From Siphonodentalium dalli (lineage: Eukaryota; Mollusca; Scaphopoda; Gadilida; Siphonodentaliidae), in contig CP136062.1 of assembly GCA_032622095.1 (NCBI GenBank), positions 132,573,282-132,637,281 on the forward strand: a stretch of DNA of 64,000 nucleotides, written 5' to 3'. A program made the translations under genes and the position numbers. The notes beneath the pieces were generated by a model. The model was not told where the DNA came from. It saw only the letters and a list, made by a program, of their open reading frames with translations, and searched no databases. Below are positions 1-64,000 of the stretch, one piece after another; the first letter of the stretch is position 1, and each line of letters opens with the position of its first letter.

Positions 1-112
1 ACTGTAGTAATTTCTTTAATAATTAGGGGGGGGGGTAGGCATTGTAGTCGTAGTAAACAGGCAATCAATCAGTCATATTGTATTACAAGAAATTGATTTC
101 TAAATATGGTGA

Positions 113-359
113 TCAACCTTTCCATGACTGGAGCTTCCTGAAATTTTGTGAAAACCTAGTGCCAATACATTAGGGAGCCTCGCATATACAACAGAAAGCA
201 TTGGCCTAACAATATTTACCTTGACTTTCTATTAAAGTCAGTGCATTATATTACATATGGAAGGCTCCCTATGGGAGACTCACATATATAAGAGAATGCA
301 TTGGCACAATTAAGATCTCTTATGTTGCACCAACACAGCTCCCGTCATGAAAGTGTTAA
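113..359 (+). mobile_element. PiggyBac-type MITE, family A, copy 1
   Basis: The right end reads TCATGAAAGTGTTAA and the left end is a degenerate match (TCAACCTTTCCATGAC). The inner arms carry the family hairpin blocks GCATTCTCTTATATATGCGAG and the reverse complement, although hairpin 1 has lost most of its 5' arm. TTAA flanks and CCCTTTC-like ends fit piggyBac-type MITEs. There is no coding capacity. Confidence 0.75.
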
Positions 360-474
360 AACATGGTTTCATATTCTCAGACATGGGCAGACTGTAAATC
401 ATGAAACATCAATCCCTGTACTTTATTTGTTTGGACTCACGTGCGAAATCCAAAATTGGCATAAATTTTGACAT

Positions 475-720
475 TAACCCTTTCGTGGCTGGAGCTTCCT
501 GAAATTTTGTAAAAACTCTGTGCCAATGCATTCTCTTATATATGCGAGTCTTCCATAGGGAGCCTCGCATATATAAGATAATACATTGACCAAACAATAT
601 TGACCTTGACCTTGTAAACCAGTTCATTCTCTTATATATGTGAGGATCCCTATGGGAGACTCGCATACATAAGAGAATGCACTGGCACATGGTCTTTAAA
701 GTTGCACCAAAGCATGAAAC
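475..720 (+). mobile_element. PiggyBac-type MITE, family A, copy 2
   Basis: It starts with TTAACCCTTTCGTGGC and carries two hairpins, each with arms containing CTCTTATATATG and CATATATAAGAG. The right terminus is decayed (AGCATGAAAC) and the right TTAA is not preserved. A 108-residue open frame on the minus strand is only a translation of this element. Confidence 0.75.
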
Positions 721-1098
721 TGAACAGGCTAACAAACAGACACACAGATTCTACACAGTATGATGTTACCGAAGCGAAACTTTCAAATTTCATCATGTGG
801 TCAGACAAAATAAAATAGATGTCCAATTCCATGACATACATTGGTTCATGTCAGAATGGGAATTTACTTCTAGAACATTCTGCACAGCAGGATCAAAGCC
901 AGAGGTCAACCACTGATCAATGGATGACGTTTGAAAAGTTTGTTAAAATCCTCCCAAATGTTACAAAATTTCCCTCATACCATACGTTTTCCATTAAAAA
1001 TCCAAAGAATACCATTAGGAAATACTATATATAAGTAAATTTGTGCCATCCCCTCCAACCTCTTGGCCCCACTATGACCTTTAGGTCTGTTGAAGCCA
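721..1098. other. Unassigned AT-rich sequence
   Basis: Between a MITE and a large palindrome. I see no gene, RNA or repeat boundary here. Confidence 0.5.
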
Positions 1099-1432
1099 CC
1101 TTCGCAGTGGGTATTGCTGTTAAAATAGTCACCACAAATAAAACTGCCATAAACAGAAAGAATATTAAAATATAGACATACTTTGTTCTTATACCAATAA
1201 TAAATATCGCGTAAATAGTATGTTATTGTAAAGGTCGTAACATAGTCCACGTTCTGTAACATTTTTGCTTTTGTTTACATAACAAAGTATACAAACTTGT
1301 CAATAACATACTATTTACGCGATATTTATGATTGGTATATAAGAACAATATCTGTCTGTATTTGAATATTAATTCTGTTTATGGCGGTTTTAATGAATGT
1401 GACTATTTTAAAAGCAATACCCACTGCGAAGG
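1099..1432. repeat. Large imperfect palindrome (foldback element)
   Basis: The left arm (1099-1228) is matched in reverse complement by the right arm (1301-1432), with a 72-bp centre. Outer ends read CCTTCGCAGTGGGTATTGC and GCAATACCCACTGCGAAGG. Near the centre both arms share ATCGCGTAAATAGTATG and its complement. Arm identity is high with a few substitutions. No target-site duplication is obvious. It is probably a MITE-like foldback of unknown superfamily. Confidence 0.8.
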
Positions 1433-1525
1433 CCAACCCTGCCTTTAAAAAGTCTGATATGACATGCTGCATAATAAGCATCAATGAGAAAACTATTAAA
1501 GGAAGTTCTCATATAACTTGGCATT

Positions 1526-1627
1526 GCAATACACATAAAGAGAGGGCAATACACATAAAGAGAGGGCAATACACATAAAGAGAGGGCAATACACATAAAT
1601 AGAGGGCAATAGACATAAAGAGAGGAC
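1526..1627. repeat. Minisatellite, about 5 x 20 bp
   Basis: The unit GCAATACACATAAAGAGAGG is repeated about five times head to tail, and the last two units carry substitutions. The 20-bp unit is not a multiple of three, so several overlapping minus-strand frames give similar Cys/Leu/Tyr-rich peptides that are artefacts. Confidence 0.9.
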
Positions 1628-2439
1628 ATTGAAATAAAGAAAAGTTGCCCACAAACATGCAGAAAGTAGACAATAAACCAACAGACACAATCAGAAAATC
1701 GGAAAACAACTTACCTCATAAGGAGATACTGAGATGTTTCCACAGAGGCGAATGTCTTTGGCGTTATTAGCAGATATTAGAATCGGAGACTAGTGAATAA
1801 GGAAGGCTGTGCGGAGAACGATATGGACTTGATTCTGACATCAGGGCCGCTCCAATTAGTGTTAATCTATTGATTGTGGTGAAATCGTGACAGACACTTC
1901 TGAGGGATACAGGCTCCAAATTACCAGTTGTTAATTGTGTGACGTCAAAGCTCGAGACAGTCTAATTACACTATCACTAATATTAAGCCAATTTTTCGCA
2001 ATTACAATGATAAAAACGCCAAGGTTCTCACACTTCACTGATAGCTTTAACATTTCCAAAGTGAAATTTTGCAAACACCAAAATGTCAACCCCCAGTTTT
2101 GACGAGGAAAATTTACAACGAAACTGTGAGAAATTATCTCTCGTTAATAGACGAGGGTTGATATTGTCAATTACGAAAGGATGTGGAAAATTTTATTATT
2201 TTTTGTTGCAAATTATTTCCCTGTATTTTGTAAAAGTAATTAGCGCGAATTATGGTAGTTAGATATATATACATAAGTGCATGGTATGTAGAATTATCAT
2301 CATGTGATGCGATCTGCGGCAATTTAGTATGACATGACATCTACACAGGTCCTCAATTACCCTTGTCATTCAGGTGATCCAATGGGGACAGCCAGACTGA
2401 AACAATGCTATTTTATTTTAGAGTAAATGTAGACATATA
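1628..2439. other. Low-copy sequence, no gene recognised
   Basis: I find no second copy of this stretch in the window. It holds a full palindromic CRE-like TGACGTCA at 1940-1947 and several TAATTA-like motifs. Such motifs are frequent by chance in AT-rich DNA, so no regulatory role is claimed. Confidence 0.4.
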
Positions 2440-2700
2440 CAGGGACCAGTCTGGAGGGGAGACCTGGGAGATATATCTTCTCCCTAAAAATGTCATTTCT
2501 CCCTCTTTGTGTCCAAGGGCGAAGTAACTTCTTTTTAGATCATGCATATGTCAAAACCATATTTGCCAATTATGATGTTGTACATACTGATTATAATGAA
2601 CTTTATATGGGTGTACTGCAGTGACCAGTCTAGACGGAGAAATGAGAAATATATTCTCCGTAAAAATTGTCACATTTACCCTTTTCCATCCAAGTGTCTT
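2440..2700 (+). mobile_element. hAT-type non-autonomous element, family H, decayed copy
   Basis: It begins CAGGGACCAGTCTGGAGG, matching the family H terminal repeat, followed by the family TTCTCCCTAAAAATGTC block and the internal ACTGATTATAATG block. A second head-like segment (GTGACCAGTCTAGACGGAG) starts near 2620, so this may be a rearranged or doubled copy. The right boundary is uncertain. Confidence 0.55.
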
Positions 2701-3110
2701 ATGCTACTATATACATGCACCCATAGACGTTAGTGTCTACGACGTTAGTGTCTACGACGGTTACTCATATATTTCCGTTGCTATTCAGGGGTTTTAGTTA
2801 TTCGAGTATTTTTGTTAAAAATGACTGCATCATGGTGCAGCGATGTGGAAACACAGTTCAAAACTGACCTTTGTTCTTTACCATCATAGAAAAAGTCGGA
2901 ACTCGGCGAAGTACATATGAATCACGTGGTTCCATATCACCAGATTTGGACAGCAATGTAATTCTGTGCCAGCGTATTCTTGGATTTTACTAAATCGGAC
3001 CGCACCTTGCAAGCACTCATTGCCTCCTGTGTTTTCCAATTAAATGTATTGCGCGTATCGCACGCCATGCCACATAGCTAATGCGGTGTGGAAGGGCCTT
3101 AACTGTATGT
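2701..3110. other. Unassigned sequence
   Basis: Apart from a 15-bp unit (GACGTTAGTGTCTAC) repeated twice at 2726-2755, nothing is recognised here. Confidence 0.4.
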
Positions 3111-3366
3111 TTCACCTTTTCATGATGGGAGCTGCGCTGGTGCAGCATTAAAGATCCTATGCCAGTGCATTCCCTTTATATGCATGCGAGTCTCCCATAG
3201 GGAGCCTCACATATATAAGAGAATGCACTGGCTTACAAGGTTAAGGTAAATATTGTTAGGCTATTGCATTCATTTATATATGCGAGGCTCCCTATGGGAG
3301 ACTCGCATGTATGAGATAATGCATTGGCACAGAGTTTTCACAAAATTGCAGGAAACTCCAGTAAAC
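3111..3366 (-). mobile_element. PiggyBac-type MITE, family A, copy 3
   Basis: Reverse orientation: the GCTGGTGCAGCATTAAAG end is on the left and the TTTTCACAAAATTGCAGG end on the right. Both hairpins are intact, with CGAGTCTCCCATAGGGAG in the first and CGAGGCTCCCTATGGGAG in the second. The extreme ends are decayed and no TTAA pair remains. Confidence 0.75.
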
Positions 3367-3510
3367 AACAGGGGGGGGGGGGGTCAGGAAAAGATTTCCG
3401 GACACTAGGTGCTTTTTTATTTTTTCCGCCCACTGGGTACCCACCACCCTATCATTTTTATTTTTTCCGATTCTGGGATAGGGACCCACCCCCTTCAAAC
3501 TGCTTCAAAT
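3367..3510 (+). repeat. G-tract-headed interspersed element, copy 1
   Basis: It starts with a 14-nt G run, followed by TTTCCGGACACTAGGTG and then T-rich and C-rich blocks. The same order in reverse complement is seen at 4400-4590, so this is an interspersed element rather than only a homopolymer. Class unknown. Confidence 0.45.
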
Positions 3511-3589
3511 GACTATTTTACTTAGTTGTCCTGATCTTATCTGATCTATGTTCTGTATCATGATTATAGAAGCATTCCTACTTATGGCT

Positions 3590-4110
3590 GTAAAGTTTCA
3601 AAGCAATTCTCCAATAAATGTGGGCTGTAGGTTGTGCTGATGGATTCACATTTGAAATCCAAGATGGCTGCTGGTGGCCATGTTTGTTTTGAACAAATTT
3701 CGGGGAAAAAGGGAGGCTCCCTTTCTTGAGGTCACCCCGAAGATCCATATGAAGTTTGGTGACGACTAGAAGAGAAATGTGACCTGTAAGATGTGTTAAA
3801 GGATTTAGTCATATAAAGAGTAAAATCCAAGATGGCCGCTGGCAGCCATGTTTTTTTTACAGAATTCGGGAAAAAATGGTAGGCACCCATCGAGAGATCA
3901 CACCGAGGATTCACATGAAGTTTGGTGATGATCGGATGAGGGATAAGCTCTGTAGGGTGTGCTAAAGGATTTAGTGATGCACAGAGTAAAATCAAGATGG
4001 CTGCCAGTGGCCATATTTTTCATCAATAATCATTCAAGTTACAGCTCCCATCTAGAGGTGATCCTAGACCCATATACCGAATATCGTTGAAATCGGTCAA
4101 AGTTTGTTTT
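3590..4110 (+). mobile_element. Helentron/pearl-like element, family E, decayed copy
   Basis: Three core units carry the AAGATGG block at 3661, 3829 and 3994 (spacing 168 and 165 bp), each with a GGCCATGTTTT-like block and AAGTTTGGTGAYGA. The terminal hairpin of the family is missing. Identification rests on core-unit similarity to the fuller copies at 7.1, 43.6 and 57.5 kb. Confidence 0.6.
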
Positions 4111-4399
4111 AACACCTTTGTTTTATTTTATTGTGGTTTTTTTGAATAGTCTATTTCTATTTGAAGAGTTCAGTGAAGAGTTTACATTTATTTGAAGAAT
4201 CTATTATTGTGTTGTTTTCATTTATATCAGGTTGAATAAATGATTTTTAATAGGACTATTTAAATCTGAGCATTTCCATGTTAATGAGCAGTGATTGATC
4301 CTTGATGAAAAAATTTAGCAAGCTGACTTTTTTATTACCCATTGGTGTTATCCCGCATTATTAACGGATGTTGAACTTAAACCCCCCATACCAAGAGTT
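4111..4399. other. AT-rich sequence, nothing recognised
   Basis: Contains T-rich and TTTGAAGA-like low-complexity stretches only. Confidence 0.4.
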
Positions 4400-4590
4400 A
4401 AGTGCATACCCATTACATAATAGAAGCATTCTTAAAACCTTTTGTCCCATTATTTTGAAGAAAAATGACTCTAGGAAAATATTTACAGGGCCAGGAAAAA
4501 ATGTGTAAGCCAGGCTGCTGAACCACCCACCCACCGCCGCCTAGTGTTCGGAAAAAAATTGCAGACCCCCCCCCCTGTAAAGAAAGGGTT
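4400..4590 (-). repeat. G-tract-headed interspersed element, copy 2 (inverted)
   Basis: In reverse complement it reads a long G run, TTTTTTTCCGAACACTAGG, then GGTGGGTGG blocks, parallel to the element at 3367-3510. The C run ends in CCCCTGTA, compatible with a CAGGGG-type terminus. Confidence 0.45.
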
Positions 4591-5107
4591 ATTTGTGTTA
4601 TTAAGTATATATGTGCCATGTTTTCATCGATCATGGGTGTAAATATATCGCATTGAGCCTCTTTGGGCTTACTTTGAAGACCGAACGCTAATCGTTTATG
4701 TCACGTCAATACGATCAATTGTACCCCATATTAGTAGGTTCCTCAACTGACACCCATAGGAATCATTCTGTTCGAACAGTGAAATTTTATGTGTTTAGTA
4801 TATATTATTATGTGTTATTGCATAATTATTTTAATTTAATTATTAGAACATTGTCTATACCAATTATATAAATAGAGAATCACACACAGGATGATATTTT
4901 TGATGAAAAGATACACTGAAATATTCCGACGACTTAAGGAATGAACTTTCAACCTAGATTTGAGGACTTTATAATTTATGCCATGCACCAGTGAATAGTG
5001 GATTTCATATGATTCGACATCGACCGCACTTCCCGCTCTCTCCTCCTACCCACCCCTGATACAAAATCGAAAAATTACCCATAATTCTGCTGTGGTTAAG
5101 GAGTCGA
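4591..5107. other. AT-rich sequence, nothing recognised
   Basis: No coding or repeat signal that I can support. Confidence 0.4.
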
Positions 5108-5391
5108 TTAACCCTTTGAGTGCCAGGTCCGATTTTTGTATCAAACCATATACCCTGTGCCAATGCATTCTCTTATATATGCGAGTCGACCATAGGTCGC
5201 CTCGCATATATAAGAGAATGCATTGGCCTAACAATTTTTCATCATTTGTTATTATTTTTTACAATTTTTTACAATTTTAATAATTTTTTTTAAATCTAAA
5301 AAAAAAAATCAAAAAAATATTAGTTTAGGGCCGATTTTACAGACCGTAAATTAGGGCCGATGAGATCGGCCCCTGGCACTGAAAGGGTTAA
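5108..5391 (+). mobile_element. Chimeric piggyBac-type MITE joining family B ends to a family A hairpin
   Basis: TTAA occurs at both ends (5108-5111 and 5388-5391). The left end, CCCTTTGAGTGCCAGGTCC, is the family B terminus, and it switches near 5150 to the family A hairpin. The right end carries GGGCCGATGAGATCGG and CTGGCACTGAAAGGG, shared with the partial element at 12868. The hairpin has CGACC/GGTCG where most copies have CTCCC/GGGAG, so pairing is kept. The spacer is AT-rich. Confidence 0.8.
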
Positions 5392-6618
5392 TAAGGCCAT
5401 TACTGTGCCATATCAGACATAAGGTCAGGCTCAAATACAAATGACCAGACATTGGGCTGTTGAATCTGACATTGTCTAATGTTAGGTGGTTAAATACAGT
5501 TATGGCCTGACACTATTAAAACAGTCAATTGTAACATTGAGTCCTTTATGAATTTCACACAGCAACTGAAGAGTGGATATCAATTAATCTTACATAGGTT
5601 CTAAGACTCAGGTCAAGGTCAACTATTAAACTGACTTTAATGTCTTAGATGGAAGCCAGGAGTTCTTCTATATTAGGAAATCAATTGTGCACACCAACCT
5701 ATTACATAATCATGTACTTGCTCAATAGTCGGAATAAATTAAATTCTATAGTCAAAATAAGAATCAAGTTCATCATGAGACAACTTCTATGAGGATATTT
5801 ACTCAGAAGACAATAACTTTGAGTTTAATGAACAATAGAGGAGGTCACTGTTTTCCGAGTAAATTTGGGCCACCAGGTAACGACTAAATAAAAGATAGCA
5901 CACGGGTATCGGCCAAACAAAAGGCAGCTCTAACCTATGACTCGGCTGTCTAATACAATATTGAATCAAGCCAATGTTTTAAGCAACGGAAACAATACAA
6001 ACAGATTGATTACGGATTATCAGCTGCGTATTATTTCCCCAGCGTAGTCTAAATGCTTTATCGATTCGTCTTCAAACTCCATCTAAGGTCGAAGCACAAT
6101 GCCAGCCCTGTTTAAATACGTTGTAATATTAATTAAAGTCATACATCTATATTAATTATTTGTTGCCGATTCTCAGTCACTGCTATAGGTTTTTGAATCA
6201 AGTAAATCTCGCGTCTTTTGTCCGTTTTGTTTGAATTCCTGTATTTCTATGGATTGATTGTTGCACTTTTCTGCTGTCTAGTGCTCAGGGAATTGATTCG
6301 CTTCAACTATAAGTTGTTTTAAATACATCAAATACAGGACGACCCTTGATTTGATAGCGTACTGTAACTACTCTGGATCCTTATGTTCCAAACAGGAGTA
6401 AATGTGTCATTTATTGATCCAGGCAAAGTATATGCCGACAATTCAAATGCATCGAAGAAGAGCTTTTAACAGCAAAATCAGCAGCTAATAAAGTTTTCCC
6501 TGTATTGCATTTAAATACGTATTCAGGGCCTTCCATTATTTCTATAGTGTACCTGGTATTTAAAATAAAATTCAGAATTGAGAACTAATGGCCAAACATT
6601 TAACAGGGTTCATACACA
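5392..6618. other. Low-copy sequence, no gene recognised
   Basis: No open frame over 60 residues and no repeat family is recognised. The part from about 5530 to 6540 has a more mixed composition and no copy elsewhere in the window. Confidence 0.4.
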
Positions 6619-6816
6619 TACAGTAATGCTCCAAATAATCGACTCCTTAAACACAGCAGAATTATGGGTAACTTTTCAGGATTTAGTCGGAAATATGGCT
6701 TGTTGCCATTCATCAGAAAGCTCTCAGTGAGAGCTTTCCGATGAATGGCAACAAGCCATATTTCCGACTAAATCCTGAAAAGTTACCCATAGTCGATTAT
6801 TTAGAGCATTACTGTA
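6619..6816. mobile_element. Tc1/mariner-type palindromic MITE, family C, copy 1
   Basis: It is flanked by TA (TACAGTAATGC and GCATTACTGTA). It is a near-perfect palindrome centred on GAAAGCTCTCAGTGAGAGC. The right arm lacks the block complementary to CCACAGCAGAATTA, an internal deletion. TA flanks and CAGT ends fit Tc1/mariner MITEs. Confidence 0.85.
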
Positions 6817-7110
6817 ACAAATGATGAAATTTCATGACTTTTCCAGAATTTTCAGAAAATTACAGGGATCTCAAGCCAATGAAATTCCATAACTTTTCCA
6901 GATGTCACCGAGACAGGATTTCAATTCAATGTATGTTAGAACTTAATCAGTTAATATCTCTTCACATCTTGGTTTCAGTATCAGTTAAATTAGTCTTATC
7001 TTCCAAAAGCATTCTGTGATATTGATGTTTTACCCATACTCTTCAACTTCAAGAGTAAAGCAAAGATGAAAGAAAAGTACACTTTCCAACATGGTTCCAT
7101 ATTGAGGTTA

Positions 7111-8145
7111 AATGAAAGTGTCAATGACAGCTCAACTTGGAGAGGGGACAGTGTAATTACTGTCAATGGAGCGATAAGGAATTTGGAAAGTTTAAATGTT
7201 TAGGTAATACTAGAGGTCAACCTGGAGAGACATTATGAAGTTTGGGACAATTGGATGAAAAATGTTGGCTGTAGGGCATGCTGAGGGATTTATTCAGGCA
7301 AAGAGTTAAATTCAAGATGGATGTGGGCCGCCATGTTTTCAAAACAAAATTCAGAACAAGATGACTGGTTGCAGTCATGTTTTTGAACGAAAAGATGATG
7401 GACCCATATGAAGTTTGGTGATAATTGGATCAGGGATGTGGCCTGTAAGGTGTGTCAAAGAAGTTAATCATGTAAACAGTAAATCCAAGAGGGCTGCCAG
7501 TGGCCATGTTTTTAAACAAAATTCAGATTTTTTTTATAGCTCCAATCTAGAGGACACCCTGAAAATCTGTATGAAGTTTGGTGATGATTTGATCAGGATG
7601 TGGCATGTAGGGTGTAGTAATAGATTTAGTCATGCAAAGAGTAAAATCCAAGATAGCTGAAGGCAGCCATGTTTTTCAACGAAATTCAGACAGCTCACGA
7701 GGGATCAACCTGTTGATCCATATGAAGCTTGGTGAAGATCGAATGAGGGATGTGGCCTGTAAGGATTTAGTCATACAAAATGGCTACTGGTGGCCATGTT
7801 TTTTTTAATGAAATTCAAGATATATGGTAAGCTCCCATCTAGAGGCCACCCTTAAGATCCATGTGAAGTTAAACATTAATTATGGGCTGCAGGGTGTGCT
7901 GATGAATTCAAATGTGAAATCCAAGGGCCACTGCCGGCCATTTTTTTTAACCAAATCGGAAAAACTTGTAAGCTCACGCAGATCCATATGAAGTTTGGTG
8001 ACAATTGGATGAGGGATGTGGCCTGTAGGGAGTGCCAATGGAAATTGTTGACAGACGGACACACACACACACACACGTAGCAGATGGGCACCAACCCATG
8101 GCAATAGCTCAAACTTGACTAAAATTTAGCTAAAATTTAGCTAAA
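7111..8145 (+). mobile_element. Helentron/pearl-like element, family E, full-length-like copy
   Basis: The head TGAAAGTGTCAATGACAG is followed by GCTCAACTTGG. About five diverged core units of roughly 135-175 bp follow, each with AAGATGG/GGCCATGTTTTT and GAAGTTTGGTGATGAT. The tail has GTTGACAGACGG, an (AC)n tract, CCATGGCAATAGCTCAAAC and then CTAAAATTTAG hairpins ending in CTAAA. A head inverted repeat, tandem core, microsatellite and 3' hairpin match the layout known for Helentron-associated elements such as pearl. Class assignment is inference. Confidence 0.65.
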
Positions 8146-8190
8146 AAGGAGTTTTTTTTTCCAGGGGAAATGATTTTTTTAAATTTCAGG

Positions 8191-8536
8191 CTAGCATCAC
8201 CATATTCACCCTCTGGGGACCTCATTCTGCTTAGGCCTTATCTTCTAGGAAGTGTCTATTATAGTCACAAATTAACATTGATTTTAGTTAGTTTTTCCAT
8301 TTTTTTCAGTTTCTATCTGTTTCTATATCCCCTAATTCACAGAAGATAAGTTGCATAATCAAGGTGACTAATGGGTGATCGAACTTCACCAACGTCAACC
8401 GGGGAACTTCAATCTGATCCTAGGTCTCCCATAGCAGTTGAGGCTTAAGCAGAATTAGGTCCCCAGAGGGTGAATTTGATTATGCTAGCCTGGGGACCTC
8501 ATTCTGCAAATGTCATCACACTAAATTCAGACTTGC
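8191..8536 (-). mobile_element. Foldback MITE, family D, copy 1
   Basis: It carries GGGGACCTCATTCTGC next to its complement and the family middle block CCTAGGTCTCCCATAGCAG. The left outer arm is truncated, and the right hairpin is reduced by loss of most of its 3' arm. Confidence 0.75.
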
Positions 8537-9120
8537 CCCCTCCGAAACTCTCCTGCCGCCACATCCCTCCCTGCCCCTGGAACATAAGAGCAGATCACAC
8601 CAGAAGCAATTGAGTTAATCATACATGCATTTGATATTTATACTGTGCTGATTTATGGGACCTACTTCACATAGGCCTGCTATATGTCTATTGTTTACTT
8701 AATTCACAAACTATTTTAATGCAGATAGCAGCTCCCTGTAATTAATCAGTTCACAGTGTTAGCAGGCAATGTTAGCCTGGAGCCTCCCACCAGTAATGTC
8801 AACTACAGTTCAATTTACTATACAAGCTCTGCAAAAGATAATTGCCCAAGTCGAAAAAAGGGCAATAACCCTGTTAAAAAAAAGTGGGGCCAAGATTAAA
8901 ATTGAAGAATCACATGGTCTAATACTGGTAAATATCTGTACTGCTATATTAACCAATAATAAAGTTTGGAGGATAATATGAATGTTGCCAAAAACAAAAA
9001 TATTATAACAAATCTTCGAAACTGATTAAAAATTATCTCAAAATCATATAACGTAAACTTCTGTGGCAATTAAAACAATATAAAAAACAAGACAAAAATT
9101 GAGAAAAAGTTGTGTTTGAG
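8537..9120. other. Unassigned sequence
   Basis: No gene is supported. A 70-residue open frame (8769-8981) has no recognisable feature. Confidence 0.4.
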
Positions 9121-9291
9121 AAAGGATGGTGGGTCAGACAAGCTAATTATCGTATTTGTTACATGATCACACCCTTATTCCATTCATTAAACCCATTCTA
9201 AAATAATGATATGCAATGATCATTGCATAACAGGAAATATAGTGCCCTGTGTACCCAAATATATTATTGTTGAGTAAACATGATTCTGAAT

Positions 9292-9292
<1 letters not shown>

Positions 9293-9344
<52 letters not shown>
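9293..9344. repeat. Poly-G tract, 52 nt
   Basis: An uninterrupted run of G. The length in the assembly is unreliable for homopolymers. It could form G-quadruplex structures. Confidence 0.95.
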
Positions 9345-9345
<1 letters not shown>

Positions 9346-9527
9346 GGAATGAAGAAGAATCGGTGTCTCTGACTGATATTGATATAGTTTGAAAATGTAT
9401 TTAATTAAATTTACGCCATTAAATACGTCAAAAGTCTTATTTTTCTAGAGACTTTCTTTACAACACATAGTGATGTCATCGCACACCTCACAGAAGCCGC
9501 TGTTAGTTTCACATCCCATTTATCGAT

Positions 9528-9777
9528 TTAACTCTTTCATGACTGGAGCTGAGCTGGTGCAGCATTAAAGACCATGTGCTAGTGCATTCTCTTATATAAT
9601 GCGAGTCTCGCATATATAAGAAAAAGTACTGGCTTAAGAGGCCAAGGTAAATATTGTTAGGCCAATGTATTCTCTTATATATGCGAGGCTCCCTATGGCA
9701 GACTCACATATATAAGAGAATGCATTGGCACAGGGTTTTCACAAAATGTCAGGAATCTACATTCATTGAAGGGTTAA
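9528..9777 (-). mobile_element. PiggyBac-type MITE, family A, copy 5, with an empty-site partner
   Basis: TTAA occurs at 9528-9531 and 9774-9777. The left end is CTCTTTCATGACTGGAGC and the right end is TTCATTGAAGGG. The host repeat copy at 19570-20125 has a single TTAA (19946-19949) at the same place, which shows insertion with TTAA duplication. Reverse orientation. Confidence 0.9.
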
Positions 9778-10067
9778 GTATGTTTTATGGAGGTTTTGGA
9801 TCAAATACTAAATATATAGAATCTACAACTCGATCGTCCCCAGTTTATTATAGGAAAATTTTGCTATAAACAGGGGATGAGTTGTAGATCATCTATACGT
9901 CCGACCACCTACGCCAGGGGTAATTATGGGTACAGTCAGGCGTTTTGGAATATGGGAGAGGATGGTGTAAATGGACCATCTACAGTGGAGTCAACATAAT
10001 TAAGGTAGGTGAGAAACCAACAGTCACTTCTATTCAGCCCTCAAATTATAGTGCTGGTACGTTGCAA

Positions 10068-10161
10068 AAATGGGGTCCCCAGAGGGTGAAGCTAGTGGCA
10101 CTACCCCACACAGCGGGCTACCTCATTCTGCATGACCTCATCTGCTATGGGAGCCTGAACA
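10068..10161 (+). mobile_element. Foldback MITE, family D, left part, cut by the gap
   Basis: It contains GGTCCCCAGAGGGTGAAG, CACACAGCGGGCTA and CTGCTATGGGAGCCTG from family D. It runs into the N run. Confidence 0.7.
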
Positions 10162-10261
10162 NNNNNNNNNNNNNNNNNNNNNNNNNNNNNNNNNNNNNNN
10201 NNNNNNNNNNNNNNNNNNNNNNNNNNNNNNNNNNNNNNNNNNNNNNNNNNNNNNNNNNNNN
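10162..10261. other. Assembly gap of 100 N
   Basis: Exactly 100 N. Round-number gaps of this kind usually mark an unknown length. A family D foldback lies on the left and a family C palindrome on the right. Open frames read across it are meaningless. Confidence 0.98.
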
Positions 10262-10334
10262 TCCGACTAAATCCTGTAAAGTTACCCATAATTCTGCTGT
10301 GGTTAAGGGGTCAATTATTTAGGGCATTACTGTA
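10262..10334. mobile_element. Family C palindromic MITE, right half
   Basis: TCCGACTAAATCCTG, then TTCTGCTGTGGTTAAGGGG and GCATTACTGTA: the right arm of family C. The left arm is presumably in the gap. Confidence 0.8.
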
Positions 10335-10652
10335 TGCAATTGAGCTAAGATCGAAGGAATAAAAGCTTGAAAAATTATTTATGTTGAAACATCCAGTTGA
10401 ATAAAAGGACACTTGAATAACTATGCCATAATAAGTAGGGGATCATCTCATAATCGCAGATTCAGTTTCCCATGCTGGTAGAAAATTGTTCTAAGTTTCA
10501 AATCAATTGACTAAAATTGGAGGACTGAACAGGTTCGCTGGATTAGGGGGCAATTGCTAACATTATGTGGTTTCACTGGGTTGTTCAATGAAATCATCCA
10601 AACTCCTCAAAATTCTTAATTCATAAACTTTTTCACTAGCATTCTTCTAAAA
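10335..10652. other. Unassigned AT-rich sequence
   Basis: Nothing recognised. Confidence 0.4.
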
Positions 10653-11253
10653 TTAACCCTTTCATGACGGGAGCTGTGCTGGCGCAACATTAAAGACTCT
10701 GTGCCAATGCACTCTCAACTATAGGTCGCCTCGCATATATAAGAGAACGCATTGGCCCAACAATTTTTTATCAATTTTTCTTACATTTACAATTTTTTTC
10801 ATTTTTTTTTTCATTTTCTCTTACATTCTTTCACAATTTTTATAATTTTTTTTATCATTTTCCCTTACATTCTATAAATTTTTTTATCATTTTTCTCATA
10901 TTCTTTAACAATTTTATCATTTGTTATAATTTTTTCTTACATTCTTAAACAATTTTATCATTTTTTATCATTTTTTCTTACATTCTTTATCAATTTTTAT
11001 CATTTTTTTCACATTCTTTAACAATTTTTATCATTTTTTATCATTATTTCTTACATTCTTAAACAATTTTTTATTATTTTTTTATATTTTTTCTTATATT
11101 TTTAACAATTATAAAAAATAATATAAAATTTGTGAGGCCAATGCATTCTCTTATATATGGGAGGCGACCTATGGTCGACTCGCATATATAACAGAATGCA
11201 TTGGAATAGGGCTTTCGCAAAAATTCAGGAAGCTCCAGTCATGAAAGGGTTAA
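10653..11253 (-). mobile_element. Expanded piggyBac-type MITE, family A, copy 6
   Basis: TTAA is present at both ends (10653-10656 and 11250-11253), with CCCTTTCATGACGGGAGC and CCAGTCATGAAAGGG termini. The spacer between the hairpins, about 32 bp in ordinary copies, is replaced by some 360 bp (10765-11130) of degenerate repeats of CTTACATTCTTTAACAATTT type. The right hairpin has the CGACC/GGTCG version of the stem. Hairpin 1 has lost its 5' arm. Confidence 0.85.
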
Positions 11254-11524
11254 TCTATGGTAAACAATGAACAACAGGGAGGTTTCGATTGAAAAACTTT
11301 TAACTTCACCCTGTCAGACATTACAGACTATATTTCTGTCTGCCCGATGCGGGGAAACTACACTCGGCATGTCTCAAAGACAAGGTGCCAAAAATATACC
11401 TAATAAAATGAGACCTTAAAATGAGCATATAATGTCCTAAGTGTGACGACGCAATACAGCGGCCATTTTAACTTCCATTTTTAGGGTATTATTTCAGTGG
11501 CCGTGTGGTATTGACATTTGGAAT

Positions 11525-11776
11525 TTTAGCTCGCTGTCACTGGGTGGGGTTGGAATGCCAGCCCGTGACAAAAATTGACAAAAACACCTGCAGCTTCTAG
11601 GTGACGTCCCAAGGTGGTTGGGTTGATGTCTGTGCCAGTTTCACGGAAAATGATTAAAAAACGACTGAGAAAAACTCCGGACAAATTTGTGTCCACAGAT
11701 GATAGACAGACAAACTGATTCCACAGTATACCCCCCCAACCTTGTTGCGGAGGGGGGGGGGGTATAATAAGGCCGC
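11525..11776 (+). repeat. Family G-like composite repeat, 3' part
   Basis: It has GACAGACAAACTG followed by TATACCCCCC, a short loop, and GGGGGGGTATAATAA. This terminal hairpin is the same kind as in family G copies at 24.3, 60.1 and 62.6 kb. The 5' boundary is not clear. Confidence 0.5.
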
Positions 11777-12233
11777 TACTCATGCATATTAACATTCACA
11801 CTCAGTGTTTATGTGGAGATTATTAAGACTATAATTGTTCTATGATTCGCTACGCGATCTCCCACTGCGCATGACAAATAGTATAGTATGATATTTCTCA
11901 ACTGGCAAAGAAAAAGTTTTTAATCTATTATCTAAACCACTCTAGTATTACCATGGCATACGATTTCAAGTTTGCCATGAATCAGGGCTTTGACCTCTGT
12001 TGGCCTTCCAGATACAGATAGTTGATTAACCTATCAGCACTTGGACACTCCGTCACCTTTTCAGAATTCAATCATCCAGATACTGGTCCTAGACATGATT
12101 ATTTTCCTTGTCAACTGGAATAGAATTCTGAGTAAAATGTATCAAAAAATTGACAAAGACATGGCTGACCACACTAAATAAAGCAGTATATTTCAAGTCC
12201 CAATTGCCAAGTCCGGAAGTATTATTTAAATAG
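11777..12233. other. Unassigned sequence upstream of the LINE remnant
   Basis: No protein similarity is recognised in this stretch. It may include more decayed LINE sequence. Confidence 0.35.
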
Positions 12234-12527
12234 TTGGCATTGGGAAGAGATAAAATCAGGGAGGTGAAGCTGCGACTGATAGCGCGCCTACTCCTTTTCC
12301 ATCGCAATGTTAACCAACCCATAGCAATACCTATGCCAACCTATATCATGCACTGCAGTGCTCCAATAAGGAACTACCAACCATTACGCTACATCCAACT
12401 ACAGACTGATGACAACTAGTACAAATACAGCTTCTTCCCGCATACAATCAGGGACTGGAACAAACTATATCTCCAGGATTCATCGAAATTGAGGACTGTG
12501 AAGTATATATTCAAGACCATGCCGTAA
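12234..12527 (+). pseudogene. Decayed C-terminal end of a CR1/L2-like LINE reverse-transcriptase ORF
   Basis: The frame reads ...LRLIARLLLFHRNVNQ, then PIAIPMPTY, then PLRYIQLQTDDN, a TAG stop at 12417-12419, and continues in the same frame with YKYSFFPHTIRDWNKL and KYIFKTMP to a TAA at 12525-12527. The series R-x-x-x-A-R-L, a NQPIAIPxPxY-like block and S-F-F-P-x-T-I-R-D-W-N is characteristic of the end of the reverse-transcriptase ORF of CR1/L2-type non-LTR retrotransposons in invertebrates. It is a short 5'-truncated relic with one stop and no endonuclease or catalytic YADD region. Clade assignment is inference. Confidence 0.8.
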
Positions 12528-12867
12528 ATTCCAGGATGTGTTTAACCACACCACCTGTAAATATGTTTTTAAATTGCACCATTGGATGATGTCAATACCT
12601 GATTATCAACTTGAGTGATGGGGTCTATCACCTTTTTCAAGATACTTAACAGATACAGGAACAAGTCTGATTATAAGCATTCGGTCAAGGATGCTGAAAT
12701 AAACACCTATCGCAGTGAGATATCAATATTTTTGCTTTCAAACAAGTTCATCAGTGTATCTATCCTACATCAAAGTTTTACTAGATTTAATGAAAAAAAG
12801 AAAAACGATGATATCCCCAATCTCCAGGACAACCGGCATCCTCCTGAAAGTTATTTTTATTGGGGAT
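12528..12867. other. Possible LINE 3' flank, then unassigned sequence
   Basis: The first 70 bp or so may be the LINE 3' untranslated tail, but no terminal repeat or poly-A marks its end. Nothing else is recognised. Confidence 0.35.
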
Positions 12868-12968
12868 TTAACCCTTTCAGTGCCAGGGGCCGATGAGGGC
12901 CCTAATTTACGGTCTGTAAAATCGGCCCTAAAAAAACAAACCCCCCCCCCCCCCCCCCCCCCCCCCCC
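12868..12968 (-). mobile_element. Partial piggyBac-type MITE (family B-like) ending in a poly-C tract
   Basis: It starts TTAACCCTTTCAGTGCCAGG, then GGGCCGATGAGGGCC and TTTACGGTCTGTAAAATCGG. This is the reverse complement of the right end of the chimera at 5108-5391. It breaks off in a 28-nt C tract (12941-12968), and the other end is not found. Confidence 0.75.
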
Positions 12969-13988
12969 GAAACCGAACAAATAGTAATTTAGGAGGCATT
13001 AATTCTGATTATATATCTTATTATAACTTTCCAATGACAAGATATTGCGTGACAAAATATTTGTTATGTAAACATTACTGTAACAGTAACAATAATTTTT
13101 TCAACAAATTCCACTATCAACAAATTCTGATCAAATCATGGATGGTTATAAAAGGTCAGAGCAATGAAATATATTTCAGAAAACACAGATTTTCACTCAA
13201 ACATTTGAATTGCATGGTGATGTTTGTTGTTAAAATGACCACTTACGTAACAGCAATATTTACATAACAATGGTTTCAACATGTGTAATCTCCTCATTGG
13301 AGAGTTTTCAATTTTCAATTACAAAAACTAACAACAAAGTCTATCTATTTTCCATTTTTATTAGTGGTTATGGTATTATATAGAGGATCTCTAATGAGTC
13401 GCAATTCTATATAAATTGTATAGAATTGCAATGAATTTGAGATATATTTTATCACATTTTAGCAAGGAAAAACGATCTTGAAATGGCTGGAGTTAAACAA
13501 GAAATTAATATATATTTCCTTTTCACAACAAAGAGGAATTAAAGACACCTTCAACAAAAAATATAGCTCCATTTTGAATGTGTCTTTTCATGTTGACAAC
13601 TTTGTTCAACCTCCCATGTTTATCTCACAGTCAACACTGAATATTATAACCCAACACAAAATTGAATATCAAAATTATATTCTAATTAGGCAAAAATAAA
13701 AGAGACCTGTGTTTCTGGTGACCCGCTCGCCCCTATTCTGGCGCCCCCAACCTTTTTCATTTTATTGATTTTGCAAAATTAGTATGCATCCGATTTTATT
13801 TTCCTGTAAACTGATTCATTTCCGAAAAAATGGACACATCGCGGGTACTGATAAACGGAAATTATACCACACTTCAGTTAGGTCACAGCTGAATCAAATT
13901 AATTTTTTCATGTTGTTTCAATAAAACAATAGATTACACTACATGTATAATCTAATATATGTACTTAGTTTTATTCTTTTATAGTACA
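12969..13988. other. AT-rich sequence, no gene recognised
   Basis: Only short open frames without recognisable features. The part at 13705-13770 has a reverse-complement relative at 17415-17500 (shared TGTGTTTCTGGTGAC and TTTTCATTTTATT), so the Helitron array is flanked by inverted copies of this segment. Confidence 0.4.
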
Positions 13989-14701
13989 CTAGCAGGTTAG
14001 CCCGGCATGGCGTGGTTCGTCTCATGGCTTTGTTCGAAAAAGCAATTGCAACAGCTTCCGAGACACGTATGCTGCATCTAGGTGTAAAATTTCGTCGAAA
14101 TCCGCCAGTTTTACCCGAATTGACCTTGAATTGATCATTTTCAAGGTCAAGGTCAGGGTCACAAATTTAACCCGTCCATGACACTTCCCGCACAAAAGTA
14201 CCCATAGGTAGCAAGTTTGAGCTCAATCGGTTCGAGTCTATAAAGGACACACACATATATATCATTTGTGGGTACCCGTTTCAAGGTGAAGATCACCTCG
14301 GGCGGAAAAACTGACCCGATGAAAATCTCCCCCCGTTCCTAGGAAACCCTAAGTATGTAAGAATCATACAAATCGCTCATGTCTGGATACAGTCACGCTC
14401 ACAGCCCCCGGACCCAGACGTAAGAATGACATTACACGCATACGCTCTTTATCAACGACACTGCAGATACGAACGCTCTTTAACTATCAACGTGATTAAC
14501 CCCACAGTGCTGTTTTTTGTGACTGGGAGTGGAGAATGGGTGCTGGGAGCTTCTCCAAAATGCCGCGACGAACATTCCCGTGGGTTTTTACCCTTAGATA
14601 GGAAGTTTGGTCTCAATCGGTTCAGCCGTTTTCGATTGATTATATATATATATATATATATACGCACATATATATACAGAAGTCTCAAATTATATAGTAG
14701 A
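13989..14701 (-). mobile_element. Non-autonomous Helitron, array unit 1
   Basis: On the minus strand it begins TCTACTATATAATTTGAGAC at 14701 and ends ...GGGCTAACCTGCTAG at 13989, followed by T. A TC start, CTAG end and T after the end are Helitron hallmarks. It contains a (TA)n tract and a TCAAGGTCAAGGTCA block. No Rep or helicase coding sequence. Confidence 0.75.
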
Positions 14702-15497
14702 CTAGCAGATTAGCCCGCCACTGGCGGCAATCGTCAGCAACATGACAATTTTTATTTTTTAAATTATTTTTTTAATTTAATTTTTTGTTTTTCAATGAGT
14801 TAATTATGCCTTTTTAATTTACTGGCTTTTTAAATTATTTTTTTTAATTAATTTTTTAATTTAATTTTTTGTTTTTCAATGAGTTAATTGTGCCTTTTTA
14901 ATTTTCTAATTTAATTTTTTGGTTTTCAATTTTACTCGATTTGACCTTGAATTGATCATTTTCAAGGTCAAGGTCAGGTCGGGTCACAATTTAACCTGTC
15001 CATGACACTTCCTGTGGGTAGCAAGTTTGAGCTCAATCGGTTCGAGTCTATAAAGGACACACTCATATATATCATTTGTGGGTACCCGTTTCAAGGTGAA
15101 GATCACCTCGGGCGGAAAAACTGACCCGATGAAAATCTCCCCCGTTCCGAGGAAGCCCTAAGTACGTAAGAATCACACAACACGCTCATGTCTGGATACA
15201 GTCACGCTCACGTGTGGACCCAGACGTAAGAATCACATTACACGCATACGCTCTTTATCAACGATACTGCCGATACGAAAGCTCTTTAACTATCAACGCG
15301 ATTAACCCCACAGTGCCGTTTTTTGTGACCGGGAGTGGAGAATGGGTTCTCGGAGCTTCTCCAAAATGCTGCGACAACGCGTCCCGTATGATTTTACCCT
15401 TAGATAGGAAGTTTGGTCTCAATCGGTCCAGGCGTTTTCGATTCTATAAAGTATATATATACACACATATATACGAAGTTTCAAAATATATAGTAGA
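14702..15497 (-). mobile_element. Non-autonomous Helitron, array unit 2
   Basis: Minus strand: starts TCTACTATATATTTTG at 15497 and ends with the hairpin CCGCCAGTGGCGG, nine bases, then CTAG at 14702. Its CTAG directly abuts the TC of unit 1. It shares long blocks with unit 1, including GTGGGTACCCGTTTCAAGG. Non-coding. Confidence 0.8.
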
Positions 15498-16531
15498 CTA
15501 GCAGGTTAGCCCGCCACTGGCGGCATTCGTCCCATGGCTTTGTTTCAGAAACATGACATTTTTGAATATGAATTTAATATTTTTTAAATTTAATATATTT
15601 TGTTTCTGAATTGTTTTTTATTGTTAATTTTTTTTAATTTTAAATTGTTTTAATTAAATTGTAAATTGTTTTAATTATTTTTTTTGTTTCTGGCGGAAAA
15701 ATTTACCCGTAGAAATCCCCCCTTCCTAGGAACGACAGACAACATTGCATTGAATTTAAAACAAACGCTTCCCGTCGGGAAATCTGTCTGCATAATATTT
15801 CGAGTCTGCCGTACCCGTCGTAATGTCGTGAAATCTCTCTGCATAATAGATAACATTGCATTGAATCTGTTGTTGGCATTCAGGGCTTCGGGTCGTTGTT
15901 GTTGGCATCACGGCTCCCCGAAAACTCTCACATTGCCGAAAACGTGTATTTAGTAATATCGTTGTTGTTGATATTTACGGCTTGGGGGCTATTTTCTTAT
16001 TTAGCAAGTTTGAGCTCAATCGGTTCGAGTCTATAAAGGACACACTCATATATATGACACTTCCCGTGGGTAGCAAGTTTGAGCTCAATCGGCATTCCCT
16101 GGAATTTCCTGTAGATTGGCAGATTCCAGTAGCTTTATAACGGTATATCTGGGGAGAAATCTGATGCTATATTCGTGATTATCTGGGATGATTTCGGTAT
16201 ATAACTATATACTGTAAAAACAAAGCGCGCCATCCGTGCTCGCAGGGTTGGTCAGAAACAAATGTTTTTTAAATTTAATGTATGTTCCGTATATCTCTCT
16301 GCAGATGCAAATAACGTTGAATGGCAAACAGACGCTCTTTATAGAGATGCGTCAAAAACAAACGCTCATTAAATAATCACTTGATTAACCCATGCCGTGT
16401 CTTTACGGTGATTTGAGATTGGAGAACGGGTCCTCTGAGCTTCTCTAAACCGCGACCACGGTCGTGTCGATGGGATTTGACACTTACATAGGAAGTTTGA
16501 GCTCAATCTGTACACGCGTTTTGCATTCTAT

Positions 16532-16573
<42 letters not shown>

Positions 16574-16599
16574 CGAAGTCTCAAAATATATAGTATAGA
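15498..16599 (-). mobile_element. Non-autonomous Helitron, array unit 3
   Basis: Minus strand: starts TCTATACTATATATTTTGAG at 16599 and ends CCGCCAGTGGCGG, GCTAACCTG, CTAG at 15498. About 1 kb (15577-16599) is nearly identical to 45548-46580. An (AC)n tract lies near the 5' end. Non-coding. Confidence 0.85.
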
Positions 16600-17122
16600 C
16601 TAGCCGATGAGCCCGACGTTGTCCGGGCTATTCATCCGGGCTATTCAAAAACCAAATTTCAAGTCGTTAGCTCCACCCGTTTCCGAGATCTGGTCTGCGC
16701 ATGCGCGAAGCTGGCGTCGCACGGGCTCGGCGACCCGATAAAATTCGTATCCGGGGCAAGATACATTCACATACCAAATTTCAAGTCGATAGCTCCACCC
16801 GTTTCCGAGATCTCGTCTGTGCATGCGCGAAGCTGGCGTCGCACGAGATCGGCGACCCGATAAAATTCGTATCCTGGGCAAGATACATTCACATACCAAA
16901 TTTCAAGTCGATAGCTCCATCCGTTTCCGAGATCTCGTCTGCGCATGCGCTGCACGGGCGTCGCACGGGCTCGCCAATATGACAACGTCCACCGCCTGGT
17001 CAAACTACACACACGTACCAAGTTTCGTCCCGATCGGTCGAGAATCGTAGATTTGTATCAATGACAAACATACAGACAGACAGACAAACAAACAGACAGA
17101 GGTCTTCAAAATATATATGAGA
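16600..17122 (-). mobile_element. Non-autonomous Helitron of a second family, array unit 4
   Basis: Minus strand: starts TCTCATATATATTTTGAAG at 17122 and ends with an AGCCCG...CGGGCT hairpin and CTAG at 16600. It differs internally from units 1-3: it carries three 122-bp tandem units and a GACAGACAGACA-type tract near its 5' end. Confidence 0.75.
16651..17016. repeat. Tandem repeat, 3 x 122 bp, inside Helitron unit 4
   Basis: ACCAAATTTCAAGTCG recurs at 16651, 16773 and 16895, and a diverged start at 17017 keeps the same 122-bp spacing. Each unit has CCGTTTCCGAGATCT and CTGCGCATGCGC. The G+C content is higher than the surroundings. The open frames on both strands here are repeat translations. 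Confidence 0.92.
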
Positions 17123-17409
17123 CTAGCAGGTTTAATAGCCCACCACTGGCGGCGTTCGTCAGAAACATGACAATTTTTTATTTTTTTAATTTCAAATTTT
17201 TTTAATTAATTTTTTACCCGATTTGACCTTGAATTGATCATTTTCAAGGTCAAGGTCAGGTCGGGGTCACAATTTAACCCGTCCACGACACTTCCCGTAG
17301 GTAGCAAGTTTGAGCTCAATCAGTTCGAGTCTATAAAGGACACACACATATATATCATTTGTGGGTACCCGTTTCAAGATGAAGATCACCTAGGGCGGAA
17401 AAACTGACC
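17123..17409 (-). mobile_element. Truncated Helitron, array unit 5
   Basis: It has the 3' end (CTAG at 17123, minus strand) and the shared TTCAAGGTCAAGGTCAGG and GTGGGTACCCGTTTCAAG blocks. It breaks off after ACTGACC at 17409, so the 5' terminus is missing. Confidence 0.75.
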
Positions 17410-18507
17410 ATATTTATTTTCAAAAAAGTTGACAATAAAATAAAATGAAAAGTCACCCGCCCGCCCCTATTTTTTTCTTGCATGTCACCAGAAACACAGA
17501 TGTATATTGTTTTGGCATTAACATAATAATAACAATGATCGATATCATTGCTTTGATCTCTGACGTCACTGCATGTGCCGATAATACACATGTGTCTTAC
17601 TAAAAATATGAGGCCGGGTTTAAGGGCTAATTACATGATTAAAAACTCTTTTGATTTTTCACATTTACCAAATTTGAAGAGCTTGTGTCCCTTTCATAAG
17701 CGGGCCTTTAAGCAACAGAGCATACATGTGCTTGTATTAAAGGATAAAAATCAAGCTCGCCTTGCTCGACAATGCAAAACCTTGATTGTGTTTAACATAT
17801 GAACACTGGGTTGAATGTTTAACAAACAGTAAAAATCCAATAGATCTATATACAAAAAGAGCATCTATAAAGCATGACCGAGTCAAAGGAACCGGCTCCT
17901 AGCAATTATAAACTAAGACAATGACACCGTTTGAGAATATTGATGTCACCCGGATGCCAATGATACGAAATATCACGCATTCGTATCATCGACTTCCGCT
18001 GGAATTATTGCAGGGAAAGATGGCAAACGGAGAACGTTTGAGAACAATAGAAATCTTCTGATTCCAATAAGAAGAAATTAAGGACTAAGATAATCATGCT
18101 GAGTCTTTTATCTTTCTGCTATGGTTTTGAACAATGAAATTCGCATTATAAAAGCTTCGTTTTTAAAACCATTATTGCAGTGAAGCTTTTTAGTCTAAAG
18201 ATGAGAATTCTCGTGACGAATGGAGAGGGCATTTAAAAGAACAATTAGCGGTAATGATTTTATGTCAGCATATGTGTATATATGGAATTGACTAGCAACA
18301 ATTGTTTTCTAAGTCTCGCTTATGATCATGAGAGTTAACATATTGAGTGCTACACACATCAGTGGAAGGGCCATTCCTTGGGAATAACATCTTTTATTAG
18401 AGGCTGAGTGATTTGTTGGTTCAATTGAATCATGTACAATACGTGGCTCATACAGGTCACACCTATACATACAATTCAAGGCCATTCAAGAGAATTATGC
18501 AACATTT
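17410..18507. other. Mostly unassigned; includes an inverted relative of 59.4 kb
   Basis: 17570-17635 (GCCGATAATACACATGTG, ATATGAGGCCGGGTTTA, GGGCTAATTA) matches 59380-59440 in reverse complement. The rest shows no repeat or coding signal. Confidence 0.45.
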
Positions 18508-18667
18508 TTAACCCTTTCTAAACTAAATGGGTATTTTATAAGCTATATAAAAGTAATCATTGGTCTATTATTCATTTGGAGGGATGTTTAGGTAATAAAA
18601 GCAGATGACGGACAGACGAAAAGAAAATACAAGTGCAGAAGGATCTATTTAGTAAAGAAAGGGTTAA
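18508..18667 (+). mobile_element. PiggyBac-type MITE, family I, short copy
   Basis: TTAA at both ends, with CCCTTTCTAAACTAAATGGG on the left and AGTAAAGAAAGGG on the right. Internal blocks GGTCTATTATTCATTTGGAG and AAGCAGATGACGGACAGACG are family-typical. The distal half of the family is deleted. Confidence 0.75.
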
Positions 18668-18940
18668 AGGTTTTTCAAGACCCCTTATTCTGACATTCAG
18701 TACAAGTTTTTTTCAATATATTCCATAAAATGTTCAGTGAGTGGTGCATATATCATGGATTTGAGACAATTTTTTTTTAAATCATCAATTATGCATTCAA
18801 AGTGTGGTGCATATACAGCCAAAATCAAGGGCCATAATATCAATTTAATTCTTTTAGTACCAATACCAATTCAATCAGATTTAAAATAGTGAAATTTTAC
18901 CTAAATAGATTGTGTCTATTTTTGCCTAATTGGTTAAACT

Positions 18941-19053
18941 TACAGCAATGTCCTATAAAGCAATTGACTCCTTAACAACAGCAGAATTATGGGTAATTTT
19001 TCAGAATTTAGATGGAAATATGGCTTGTTGTTGATTATTTAGAGCATTACTGA
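18941..19053. mobile_element. Family C palindromic MITE, internally deleted
   Basis: Left arm with AACAGCAGAATTATGGGTAA up to GGCTTGTTG, then a jump to GATTATTTAGAGCATTACTG. Most of the right arm and centre are lost. Confidence 0.75.
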
Positions 19054-19569
19054 ACACTATTTTTACAAGCACCTGCACTGAACACCTGCACCATGAATTC
19101 AAGTGAATTCACATTGACTTCATATCTGGGCAGTCAGAAAATGTCACTTTCCAGTCTGAAACTTTCAGTGTCACATTAAAGCACCTGCAATGGGCTTGCT
19201 ATGTAGAATTCAGATCTGGGCAGCTGACCTTGTTAGTTTCTAGTCTGACACCATGTAACTTTCGGTGCCATCATCAGCCTGCTCTGTAGATTTCTGATGT
19301 CAAAAACTGACATAATTAACCCTAACACTTTGAAAGAAATTAAGATATTGCAGAAATCAACAGGAAACAGAATAAAAGAGATCATATATGTGAAACAAAT
19401 ACCATTATTATTCAGAAAGTTTTTTGTCATCAGTGCCTTTCAAATGCACCTATACTTCTACCTTAGCATTGATTAAAATAACACTACTTTGCCCCAAAAA
19501 ATGTGGGGGAGGGGCAAATGCCCCTCTGCCATCCACCATGGGAGGGGGAATCTCTCATTCTTCACAGAA
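19054..19569. other. Unassigned sequence
   Basis: No gene or repeat family is recognised. Some short internal repetition (CACCTGCA, AGTCTGA) is present. Confidence 0.4.
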
Positions 19570-20125
19570 TGACAAGAAATTATTCATATATCAGCATCAT
19601 AATGTAATTTATCACATGATCCTCCCCTTATTCCATTCAATAAATCCATTCTATAATTGTGATATAAAACGAACTTCATAACAGGAAATAGTGCCAGGTG
19701 ACCTTTGTCGTCTGTTTACATTCCGTAGGCTATGTCTCAATATACTATGGCTTCCAATATTTTTCCAACAAACTCTCATGAATGAATAGTTTGATAAGTT
19801 ATTTCATTGAATATATGCCAGTAAATATGTCAGAGTCTTTATTTAACTGGGACTATTTCTTTATGCGATCAAACAATGCAGTTATGTGAAACGTCATCGC
19901 AGGCCTAATAGAAGCCGATGTTAATTTCACATCACATTTGTTAATTTAAGTATGTTTTATTGAGGATTTGGATCATGTAATAAATATAATCTACAACTCA
20001 TCCCCAGTTTATAGTGAAATTTACAAAACTCATCCAGTAAATTAGGCCTAGACTGAGCCTTTAATTTACTGCACTCGTTTTGTAAATTCCGTCATAAACT
20101 GGGGACTCATTGTAGATCCTCTATA
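19570..20125 (+). repeat. Interspersed repeat L, copy 2 (empty MITE site)
   Basis: It aligns to 9125-9930 but lacks the MITE. The site reads AATTTAAGTATGTTTTAT with TTAA at 19946-19949. The 3' part (19988-20123) is a foldback with ACTCATCCCCAGTTTATA against TATAAACTGGGGACTCA. Confidence 0.7.
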
Positions 20126-21062
20126 TATATAATCCTTAGAAAAAAGTATACTTTTTGATGGAAAGTGCTTTAAAATGTTGTATGTCAGATGACCACAATT
20201 TTGCCTTTTCGTCATTATTCCAATACCTGTGACTGAAAAAAGTGCCCTTTCAGGAAATTCTGCCCCCATGCGATGGTTGCTTTCTGCACCCATGCCAGTT
20301 GATTAGTCTTGAGCAGAGTAGCCAGTGAAACTCTCGATCTCCCACGCTCGCTCATTGCAATAACTATTCAGTTTATGGGCGAGTTCATTTGACACAATTA
20401 TGACTTAAAGATCATCCAAAATTTACATTCTACTGTTAGCATAAGTTATTTCCGAACTGTAAAGTGGAAGCATATTTGCTATTAACAATGTTCTTTATAA
20501 CATTGCGTAATTAATGCTTTACTCCCCAGTGTATAATTATGGTGCCAGGGATTTTCCTGCCAATGCATCATCAAACAATATCATCAAGTATGAATTTCTA
20601 ATCAAATTTCTGCAAAGCTTCAACATGAAATGTTAAATTATAGTAGTATCTGTCAGAGTTCTCGTTGTCATGGAAACAAATTTCTCTGAGACTAAGGAAC
20701 TATGACTTTCACTTTGCATGTAATTATTAATGAATTAGTGCATAGAGGGAACTCTTAATTACTCATCTGCATGTTCCCAGATTATCATTTCAAATGTGTG
20801 ATAGCTCATTTCAAATTGCCATGAAAAAAGAATGCTCAGTTGTTGTAAAGCTTGTGAACAAGTCTCAACCATCCAGTACAGTAGATTTGTGTAATGAAAA
20901 GCCAATTTTTCGCATTCACAATCTGACCAGTGTGATGGAAAAAATGTCCATATTTAAACATTGAAGCACAAATGCAAGCACAAGAATTGTGTCAAAAATG
21001 CTAAATTTTAGTGATTTTGATTAAATTAAAAGTTTTATATTTTGTTTTCCAGAAAAGCGTCG
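20126..21062. other. Unassigned sequence
   Basis: AT-rich, no recognised repeat copy elsewhere in the window and no open frame with recognisable features. Confidence 0.4.
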
Positions 21063-21292
21063 TTAACCCTTCCATGACTGGGGCTTCCTGAATTTTGCGA
21101 AAATCATGTGCCAATGCATTCTCTTATATATGCTTGTCTCCCATAGAGAGCCTCGTATATATAAGCCTAACATTATTTACCTTAACTTGGAAGCCAGTGC
21201 ATTCTCTTATATATGTGAGGCTCCCTATGGGAGACAAGCATATATAAGAGAATGCACTGGCACAGCCAGCTGAGGCCATATATGGCATGAAA
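21063..21292 (+). mobile_element. PiggyBac-type MITE, family A, copy 7
   Basis: Left end TTAACCCTTCCATGACTGGG. The 5' arm of hairpin 1 has GCTTGTCTCCC and the 3' arm of hairpin 2 has GGGAGACAAGC. A two-base change from the family GCGAG is thus matched between the two outermost arms. The right end stops at GGCATGAAAC without TTAA. Confidence 0.8.
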
Positions 21293-21664
21293 CGTGAGCA
21301 TACAAAACTATATATCCATAAAGTGCTGCACGGTATAATATCTATACTGTAGAAGATTTAAAAATAAGAATAATATAAAGTTGATATTTTGAAAATAAAT
21401 AAGGAAAAAGCTATATAAATATAAGAAATGAATGTAGTTTGCATGTGTTTTATTGAATGATAATGCGCTGTGATCGTTGAAGCACATTTAATGTAAACCA
21501 CATCGCAGTACACACAATGTCCTCAATGGTCTGAAGTCTGAAGGTGCAATAGTCCGAGTGTTCAATGTTCCAAGGGTCCATTAGTGTGGGGCATGGTGAC
21601 AGGGGATTTTAAGGGTGTTACCCATAACTTTGCTCAAATTTCCAACAGTTTTGTTGATAGAACT
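21293..21664. other. Unassigned sequence
   Basis: Nothing recognised. Confidence 0.35.
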
Positions 21665-21760
21665 CCTTTTGCTGTAGTCACCTGAACACCACTCCAAATG
21701 AATATTAATAGATGATCCCAATGTATACTTTTATAAAACTGAATGAGAGAATGCATGAAT
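21665..21760 (-). mobile_element. Family I fragment
   Basis: CTCCAAATGAATATTAATAG and AATGTATACTTTTATAA match the family I outer part in reverse complement. Ends are not preserved. Confidence 0.5.
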
Positions 21761-21788
21761 AAGATGACAATTAAACCATGACAATGGC

Positions 21789-22211
21789 ACCATCTGCAAA
21801 TAGTGTGTGTCGTTTGCAGAATAAGGTCCCCAGAGGGTGAATTTAGTGTCGCTATACCACATGGTCACCAAATTCATGGAAAGCTCATTCTGCTTAACCC
21901 TCAACTGCTATGGAGACCTAGTATCAGATTGAATTTTACCAATTCAAGATGGTGATGTTCACCCATTTGTCGCCTCAATTATGCATATTATCTTCTGCAA
22001 ATTAGGGGATACTGAAACTTCCAAAGGAAAAAGTCACTAAAAACAATGTTAATTTGAGACTATAGATACTTTCCAGAAGATGAGGCCTAAGCAGAATGAG
22101 GTCCCCTGAGGGTGAATTTGTTGATGCTAGCCCGCTGTGTGGGATAGTATCACTAAATTCACCCTCTGGAGACCTCATTCTGCAAATGAAAGACACTATT
22201 TGCAGGCTTGA
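21789..22211 (+). mobile_element. Foldback MITE, family D, copy 3
   Basis: The outer ends CTGCAAATAGTGTGTGT and ACTATTTGCAG are inverted. The left hairpin has GGTCCCCAGAGGGTG but a damaged return arm, while the right hairpin is nearly complete. The middle block GTTCACCCATTTGTCGCCTC is present. Confidence 0.8.
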
Positions 22212-22498
22212 GAATGGCACTGCCAGGGTCCGTGGCGAGGTCACTTTCTTCTGCATCAGCAATTAGACAAAGTGTTCCTTTTACAGGGCCAAGTGCAGAG
22301 ACACCATGCAAACCTTGTCAGTGCAACAAAATTAGTCAAGACAAATATCACCTAACATAATAGCAAAACAGATTGTTTAAATTTCAAATTTGAGTGCCAA
22401 ATGGATGCATTTAATAACAGGGAACTCCGAACTGAGTCATTGTGGAAACATGGGTGCAGTCTGTTCATTCAGTCTGTTACATGATTTTAACCCTTACT

Positions 22499-23196
22499 TT
22501 AACCCTTTCAGTGCCAAGTCCGATTTTTGTATCAACCCATATTTCCTTGATCATTTTTCAAATTTATTGATTATAATAATGTGATACATTGATGAAAAGA
22601 GCTCTCATAATACTCTTATTTATGTGGGCAGTAGCCTCTATACGGGCGCCTGTGGCGCATAAGATACTATGGGTGGCGGGATGGGGGGTGGCTGGGCTCT
22701 CATAATACTCTTATTTATGTGGGCAGTAGCCTCTATACAGGCGCCTGTGGCGCATAAGATACTATGGGTGGCGGGATGGGGGGTGGGTGGGCTCTCATAA
22801 TACTCTTATTTATGTGGGCAGTAGCCTCTATATGGGCGCCTGTTGCGCATAAGATACTATGGGTGGCGGGATGGGGGGTGGGTGGGCTCTCAAAATACTC
22901 TTATTTATATGGGCAGTAGCCTCTATATGGGCGCCTGTGGCGCATAAGATACTATGGGTGGCGGGATGGGGGGGGGTGGGCTCTCATAATACTCTTATTT
23001 ATGTGGGCAGTAGCTTCTATACGGGCGCCTGTGGCGCATAAGAGACTATGGGTGGCGGGATGGGGGGTGGCCGGGCTCTCATAATACTCTTATTTATGTG
23101 GGCAGTAGCCTCTATACGGGCGCCTGTGGCGCATAAGATACTATGGGTGGCGGGATGGGGGGTGGCTGGGCTCTCATAATACTCTGAAAGGGTTAA
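22499..23196 (+). mobile_element. PiggyBac-type MITE, family B, with a tandem array replacing one arm
   Basis: TTAA at 22499-22502 and 23193-23196. The left 100 bp (CCCTTTCAGTGCCAAGTCCG to GAAAAGAGCTCT) matches copies at 41191 and 57045. The right arm of the family is absent except for about a dozen bases (CTGAAAGGG next to TTAA). Between them lie six 95-bp units. Confidence 0.85.
22601..23185. repeat. Tandem array, 6 x 95 bp, plus a partial unit
   Basis: GCTCTCATAATACTC recurs at 22601, 22696, 22791, 22886, 22980, 23075 and, partly, 23170, a spacing of 95, 95, 95, 94, 95 and 95. Each unit contains GGGCGCCTGTGGCGCATAAG (a small GCGCC/GGCGC hairpin) and a G-rich GGCGGGATGGGGGG. Units differ by only a few bases. 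A Gly/Trp-rich open frame here is an artefact. Confidence 0.95.
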
Positions 23197-23433
23197 TAAA
23201 TACTCATTGATGAGTAGTTCCCTTAGCAAATGTTCAGATAATAATTCTACAAATGACCTTATATCTGAATATTTCCCACCGACGGATATCAATCATTCTG
23301 CTCTTGTATTATCTGTTTTTCTGCCTGTCGTCAGCTCTTATGACATGAACACACCTCCAAATGAATAAAAGACTGTTCCAATGTATACTTTTATAACTGA
23401 TGGGAGAATCCATTTAGTAAAGAAAGGGCTTAA
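23193..23433 (-). mobile_element. PiggyBac-type MITE, family I, reverse copy
   Basis: It shares its left TTAA with the family B element. The other end is AGTAAAGAAAGGGCTTAA, and internal blocks CCACCGACGGATATCA and AATGTATACTTTTATAAC match family I in reverse complement. Confidence 0.7.
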
Positions 23434-23924
23434 ATTCTGGTAGAAATAATGTCTGCATTGTAAAAAAGACACTGTCTAAAACATGTGAACAAACTTCTAA
23501 CTTGGACTGATGATTGCAGAAACTGAGTTTTTATTAAGAATCTTATAAATATTAACAAAGGGAATTGACTACAGTATTATATCTCTAGAATTCAAGACTA
23601 CCCACTACGACTACCTACTACTATTGCTGTTATCTACATCTTCCGTGCTTTCCCATCTCTTCCACCAATCCCTCTCGATCTCTCTTTCTTGTTCTCACTC
23701 TCCCTCTGGACACTCCCTGATATTCATACATTTCCAGTTCTTCCCTCCATACCACCCACTTTCCACTTAATGGAGAGGGTGCGAAACAAAAATGGGACCA
23801 AACTTAATATAAGGCCTTGGGCTTGTTCTCTCTATAGTTACTTTATTTTACAACATATGCATACACTCAAGAGGAAAGACGGGTGGGGGGTCAAAACTTT
23901 TAGAATGGCTCTTTTCCCCCAATG
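23434..23924. other. Unassigned, partly pyrimidine-rich
   Basis: Contains a CT-rich stretch (about 23640-23760). A 108-residue open frame starting at 23689 spans this and the following repeat and has no recognisable domain. Confidence 0.4.
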
Positions 23925-24325
23925 TAAAGAAGAGGTTGCACCACCTGGCACCACAGGGACTGACATACCCCACTGTGATAAACTGAAAATGGGCAGAGCT
24001 GATTCAACATTTTAAAGCAAATAACAGGGAAAATGTGAAGAGCGCCAGTTGACATTTAATTGAAAGCCCTTGTGATATAACCCATGGATGAGATATCTGC
24101 GCAGATGGACAGAAAACCATAATTTTGAGCTAAACAAAGAAGGATAACTCTAGTATGGAAACCACGACGGTCATAGGCCCCTCTATTCAGATGCCTGCTG
24201 ATTTCATTTAGATACAACAACCCATGGCTAAGATATTTGCTCAGATGGACGAACAGCTAGACAGACAGACAGAAACCTGAAGGCCAGTATACCCCCAATC
24301 TTTGAATGGGCGTATAATAATTATT
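23925..24325 (+). repeat. Family G-like composite repeat
   Basis: It has GAAGAGGTTGCACCACCTGG near the start, two partial core units with CCCATGGMTRAGATAT and CAGATGGAC, a GACAGACAGACAG tract and a tail hairpin TATACCCCCA...TGGGCGTATAATAAT. It matches the order of the copy at 52970. Confidence 0.6.
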
Positions 24326-24377
24326 ATGCATTAATTTGTGCAGGCATCAGTAGAGGGCAAGGGGGCTAGAGCCCATG

Positions 24378-24593
24378 TACAGTAATGCTTGAAGTATATG
24401 ACCCTTTAACCACAGCAGAATTATGGAAAATATTAAGGAATTTAGTCGGAAATATGGTTGTTGCCATTCATCGGAAAGCTCTCACTGAGAGCTTTCCGAT
24501 GAATGGCAGCAAGCCATATTTCCGACTAAATCCTGAAATAATTCCCATATTTCTGCTGTGGTTTAGGGGTCGATTATTTAGGACATTACTGTA
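24378..24593. mobile_element. Family C palindromic MITE, copy 4
   Basis: TA-flanked (TACAGTAATGC and GACATTACTGTA), nearly full length with centre GCTCTCACTGAGAGC. The outer arms have matched variants (GACCCTTTAACC on the left, GGTTTAGGGGTC on the right). Confidence 0.88.
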
Positions 24594-25058
24594 TGACCCC
24601 TAATCAGCCTACAAGCTCCCATGCATCATAATGCCAGCAACAGCCAACAGTAGCCCCAGAAGAGAGAGGGTCAATAAGCAGAGCATATAAATGTTTATAC
24701 AAAAAAATCTCAATCTCAGTAAAAAATAATTAGTTTCAAAGCAATTTAATCCAGGAAAATCACCCCAGTTCTCCAGTCCTCGATTTGTTCTTTATCAAAG
24801 TTTACTTAACTAAGCTATTAGACAGAGAATATAAATTGTGAATAAGGGCGATTTATCAGAACACATGGTGATGGTGAATAAACAGACTTTGATAGCATGA
24901 ATCCTTTATTTTATCCTAATGGAACTGAACATTATGATATTAGCAGGTAATTATAACTTAAAACTTAACCATTCTTTTCTTAGCCTGCTTCGGGTGTTTT
25001 CTTATAGTAACTTAGATCTGGTGCGTGCATTTGTGGTTAAAAGATGGGACTATTCTTC
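24594..25058. other. Unassigned sequence
   Basis: AT-rich; nothing recognised. Confidence 0.4.
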
Positions 25059-25301
25059 TTAACACTTTCTTTACTGAATGGACTCTTCCTATTCAGTTAT
25101 AAACGTATATATGGGAATGGTCTATTGTTTATCTGGAGGGATGTTCAATAAATATAAGCAGACGGCAGACAGGAGAAAAAAAGATAATACAAGTGCAGAA
25201 GGATTCTCAATCATTGGTGGACCTTAGTTGAACGTATTATCTGAACCATGATAGGGAACTAATCATCAATGAGAATTTTATATAGTGCAGAAAGGGTTTG
25301 A
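25059..25301 (+). mobile_element. PiggyBac-type MITE, family I
   Basis: Left end TTAACACTTTCTTTACTG, right end AGAAAGGGTTTGA (TTAA decayed to TTGA). It carries GGTCTATTGTTTATCTGGAG and AATACAAGTGCAGAAGGAT. Confidence 0.75.
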
Positions 25302-25368
25302 GGCAAAAAGTTATTTGGATGTTGTTTTAGATCAATATACATTGTTGAGCAGCGAAAGAAGTGACAAT

Positions 25369-25790
25369 TTAACCCTTTCTATACTGAATGGATTCTCCCA
25401 TCAATTATAAAAATATACATTGGACTGCTCTAGTATTCATTTGAAGGGGTGTTAATGTAATAAAAGCAGATGACAGACAGACGAAAATACAATACAAGTG
25501 CAGATGGATTTCTATTAATTGGTGGGAAATGTTAATGCAATAAGTTAATAAGTTAAACAAACGACATATGGTCGTTGTTGAACTTATTATGTGAACATTT
25601 TCTGAAGGAACTCCCAGTCAATGAGTATTTAGTAACGATAGCGTCTATTATTCACCTGGTGAGGTTTTCAGAGAAAATAAGCAGAGGAGAGATAAGAGAA
25701 GTACAGAAGGAGTCCTATTTATCACTACAAACCAATTAATGGGAATTAAATAACTACTCATCAGTAATCATTCAGATATCAAAGGGTTAA
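25369..25790 (+). mobile_element. PiggyBac-type MITE, family I, longest copy
   Basis: TTAA at 25369-25372 and 25787-25790. The left end is CCCTTTCTATACTGAATGG and the right end ATATCAAAGGG. An internal foldback GACATATGGTCGTTGTTGAAC lies near 25560. A second family I-like segment (TCTATTATTCACCTGG, AAGTACAGAAGGAG) near 25640-25720 suggests that two copies were joined. Confidence 0.75.
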
Positions 25791-25932
25791 TATTGATATC
25801 CATAAAACAAAATTGGAAAGCTTTTATAAGAAAATTTTAGTTCTTTTCCAGAACTTAATCAAGTTGCCCAACTGTAGCGATAAAAGGGCTATGATTCTGT
25901 TTGAAATGTGCTGGAGGCCATTATTTTAGAAC

Positions 25933-26048
25933 TACCAGTAATGCTCTAAGTAATCGACTTCTTAACCACAGCAGAATTATGGGTAACTTTTCAGGATTTA
26001 GTCGGAAATGTGGCTTGTTGCCATTCATCGGAAAGCTCTCAGGGAGAA
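25933..26048. mobile_element. Family C MITE, left arm only
   Basis: From TACCAGTAATGC to GGAAAGCTCTCAGG, then unrelated G- and C-rich sequence including a 14-nt C run (26120-26133). The right arm is missing. Confidence 0.75.
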
Positions 26049-26156
26049 GGGTGGTATGCAGGGGCACTTGGCCCATGGGAGAGCAGTGGCCCCCGAACAG
26101 TGCCCACCTGATTGGTTTGCCCCCCCCCCCCCCTTGGCCTTTGATGCTAGTCCAAC

Positions 26157-26373
26157 TACAATAAGGCCCTAAATAATTGACTCCTTAACCACAGCAGAAA
26201 TATGTGTAATTTTTCAGGATTTAGTCGGAACTATGGCTAATTGCCATTCATTGGAAAGCTCTCAGTGAGAGCTTTCCGATGAATGGCAACAAGCCATATT
26301 TCCGATTAAATCCTGAAAAGTTACCCATAATTCTGCTGTGGTTAAGAAGTCGATTACTTAGAGGATTACTGTA
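26157..26373. mobile_element. Family C palindromic MITE, copy 6
   Basis: From TACAATAAGGCCC to AGGATTACTGTA. Full-length palindrome with several unpaired substitutions, so it is somewhat older than copies 1, 4 and 10. Confidence 0.85.
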
Positions 26374-27307
26374 CCATGTGTCAGTATTTTGAATTTGCCA
26401 CTGATGTCTCAAAATTGGTCAATTAGACAAACATAACTAGTAATCATCAAAACAAAAATAGTGAATATTGAATACTGAATTTGTTCTATAAATTATTATA
26501 TAGACCTCTGAAGGGAAAGGTGGTACTGGTACCTTATATAAAAGTTTGGAATTAATAACTAAAACCTATGAAAATAGGTTTATGAAATCAAAACTTGATT
26601 GCACTAAACTCCTGTGAAACTCATTTGTCAAATACGAATGTTAGATCATCAAGAAATAAGCCAAAGATCTTACAATTCTGCCTCGCCTTTTTGCACGAAA
26701 TTCTATCAGAATATCATTAATGAACATAATACTACTGAGGCTGTGGCGCGCCGCCAATTTTGATTCGGAATTATTCGCCGTTTGTTTTTTTAACACAAAT
26801 GCGCAGTGAGACAGAGGTAACCAATCCACTAATTACGATTTGTATACCGATGGAAATCTCTTGCGCCACAGACGCGCACAGTAGGGAAATAAATATCAAT
26901 CCCCCTTACAGATCATCCATTAACTGAGGGAAAATTCCACTATATTAATATCGCAAGCTTATCAAGTGATCAGTGCATCGTGAGCTCTGTGCCGCTTGAT
27001 TATTTTCTTTCCATCCCAATGTTCTTTCGCTCTAATTAAAACTGAGGGAAACTCAAATTTCATTCCGCGATTAACCAGAGTTATTGATGGAGGTTGCGTA
27101 TTATATAGCGTTGCGCAGCTGAAATAATTATGTGTTTTAATTTTTCTGATTGTTCCGCAGAATATTTATGGCCCTGGAGCTCTGTCTTGTATTCCCTGAT
27201 CACAGAGATAAGCTATAACTCCCGATAATGGCCCATAGTTACAGCCGATATGTATATCACAATCCGCATCTCCTGATGCCAAGAAATATGCTTTAGTTTG
27301 CAATATG
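26374..27307. other. Low-copy sequence, no gene recognised
   Basis: 26680-27130 has mixed composition with CpG-containing motifs (GCGCGCC, GCGCAGTGAG) and no copy in the window. Candidate for conservation testing only. Confidence 0.4.
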
Positions 27308-27685
27308 ACCAAGTGTGAATTTAGTTTGTCTGACATTTGCAGAATGAGGTCCCAAGAGAGTGAATTTAGTGATGCTATCCTGAACCGTGGGCTAGCATCA
27401 CCAAATTCACCCTCTGGGGACCTCATTCTGCTTAGGTCTCATCTTCTGGGAAGTATCAAGAGTCTCAAAATTAACATTGTTTTTAGTTACTTTTTTCCTG
27501 CTGTTGAGTTTCTATATCCCCTAATTTGCAGATGATAAAATGCATAATCGAGGTGACTAATGGGTGAACATCACTAACTTCAACTGGGAAACTTCAATCT
27601 GATCCTAGTTCTCCCATAGAAGTTGAGGCCTAAGCAGAATGAGGACCTCATTCTGCAAATGTCAGACACATAAATTCAGGCTTGG
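27308..27685 (-). mobile_element. Foldback MITE, family D, copy 4
   Basis: Outer inverted ends (CAAGTGTGAATTTAGT... and ...TAAATTCAGGCTTG). The left hairpin is complete with GGGGACCTCATTCTGC. In the right hairpin the arm after GCAGAATGAGG is lost. Middle block in reverse orientation. Confidence 0.8.
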
Positions 27686-27838
27686 TTTGCATCAGGACCG
27701 AGTCAGGATCATGGTTGAGGATTCTCGACAGGGGTGGTGGAAGCAAGCAAGGACAAGGGGGAACAATTCCAGAAAAAAGGCACTTTTTTGTGAGAATTAA
27801 GTATGAAAGAACAAAAATTTTGCCAATTGAACAGCATT

Positions 27839-28097
27839 TTAACACTTTCATGACAGGAGCTGAGCTGGTGCAGCATTAAAGATCCTGTGCCAGTGCATTC
27901 TCTTATATATTCGTGTCCCACATATGGAGCTTCGCATAAGAGAATGCACTGGCTTACAAGGTCAAGTTAAATATTGTTAGTCCAATGTAGTCTCTTATAT
28001 ATGTGATGCTCTCTATGGGAGACTATCATTTATAAGAGAATGCATTGCCACAGGATTTTCGCAAAATTTCAGGAAGCTCCAGCCATGAAAGGGTTAA
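27839..28097 (-). mobile_element. PiggyBac-type MITE, family A, copy 8
   Basis: TTAA at 27839-27842 and 28094-28097. Termini CACTTTCATGACAGGAGC and GCTCCAGCCATGAAAGGG. Both hairpins are present but eroded in their centres. Confidence 0.85.
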
Positions 28098-29227
28098 ACA
28101 GCATTTTAAGGATCAATTTAAACTAGTAGAATGGTTGTTTTTCTTCTCGGAACAATCCTAAGTTTTCTGATATAGTGATATCAGAATATTCCTTGCCATT
28201 CTTTGAAGAATCAAAAGGAACCATATGCAAGAGGTGTAGCTTCCCACCTCTGCATCCCCCAGAAAACATTGTCACCCCTGCTAGCTTTGAACTGTGTCAA
28301 ATTGCCCAACTGTAAAGCAATTATGCAGTGAGCGATAAGGGGAGGGAGCATGTAAGAAACAATAGCAAAATTTGATAATCAAATTTTTTTTTAAGTTTGA
28401 AATTCCACATCCAAAATACTTTCAAAAATTTGAAACTTTCCAAATTTTACTCCACATATTGAATATTGGAGACAGACTCTATTGTTTTTTATACCAAAAG
28501 CTGATTTTTTGTTTAAAACAATAAGAAAAATTCCAGGTTTTGGATGTAATAGGGATTTTGCCATGTTGCTGGGTGTAGAGGATGCAATAGAAATTGAGAT
28601 AAAGTTGCCCCCCTCCCCCATAGCTATGTTCGCTGAAGTTTTGGATGCAACCAATGATATATATATCACTAAGCATGGCTGTCTAATCTTATACTATAAA
28701 CAGACAAATAAAAGATGCCTTCCTATGGTTCATTAGCATATAAGATATACTTCATCAGTCCTGCCTCCTCCCATGACCATTAGCTCAGACAATCAGACGG
28801 CAATTTACATTTATCATAATTTTTCCAGCGGAATTACGCGTTTCAAGCTTAATTATGCATGATCTGCTGAGTATACATCCCAGGAGTTCCACATGACGTC
28901 TTCGTAATGCCGTTACTGATAATTACAAAAGCTCCCTTAAAACAAAGTCATCCAAAATGTCTAATTACGTCTCGACTACAAATGATATAAAAATGGATCC
29001 TCTGCCACCATGTTGAGTGTGACCTTAGCTGACCTTCGGGACATTTACCATTAGTGGAGGCAGACTCTAGTTGCCGTATAAACGTGATGAATGTCAGCTA
29101 ATTTTGTAAGCAATTAGACGGCATATGAGATTTCATCAAACCTCTGTGACGAGGTTCAAATTGGACATAACCCTGCACAACATAATTAAGCCTTGCGTCC
29201 ATCCAATGTCTACAGGCTAGCAACCAG
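28098..29227. other. Mostly low-copy sequence
   Basis: 28800-29220 has many TAATTA-like motifs, TGACGT and spaced TGACCT half sites (TGACCTTAGCTGACCT), and no copy elsewhere in the window. No coding signal. A regulatory role is only a possibility. Confidence 0.35.
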
Positions 29228-29646
29228 CTCAGCAGTAGATGTCCATAAGTGCGCAATTAAGAGAAATGACAATCTAAGCACACTCTTGTAGCTATGAGAG
29301 GCCTGTAAATTAGGCTTGTTATCATTCTAGGATTGTTATAATTGTGTTTGATTATGATTGGGCAAAATAACCGTCCAAATTTGATGATGGCCTTCCTGTT
29401 CCACTGTTCATATGTCTATCGTGTTAAACAGCAAGTAAAGTCTCAACGCAACAAATTAAACATCATGCTTGATGTCCGATGATGACCAAATAAAGTGAAA
29501 GTGAACTGTACTAAAATTGGTTTATTTGGATATATCATTGTTTCAACCAAGAGACCATGTTGTGGCATCAGTTTTATAGGTGGAGGAAAGACCACACAGA
29601 GGTTAAAGACATATTGTGGACTTGTCTCATTGAATAAAAACAATTA
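29228..29646 (+). repeat. 419-bp direct duplication, copy 1
   Basis: It matches 29928-30346 base for base without gaps, with about a dozen substitutions (roughly 97% identity by eye). Exact offset 700 bp. A diverged third fragment, with GTTGGAGGAAGACCACACAG, lies at about 30768-30866. Confidence 0.93.
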
Positions 29647-29927
29647 CTAGTAGTTAGTACCCCAAAACTATCCCCATATTGGGCATAAACATTACGGCAA
29701 TGATTGTACCAATAATAGTCGCTGCGTGCAATTCGTTTATAACAATGACGCTGTTTTCTGACAATTTGGATATCCAATTTATGAAACTAACTCGATGTGG
29801 CATGATTATTCATTATTCCATCCGGGAACACCTCAGCAGAGTGTTTCACATCACTTTAATTCTGAGATTTCACTCCACTTCTAGCTTTCGTACACAAGAA
29901 TGCATGTTCACACACCTGTACAATAAT

Positions 29928-30346
29928 CTCAGCAGTAGATGTCCATAAGTGCGCAATTAAGAGAAATGACAATCTAAGCACACTCTTGTAGCTATGAGAG
30001 GCCTGTAAATTAGGCTTGTTATCATTCTAGGATTGTTATAATTGTGTTTGATTATGATTGGGCAAAATAACCGTCCAAATTTGATGATGGCCTTCCTGTT
30101 CCACTGTTCATATGTCGATCGTGTTAAACAGCATGTAAAGTTTCAATACAACAATTTCAGCATCATGCTTCATGTCCGATGATGACCAAATAAAGTGAAA
30201 GTAAACTGTACTAAAATTGGTTTATTTGGATATATCATTGTTTCAACCAAGAGACCATGTTGTGGCATCAGTTTTATAGGTGGAGGAAAGACCACACAGA
30301 GGTTAAAGACATATTGTGGACTTATTTCATTGAATAAAAACAATTA
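29928..30346 (+). repeat. 419-bp direct duplication, copy 2
   Basis: Second copy of the 29228-29646 segment. Differences cluster near 30140-30170. The 281-bp spacer (29647-29927) is not repeated. Confidence 0.93.
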
Positions 30347-30448
30347 GTGATGCCAGCCGCCATGCAGGAGAGCATCACTAAATTCACCCTAGGGGACCTC
30401 ATTCTGCAGATGTCAAGACACACTATATCCAGGCTTGAAGCTCAACAT
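30347..30448. mobile_element. Family D fragment (right end)
   Basis: GCATCACTAAATTCACC, GGGGACCTCATTCTGC, and the outer end with AAGACACACTATATCCAGGC. It begins exactly where the 419-bp duplication ends. Confidence 0.7.
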
Positions 30449-30490
30449 CATTCATAATGTCCAACAATGACTAAACCCTGAAAGACAAAC

Positions 30491-30742
30491 TACAGTAATG
30501 CCCTAATTAATCGACTTCTTAACCACAGCAGAATTATGCGTAACTTTTCAGGATTTAGTCGGTAATATGGCTTGTTGCCATTCATCGGAAAGCTCTCACC
30601 GAGAGCTTTCCGATGAATGGCAACAAGCCATATTTTATCTTATATATAGGTACTTTTAGTCTTATGATAAATTTTGTGTCAGGGACCTGTTACGCATAAT
30701 TCTGCTGTGGTTAAGGAGTCAGTTAATTAGGGCTTTACTGTA
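30491..30742. mobile_element. Family C palindromic MITE, copy 7, with a small insertion
   Basis: TA-flanked. The right arm is interrupted after CAAGCCATATTT by about 60 bp of unrelated sequence (TATCTTATATATAGG...) before GTTACGCATAATTCTGC. The outer arms carry a matched GCGTAAC/GTTACGC variant. Confidence 0.85.
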
Positions 30743-30866
30743 TACTAGTTATGATTTCCTTGGATTTATTGTCATTTCGGTTTACATTATTTATCGTCGT
30801 TTCAACCACTTGAACATATCACAAAGATATTAGTTTATTGTTGGAGGAAGACCACACAGAGGTTAA

Positions 30867-31613
30867 TTTTACTGAGATCACACTCCACTGCCTGTACATG
30901 TAAGCCACCTCAAACCCGTGCCGATACACAAATCAGATTACCTTCCTTTTGAGAGGATCATAAATTCACACTGATATCAGGGGATAAAAGATCTGGGCTT
31001 ATCCGGAATAGATCAAGATTCACTGGATGGCTTGCAACTCTTTAAAATTTTCACCAGAGATTTGGATGGAAATCCCCAATCAGAATTGGCCACCTGACAT
31101 CCACCTTCAAAACAACAACCTTTGTGAAGAGCTAGGGAGGTTCCTAGTAGGATTTTTTAATAAATATGTCACGCAAATGGTTAAATTTAGGACATTTAAT
31201 AGTATATCCTTTACATAGTGGTATCTTGAGTCATATCTATTGCAGTAGTTGGGAAAATTTATGAGAGAATGTGTCTGAGATTTTGGTGGGAGTGGCACAT
31301 GCACACGGATACTCACATCACTGTGCCCTCAACATTGATAGCTACGACTCACTCACAGATACAGGGGAAGTCATTAGGAATGGATTAATATGGAAATTTC
31401 TTTACTGCGCATGATAGAGATTTCATAAAGCTGACAAACTCAATCAAACGAGAAGTGGCCAAGAATATTGAGTTGATTTGCATGGGTGTGAAGACGTCTT
31501 CAAGATCGAGCCCTCGTACACAGAGCAAGTAACAATTATATGTGTGTAATGGTCTTGATGAATGCTAAACAAGATGATTCTGTATTACTTCATAAAATGT
31601 GCAGGGATGTGGA
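30867..31613. other. Unassigned sequence
   Basis: No gene or repeat recognised. Confidence 0.4.
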
Positions 31614-31737
31614 TTAACCCCTTTCTTTTCTACATGGATTCTCCCATTGATTTATAAAAGTATATATTGGAATGGTCTATTATTCATCTAGAGGGGTCAT
31701 AAGGAAATATGAGCACGACGACAGACAGACAAATTTC
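31614..31737 (+). mobile_element. Family I MITE, left part
   Basis: TTAACCCCTTTC, then TGGATTCTCCCATTGATTTA and GGTCTATTATTCATCTAGAG. It breaks after ACAGACAGAC; the right end is absent. Confidence 0.7.
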
Positions 31738-31774
31738 TAAAATATGGGGGCAACACTTTTTGAGAAAGACTTAT

Positions 31775-32033
31775 TTAACCCTTCCATGACTGGAGCTTCC
31801 TGAAATTTTGCGAAAACCCTGTGCCAATGCATTCTCTGAAATATGCGTGTCTTCCATAGGGAGCCTTGCATATATAAGAGAATGCATTGGCCTATATTTA
31901 CTGTGACCATGTAAGCCAGTGCATTCTCTTATATATGTGAGGCTCCCTATGGGAGACCCGCATATATAAGAGAATGCACCGGCACAGGATCTTTAATGCT
32001 GCACTAGCTCAGCTTCCATCTTGAAAGTGTTAA
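31775..32033 (+). mobile_element. PiggyBac-type MITE, family A, copy 9
   Basis: TTAA at 31775-31778 and 32030-32033, with CCCTTCCATGACTGGAGC on the left and TTCCATCTTGAAAGTG on the right. Both hairpins are nearly complete. Confidence 0.88.
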
Positions 32034-32120
32034 AGTGATCATGTTCCAGGGGATAAAAATGGGATCTTGATGCATGTAATACTTTATATTAATTATATAG
32101 GGACTGTATATACTTCGGAA

Positions 32121-32186
32121 AGAGGAATACACTGGCACAGGGTCTTTAATGTTGCACGAGCGCAGCTCCCACCATGAAAGGGTTAA
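32121..32186 (+). mobile_element. Family A MITE, right-end fragment
   Basis: CACTGGCACAGGGTCTTTAA, GCGCAGCTCCCACCATGAAAG and TTAA at 32183-32186. Confidence 0.75.
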
Positions 32187-32868
32187 GGAAATTTCAATGC
32201 GACAACAGGCAGACATCAGATATACATGTATATAAACTGTATTTCTACAATAACAAGACAGTTTTCTTTTATACATATTTAAAGTTTTTCAACTCTTAAT
32301 CATCTCCCTATTAAACAGTAATTGAATTTTTCCCTATAAATCTTTTGCAAACTAAATTTTACACTGCACAATTTGTCGTATTTATGGTAAAAATAAAGAG
32401 CGTTTTGCAGAGTTGAAAACTGATAAATTTATACCACTTAGGTTAGTGTTTACAAAGAATATAGAGTTCATACATATAAGTAATAAATGAATCTCAATCT
32501 TTCATCCCCAAGACCTGATAAAAGTGAGCAATTACTGGGTTTAACTCGAGGCCTGAGAAGGGGTGGCTCTGGCCCAAGATTTACTGTTGCCAACTATTTT
32601 GCCAAATGAATCTATTTTTGCCCAAATCTCTCAGAGGCAGTCAAATGATATTGAACCAAAATTAAGGGCTTATTAATATGGAAAATTAAATCCTAGTCAT
32701 TGGCAATGGCTAACTATAAGACTTCCCATGTGTTATACCTTATTAATTGTATAAACATCACCACCAGGCTCAATGGCCCTACATTTCTTATATGCAGACA
32801 GTGTAACTAACAGTTGACAGAAGTTAACTTTCCCCAACCTGCTATTACAAACTGTGACATATTATAAG
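32187..32868. other. AT-rich sequence, nothing recognised
   Basis: No coding or repeat signal supported. Confidence 0.4.
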
Positions 32869-32958
32869 CAGGGACCAGTCTAGAGGTTTCATATTGGGAG
32901 AAGTCACTTCTCCCTGTTTGGTTACTAGGGAGAAGTGGACTGTTATCAGGGAGAAGTA
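32869..32958 (+). mobile_element. Family H hAT-type element, left fragment
   Basis: CAGGGACCAGTCTAGAGG followed by GGGAGAAGTCACTTCTCCC and TATCAGGGAGAAGTAC. It joins directly to a family I segment. Confidence 0.7.
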
Positions 32959-33040
32959 CACCTCCAGATGAATAATAGACCATTCTAATGTATACTTTTA
33001 TAACTGAATGGGATAATCCATTTGGTATAGAAATGTTTAA
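32959..33040 (-). mobile_element. Family I MITE, end fragment
   Basis: CTCCAGATGAATAATAGACC, TGTATACTTTTATAACTG and GGTATAGAAATGTTTAA match the family I start in reverse complement. Confidence 0.7.
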
Positions 33041-33615
33041 AGCATTATGTGCAGCTTTAAATATGTCCAGTTCCCAGTAGTCACAAGAAGCTCCGATTTC
33101 TGCGGGGTCTAAATTGCTCATTTGACCTTAACCTTCACACCTGGAGACCATTTTCCTGACAAACTCGATTTTCATGGCTGCCTCCATATTGTTCCAGATG
33201 TCTTGCGTGATCTACCCCTGCAATTATCTGTTCTTTATGACACAGGCAGCTAATAGCAATTTACAGTATGTCCTGTGAAATTTCCCACACACCAAAGGTT
33301 CACACATGTCTCTAATTAACACACACAATTTCAGGTCCCTATTTAAGGGCTGGGCATAATTAGCAAGTGTTATTAACAACAATGACACCTAGTGCAGAAA
33401 CTGAAGGTAGTCTGTAAAATAATGGAGTGTGAGCAGTGTAGTCCACACCAGGGGGTGCAACATCTAACTAAGACTCTTAAGATCCCGTTTAACCCTTCAT
33501 TCCTGGTCCATGAAACTTAATTAAATATGCATGCTGATATTAAATGGACAGACCTGGTTTTGAATGTTAAATTATCACAATGATATGTCGCCATCAATTG
33601 TGTGCTTGTAGCACA
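33041..33615. other. Unassigned sequence
   Basis: No repeat or gene recognised. Confidence 0.4.
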
Positions 33616-34122
33616 TAGATCATGCCATGAATCTCTACTCTGGCTAATGCCCATAGAGATTATATTCCACTGGTACAAAACCTTGGAACTTTTTGAAGTT
33701 TTGACAGGGAACCTTACACAGTCGAAAAAATAATGCGGGGAATATATTTCTTAGTTACTATCTGTTCCTTAATGATATACTTCACTGTAGGTGAATGTCC
33801 CAATTCAAAATTGCATGCTTTTTCATAGTATTTGTGAGCCGATATTGCAATAAACAATGAATTAATTAACAAGGAGGAATTCCATAATTGTAAGCGACGC
33901 AAAGCAAAAACGATCAACATATTTATTTAAATCATGAAAGTTCGAGTTGGGAACTTCACCAAGAGTGGAGTACATTATTAAGTAACACATAATAAGTAAG
34001 AAATATATTCCCTGCGTTATTTTTCCCACTGTATAAATTAAAAAAAAGTTCCAATGTTTTGTACTGGCGGAATATGATCTCTACAGGCGTTAGCCAGAGT
34101 AGAGATTCATGGTATGATCTAG
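33616..34122. repeat. Foldback element with arms of about 165 bp
   Basis: The left arm (33616-33780) and right arm (about 33960-34122) are imperfect inverse complements: TAGATCATGCCATGAATC against GATTCATGGTATGATCTA, and GGAATATATTTCTTA against TAAGAAATATATTCC. The centre (33790-33955) is single copy. No target duplication recognised. Confidence 0.8.
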
Positions 34123-34189
34123 GAAGTGTGTACACAGAGTAGAATAAATTCTTAACTCGAATCTGTAACATGATTTTCATGACTTCTAT

Positions 34190-34485
34190 GTTTCTTGTAC
34201 TGGTTCAAGAAAAATACCAAATTTAATTTCATTCAGTTCAGACTTACTAAAGTTATCATTCGAAAATGAAAATGAGTGCAAATTCCAACAAAAGGGCCAT
34301 AGCTCTGGTGAAAATTTGCAGGTGGAACGGAATTCGAACTTGACCAGTATTTTGTGCTAGTAAACCCACATACCAAATTTGATTCCATTCAGTTGAGACT
34401 ATCTAAAGTTATCATCCTGAAACCATAAGCGAATGGATGGACAGACATAATATGTCAAATTATTTTTAAACAGGCGTATAAAAAA
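34190..34485 (+). repeat. Composite repeat with two 156-bp core units (family G relative)
   Basis: ATACCAAATTTRATT.CATTCAG occurs at 34214 and 34370, and AAGTTATCAT follows both. The tail has GGATGGACAGACATAAT and AGGCGTATAAAA. Same overall plan as family G. Confidence 0.55.
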
Positions 34486-34495
34486 TATTTCACTA

Positions 34496-34541
34496 CTCCC
34501 TATTGGACACTCGCATATATAAGAGAATGCACTGGCATCGC
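34496..34541 (+). mobile_element. Family A MITE fragment
   Basis: CTCGCATATATAAGAGAATG and CACTGGCAT, one hairpin arm only. Confidence 0.6.
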
Positions 34542-35040
34542 TTGTTGAAAAGTTTATGTAGTTAATTTAACAAACATTAGAAAAATTAAGTTAAATTAAA
34601 TTTAATGAGAATCCATAATGTTTCTCTGCATGTCATCTGCTTATTTTATTAGAACATCTACAGTAATGCCCTAAATAATCGACTACTTAACCACAGCATA
34701 ATTATGGGTAATTTTTCAGGATATAGTCGGAAATATGGCTTGTTGCCATTCATTGAAATCCTGAAAAATTACCCATAATTCTGCTGTGGTTAAGGAGTCA
34801 ATTATTTAGGGCATTACTGCACCCTAACATGACAGGGTTTTGTTAGTAGAAACAGACATTTTTTCAAAAATTATGTCTCACTTTGATAACTGGATAGTCG
34901 GTGTTTGATAGTTTAATTTAATTTAACTTAATTTTTCGAATGTTTGTTAAATTAACAACATAAACTTTTCAACAAGCAAATGAATGAGAATCCATAATGT
35001 TTCTATGCCTGTCATCTGCTTATTTTATCAAAGTATCTAA
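34541..35040. repeat. Composite foldback with direct repeats, containing a family C MITE
   Basis: Inverted arms of about 63 bp at 34541-34603 and 34908-34977 (CTTGTTGAAAAGTTTATG against CATAAACTTTTCAACAAG). Each arm is followed by a direct repeat (GAGAATCCATAATGTTTCT, then GTCATCTGCTTATTTTAT) at 34609 and 34983. Confidence 0.75.
34659..34820. mobile_element. Family C palindromic MITE, centre deleted
   Basis: TACAGTAATGCCC to GGGCATTACTGC. The arms are present, but the GGAAAGCTCTC core is gone. It lies inside the composite foldback. Confidence 0.85.
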
Positions 35041-35107
35041 GATAACAAGGAAGAGATAATTTCAATTTATATTTTAGGATTAAATAAGGGAATTGATCAG
35101 TTCAGGA

Positions 35108-35212
35108 GTATATATTTGAGGCTCCCTATGAGAGACTCGTATATATAAAAGAATGCACTGGCACATGATATTTAATGCAGAACCATCGCAGCTCCTGTCA
35201 TGAAAGAGTTAA
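35108..35212 (+). mobile_element. Family A MITE, right half
   Basis: One hairpin (GAGGCTCCCTATGAGAGACTC), then GCACATGATATTTAATG and CTGTCATGAAAGAGTTAA. Confidence 0.8.
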
Positions 35213-36289
35213 AAAGTAAACTGAACATGCAGTAAAAAGAACACTAAACATGCCTTTAGTTTTAGACATTAGTACCTCGAACAAGCTTCATCACTCCAGA
35301 ATGGCTCGAATTGTCAAAGGAAGCACCTTTGACAGACAAATATCGCTGGAGCCTAGTTTTGATCATTTACGCCAAATCAAATTAAACAAGTTTTTTTCTC
35401 AGCTACTTTTTACTTAATGTATCTATTTGATATTAATGCAGTCGTTGTGGGGAAAAAATCGCAACTCAAATCAAATCAAGGAAGGCATCAAAGCGGGAGA
35501 CGGGGCTGTGTCGAACATAAATTAATCAGCACGGGCTTCCATTCAATTAGTAATATCTCATATGGCACAAAGACGAGTCGACTCTTCTGTTCGGAGAAAT
35601 TTATCTGATCTACAAAAACCTGGATGTCAAAAGTCATCGTTGAAAACTCCCATGCCAATCTCTTTAACATGTTTAGTGAATTAAGCAAGCTCTATGTCAC
35701 TGCTATTAATGATATCAGTGTAGGATTTTCCTCCATGGCTCAGATAGTGCGCATTTTTATTTCCCCAACAGACTGCAACAGAATCAGATTTGCGACAAAG
35801 TTCAAGACAATGTGTCGCTGCAGTGAAAAGACCAAAGATCTCGAGACCGGGTCGTGTTCTTCTAACATCCTGCATTTTCTTGTTATCGTAATGGATATCT
35901 CGACAATTAAGCAGAAGGCATGCTGAAAATTTAATGTGATGAGACAACCAAAGGATCATGGGATACAAAGCCGATTCCAACCAATTTTCCGGTTCCTAGT
36001 TAAACTTATCCCATGCAAAAATGCAACTTTAATAAGACGCAGAATTCTATTTCGTCAAATGATGGAATTCCTTCCCAATCACATATTTGATATTTTTGTC
36101 GAAGAAAATTAATAGATGTCAGGAGGTAATTTGAGCGTTGATTAGCATTTTGATGCGGAAGCGTATAACTGTGGTGCCGAGAAGCGCGGTGTTGCATGCA
36201 TATTACAAATATAGAATACAGATTGTGACTTCTCATTAGTGGGACGTCAAGATGATTAATTAGTAATTATGAGCTCAGCTCTCATATTG
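35213..36289. other. Low-copy island, candidate for conserved non-coding sequence or a missed exon
   Basis: About 1.1 kb with more balanced composition, no copy elsewhere in the window and no transposon ends. A 100-residue plus-strand frame (35624-35926) and a 99-residue minus-strand frame (35681-35980) overlap, and neither has a recognisable domain. It ends with a dense TAATTA cluster (ATTAATTAGTAATTA near 36254). Function unknown. Confidence 0.4.
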
Positions 36290-36502
36290 GCTGTGTCATT
36301 CATCGGCTATCAGAACCAAATGCTGAGAGATAGCTGCCTGCAGGAAATGACTCTGCCTGAAAAGGTTTCGTGGTTGTCGCTAAGACCTAACATATTGCTG
36401 TTTTTCAAATATAATGCCAAAAATGTTACCAGATTTTAATATTTCTTATCAGGGTCAGAGTGCCAGAGTAGGGAGAGAGAGTAGCTGCCCCTTTTGCTTT
36501 CC

Positions 36503-37057
36503 CAGGGACCAGCCTAGAGAATTTAGGGACCAGCGTGGATAATTCAAATTTGGAGAAGTCACTAAGCTTCTCCCTATTAGATTATTAGGGAGAAATGGAC
36601 TGTAATCAGGGAGAAGTTTTAAGGATTGAAGTTCAATTTATTCTCAATCCTCACCTTTCTGTGATCCAATAAGTATGATGGAATACAAGAGTTCATTTAT
36701 AATACCATTATACCGAGTAAGTATGCTATTATAATCAGTAAATACAGTAATGCCCTAAGTAATCGACTCCTTACCACAATAGGAAATTGTTGCCATTCAT
36801 CGGAAAGCTCTCCCCGAGAGCTTTCCGATAAATGGCAACAAGCCATATTTCCGACTAAATCCTGAAAAGTTATCCATAATTCTGCTGTGGTTAAGGAGTC
36901 GATTTACTTAGGGCATTACTGTACACTTCAAATATGCTATTTTGAAAATTGCACACTGGAATAAAAGTGAAAAGTCACTTCTCCCAAGGACAAAAATGGG
37001 GAGAGGTGGCACAATTTAGGGAGATGTCTCCCAAGTAAACCTGTAGGCTGGCCCCTG
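36503..37057 (+). mobile_element. Family H hAT-type element with nested family C MITE
   Basis: Left end CAGGGACCAGCCTAGAG and right end CTGTAGGCTGGCCCCTG form the terminal inverted repeat. Flanking octamers TGCTTTCC and TGTCTTTC are a weak target-duplication candidate. Internal GGGAGAAG blocks as in the other copies. Confidence 0.75.
36743..36923. mobile_element. Family C palindromic MITE, copy 9, nested in family H
   Basis: TA-flanked. The left arm lacks the GAATTATGGGTAAC part, while the right arm is complete. The host family H copy at 49193-49555 is empty at this position. Confidence 0.88.
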
Positions 37058-37660
37058 TGTCTTTCTGTGTCTGCAGGAGATGGTTCATGGTTGTCTTGAA
37101 GACCTACAAATTATCTTTGTTTTTTTTTCAACTATAATACCCAAAAATGTCACCAGTTTTAAAATTGTTTTTATCTGGGTCAGGGGTGACAGAGCAGGGG
37201 GGGGGGCAGAAAGGGCCTTTTATGCTTCATATTAGCTATATCATTCATCGGCCATCAGAGCCAAATACAGAGAGATAGCTGCCTGTACAAAATTCAAAAT
37301 GCCGAGAGACGTTTTGTTGTCTTTAAGGCCTAAAAATATTGCCGTTTTTCAATGAAAATGACCCAAATTTTACCTGAATTAAATATTTTTTATCCGGCTG
37401 ATAATATCTGTTTTTCAACAAAAATGCCTAAAATATTTACCGAATTTCAATCCTTTTTTATCTGTGTGAGGGGTGTCAGAGCAGTGAGACTGAGGGGGAG
37501 CTGTCACTCTTGTCTTCCACAGTCTGCTGGCGATGCTTCATGGTTGTCTTTAAAACCTAACAAATATATTATTTTTTTTAAACTAAAATAACGAAATGTT
37601 TATAGGATTCAGACAGATTAGAATTTTTGTTATCTGGGTGAGAATGCGAGATATGAGAAA

Positions 37661-37858
37661 GTCTGTGTCAAGTTAGACTTTGGGTCTGGTTGACCATTTC
37701 TGATGGAGTTATGAACCGTCACGACTTAAGAGTTTGCTTATTAATTTGTTGTCCAATCAATTAACTCCAGGTGTGTAAAAAACATAAACAGTTGGACATG
37801 AAGTTTGATTATTGGCAGAATTAAATTTTGAAAGCCACCCGCCATAAAAGCCACCTTT

Positions 37859-37939
<81 letters not shown>

Positions 37940-38093
37940 AGTGTGGCCACTTGAGCAGCCTTTTATTATATAATAAAATCTCTTGAAATGTCATTGTATA
38001 TCAAACAAGATGCATGGGCTATACATGTACATAGACAACTAGCTGTAACAACAGGTGTTATAGGGGGACAAACTTTAAAGTCAAATTTGAAGA
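37661..38093. other. Unassigned sequence around a long poly-G
   Basis: Apart from the homopolymer, nothing is recognised. A proline-rich minus-strand frame is a translation of the poly-G. Confidence 0.4.
37860..37938. repeat. Poly-G tract, 79 nt
   Basis: An uninterrupted run of 79 G. Flanks AAGCCACCTTTC and AAGTGTGGCCAC are partly inverted. True length uncertain. Confidence 0.95.
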
Positions 38094-38522
38094 GGAAGCA
38101 ATGAGGTCCCCAGAAGGTGAATTTAGTGATGGAGGCTAGCACAATGGCCTAGCATCACTAAATTCACCTTCTGGGGACCTCATTCTGCTTAGGCCTCATG
38201 TTCTCTGGAATATTTTTGTATTATCAAATTAACAAGTTCTTTAGTTTCTACATAAACATTCATTTTTAATATAGTTTCTCTATATCCCCAAATTGGCAGA
38301 TGGCAGGATGCAAAATCAAGCTCCCTAACTGGTGCACATCACCATCTTGACCATCTGGGAACTTAAATCTGAGTCTAGGTCTCCTATAGCAAATGAGGCC
38401 ATGCGGAATGAGATCCTCAGAGGATGAATTTGGTGATGCTAGCCTGCTGTGTGGGGTACATCACTAAATTCACCCTCTGGAGATCTCATTCTGCAAATGG
38501 CCGTACCATATTTTCAGGGCTG
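38094..38522 (-). mobile_element. Foldback MITE, family D, copy 6
   Basis: Left hairpin GAGGTCCCCAGAAGGTGAA...TTCACCTTCTGGGGACCTC, with the variant base matched in both arms. The right hairpin has GATCCTCAGAGG and CCTCTGGAGATC. The middle is in reverse orientation. Confidence 0.82.
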
Positions 38523-38820
38523 ATAGAGGGGGTGGTTTTTTTTTTCAGAAAGTGTATTTTTAGCTCCATAGAATGAGTCACGAAGAAGTACCTTATCTAT
38601 AAATAGAAACAAAATAGTTATCGTCCTGAGAGAAGGTATATCCAAAGAGAGGGTGTGGAGCAGGAGATCTTGCAAGGGTTCCAGCCACCCCCCCCCCCCT
38701 GCTCTCGACTGATTCAGCATGTACAAATGTTCATTGTGAAAAGTGCCATTCTGAACGTTGTGGCCCACCCCCTTGCCCTAAAGTGTTTCCAACACCCCTG
38801 CATATCCACTTTGATAGTTA
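38523..38820. other. Unassigned sequence
   Basis: Includes a 13-nt C run near 38687. Nothing else recognised. Confidence 0.35.
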
Positions 38821-39118
38821 AAAGGGGAGTGTACAATAAATCCGGCCATCTCCTATTATACTCATCAGAATAAATGCAACAAATGAATGAATTTGAGCCA
38901 TGGATGAGTGCAAAATACACTCATTTACTTTATGAACAATGTAAAACAACATGGTAATGAAAATGAGTTAATGGCTCAAGTCTACATCGTTCATAGAGCA
39001 CATGTTTGTATTTTGAACTCATCCATGGCTCAAATTCAGTCATTTGTTGCACATATTCTGTTGAGTATAATAGTAGATGGCCCCATAAATGGCCGGATTT
39101 AGAGTACAGTACTCCTTT
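38821..39118. repeat. Foldback element with arms of about 110 bp
   Basis: Ends AAAGGGGAGTGTAC and GTACAGTACTCCTTT. The arms share AAATCCGGCCAT, ATTATACTCA.CAGAATA and TTTGAGCCATGGATGAGT with their complements. The centre lies around 38930-38995. No coding. Confidence 0.8.
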
Positions 39119-39926
39119 AAATATGAGATTTTAATTTGCACTTTTGCCCCTCCATCCCTGGTTTTCGGTACCTCTGGATTGTAAGTTCCGTAAGAAAACC
39201 AATCGGGCACAATAGCCTCTAACCAATTTGACACTTGATCTTAATCGAGTGATGATTGATACTTTTATTTGGGCCAGTCAATAGACTTGGTAAGTAACCT
39301 AGCATTTATTTCGCCCACGAAAGAACATTGACATAAATAGGGTTTGGGTCAGTATATCATTCCCTGCCATCTTATCTAATCAGCTTGATTGAGTAACCAA
39401 AAATTAAACAGACAAGACCTGATCCTCTTTGGGTTGTTGATGTTTCCTATAAGAAGCTAGAATTGATGAGCTATAGATTGGCAAATATAGATTGCACATT
39501 AAAAAGGTATTTAAGGGAGAAAATTGCACAGAGCCCAGACATATGAGATGATACTGCTTAATTTCCCCATGAAGGAGTGAGTTAATTTAGCCATGCATCG
39601 TTATCGGGATGATGAAAATCAGACTGATTGTCTCAGTTCGCTTGTATGAATCATAAGCAGTAATGAGGAATTTGGGCTTGATTCATGACCTGATGGATGT
39701 TCCCAAGTGACACTTTTTATTTTCATTATCCCGTATATCACCAGTAATGTTTTTTTCTCATTTCGTTGGTCTCAGATTCCAACTCTGATATATTTCAAAT
39801 TTAACATCTAGTCATTCAACCTGCAAAAAAGTGAATTTAATGAAACTGAAAATTTCACATACATGTCTCACAAAAGAAGTTAAAATTAATGTGACTTTAT
39901 AATATATAATAAACACAACAGTCAAT
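39119..39926. other. Low-copy sequence, no gene recognised
   Basis: No repeat ends. 39250-39720 has balanced composition with TTAATTTAG-like motifs. Nothing more can be said. Confidence 0.35.
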
Positions 39927-40075
39927 TGTTCTGAGTAGCATACATGATTTCTCCTTTCGTGAGATGCGAGGATTACTTTCACTTGGCTATAGCGCCTCGC
40001 CTCGTAAAAATAATCATCCGCATCTCACTCCATGACAAAAACCTTATGCTATGCAGAACAGTTATCTATTGTCTA
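39927..40075. repeat. Small imperfect foldback
   Basis: CAATTGTTCTGAGTAGCATA against TATGCTATGCAGAACAGTT, and GTGAGATGCGAGGAT against ATCCGCATCTCAC, around a centre CACTTGGCTATAGCGCC. MITE-like; no family partner in the window. Confidence 0.7.
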
Positions 40076-41190
40076 TATATCCTTACCAGGTAAGGAAACA
40101 ATATCTGTTTGAAGCAACTTACCTGGATAAGAATCACTCCAACAAATCTATCACAATTTTCACTGGATATCTGTAAAATGTTAAAGGGCTAAATTTAGTC
40201 ACTTAAAATTTTAATTCTGGATTAAATGACATCCCCACTTTTCCTACTACATCGTTGTGTGAAGACAAAGCTATCCATGATTGGGATGGTGATTATGCTG
40301 CATAGGCTAAATAGCGTAACAGCTGGTACAGGAATACAACCAGAAAATCATTAATATCGTAAAATTAATTAACTGCATGTCACACGTTCCCGCATAAAAC
40401 TAATGCACATACATGTCATATGATAGTCGTTATGAGTTGGCAACAAAACAATAGAGATAAAGGCTTTCAAAGAAGTACTGAAGTCTAACAGGGGTATTGG
40501 AAGCATCCTTAGGGCTAGGGGGGAGCAGCTTTTTCATAAAAGGTATCATTCCGTTTTGGAAGGAAAACAAAATTCTAAGAGTGGCCAAAATTTAGGACAA
40601 AAATTAAATTACCTAAATTGATCAATATCACTTTTAACCCTTTAACGCCTAGTGATGTGTCAATTGAATACCTGTGACGTAGCCTCGGAAAACACCTACG
40701 GATAATGTCAAAACACCAGTTAATGAAAATTTATAAAATTTCTATAATTTATATGACTAATATATTCGTCTGAACAAGAATTAAATGATTTACTATAGAA
40801 ATATGATTAAAAAAATTATGAGGCAAAAAAATGATGCATAAGGCTTCAACACTTCAAATATTTTTGCTATTACAAAAACAGCCAATTTATCATGATAGGA
40901 AAGTATCAAAACATTGGAAAATCTAGTTACAAATCCAGGTATAATATTAGGAAAAACGCAAGTATTCAGAGCTCTAGAAATTGAACAATAGTCCCACCAT
41001 GCACTTCTCAACAACATCTTCCCAAATGAGTTTGTTCTTGTAAAACTTGGTTGCAGGCAACGGATTTAAGAATTTGACATGATTTTTTTAATTAAAACAT
41101 TTGGGAATTTATATACACATCAAAACACTTCACAAGAGAGTAGAGTGGCAATGTCATTTCACATCACCAGATATTTGGTGGCATTAGGTA
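40076..41190. other. Unassigned sequence
   Basis: At 40636 a TTAACCCTTTAACGCC motif resembles a piggyBac-type end, but no partner end is found. Otherwise nothing recognised. Confidence 0.35.
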
Positions 41191-41356
41191 TTAACCCTTT
41201 CAGTGCCAAGTCCGATTTTTGTATCAACCCATATTTCCTTGATCATTTTTCATATTTATTGATTATAATAATGTGATACATTGATGGAAAGAGCTCTCTA
41301 ATGATCAAGGAAATATGGGTTGATACAAAAATCGGACTTAGCACTGAAAGGGTTAA
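41191..41356 (+). mobile_element. PiggyBac-type MITE, family B, intact copy
   Basis: TTAA at both ends. CCCTTTCAGTGCCAAGTCCG on the left is matched by CGGACTTAGCACTGAAAGGG on the right. The arms of about 55 bp continue through TGTATCAACCCATATTTCC. The centre has GATTATAATAATGTGATAC. Confidence 0.9.
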
Positions 41357-41396
41357 TATCTATAATATAAGCATGGCCGGTTGAGCATCTGCACCA

Positions 41397-41478
41397 CTCC
41401 AGAACCAGCCCAGGAATTTCCTATTTGCTTATTATGGAGAAGTTAATTTTTAACAGGGAGAAGTCATAAACATATAAT
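41397..41478 (+). mobile_element. Family H-like fragment
   Basis: CCAGCCCAGGAATTTCC, TATGGAGAAGTTA and ACAGGGAGAAGTC resemble family H inner parts. Ends lost. Confidence 0.45.
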
Positions 41479-41584
41479 GCTGAAGATCAATTAACACCCC
41501 AACATTAGCCTTCTATTATTCAATAAGTATTATGCAATACAAGAGTCCATTTATAATATCATTATAATGAGTAAGGCCATGGCT

Positions 41585-41985
41585 AGTGTACCGTAGCACT
41601 TTAGCCAAACTATATTCAAACTGCTGTATACGGCAATTTAGCCGGACTGCTAAAGTACCATATATGGCACTTTAGTCAAACTATATTCAAACTGCTAAAG
41701 TACTGTATACGGCACTTTAGCAGTTTGACTAGGGTTCCGTAGGCCTATATTTTGATTCACATGCCAGTATTCAAATCCACAATTGAAAGTGATTGAATTC
41801 CATTGAGCATACGTGCCCGTGGAAACGGCGTTGAATAAATCAGCACTCGGGCGCTGACATTGTTGTGACGAATGCGTGCATTTGACGTGACAAATGACAT
41901 CATGCAAGCAATGCATAGATCTACCGTACTTTAGTAGTTTGGCTAAAGTACTGTATACGGCACTATAGTAGTTCGGCTAAAGTCT
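41585..41985. repeat. Foldback built of CTTTAG/CTAAAG motifs
   Basis: A 71-bp direct repeat (CACTTTAGYCAAACTATATTC at 41598 and 41669), then inverted versions (CTAAAGTACTGTATACGGCAC) at 41693 and 41943. The 41740-41920 centre is single copy. Confidence 0.75.
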
Positions 41986-43370
41986 GAATAAGTAAATACA
42001 CCGTTATATCAGGAAATACACTTTAAATAAGCTGTTGAGATATATGCATACTATTACTGGTACAAGCTCATGCCTTTTATGCTCTATTATGGCAAGAAAT
42101 ACCTTATGCATCAATAGAAACAAAACTATTGCTCCTGAAAACAAAATATATCCATTCTACTAGTTAAAGTACATGTATGAATTTGTTCCTTGCTTAAAAC
42201 TGTTGTCTGCTCTGTCTGCTTGGCAAATGTTTGCATTCTGTCACATCTTACTAACAATTCCAGAAGTTGTGCCCACACCACTCCCTTACCCTTGATTTCT
42301 TCCAGCGCCCCAGATTATATATGTTATTTGCTATTTTACACAGAAAAATTGGGGGCATTTTTAAAAATATATTGCTCCAATAATATTGTGTCATGACCAC
42401 AAATGAACTTCATGTATACATACCCTTTCACTATATTGTTCTATATTATGTATCTATATTATTTATCTATACACGTGACCATATTTGGTGTAAAAGTATA
42501 ATAATAATTGATTTATAACATGTTTTATCAAAGAAACAAGATTTCATGATACTTGGTATTTCGGTCACAATTTTTTTCATTTTCCAAGCTTTTGGGTACC
42601 TTTATCATTAAAACTCATGAGTTCATCTAAAGGTAGCCATAAGATGACAATCAACCATCAGTTGCTTCATATTATGTACTTTATGAATGATAATTGTTAT
42701 CTCTGCATGAAATCTCTAGATATTTTATGAGTCCAGAGCCACTTGAAGGCAACAACGAGGGTTTGTTATAAGAATGATTAGACTATTACAACAAAGGTGC
42801 GGTGTTGCACCTATCCCTTCCTAAGGCAGCTGGATTCAAAATACAAAGATACTCATTACAATGCCGTTAATTCGGGCTCGCATTGCTAGAATTATACCAT
42901 CATTTGATGGGTATCAAATTAAGCCCACGGTCCGATGATATCAAACAATACCCCCTGACAAACAGTACCGCTTCTATTGTTCGCTTTGGCGGGACACAAA
43001 TGTTTTCATGAGGACAAAGGTGGCGAAAGGTGATGGAAGCTTTTTAAACGAGTGGTTGGTGCTTTCAAAATTAATTTGAAAAAATTATTTTACAAGTTAT
43101 AACAAGGGGTCATTTGAGTCCATGGATAACAATAAGGGAATTCCTCCTTACCGATAAATGCCACCTCAAGTCTCGCGCTTCAACTCTTTTGTAGTTAAGG
43201 CTTTCTTAACAATCAAATTATCCATCTATTCCAACATATCATCAGCAGGTTATCAGTTGGTGATTATTAACGTTAACCCTTGTCCTACATGAAGTTTATT
43301 TGAAGAATAACTGTTTCATTTGTGAGGTCACCAAAAATGTATGAAATTCAACCAGTTACGGTAAAGGTGT
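41986..43370. other. Unassigned sequence
   Basis: About 1.4 kb without transposon ends or recognisable coding. Confidence 0.4.
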
Positions 43371-43635
43371 CAAGTCTGAGTTTAGTGTGCCTGTCATTTG
43401 CAGAATGAGGTCCCCAGAGGGTGAATTTAATGATGCTATCTATCACACACAGTGGGCTAGCATCACCAAATTCACCCTCTGGGGACCTCATTCTGTTTGT
43501 CCTCATGTCTGCTATGGGAGACATGGACACGGATTGAAGTTCCCAAATGGCGAATATTGAGATGTACACCCATTGGGTACCACGATTATGCAGTGTGTCG
43601 TCTGCCAGTTTGGGGATATAGAGAAACTAAACTAA
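43371..43635 (+). mobile_element. Family D MITE, left part, split by the family E element
   Basis: Outer end CAAGTCTGAGTTTAGTGTG, complete left hairpin (GGTCCCCAGAGGGTGAA ... CCTCTGGGGACCTC) and middle block up to GGGGATATAGAGAAAC. The remainder continues at 44876. Confidence 0.8.
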
Positions 43636-44875
43636 ATGAAAGTGTCAATGACACTGTAGCTTAACTTAGGTAGGGGAATAATTTAATGGTTGACAGTAAA
43701 TGGAGGAATAGGAAAGGTCACTGCTAATTGAATGTCTAAGTAAGACAAGATGTACATGTCAATATCAACATTCATGACAAGTTTTATAATCATCGGATCA
43801 GGGATGAGGTGATTATGGTGTGCCAAAGGATTTAGTGATGCAAAGAGTAAATTCTAAAATGGCCACCGGCAGCAATGTTTTATTCCATATTACCTCAAAA
43901 TGACTCATTCCCATCTATGTACATGTCAATGTAAACAGTCTTTACAAATCTCATAATGATCTGACCAAAGGTAAGACCTGTAGCCTGTGCCAAAGGATTT
44001 AGTCATGCAAAGAGTAAAATCCAAGATGCTGCTGGCGGCCATGTTTTTTGGCCGAATGACCCATAAAGGACTCGTTCCCATCTACATGTCATTGTTAACA
44101 TCCATAACACATTTCATGATCAGACGAACAGTACGACCTGTAGCCCGCGCCAATGGATTGATTTTTAAATCCAAGATGGCCACCAGTGGCCATGTTTTTT
44201 GGCCAAATGACCCCAAAATGACTCGTTCCCATCTACATGACAATGTCAACATTCATGACAAATTTCATAAAGATTAGACCAAAGGTACGACCTGTAGCCC
44301 GCGCCAAAGGATTTAGTCATGCAAAGAGTAAAATCCAAGATGGCTGCTGGTGGCCATGTTTTTCGGCCAAACGACCCCAAAATGACTCATTCCCATCTAC
44401 ATGTCATTTTTAATATCCATGACAAATTTCATGAATTTCCGATTAAAGCTACGACCTGTAGCCCTCGCCAAAGGATTTAGTCATGCAAAGAGTAAAATCC
44501 AAGATGGCTGCTGGCGGCCATGTTTTTTGGCCAAACGACCCCAAAATGACTCGTTCCCATCTACATGTCAATACTAACATCCATGACAAATTTCATGATG
44601 ATCAGACGAACAGTAGGACCTGTAGCCCGCGCCAATGGATTGAATTTTAAAATCCAAAATGGCCGCCAGCGGCCATGTTTTTTAGCCGAATGACCCCAAA
44701 ATGACTCGTTCCCATCTACATGTCAATGTCAACATTCATGACAAATTTCATAAAGATCAGACCAAAGGTACGACCTGTAGCCTGCGCCAAAGGAAATTGT
44801 TGACGGACACACGCACGATAGATGCCAAACCATGGCAATAGCTCAAACTTACAAAGTAAGTTGAGCTAAAAATAG
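43636..44875 (+). mobile_element. Helentron/pearl-like element, family E, best copy
   Basis: The head TGAAAGTGTCAATGACACTG contains TAGCTTAACTTAG. Six core units carry GGCCATGTTTTTTGGCC or a variant, with ATG of that block at 43875, 44041, 44192, 44356, 44520 and 44675 (spacing 166, 151, 164, 164, 155). The tail is GTTGACGGACACACGC, CCATGGCAATAGCTCAAAC, the hairpin AACTTACAAAGTAAGTT and GAGCTAA. The inverse pair between TAGCTTAACTTAG at the head and TAAGTTGAGCTA at the tail fits the subterminal inverted repeats of Helentron-derived elements. Non-coding. Confidence 0.7.
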
Positions 44876-45063
44876 AATATATGTGAAGAAGTTTCTATAG
44901 AAATTTGATAATAAAGAAACTTTCCAGAGAAGATGAGGTCTAAGCAGAATGAGGTCCCCAGAGGGTGAATTTAGTGATGCTAACTTTGTGGGATAGCATC
45001 ACCAAATTCACCCTCTGGGGACCTCATTGTGCAAATGACAGGCACACTAAACTCAGGCTTGTG
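44876..45063 (+). mobile_element. Family D MITE, right part
   Basis: It resumes with AAGAAACTTTCCAGAGAAG and has a complete right hairpin (GAGGTCCCCAGAGGGTG...CCCTCTGGGGACCTC) and outer end CACACTAAACTCAGGCTTG, matching the left outer end at 43371. Confidence 0.8.
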
Positions 45064-45311
45064 TCAACGAAAATTTTAAACAATCATTGCTTATTATGCT
45101 ATTTCAAGATCTTTCTAGGCATATTTGTAAATGTTATGTGGACAAAAGTTTTTTTTTTTTTATATATGGTGGCAAATATATTTAGGAATCATGAAAAGAG
45201 CTATTGACATCTGTACACATGTGAACAAGAGCTGGATTGTTGCCCGATCCATACCCCACACAGGCAGACCAACTCCCCGATAGCGGGCTGTAGCCCACCC
45301 CCACGCCCAAG

Positions 45312-46580
45312 GTAATTTGTGGGTACCCGTTTCAAGGTGAAGGTCCCTCAGGTGGATAAACTGACCCGACGAAAATCTCCCCCGTCCCTTGGAAGCCCTA
45401 AGTAGGAAATTTCGTCTCGATATCCCGAGTTTCCAAGACGGTCGATTGAGCCGTATTTATACTCGTGTATATAAACGCTCTTTAACAACGACACCGCAGA
45501 TACAAACGCTCTTTAATCATTAACCTCATTAACCCATCAATTCAAACGTTTTTTAAATTTAATATATTTTGTTTCTGAATTGTTTTTTTATTGTTAATTT
45601 TTTTTAATTTTAAATTGTTTTAATTAAATTGTAAATTGTTTTAATTAATTTTTTTGTTTGTGGCGGAAAAATTTACCCGTAGAAATCCCCCCTTCCTAGG
45701 AATGACAGACAACGCATTCTTTGTTTCGTGAAATCTCTCTACGATAACATTGCATTGAATTTAAAACAAACGCTTCCCGTTGGGAAATCTGTCTGCATAA
45801 TATTTTGAGTCTGCCGTACCCGTCGTAATGTCGTGAAATCTCTCTGCATAATAGATAACATTGCATTGAATCTGTTGTTGGCATTTAGGGCTTCGGGTCG
45901 TTGTTGTTGGCATCACGGCTCCCCGAAAACTCTCACATTGCCGAAAACGTGTATTTAGTAATATCGTTGTTGTTGATATTTACGGCTTGGGGGCTATTTT
46001 CTTATTTAGCAAGTTTGAGCTCAATCGGTTCGAGTCTATAAAGGACACACTCATATATATGACACTTCCCGTGGGTAGCAAGTTTGAGCTCAATCGGCAT
46101 TCCCTGGAATTTCCCGTAGATTGGCAGATTCCAGTAGCTTTATAACGGTATATCTGGGGAGAAATCTGATGCTATATTCGTGATTATCTGGGATGATTTC
46201 GGTATATAACTATATACTGTAAAAACAAAGCGCGCCATCCGTGCTCGCAGGGTTGGTCAGAAACAAATGTTTTCTAAATTTAATGTATGTTCCGTATATC
46301 TCTCTGCAGATGCAAATAACGTTGAATGGCAAACAGACGCTCTTTATAGAGATGCGTCAAAAACAAACGCTCATTAAATAATCACTTGATTAACCCACGC
46401 CGTGCCTTTGCGGTGATTTGAGATTGGAGAACAGGTGCTCTGAGCTTCTCTAAACCGCGACCACGGTCGTGTCGGTGGGATTTGACACTTACATAGGAAG
46501 TTTGAGCTCAATCTGTACACGCGTTTTGGATTCTATGAAGTACACACACATATACGAAGTCTCAAAATATATAGTATAGA
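45312..46580 (-). mobile_element. Non-autonomous Helitron, near-identical to array unit 3
   Basis: The minus-strand 5' end, TCTATACTATATATTTTGAG, starts at 46580 directly after host A. 45548-46580 matches 15577-16599 almost base for base apart from a few substitutions, a roughly 50-bp difference near 45712 and a shorter (AC)n tract. The 3' end (left side) lacks the CTAG terminus and is truncated or rearranged; the left limit is approximate. Confidence 0.8.
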
Positions 46581-46759
46581 TATGGACTTTAATTAATATA
46601 CAACACACAACCATTTACTTCCTGCATCCAGCTGAGTAAATGAATACAAAGAGAAGTGAATTTAATAACCTGCCATGAAAGTAAACCGGACACTACCCCA
46701 TCTCCCACTTCAATCACATGCATTCAAGATTCAATGGGGAAAATGTTCAACCACTCAGT

Positions 46760-47193
46760 CAAGCCTTGAAATAGTGTGTGTCATTTGCAGAATAAGGTCG
46801 CCAGAAGGTAAATTTAGTGACACTATCCCACACAGCAGGCTAGCATCACCAAATTCACCCTTTGGGAACCTCATTCTGCTAAGGCCTCAACTGCTATGGG
46901 AGAGCTAGGATCAGATAGAAGTTCCCCAGTTGAAATTGGTGATGTTCACCCATTAGTCACCTCGATCATGCATTTTATCTTCTCCAAATTAGAGGATATA
47001 AAAACTGAACAGAAGGGAAAAAGTAACTAGAAACAATGTTAATTTGAGACTATAGATTCTTCCCAGAAGATGAGGCCTAAGCAGAATGAGGTCCCCGGAG
47101 GGTGAATTTAGTAATGCTAGCCGCTGTGTGGGGTAGCATCACTAAATTCACCCTCTGGGAACCTCATTTTGCGAATGACTGACACACTATTTC
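46760..47193 (+). mobile_element. Foldback MITE, family D, copy 9, nearly complete
   Basis: Both outer ends (CAAGCCTTGAAATAGTGTG and CACACTATTTCAATGC), both hairpins and the full middle block (TTCACCCATTAGTCACCTCG, TTAATTTGAGACTATAG) are present. Confidence 0.85.
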
Positions 47194-49192
47194 AATGCTG
47201 GCACTCAGTTATTGTTGAAAGTTGCTATGTCATTTATAATTTACAGCACTTTTGTGATGTTTTTTATTTCTCAAAAAAGTTTGAAATACAAACACACGCT
47301 GGTGGTGAAAATAAAGTTATTGTTCTTATTTCTATTGGTGCATTTGCGTTGCCTCAAATATAAATTACTGTATACTGAGAATCCGCAGATGCCAGTTTTT
47401 AATTATAGTATAATTCAATCCAATTTAATATTAGGGACCCAGATCTTATAAATTTATCATTTTAACATTTTAATTCAAATTTACATGGGGTAATATGCAA
47501 GTATACTATGGTGATAAATTTCACCCAGTTTGTACACATTTTTCAAGACCAACAAAACTATGTACATGAGTGAAGTATATATTTTCCTTTATAATGCTGT
47601 CCCAAGATTAAAAAGTAATCACAATAATGAAGTTTAAAATGACCAAGATACATTTTAATTAGTACCTACTTTCTCAATTAAATCCCACTTTATTTCTTCA
47701 AGGTGAAAAATATTTTGACACCAAATAACGGTGAAAGTTTGGTTGGTTTCTGGTTAAACAAGCAGGAAGTTATCAATTACGACTATGAGTAATTGTCAAT
47801 TAATAAGGCATATTAATAAATATAATTTCTGTCATGCGAAAAGCATTGTGTCAAGTGGAAATATAAACTGCCAAAACACAGTTAAGGTCAAACAGGGTAA
47901 CTTCCTTCTTCCGATGATCTTCGTCTCAATGCACCGAAGACAAAGCAGCCCACATCGGAAAACAAAACATAAAAAATTTTCCCATGAATTTTGATACTGT
48001 TGAGGGTAATTATCGGGCAGATAATTACCCCCAAAACATTAATAGCTCAGGTGCAAAGAAGAAATGTCCCAAGTAAAGCAATCACAGGTGGAAAAAATAA
48101 AACTTAAAGAAAACTGACCGCACAATAGGTTAGGCCAAAGAAAAAAATATTTCACTACAAACCCTATTTTAAATCCCCTACTCTAAAGTTTTTTCATGGT
48201 TATCAAACATTTTTTACGAAATTTTACACTTTTAAATGTCTCAGAATAGGTTTTTCTGTGAAACATTCTTTTTATTACAGTTCATACAAAGAAAATCAAA
48301 GTTAATCTTAGCTCAATCTTGAAGAGGAAATGAAAAGCCATAAGAATTCAGCAAAATAAAAAAATATATATTAAAAAATATATATATTTTAAGACTACCT
48401 ACCAACACAATATTTTTCTGAATCATAACCGAACCAAATATATAATTTCATTTGGCCCAAAGAAAACTGACCACACAATACACTGAATAGGTTATTAAAT
48501 ATGACCTTTGTGATTTCTGCCAGCGTTTACTGATCAGGGTACTCTGCAGTCTTTTGATCTGGAATAATGTTTGATACTATGCTAGGTGTGGGAACAAGCA
48601 GGCCGCATTACTTCTGTAATTAGATAGTAACAAATTATATATTCAGGGTGAACAAAGCTACTTCAATTTGAGTGGTTTACTGTTAATTCTTATCAGAAAT
48701 TAAACAAGTACTGGTTTGTTTATGCGAGTTAATAGCATTAGAAAATTGAAATTCTACCCGAGTGGGACCACTTAATCATCGGCACAATGCAATAATAGGA
48801 ATGTAACAAGTGACTCAAATAAAGGTGCAAAAGAATATTATTCATGAATAGCGGAGAATAAAAAAGTGAAACGTGAAGCTAAATTAATCAATGCTCTTAA
48901 AACGGCACTTAAACATAAAATTCGAAATTTGGAGTATTTTCCAAGATCTTTTTTTCACTCAATTAACACCTGGAGAAGTATTTACTGAGTACGACTGGCG
49001 AACAAGAATTCACCTCAAGTGTTGCCATCTCAGAACTAAAATCGATGACAGAGAACAAAATGCTGGATGTTTTATGGACTATTATTAAAGAGGAACAGCA
49101 CAATACATTGGATATATCCACATGGCCTGACAAACCAGCATTTAAATCAGGGGTGTACTTAGGGATCAAGTCTCTATGGGGGGGGGGTGTGG
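47194..49192. other. AT-rich, mostly unassigned
   Basis: Two 30-bp direct matches (AAAGAAAACTGACCRCACAA at 48107 and 48464) and a short hairpin at 48004-48030. No gene supported over 2 kb. Confidence 0.4.
48004..48030. repeat. Perfect 11-bp hairpin
   Basis: GGGTAATTATC, 5-nt loop, GATAATTACCC. Not followed by a T run on either strand in a way that would mark a terminator. Meaning unknown. Confidence 0.7.
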
Positions 49193-49555
49193 CAGGGACC
49201 AGCCTAAAGGGCAAGTTGGGAGACATCTTCTCCCTAACATGTGTCACTTCTCCCTATTTTTCTCCTTCTCACTCAAATACCAGCATGCATATTTCAAATC
49301 AACCCACATTTTAAGTATATTTACTGATTATAATGATGTACTTACCTATTATAATGGTATTATAAATGGGCTTTTGTATTGCATAATACTTATTGGATCA
49401 CACAAAAGTGATGTTAGATAGTAAATAAAACTTCAGCGTTTGTGACTTCTCCCTGATAACAGTCCATTTCTCCCTAATAATTTATTTATTTAATTGGAAT
49501 AATTTATTAGGGAGAAGTGACTTCTCCCAATTTGAAACCTCTAGGATGGTCCCTG
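49193..49555 (+). mobile_element. hAT-type non-autonomous element, family H, intact copy with target duplication
   Basis: Termini CAGGGACCAGCC and GGATGGTCCCTG are inverted. Flanking octamers are GGGTGTGG (49185-49192) and GGGTGCGG (49556-49563), a 7/8 match, as expected for hAT 8-bp duplications. 363 bp, non-coding. Confidence 0.85.
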
Positions 49556-49627
49556 GGGTGCGGTATCCAAGTGCACCTCTCTCCTTTGAACCAGCCAGAA
49601 ATTTCCTAGTCCATAAATTTCTGTATG

Positions 49628-49675
49628 CGTCACTAAATTCTGCAAATGACAGACACACTATTTCAAGGCTTGCCA
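49628..49675. mobile_element. Family D outer-end fragment
   Basis: CACTAAATTCTGCAAATGAC and ACACACTATTTCAAGGCTTG. Confidence 0.6.
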
Positions 49676-49730
49676 ATATACCACCCTACCGGAAAAATTT
49701 TTGATTGTGGGAAGAGATGGGGGTTTAGTA

Positions 49731-49951
49731 TACAGTAATGCTCTAAATAATCGACTCCTTAACCACTGCAGAATTATGGGTAACTTTTCAGGATTTAGTC
49801 GGAAATATGGCTTGTTGCCATTCATCGGAAAGCTCTCACTGAGAGCTTTCTGATGAATGGCAACAAGCCATATTTCCAACTAAATCCTGAAAAGTTACCC
49901 ATAATTCTGCAGTGGTTAAGGAGTCGATTATTTAGGGCATTATTGCATGTA
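49731..49951. mobile_element. Family C palindromic MITE, copy 10
   Basis: Full-length palindrome with TACAGTAATGC on the left. The right end is slightly altered (GGCATTATTGCATGTA). The left arm has CCACTGCAG and the right arm the matching CTGCAGTGG. Confidence 0.88.
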
Positions 49952-50752
49952 ACTCTACTTCAGTAAAAACAAGAGTTTCATTTACAACTTATTATTATCA
50001 TACATCTGTCTTGCTTTGTTATACAATTTTATTCCACCAGTTTGCATGTAAATGTGATGAGAACACACCGATTGTTTTCTTACTAGCCACCTTTATTAGG
50101 GTATTTCTTTATGAGGGCAGGTGGCATGTCTTTTCTCTCTGATAGTTTTCATTCATTTAACTTCCCGCCTAAGTGTCATCCCATTCAAACACCATAAGGA
50201 TAAAGTGGACACTTGCCGCATCTCACCACTCTTGACCCGTGTTCTGCACCGAGATCATTGCAATTTATGAAGTGATAGTTATCCACTGTCAGGTGTCTGT
50301 ATTGAGTTTTTTAGGACCCCCTGTGACTTGTTTATCATAAAGTTACAATAGGTGATTAACCAGTTTGTAAATGCACAAGTTGGGGACTCTTGAGTATCAG
50401 TAACAACAGCAGTGCCGGAGCGAGATGGAAGGGGGAGGGGAAGGGGGTGTACAACTATAGTATACTCTACAACTATAAATGTTAATAGGATACTAAATGT
50501 GGATTACATTCTTACTATGATTGTAATTGAATTTGCCCTTGAAGAATGCTATTGCATAATAACGGGTACTGGATGCATGTAATCAAGTATACCCTCCTTT
50601 TGATCATGGACATATAATTATATAAAAATTTCAGAAAAAAGAAACCCCATTAAAAAAAAATTGATCCACAGCATTGGAATCATGACGTCCTCTGCAGAAA
50701 TGCTGGACACCCAGTGGGCCAGTCCAATATCCACATCAAAGGTATTTCACAC
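49952..50752. other. Unassigned sequence
   Basis: No recognised repeat or gene. A purine-rich stretch lies at about 50425-50450. Confidence 0.4.
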
Positions 50753-51195
50753 CAAGCCTGCAAATAGTGTGTCTGTCATTTGCAGAATGAGGTCCCCAGA
50801 AGGTGAATATTAGTGATGCTATCCCGCATTGTGGGCTAGCATCACCAAATTCACCCTCTGGGAACCTCATTCTGGTTAAGCCTCAACTACTATGGGAGAC
50901 CTAGGATCAGATTGAAGTCCCTAAGTTGAAGTTGGTGATGTTCAGACTATAGTCACCCCGATTATGCATTTATCTTCTGAAAATTAGGGGATAAGAAACT
51001 TCCCAGAAGGGAAAAATTAACTAAAAAAAATGTTAATTTGAGACAATAGATACTTCTCAGAAGATGAGGCCTAAGCAGACTGAGGTCCCCAGATGGGGAG
51101 TTTGGTTATGCTAGCCTGCTGTGCGGATAGCATCACTAAATTCACTCTCTGGGGACTTCTTTTTGCAAATGACAGACACACTATTTGCAGGCCTG
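50753..51195 (+). mobile_element. Foldback MITE, family D, copy 11
   Basis: Outer inverted repeat CAAGCCTGCAAATAGTGTG against CACACTATTTGCAGGCCTG. Two hairpins and complete middle block. The right hairpin has several substitutions in one arm. Confidence 0.85.
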
Positions 51196-51665
51196 TTTCA
51201 CACACATGGGAGGCCATGCAGATCTCAATGCCAATTAATACCTGTGAGTCTGGATTAATTAAAAGGAGTTATAATAAGATTCACAAGGGTAAAACAAAAG
51301 ATCCCAATTAATATAGGTTACATATCTGACTGCCTAAAACAACAATCCGAGAGTGGAGGCTGCCAAAATATGTGGCGTAATAATCTCAGATATGTAAATA
51401 ATCCGCCTGGCATTATGGGATGGTATTGTGATTCCAATTAGTGCACCAATTACACGAACTTAAAGGATACATGAAATAAATCTGTTATTATATCCACATA
51501 ACAGACCAGTCAGTCTCATCAAGCAGTTCTCACGATGCTCGTCAGACATGGAGTTACAGTGACTAAATATACATATTACGAGCAACTAACAATTTTTCCC
51601 TTAAAGATGAATTCAGGGTTCCCATGGATTTTTCTACCCGTTTTTTGAAAATCAATTGTTCTGTG
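51196..51665. other. Unassigned sequence
   Basis: Nothing recognised. Confidence 0.4.
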
Positions 51666-51714
51666 CAGGGATCAACCTAGAGGCTGATCTGAGAGGCATC
51701 TTCTCCCCAGAATG

Positions 51715-51821
51715 CAGGGGTGGCACCAGGGGAGGGGTCAGGGGGGCTGTAAGCTATAGCCCCCTCCCCCCATCGGAGGATCGTAGCCCCTAACGTCGGG
51801 AAAATCCTGGCACCACCCCTG
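51715..51821. mobile_element. 107-bp hAT-like mini-element
   Basis: Terminal inverted repeat CAGGGGTGGCACCAGG / CCTGGCACCACCCCTG. Flanking octamers CCAGAATG and CTAAAATG match at 6 of 8 positions and agree with the uninterrupted host element. The centre is a G-rich/C-rich foldback. Confidence 0.75.
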
Positions 51822-51863
51822 CTAAAATGGGCTACTTCTCCCTATTATTGTCTCAGGGAGAAG

Positions 51864-52095
51864 TACATTAATGCCCTAAATAATCGACTCCTTAACCACA
51901 GCAGAATTATGGGTAATTTTTTAGGATTTAGCCGGAAATATGGCTTGTTGCCATTCATCGGAAAGCTCTCAGTGAGGGCATTTTCGGAGAGAGCTTTCCG
52001 ATGAATTGCAACAAGCCATATTTCCGACTAAATCCTGAAAAATTACCCATAATTCTGCTGTGGTTAAGGAGTCGATTATTTAGGGCATTACTGTA
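51864..52095. mobile_element. Family C palindromic MITE, copy 11, nested in family H
   Basis: TACATTAATGCCC to GGGCATTACTGTA. Complete arms with a slightly expanded centre (GAGGGCATTTTCGGAGAG). Confidence 0.9.
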
Positions 52096-52401
52096 CTTCT
52101 CTCTTATACAACAGTAAGCATATGTCCGGTTAATGTCTTAACATAATGTTTAAAGTATATTTACTGATTATAATGGTGTTCTTACTCACTATAATGGTTT
52201 TATATATGTGCTCTTTTGTTGCATAATACACATTGGATCATACATGTATAAAGGTGATGCTGGTGTGTAAATTGCATGAACTTGAGCCATTATGACTTCT
52301 CCTTGATAACAGTCCACTTCTCCCTAATAACCAAACAGAGAGAAGTGACTTCTCCAAATTTGAAATCTCTAGGCTCTGGGCGCCTTTCCATTGAGAAAAC
52401 C

Positions 52402-52565
52402 TACAGTTATGCCCGAAGTATATGATCCTTTAACCACAGCAGAATGTTGGGAAATTTTTCAGGATTTAGTCGGAAATATGGCTTGTTGCCATTCATCGGA
52501 AAGCTCTCACAGTTACCCATAATTCTGCTGTGGTTATGGAGTCGATTATTTTGGACATTACTGTA
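52402..52565. mobile_element. Family C MITE, right arm shortened
   Basis: TACAGTTATGCCC, complete left arm to GGAAAGCTCTCAC, then directly AGTTACCCATAATTCTGC and GACATTACTGTA. Confidence 0.85.
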
Positions 52566-52647
52566 TGTTATAGATGCTTCAAACTGGGAGTATACAGAGT
52601 ATATAGAACAAGCAATTTGAACTCAAATCAAACATGTTAAACTTTTA

Positions 52648-52903
52648 TTAAATACTCATAAATGAGTATTTCCTTCAGAAAATGTTCAAGTAATAAGTTC
52701 AACAAACAACCTTATTGAACTTATTATCTAAACATTTCCCACCAATGAATATGAATTCTTCTGCGCTTGTATAATTTTTTTGTCTGTCTGTCTGTCTGTC
52801 ATCTGCTCATATATCCTTACCATCCCTCCAAACGAAAAATAGACCATTCCTATGTATACTTTTATAACTGGTGGCAGAATCCATTTAGTATAGAAAGTGT
52901 TAA
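52648..52903 (-). mobile_element. PiggyBac-type MITE, family I, reverse copy
   Basis: TTAA at 52648-52651 and 52900-52903. It contains TCAACAAACAACCTTATTGAAC, a small internal foldback, and a (TGTC)n run. It ends with AGTATAGAAAGTGTTAA. Confidence 0.78.
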
Positions 52904-52969
52904 TGTATTTCTTAGATTATTTACTCCTATTTTATGCAAGTGGAGCCAGAGGCAGAGGACACGGAAATC

Positions 52970-53520
52970 ATCATAAAACAAGAGGTTGCACCGACAGTGC
53001 TGGCATACCCCCAAGGTGGCAAAATCAAACTATCAACGTTTGGTTGAGATATCTGCTAGAATGGGAAAAAACCCAACATTTTCAAATAAACAAAGATAAA
53101 TAACTCTAGAACGGAAAACATGAACAAAGAATTGATTGCCAACATAGTAGTGAACATCCATACCAAATTTCATTGATATCTGTCAACCGGTGGTGGAGAT
53201 ACAGACAAAAAAAACAACAATTCCAAATAAACAAAGATGAATAACTCTAGAACGGAATCTGCAAAAAATGATTGAACACTTAATTGATTGCCCTCATAGT
53301 AGTGAACAATGAGATTGAGATTCTTTAACCGGTGGTGATGATATCTGCTCGTACAGACAAAAAAAACAACATATCCAGATAAACAAAGATGAATAACTCT
53401 AGAACAGAAAATCTGGAAAAAACGATTGAACACTCCATTGAATACCCTCATAGTAGTGAACATCCATACCAACCGGCAACTGATAATCTGTGTTTGAGAT
53501 ATATCTGCCTGGGCAGATGG
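52970..53520 (+). repeat. Family G composite repeat
   Basis: The head AACAAGAGGTTGCACC is followed by three core units with AAATAAACAAAGATRAATAA starting near 53083, 53224 and 53376 (spacing 141 and 152), each with AGAACGGAAA and CATAGTAGTGAACAT. A 143-residue minus-strand frame overlaps and repeats itself with the units, so it is a repeat artefact. Confidence 0.7.
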
Positions 53521-54435
53521 ATGGACCGATGCCCCGATGGATGAATGGAAAAAAATATGAGGATCCATTGCACACTCCAAATCTTTCCCTCGATAAGACA
53601 AAATTTCATATTATAGAAAATTACATTGTGTAACTGTTGACAAATTTCAACCAAATTCCTCTATGTTGTCACAAATTTTCCAACTGGGGAAGGTGTGAAA
53701 TTTTTGCCCCCTTCCCCAGGTGAAGGGTAGGTATGGCAGTTGCCAAACTCATGTAAATATTGGTTGATAAATAATTATAAAAATATTAGACATGAATTCT
53801 ATACCGGTAAATGAATATTTTATCTCAACTGGCGGTGGGATGAGACACCCCCTCCCTTTTGCCATATAAGCGAAAAAAATTGCCAATTCTTGTATTTCTT
53901 GCTATTCTATAAATAATGAAATGAAATAATGCCCACCAGCCCTATGTACTCTTTGGTGCAGGGTGGGGTTGATATTTATCACATATGCCCCCACCCCCTG
54001 CTCCCACGTTCCGGGATAAAAAATAAGCAAAGAGTATTGATCACTGGTAAAGAATCCCATGATTCCAGGTGATGCTGGCCAGCCCTCAAGTTTCTCATGA
54101 ATGCCATTTCATAGAAGAGCTCCATTGTTAATGAGTGAAGACATAATCAGGATTAGCTAGATCTCTGTTGCTCTAATTATAACAATACTAGCCCTGTGAG
54201 TCCCCGGAATAGTAAAATATCTTCATGGCAGAAATCTGGTGTATTACAAGGAGATAATTGAGTTGATACTATAAATTCCTATATAAATAAATATAGAACT
54301 ACAAGAGTCAATGGAAAATAAAGTACAGACATACGTAAAATAAAACGAAATGTATTTCATAAAAATTATAATTGTTTTATTTGGAGATGGGGTTTTCATG
54401 ATTTTTGTTGTATTTTGACCATTAATAAAACAATT
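53521..54435. other. Unassigned, with C-rich and G-rich patches
   Basis: No gene or family recognised. Confidence 0.4.
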
Positions 54436-54573
54436 TTTATATCCCAAAAATCAAGGAAATAATTAAGAAAGACTGGGTGTTGCGATATGGACTACCTATA
54501 TTCTATATAAAAATATAATAACTATAACATCTGAACAAGTCATATAGGTAGCCGAACAAAAACGTATATACAG
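54436..54573 (+). repeat. Direct repeat of about 135 bp, copy 1
   Basis: TTAAGAAAGACTGGGTGTTG, GATATGGACTACCTATATTC and AACATCTGAACAAGTCATAT are shared with 55378-55510 at over 90% by eye. Confidence 0.9.
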
Positions 54574-55377
54574 TGGTTAAAAAATACCCATAACAAATAA
54601 AATAATAACAAAGAGTACAAAAGCCTTATTATAAAAAGGCTTAAATGGAAGGACCGGGGTAGCACAAAAGTACATGAAAAATTTAAAATGTAACGCAGAC
54701 CGACCTGAAATATATTGAAAGGTCCCCACCCACAAGTTATGGAATCGGAGACAATTAATCAGTGAAATGAAGTATCCGATGTTAAAATGAGAATGTATAC
54801 TTGTTAAGGTGGATCCCAATGTAGCATTGAGACAAACAACCAACTGGTGGGTGGGGGAAACAGTGATGGTGGAAGAAACAAACGATTTTGGATCAGGCTG
54901 AGAGAAGGTGGTTGAAAGGGGAGGAGGTGGGTAAAAAAGTTTTAAGAATATATTATTTGCTTCTGCACCTCGTGAGAAAACTATAGGGAATGATTTAATT
55001 ACTTCTTAGTTAAGAGTGTTTACAAGTGCACATCAAAAAACATAGTTCTGTAGAAAAAGTATGATCATCTTGCGAACGCGTTATTGAATAAAAGACGGAG
55101 GGAGGAAAAAATTTACGAACGGGTAACAGATTGTATTTAGTTATAAACTACCAGTTGATAGTTCGATCTGGAATTATTGCACAATCAGTTGAAATAAAAA
55201 CGCGTATTCTTTTCGCCAAAGTTGTGCTTTGGCTGTCTACTCGGGAGATCTTGCCAGATCTCGCCGGCTGAGAGACTTGTATCGAGAGGTAGCGAGAAAT
55301 TTGAAATAGATTAGCAATCATAATTTTAGGTGATGTAGAAGATATAAAACCCTTGGAACTTTCAGATCCAATGGTAA
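54574..55377. other. Spacer between two direct repeats
   Basis: About 800 bp with no coding capacity and no second copy in the window. The arrangement resembles a very small LTR-flanked unit, but no primer-binding site or polypurine tract is seen. Confidence 0.4.
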
Positions 55378-55510
55378 TTTATATCCCCAACATCAAGGAA
55401 AGAATTAAGAAAGACTGGGTGTTGCGATATGGACTGTCTATATTCTATATATAAATATAATAACTATAACATCTGAACAAGTCATATAGGTAGCTGAACA
55501 AGAACATATA
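55378..55510 (+). repeat. Direct repeat of about 135 bp, copy 2
   Basis: Second copy of 54436-54573, ending AACATATATACAGTGGG. Confidence 0.9.
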
Positions 55511-55594
55511 TACAGTGGGTCCGAAAATGCCACGAGAAGAGGGCAAACAGGAATTTGCCCGAGTCTCACCCACTTCCCATTTAGAATAGCTAAG

Positions 55595-55800
55595 TTCAAG
55601 GAGATGTCAACCGCAAATGATTAAACATAATCTTCGGTACCAAACAAACAAGAGGAAATCTGTCACCTCTATGCACAAAACACATTAATTTTCTTTGTTC
55701 ATAACACTTTAGTTCATTGCAAAGACCAAATGTAATTGCGAATAATATTGACTATCAAATTGTTGTACTAATATTTAAGTGTTGTCATAATTTTAATGTA
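55595..55800 (+). repeat. Diverged direct duplication, copy 1
   Basis: AAATGATTAAACATAATCTTC, ATGCACAAAACACAT, GCAAAGACCAA and TATTGACTATCAAA occur in the same order at 56320-56520. Confidence 0.8.
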
Positions 55801-56319
55801 TATGAAACTCTTTATTTTTCAGCCTCAGACACTTAGTATTTAAATGTTCGGAGTCAGTTCAATGGGGAAAAAAGTTAGAAATATGACTAACTTGGGTTAG
55901 TAAAAAGTTTACCCCCAGGAGGATTAACTTTCGTTATTCATAATAAATTAGGCAGAAAATTATTAATAATGACTTTGGTGATGTTAGTCAGAACAACTAA
56001 GTAATGATTGATTGGGCCATTAGACTAGAATCGTGTTAGTCAAAATGAAAAGGATTGAGTCATAAGGACTAAAAAAAAAAATTATTTGGTCGGGGATAAA
56101 ATAATATAGTCCCCAACTAAATGCACTTATATGATGATTTTTAGGTCGCCGACATAGTATAGTCACGGACCAAATTGCATCATGTGAATGGGGTGCTAGA
56201 CAAGCATTCCATCATTTGCCCATCAATTTTATGGTGTTCCTGCACCAAAGAAATAAAACATGTAGAAGAAAAAATGGCAATGCTTCAACTTTCATCACAT
56301 CAGGCTCACAATGTATGCT

Positions 56320-56520
56320 CAAGGTGATGTCACACTCAAATGATTAAACGTCATCTTCTACGTGATTTGAACAATCTGTTATCAATATGCACAAAACACA
56401 ATCATCCTATTTTCTTTATTCATAATACTTTAGATCATCGCAAAGACCAAGCGTACATGCGGAAACTATTGACTATCAAACTGTCGTACTAGTATTTAAG
56501 TATTGTGCCGTCTTGCTGTT
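56320..56520 (+). repeat. Diverged direct duplication, copy 2
   Basis: Order and spacing as in 55595-55800, offset about 735 bp. Roughly 75-80% similar by eye. Confidence 0.8.
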
Positions 56521-57044
56521 AATTGTGTCGCCCCACTTGGTGGCATGTCGTTGTCTTTGTGTTTGGGGACAGCGCGATACCTGACCATATGCCTTCTCGA
56601 TGTTAATAGCTCTAGCTCATCATGACCTGTCAAATACTTAGCATGTAGCCATGTAATATATACCCTAAATGGACATTTTTGTGCGACATTGCCAGCATCA
56701 GTTTTAATTGCAAGGTTCTCTAGAAATTATTTTATATAAATTACTGTCCTAGGTCTTAGGCCAGGCAAAATGTATTATTAGCTTTATACATGTCCAATGT
56801 GTATGGTAAACTGTTGAACAGAGTGTGAATGTAATTAATTATTCTTAATACCGGTTTATTCTGAATGTATTTAAAATTTGTGAATATCATATTCATGATT
56901 AAAGAATAGGTCATGAATGGTTGACCGCATTTAGTTAAATGTGTAAACTCATTAGAATGAGACGAACTTGGTTTCCAAAGTTACTTTTAAACATGTGGCA
57001 ATTGGAAAAATATTCACAGATACCTATTTATTGGGAGGTGATTT
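56521..57044. other. Unassigned sequence
   Basis: Nothing recognised. Confidence 0.4.
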
Positions 57045-57208
57045 TTAACCCTTTCAGTGCCAAGTCCGATTTTTGTATCAACCCATATTTCCTTGATCAT
57101 TTTTAAAATTTATTGATTATAATAATGTGATACATTGATGGAAAGAGCTCTAATGATCAAGGAAATATCGGTTGATACAAAAATCGGACTTGGCACTGAA
57201 AGGGTTAA
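57045..57208 (+). mobile_element. PiggyBac-type MITE, family B, intact copy
   Basis: TTAA at 57045-57048 and 57205-57208. Near-perfect arms from CCCTTTCAGTGCCAAGTCCG and its complement. Very close to the copy at 41191. Confidence 0.9.
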
Positions 57209-57461
57209 CTGTTGAAATTCTTGGAAATATGTAAATTTTATTCTCCCTGGTGGGTATTATTGGTAAATTCTGGACTCACACAGACGCTTCTATTGTTGAT
57301 TAGTTATCGTAATATCTAATTTTGTGAACATTGTGAAATTATCAATGTGACAGAACATTTATTGCGCTATGTTTAGCTATGTGGCGTTAAAGGGACTGAA
57401 GGCCTTCGAAGTAGGTTCATGTGAAATAACATAAAAGTCTGTAAATCGATTATCATCAACG

Positions 57462-58035
57462 TGAAATGAAAGTGGCAATGACACTGTAGCTCAACTTCAG
57501 AAGGAGTTAATTCTTTGGACGAAATTCAGAAAATTTTGGTGTCTCCCATCTAGAGGTGACCCCTTATGATCAGTATGAAATTTGCTAATGATCGGATGAG
57601 GGATATGGTCTGCAGGCTGTGCCACATGATTTAGTGATGTAAAGAGTAAAATCCAAAATGGCTGCCGGCAGCCACGTATTTTGGCATAATGACACCAAAA
57701 TGACTCATATCCATCTACATGTCAATGTTAACATCCATGACAAATTTCATGATGATCAGACTAACACTCCGGCCTGTAGCCTGTGCTAATGGATTGAATT
57801 TTGAAATCCAAGATGGCCACTGGTGGCCATGTTGTTTTGCTGAATGACCCCAAAATTACTAGTTCCCCCATCTACATGTCAACAGCCATGACAAATTTCA
57901 CAATGATCCGACCAAAGGTTCGACCTGAAGCCTGTGCTAAAGGAAATTGTTGACGGATGCATACACACACACGGACGACAGATACCAACCCATGACAATA
58001 GCTCAAACTTTACAAAGTAATGTTGAGCGAAAAAC
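57462..58035 (+). mobile_element. Helentron/pearl-like element, family E, short copy
   Basis: Head TGAAAGTGGCAATGACACTG with TAGCTCAACTTCAG. Core units with GGCAGCCACGTATTTTGGC and GGTGGCCATGTTGTTTTGC. Tail GTTGACGGATGC, (AC)n, CGGACGACAG, AATAGCTCAAAC and the hairpin TTTACAAAGTAA. Confidence 0.7.
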
Positions 58036-58969
58036 AAATTGAATTTTTTCTTATTTTCATTATTAATAAACTATCCAATAATGAGATTTTGCATATCGAA
58101 ACCATTGTTATGTAAATGTTACTATTACAATTGAATTAGCAATAACAGTAAACTTAGTAATAAAATTTTACGGCGAAGATTAAAAAGATCAATGCATTAA
58201 AAATATTCAATTATTTAGGACATTACTGTAGGATGTGCAATTGTTTGGTTGTCCAAATTCTAATTTTAGTTTAAATTAACCAAATCTATTCAAACCTATT
58301 TAAATTTAGTAGTACGGCATATATACATGGAGAAAACATCCAACTGTTTATAATAACTTTAACAAACAATTTTAGCTCTAAATGGCATGCTTCTCTAATG
58401 GCATACATTTCTTGAAGCCATTCACTATGACATACACAAAATGCATTAATTTCTGCATACATTATCATTCCAATTTGTTTTCCTTCAAATTTCCACAAGA
58501 GATTACATTGTCCACTTTCCTGGACATTTGACATGAGTTATGAAGAATAGGCTAACAGATAATAAAACCCATTGAAGGAACAGTTTATAGATGCCGATAT
58601 GATAAGCCCAGATTCAGGGGTTATTATTCATGGACCCCTTGATGAAAGATAACTTTACAACAACTATATTAAATCAGTTTTTGTAATTAAACTTCTTTTC
58701 ACCCCACCTTGAGATGCATAAAACACATGGCTGACTTCTTGAATTCTTTCTTAATTACAGTTTGGGAGTGCCAGTAATGGCCATTTAATTATCAAAAACA
58801 ACAGTGCTGAAGATTGTAGCACCATGAGACACAGCACATTTGGACACCCTATAATGGATGTTTTTTGATTAATTACAACCAAAGACCACATGGTAATTCA
58901 ATAAATATACAGCACCTTTGATTTCTGTTTGTCTTAAATATATATAAGAAGTTAAGCAGAAATTGGATA
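58036..58969. other. Mostly unassigned
   Basis: Only a 25-bp family C end fragment is recognised. A minus-strand frame of 82 residues (58286-58534) has no recognisable domain. Confidence 0.4.
58206..58230. mobile_element. Family C end fragment
   Basis: ATTCAATTATTTAGG and ACATTACTGTA: the right extremity only. Confidence 0.6.
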
Positions 58970-59130
58970 CAGCTTTCAATGTTACTGATTTCTTACACAT
59001 ACAAGCTCAATTAATCTTCCTTCCTCATCAGGGGCCTGGCTTTTTATATCATTCTTAGGGAACGTTACTGCTGTGTTTTTGTTGTGTCACTTTAGCCTTT
59101 ATAAAGGTCATGACATCTTGGGTGGTGGGA
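58970..59130 (+). repeat. Direct duplication, copy 1
   Basis: CAGCTTTCAATGTTACTG, TCTTCCTTCCTCATCAGGGG and TATAAAGGTCATGACATC recur at 60300-60448. Confidence 0.9.
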
Positions 59131-59504
59131 TTTCTCCTTTTTTTTTAAACTGGGGATATATCTAAAAGATCCTTAATTGGGAGCTCAAGATATTTAATTA
59201 TAGTGTAAACATGTGCTGGGAAGTGCAAGGGCTCTTTGGTATTTTAAATTGAAATTTTTACTTTAGTTACAAATCTGGTCCAAGGGCTTAACATGACATA
59301 GCTCATATATACTCATTTGCAGTTTCCGATTGCTTCTATAATTTCAGTTTTATATCATTTTTAATCCCTCATAATTAGCCCCTAAATCCGGCCTCATATT
59401 TTTTAGTGAGGCACACATGTATTATCGGCATGTGCAGTGATGTAAAAGCTTGCACAATGATATCAATGTCAATGCAGGAACTTTATTATAATGTTAATTA
59501 GAAT
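59131..59504. other. Sequence with an inverted relative at 17.6 kb
   Basis: 59380-59440 matches 17570-17635 in reverse complement (CCGGCCTCATATTTT, CACATGTATTATCGGC). Otherwise nothing recognised. Confidence 0.5.
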
Positions 59505-60185
59505 ATAACAAGAGAGGGACTCTCATCCATTTCATACCTCTTGTTGCATCTGGCCTAGTGTGGGCATATATATAACCTATGACTGATATACTATGACAGA
59601 TGGGCCCAAAAATCAGCATTTTCATATAAACATAAGATGAATAACTATAGAACGAAAAACCTAAACAAAATGATTAAACATGCCATTGGATGTCCTCATA
59701 GTGGGGAACATCCAAACCACATTTCACTGAGATCTGAGAATTAATGTTCATGTTATGACCTGAACAAACATTGGAGTGACCAAAAAGCCAACATTTCCAA
59801 ATAAATGAAGATGAATAACCCTAGAAAGGAAAATCTGAACAAAACAATGGAACCCTCTGTTAAATGGACTCATAGTCGTGAACATCCAAACCCAATTTCA
59901 TTGAGATCTGAGCAAAATTGTTGAAGTTAGGACGTGAACAGACATCAGACGGACCAAAAAGCCACAATTCCAATAAACAAAGATGAATAACTCTAGAATG
60001 GAAAATCAGACCAAATGATGGAACCCTTTATTGTATCTCCTCATAGCAGTGAACATCAACACCAAATTTCATTGAGATCCGAGCAGTTATGACATGAACA
60101 GACATAGGACGTACATAGGCATGCACGCCCAGACACTGTGCAAAACATTATACCCCCCTTTATTTAAAAAAAAGATGGTATAATT
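59505..60185 (+). repeat. Family G composite repeat
   Basis: The head AACAAGAGAGGGACTCTC is followed by three core units with CAWATAAACAWAAGATGAATA spaced about 185 and 163 bp, each followed by a CATTTCATTGAGATC.GAGCA-type block. The tail has TATACCCCCCTTTATTT and AAGATGGTATAATTA. Confidence 0.72.
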
Positions 60186-60299
60186 ATGATATTCAATTTA
60201 TGTTGGGTTTAATATATAGTGTTGATTGTGAGATAAACATGGGTGATAAGAGCGGTTATCATGAAAAGACAAAACATACATCATATACACTGTCGTATA

Positions 60300-60448
60300 C
60301 AGCTTTCAATGTTACTGATTTCTTACACATACAAGCTCAATTAATCTTCCTTCCTCATCAGGGGCTGGTTTTTTTTATATCATTCTTCGGGAATGTTTTC
60401 ATTGTGTCACTTGAACGTTTATAAAGGTCATGACATCTTGGGTGGTAA
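60300..60448 (+). repeat. Direct duplication, copy 2
   Basis: Second copy of 58970-59130, with small indels in the T-rich part. Confidence 0.9.
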
Positions 60449-60984
60449 AGATCCTCAAAACATTGTCTGGGATATCAGGGGAAATGTGCTTAGAAGTGAA
60501 AGGGGCATGCCACATTTTAAGAAGGAGCCCCAATCTTGAATTTAAAAAAAATCTAATTTTCAAACTATCAATTTGAAGGAAAAAATCAATTATCCTTTTA
60601 ACCAATGTATGCTAGAGTACTACAACAACACCTGTTTACCGGTACAATCAAAATGAGAGATATGTTCTAATTATATTAAAAAAGTGGATTAAAAAAAATA
60701 AAACAACTTTTTTGAGGTAGGATGATAGAGTTTGATAGGTAATGTTTGCAAAAACACACTGCATTATCAAGCTTATGAATCCAACTAGTGTATGAGCTCA
60801 GTCTACCATCTGAAATTATTACTGTCTGAGGGTGGCTTCACTACCAGATAAAGGAACTTTTTTCAGTCAGGAGTATTGGCATAAATGCAAAAAAGGCAAA
60901 ATTTTGGTATTAAACCATACATTTTAAATAACTTTCAATGACCAAAAAGTCATACTAGAATGGATATAATTTTATCTTAGTCCA
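60449..60984. other. Unassigned sequence
   Basis: Nothing recognised. Confidence 0.4.
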
Positions 60985-61413
60985 ACAATACTTGACAAGA
61001 GATGGGTTGTCGTCTGGTGCATCCCCCTTGTGCCATACCGCCTAGAGTGGGCATACCTATAACCTATGACTGATATTCTCAGACAGACGGACCCAAAAAT
61101 CAGCATTTTCAGATCAACAAAGATGAATAACTGTAGAACGAAAAACCTAAACAAAACGATTGAACACACCATTGAATATCCTCATAGTGGTGAACCCCAT
61201 ACCAAATTTCATTGAGATCCGAGCAATACTGTTCCAAGTTATGACCTGAACAGTCATTGGACGGACCAAAAAGCCAACATTTCCAGATAATCAAAGATGA
61301 ATAACTCTAGATTGGTAAACCCCAAACAAAACATAATGTCCTCATAGCAGTGAACATCCAAACCAAATAACATTGAAATCTAAGCACTACTTTTCAAGTT
61401 ATGACCGGATCAG
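60985..61413 (+). repeat. Family G composite repeat, left part, split by a hAT-type element
   Basis: Head GACAAGAGATGGGTTGTC; two core units (CCAGATAATCAAAGATGAAT and relatives); ends in the octamer CGGATCAG that precedes the inserted element. Confidence 0.75.
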
Positions 61414-62316
61414 TAGGGCCCTGCGAATCAGGCATTTTCATTTCGAATCAAATCTTGAATGGAATCAGCCAAATGATTCCGAATTACATCAAATCTTGAG
61501 TCGAATCATTGCATCAGTGGAATCAGGAGTGAAGATGTAAATATCACTTGACTGAGTGGCCGTACCGGTATCAATTTGCTCACTTATTAAAAAGGATAAG
61601 AAGATCATAAGTGATGCCGGTACTTAACACTTCAATGACTGAAGCTTCCAGAAATTTTGCGAAAACCCTGTGCCAATGCATTCACTTATATATGTGAGTC
61701 TCCCATAGGGACCCTCGATAAATAAGAGAATACATTGGCCTAACAATATTTACCTTGACCTTATAAGCCAGTGCATTCTCTTATATATGCAAGGCTCCCT
61801 ATGGGAGACTCGCATATACAAGAGAATGCACAGGATTAGGATCTTTAATGCTGCACCAGCGCAGCTCCCGTCATGAATGGGTTATGTAAATATCATCCAT
61901 AAATAGATCAAATTCGCAAGTAACCAATTAAAGTGCTCATTCATTGTGACCATCTCTGCAATAAAATAATGAAACAGTATCTTAAGCAATAATGAAGTCA
62001 GTAAGCAATCGCATTCATGCATCTGAAGTTCGACATATATGAAATTTTCCTAGTTCAGTTACGTCAGTTGTACAATGCTTCAGTGGGCTATGGTAGTATA
62101 GCTCAGTCTACAACAGTGTTTGTATGTGTGGTCTTTCGTGTGGATCATAATCCATCTTCACGAAAAAGCAATATTGTCCATTGAAGTAATGATAATGCAA
62201 CTGGTGCCAATGATTCAATTCGATACAATTCAAATCAGGACAACCGATTTCGATTCAAATTGCATCAGATGAAAGATTCAGAATCGCATCGTCTCATATT
62301 GATTCGCATGGCCCTA
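61414..62316. mobile_element. hAT-type non-autonomous element, 903 bp
   Basis: Terminal inverted repeat TAGGGCCCTGCGAATCA / TGATTCGCATGGCCCTA. Flanking octamers CGGATCAG (61406-61413) and CTGAACAG (62317-62324) match 6 of 8, and the uninterrupted family G unit reads CTGAACAG. Subterminal regions are rich in GAATC/GATTC motifs. There is no transposase; it contains a nested family A MITE. Confidence 0.82.
61624..61885 (+). mobile_element. PiggyBac-type MITE, family A, nested in the hAT-type element
   Basis: Left TTAA at 61624-61627, right TTAT at 61882-61885 (decayed). Termini CACTTCAATGACTGAAGC and GCTCCCGTCATGAATGGG. Both hairpins present. Confidence 0.85.
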
Positions 62317-62600
62317 CTGAACAGACATCAGACGGATCAAAAAGCCAACATTTCCAGATAAACAAAGATGAATAACTCTAGAACGGAAAACCCGAACAAA
62401 ACGATTGAACACTCCATTGAATGTCCTCATACATTACATTGAGATCCGAGCACTACTGTTCAAGTTATGACATGAACAGACATCGGATGCCCAAGCACGC
62501 ATGCACACCCAGACACACGCTAGGCATGCCAGGCAGGTGCAAAACAGTATACCTGCTTTTTTCAGAAAAGGCAGGAAAAGGGGGTATAATTATCTTATAT
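62317..62600 (+). repeat. Family G composite repeat, right part
   Basis: It resumes CTGAACAGACATCAG, has one more core unit, then GCACACCCAGACACACGC and the terminal hairpin GTATACCTGC...AAAAGGGGGTATAATTA. Confidence 0.75.
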
Positions 62601-63674
62601 ATGAGGTACATGTATTTCCTGCTATTCTATGAATGGGCATCCCTCTGCCCTCCCCCACCCTGGAAAAGTGAGTCAGTTAACTCTACCTTTAGCCAATCAA
62701 TAAGAATATTATAACCAAGTAACATGTTAAAGACGTGGTGCAAAGGTTGCCACAGTGCAATAAAACTTCAGGCTCAGGTCCACTATCATTCCAATCATGA
62801 CAACTTCAAGACATGACATCGTTGAATATCTTGAAACTAAGGGGAATTAGGTAAATGAAGGATATTTCTTTCCGGACGCTGTGGCAGGTGTAACCCATTT
62901 GTTTTTCAGTGCTTCCATCACACCTGAGCCCTTAACATTATAACAGGACTTTTAAGAAGTCATCATCAGATATTTTTAGGCTTGTATCAAGGAAAGACAA
63001 GTGCAGTTAGGCCAAAAAAAAAAGTTTTGGTTCTCAGGCCCCGCCGCATTGAATAAAAAGGGCCGCATTAGGCCTTTTTATTGCAATGCCTGATGTTATG
63101 ACAAAAAAACTTACGAAAAAATAAATTTGAAAAAAAAAGAATTTATTTTTTATTTTTTATTTTATCAACATGTCCATAGTGGATATGTGTCGAATATTAG
63201 TGTGCATTGCATGAGCTCTAACATGTAATGTATTAAAAAGTGACTTGCAGGCTTACATCATGAAGTAGATGACTACAATTAAGAAAATGATTAGCTGATC
63301 CTCATGCTCTTCTTACAATTAGTCATTGTGAACAACTTACACTAATTGTAACTTTATACAATTGAAAGGCACAGGACTAAATTCAGGATCACATATTAGA
63401 ATGGGGAGGTATCAGTTTTTAGACAACAATAACAGAAGTTAATGTCAGGGGCATTATATATTGTTAGGTAATCCCAGTCATACACTGGTAGTACAATGTC
63501 ATTTTTATATAAGACTAAATGAGTTTATATGCATAACAGTTCCCTCTACCTTTCTGGTTATTACTAGACAGAGGAAGGTATCTTTGTCCATGCTTACTAT
63601 GCGCAGAAAACAAATTTTAAAAAAACCCTCCCTCCCTCATTGATTTGAAGAAAAAAAATTGCCCGAAAACCAAA
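62601..63674. other. Unassigned, with one direct repeat
   Basis: 62687-62763 (CCAATCAATAAGAATAT, GTGGTGCAAAGGTTGC, CAGTGCAAT) recurs at 63941-64000, where the window ends. No gene supported. Confidence 0.5.
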
Positions 63675-63722
63675 ACATAATTCTGCTGTGGTTAAGGAGT
63701 CGATTATTTAGGTCATTACTTA
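63675..63722. mobile_element. Family C MITE, right-end fragment
   Basis: CATAATTCTGCTGTGGTTAAG, CGATTATTTAGG and TCATTACTTA. Confidence 0.7.
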
Positions 63723-63940
63723 TATATACACACCAAAGAATGTTAATTCGTTATTGAGAAATCAACAAAATAATTATTTCTTTCCCTCTAAAACATCGAA
63801 ACTAGATGAAATAAATTGAATTCAATATCAAACAAAATAGTGTCTATCTGCGGCACTTCTTGTTACAAACTTGTTATTTTACACGCTAGAATCTTAAGAA
63901 GTAAAACAGCTTTCATTAAGATTGATCTTGAATACATCTT

Positions 63941-64000
63941 TGGACCAATCAATAGGAATATCTTAACCCAGACATGGTGCAAAGGTTGCTGCAGTGCAAT
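63941..64000 (+). repeat. Direct repeat, second copy, cut by the window end
   Basis: Matches 62687-62763 with a few substitutions and a short deletion; continues beyond the window. Confidence 0.75.

Follow-up and report, generated by a model that had tools for sequence, protein, structure and literature searches.

The array of Helitron-type units studied here, on the minus strand (17409-13989) of the 64-kb stretch of DNA that was analysed as a whole (hereafter the window), is very probably a stack of Helitrons of the canonical Helraiser-like kind, assembled by the repeated insertion of newcomers into, or immediately before, the 5' heads of resident elements. The evidence for this comes from the genome as a whole, in which resident heads are found split at TCTA^TACTATATATTTTG, and in which the array of the window is one of very many.

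Results

The array in the window

Five units lie head to tail with no base between them (Table 1). All of them end in CTAG and U2 to U5 start with TCT, and the four junctions read CTAG|TCT at 14701/14702, 15497/15498, 16599/16600 and 17122/17123, which are the positions given in the original prediction and coincide with the unit ends. At the 3' border the array gives way to host sequence, CTAG|TGTACTATAAAAG, at 13989/13988. The prediction of five seamlessly joined Helitrons is thereby upheld for the seamless joints and for the Helitron type of the units, and has to be amended in that four units (U2-U5) are complete and U1 is truncated at its 5' side. U2 to U5, with TCT...CTAG, carry the canonical Helitron termini (5' TC, 3' CTRR); U1 is without a 5' end. 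The alternation of two families that had been proposed is not what we find: the type-A 3' end (GCCGCCAGTGGCGGGCTAACCTGCTAG and variants) is common to U1, U3, U4 and U5, the type-B end (GCCCGGACAACGTCGGGCTCATCGGCTAG) belongs to U2 alone, and the order is A-B-A-A-A. The accompanying view that the array is no simple tandem duplication holds, for U2 is unrelated to the other units, U3 resembles U4 and U5 only in part (about 70%), and U4 and U5, the most similar of the complete units, stand at 87%, no pair being near-identical. The predicted hairpin before the CTAG can be recognized by eye in U3 and U4 (CCGCCAGTGGCGG) and in U2 (GCCCGGACAACGTCGGGC); folding with RNA parameters recovers the stem so expected for U2 and U4 but misses that of U3, and in U5 the hairpin is decayed.

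Table 1. Units of the array, listed in 5' to 3' order on the minus strand, and a related copy elsewhere in the window
Feature	Position	Strand	Description	Basis
U1	17123..17409	-	Helitron-type, 5'-truncated, type-A 3' end	91% to U4 from base 372
U2	16600..17122	-	Complete, other family, head TCTCATATATATTTTGAAGACC, type-B hairpin end	Ends match the 8,675-bp Rep-Hel element
U3	15498..16599	-	Complete, head TCTATACTATATATTTTGAG, type-A end, young family	0.9% from consensus; ends recur
U4	14702..15497	-	Complete, head TCTACTATATATTTTGA, type-A end	87.2% identity to U5 over 600
U5	13989..14701	-	Complete, hairpin decayed, followed by host TGTACTATAAAAG	Own ends and host border
U3-like copy	45315..46580	-	Dispersed, outside the array	First base is that of U3, after host CCATA

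The frequency of the heptamer CTAGTCT (seven in the window for 4.61 expected, with 19 of 100 shuffles reaching seven) is at the level of chance, and was dropped as evidence in favour of the unit ends themselves. The array is beyond chance because four of the seven heptamers sit exactly at the ends of repeat units and because those ends recur. In the fetched loci, the full length of U3 (1-1102) is covered by eight other matches at 92.0-95.1%, gaps counted; the eight adjoin other neighbours, and two of them are copies of one locus. Twelve full-length U3-type units, that of the window included, differ from their consensus by 0.4-1.1% substitutions, a closeness which suggests transposition activity of this type. 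With U1 and U2 together as the query, in which U2 occupies bases 288-810, 31 of the 85 matches listed span from base 279-288 to base 809-810 at 94-99% identity, shared ends being counted within 9 bases. An array of false units would be betrayed by copies elsewhere whose ends lie off the junctions; this was checked for U3 and U2, and their copies end where the units of the window end. The dispersed copy of Table 1 matches U3 1-1020, continues with U4/U5-like pieces and has a 3' end unlike that of U3.

The window contains no Rfam family and no tRNA, and just two ORFs of at least 120 aa. The search for a clean empty host site of the array found none: a paralogue at 59372-60271 (+), which both array flanks match, was considered as the pre-insertion site and rejected, its middle being different.

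Stacking across the genome

In the 2.23-Gb genome (nine contigs), the exact 3' end GGCGGGCTAACCTGCTAG is present in 10,907 copies, and a 24-base form of this end, with up to two mismatches, in 16,185; the exact form in reversed pattern, used as a control, gave 0. The exact head motif follows within 20 nt in 6,569 of the 10,907 cases (60%), again with 0 for the reversed-pattern control. The fetched regions were not sampled at random; in them an exact head stands 0-32 nt after 79 of 105 ends, whereas control offsets of 150-500 nt give one in 3 of 840 cases.

Split heads and the pairing of their halves

Among 112 parsed 3' ends from 66 regions, the next base is T in 111, and the spacers between end and head fall into a few types: the complete head TCTATAC (32), the head deprived of TCTA, or TAC (17, one further TAC being host flank), TCTAC (13) and TCTATCTATAC, an orphan TCTA followed by a complete head (6), the other types being rarer. 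The first 100 of the 6,569 genome-wide places gave TAC 23, TCTATAC 20, TCTAC 15 and TCTCA 10 times. A newcomer arriving at TCTA^TACTATATA, which is an A^T site, leaves TCTA upstream and TACTATATA downstream. Truncated heads directly after CTAG (CTAG|TACTATATATTTTGAGACTTC) number 1,766 genome-wide, and 871 of the 4,087 complete heads come after an orphan TCTA (TCTA|TCTATACTATATATTTTGAGACTTC); the remaining 1,807 of the 7,660 occurrences of TACTATATATTTTGAGACTTC include TCTAC heads. That TACTATATA might be a natural 5' end was considered and rejected: U3-like copies starting at base 5 directly follow CTAG in eight cases of nine and CTAGTG in the ninth, and all five host-flanked copies, two of which share one flank, start at base 1.

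The pairing of the two halves was examined on C1 up to 140.8 Mb, with 100 truncated and 46 orphan-bearing heads. A truncated head is found within 12 kb on the same strand for 29 of the 46 orphans, 17 being without a partner, and the nearest one lies on the 3' side of the orphan in 26 of the 29 (p 1.5e-5). The matching of the halves as nested brackets yields 27 pairs of at most 28, in 22 clusters; within-cluster shuffles give a mean of 17.4 and none of 20,000 reaches 27, a P that is optimistic since tandem duplicates were treated as independent. In a further bracket test, for which 15 arrays were chosen and coded by hand, 16 of 20 orphans found a match (P 0.0065, with 10.5 as the mean of the shuffles). 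The coding overlooked a truncated head and an orphan at C1 10.73 Mb, and it is the C1 test that carries the argument.

From one host flank to the other, the array at C7:102.18 Mb is in balance, its two orphans and two truncated heads being correctly nested (host ACA|TCTA|u1|u2|TAC-u3|u4|TCTA|u5|TAC-u6|u7|host); u3 and u6 are 99.7% alike and may not be independent. At C1 19.19 Mb two more upstream orphans were predicted and one was found, at the host edge. The surplus truncated head of this locus sits in a block present twice (99.8-100%), and the duplication of the block could explain it. Truncated heads with no orphan also stand at C1 5.79 Mb (one) and C1 49.0 Mb (three), and at C1 11.64 Mb there is an orphan without a TAC head.

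The original prediction had offered end-to-end insertion and rolling-circle read-through as alternative explanations. Insertion is favoured because the split halves pair like nested brackets, which read-through does not predict, and for a large class of the junctions of the genome this decides between the two. The four junctions of the window bear no footprint; for these we infer insertion from the behaviour of the others.

Target sites

The host flank that follows the final CTAG of a stack starts with T. In 16 distinct flanks of this kind (one being a head in reverse orientation), TATA is present within 14 nt in 14 and TATATA in 10; the corresponding shares for the 13,215 A^T sites found in the window are 12.0% and 2.2%. 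On the 5' side, the base before the head or its orphan is A in 12 of the 13 legible host-flanked cases, 18 heads having been examined and five set aside (four after decayed 3' ends, one in a TA microsatellite). With T after CTAG and A before the head or orphan, insertion is of the canonical A^T kind, which makes no target-site duplication. The available text of PMC4778049 gives A^T as the target of Helraiser, with an AT-rich preference that is strongest on the 3' side, and that of PMC13286980 confirms AT targets in wheat Helitrons. The heads of the family, TCTATAC-TATATATTTTG, have the same make-up as the preferred host sites, namely a T start and TATA, and we infer that this composition is what makes a head a suitable target; recruitment by a protein would be a separate matter and is not implied.

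An autonomous partner

The Helitron_like_N profile (Pfam) has at least 151 matches in the genome, one of which falls within a densely packed array at C1:13.74 Mb. The protein encoded there by a 1,613-aa ORF possesses Helitron_like_N, PIF1 and STPR domains, and its translation contains HSH and YVCKY, which we take to be the Rep motif (HUH, two tyrosines). Against Helraiser (PDB 7lcc) it gives a match of 2.4e-271 that covers residues 156-1586. The element measures 8,675 bp and has TC...CTAG ends as in U2, the first and last bases of which coincide with its own: U2 1-361 aligns to its bases 1-349 (82.6%) and U2 491-523 to its last 33 bases (97%). U2 thus shares both head and 3' end with this element, and would seem to be related to such Rep-Hel copies through internal deletion. 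The canonical partner with Rep and a Pif1-type helicase, which the original prediction had proposed to look for as an autonomous Helitron with the same ends, is found for the ends of U2, and the evidence concerns these and not the type-A ends. The Rep-Hel element is itself stacked, with CTAG|TCTATCTTCTA before its head and CTAG|TCTCTTCTATATATTTTG after its end.

Discussion

The model we propose starts from the newcomers that, across the genome, landed inside resident heads, and ascribes this to the likeness between the host A^T/TATA sites and the family's own heads. The A that precedes a resident head would form, together with the first T of this head, an A^T site, and insertion there would produce a scar-free CTAG|TCT; the four seamless junctions of the window would have arisen by such insertion at the head border. 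The transposase would be supplied by Rep-Hel elements such as the copy at C1:13.74 Mb, and the stacks would grow mainly to the 5' side. U2 and U3 have close relatives, and none of U4 and U5 was found in the fetched loci, a difference that greater age of the 3' units would produce; but many of these loci were fetched for their likeness to the array, above all to U3, and such biased distances give a hint only. The nearest relatives of U2 are at a distance of 2.5-5% in the fetched loci, but at 98-99% identity genome-wide; the genome-wide search for ends was made with the U1+U2 query, while U1, U4 and U5 were compared within the fetched loci, in which U1, the 5'-most unit and the youngest according to the model, has no close relative.

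The duplication of whole units or blocks is a second process, displayed by other arrays. At C1 49.0 Mb near-identical units stand in runs (1301-bp units at 99.5-99.9% and 1118-bp units at 99.9%), and these, with the repeated block at C1 19.19 Mb, show unit duplication, which may have proceeded through recombination or through the insertion of a concatemer.

Growth to the 5' side is likely, and one paralogous pair of loci leaves open whether it is strict. In L016 a unit Y is followed by host; in L017 the same Y is followed by a unit X and then by the same host, the shared parts being 97.5-98.7% alike. The extra unit, 3' of the shared one, may have been gained at CTAG^T, and newcomers would then join the 3' end of the resident, inserted at the CTAG^T boundary of the resident itself, a place open to cutting by the transposase. 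We regard this as an unlikely route for the stacks in general, even though seamless CTAG|TCT junctions cannot separate 5' from 3' insertion: the target would be G^T and not the usual A^T, no split heads would result, and L016 could equally derive from L017 by a loss, through recombination between 3' ends sharing GTGGCGGGCTAACCTGCTAG.

Rolling-circle read-through, by which CTAG would be bypassed or the circle recopied and the concatemer inserted in one step, is the explanation given for tandem arrays in the accessible part of PMC4067079, and the near-identical runs such as the 1301-bp units fit it as far as those arrays are concerned. As the origin of the window's array it is very improbable, for its units are at least 13% different or unrelated and do not point to one template, and exact-ended U3 and U2 are seen beside other neighbours; for the genome it predicts uniform and precise junctions, which is at odds with the 1,766 truncated heads and their pairing with orphan TCTA. 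The tandem duplication of an older array by unequal recombination, to which the repeated blocks and runs of C1 19.19 and 49.0 Mb bear witness, has a slightly smaller chance still: it creates no new kind of junction, and near-identical units are what the window lacks. Finally, repeats are a known source of misassembly, but an assembly artefact that produced thousands of junctions on both strands, with few spacer types and ordered footprints, can practically be discounted.

If insertion into resident heads is accepted, does the 5' head serve the family as a landing pad? In this broader proposal the TATATA block would mimic the host target, residents would attract newcomers, autonomous copies would join the stacks, and the stacks would grow while sparing new host DNA; we consider that it has an even chance of being correct. 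Were heads such landing pads, stacking would amount to self-targeting, by which host genes are spared and the formation of composite Helitrons is fostered. The nested footprint distinguishes insertion from read-through in plain sequence and orders the events inside an array, and the split-head test can be applied to bat, silkworm, maize and fungal genomes.

The closest known system is Helraiser/Helibat1 of the Myotis bat (PMC4778049, PMC5876387, PDB 7lcc), which, according to the available text, has the 5' TC, the 3' hairpin with CTAG and the A^T target found here. Its retransposition, in contrast, is described there as unclustered around donor sites, whereas in the present genome a head stands directly after 60% of the exact A-type ends. 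The tandem arrays of bats, silkworm and plants are head to tail like ours. Those of bat and silkworm are ascribed to bypassed termination in the portion of PMC4067079 at hand, which also records, for bat and maize, Helitrons that adjoin one another although only distantly related; in PMC5876387, as far as its text goes, head-to-tail junctions and tandem arrays are taken as support for the rolling circle. What sets the present arrays apart from them is the split heads that mark insertion. In the fungi, the accessible text of PMC5148889 reports one FoHeli4 of Fusarium located 2 bp upstream of the 5' end of another, insertion into a 5' end being named as one option, and a three-copy tandem in Metarhizium acridum for which insertion and rolling circle are left undecided. 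These are single cases with non-canonical termini, compared with thousands of junctions with paired footprints here. The multi-terminus Helitrons of maize are derived from nested Helitrons (PMC3288121, in part), composites of Helitrons in or on Helitrons as in our case, but the available text describes neither end-to-end stacks nor split heads. In the portion of PMC3789558 at our disposal the words tandem and array are absent. Our literature searches, confined to open papers, brought up no account of split-head footprints or of a comparable extent of stacking, which is not proof of absence. What emerges here is a set of canonical Helitrons with heads that are insertion sites for newcomers, heterogeneous stacks spread over the genome, and footprints of insertion.

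The interior of U2 combines a microsatellite of CTGT with a 122-bp repeat in 2.7 copies, and recalls in this respect the DINE-1/HINE elements, in which the stretch from head to 3' palindrome likewise holds a microsatellite and a short tandem repeat. These elements differ from U2, in the available text of PMC4067079, by their sub-terminal inverted repeats and T-rich target, where U2 has TC...CTAG ends and a canonical Rep-Hel partner. A Helentron/HINE identity (T-rich target, no CTRR) was rejected on the CTAG ends and on the A before and T after the element.

Arrays at other loci

The array of at least 15 head-to-tail Helitron-type units at L071-L072, in which units of 1301 and 1118 bp recur with 99.5-99.9% likeness, is a higher-order repeat. 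The paralogous loci L016 and L017, which are 97.5-98.7% identical over their common parts, differ by an 807 bp unit that is present in L017, between a common unit and the common host flank, and absent from L016; this difference may reflect either the gain or the loss of that unit. Some heads (the 5' ends of units) are preceded by an orphan TCT instead of TCTA, for example at the junctions C1 11851774 and C2 82941756, and among the 112 parsed 3' ends, in 66 regions, no partner consisting of CTAG followed by ACTATATA was seen for them. At the start of the Rep-Hel protein a short motif around SETDEQSQLRLDADRQSTALSRA is repeated many times; Pfam assigns these repeats to STPRs.

Array flanks and other features of the window

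The two flanks of the window's five-unit array (17517-17633 and 13581-13679) both match a single repeat at 59372-60271 (+), the middle of which holds 174-bp tandem repeats in place of the array. An inverted repeat of 45 nt (76%) is also present in these flanks. A gap of 100 N in the window corresponds to about 34 X codons inside one listed ORF.

Coordinates of the loci and window features
Feature	Position	Strand	Description
Rep-Hel protein	L069 3165-8003	-	
L016	C1:7065197-7068220		paralogue of L017
L017	C1:7415869-7418892		paralogue of L016
L071-L072	C1:49026000-49045999		array
Tandem repeat	window 22601-23185		95-bp unit x 6.2, 95% matches
G run	window 37860-37938		79 G
G run	window 9293-9344		52 G
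Gap	window, within 9945-10322		100 N
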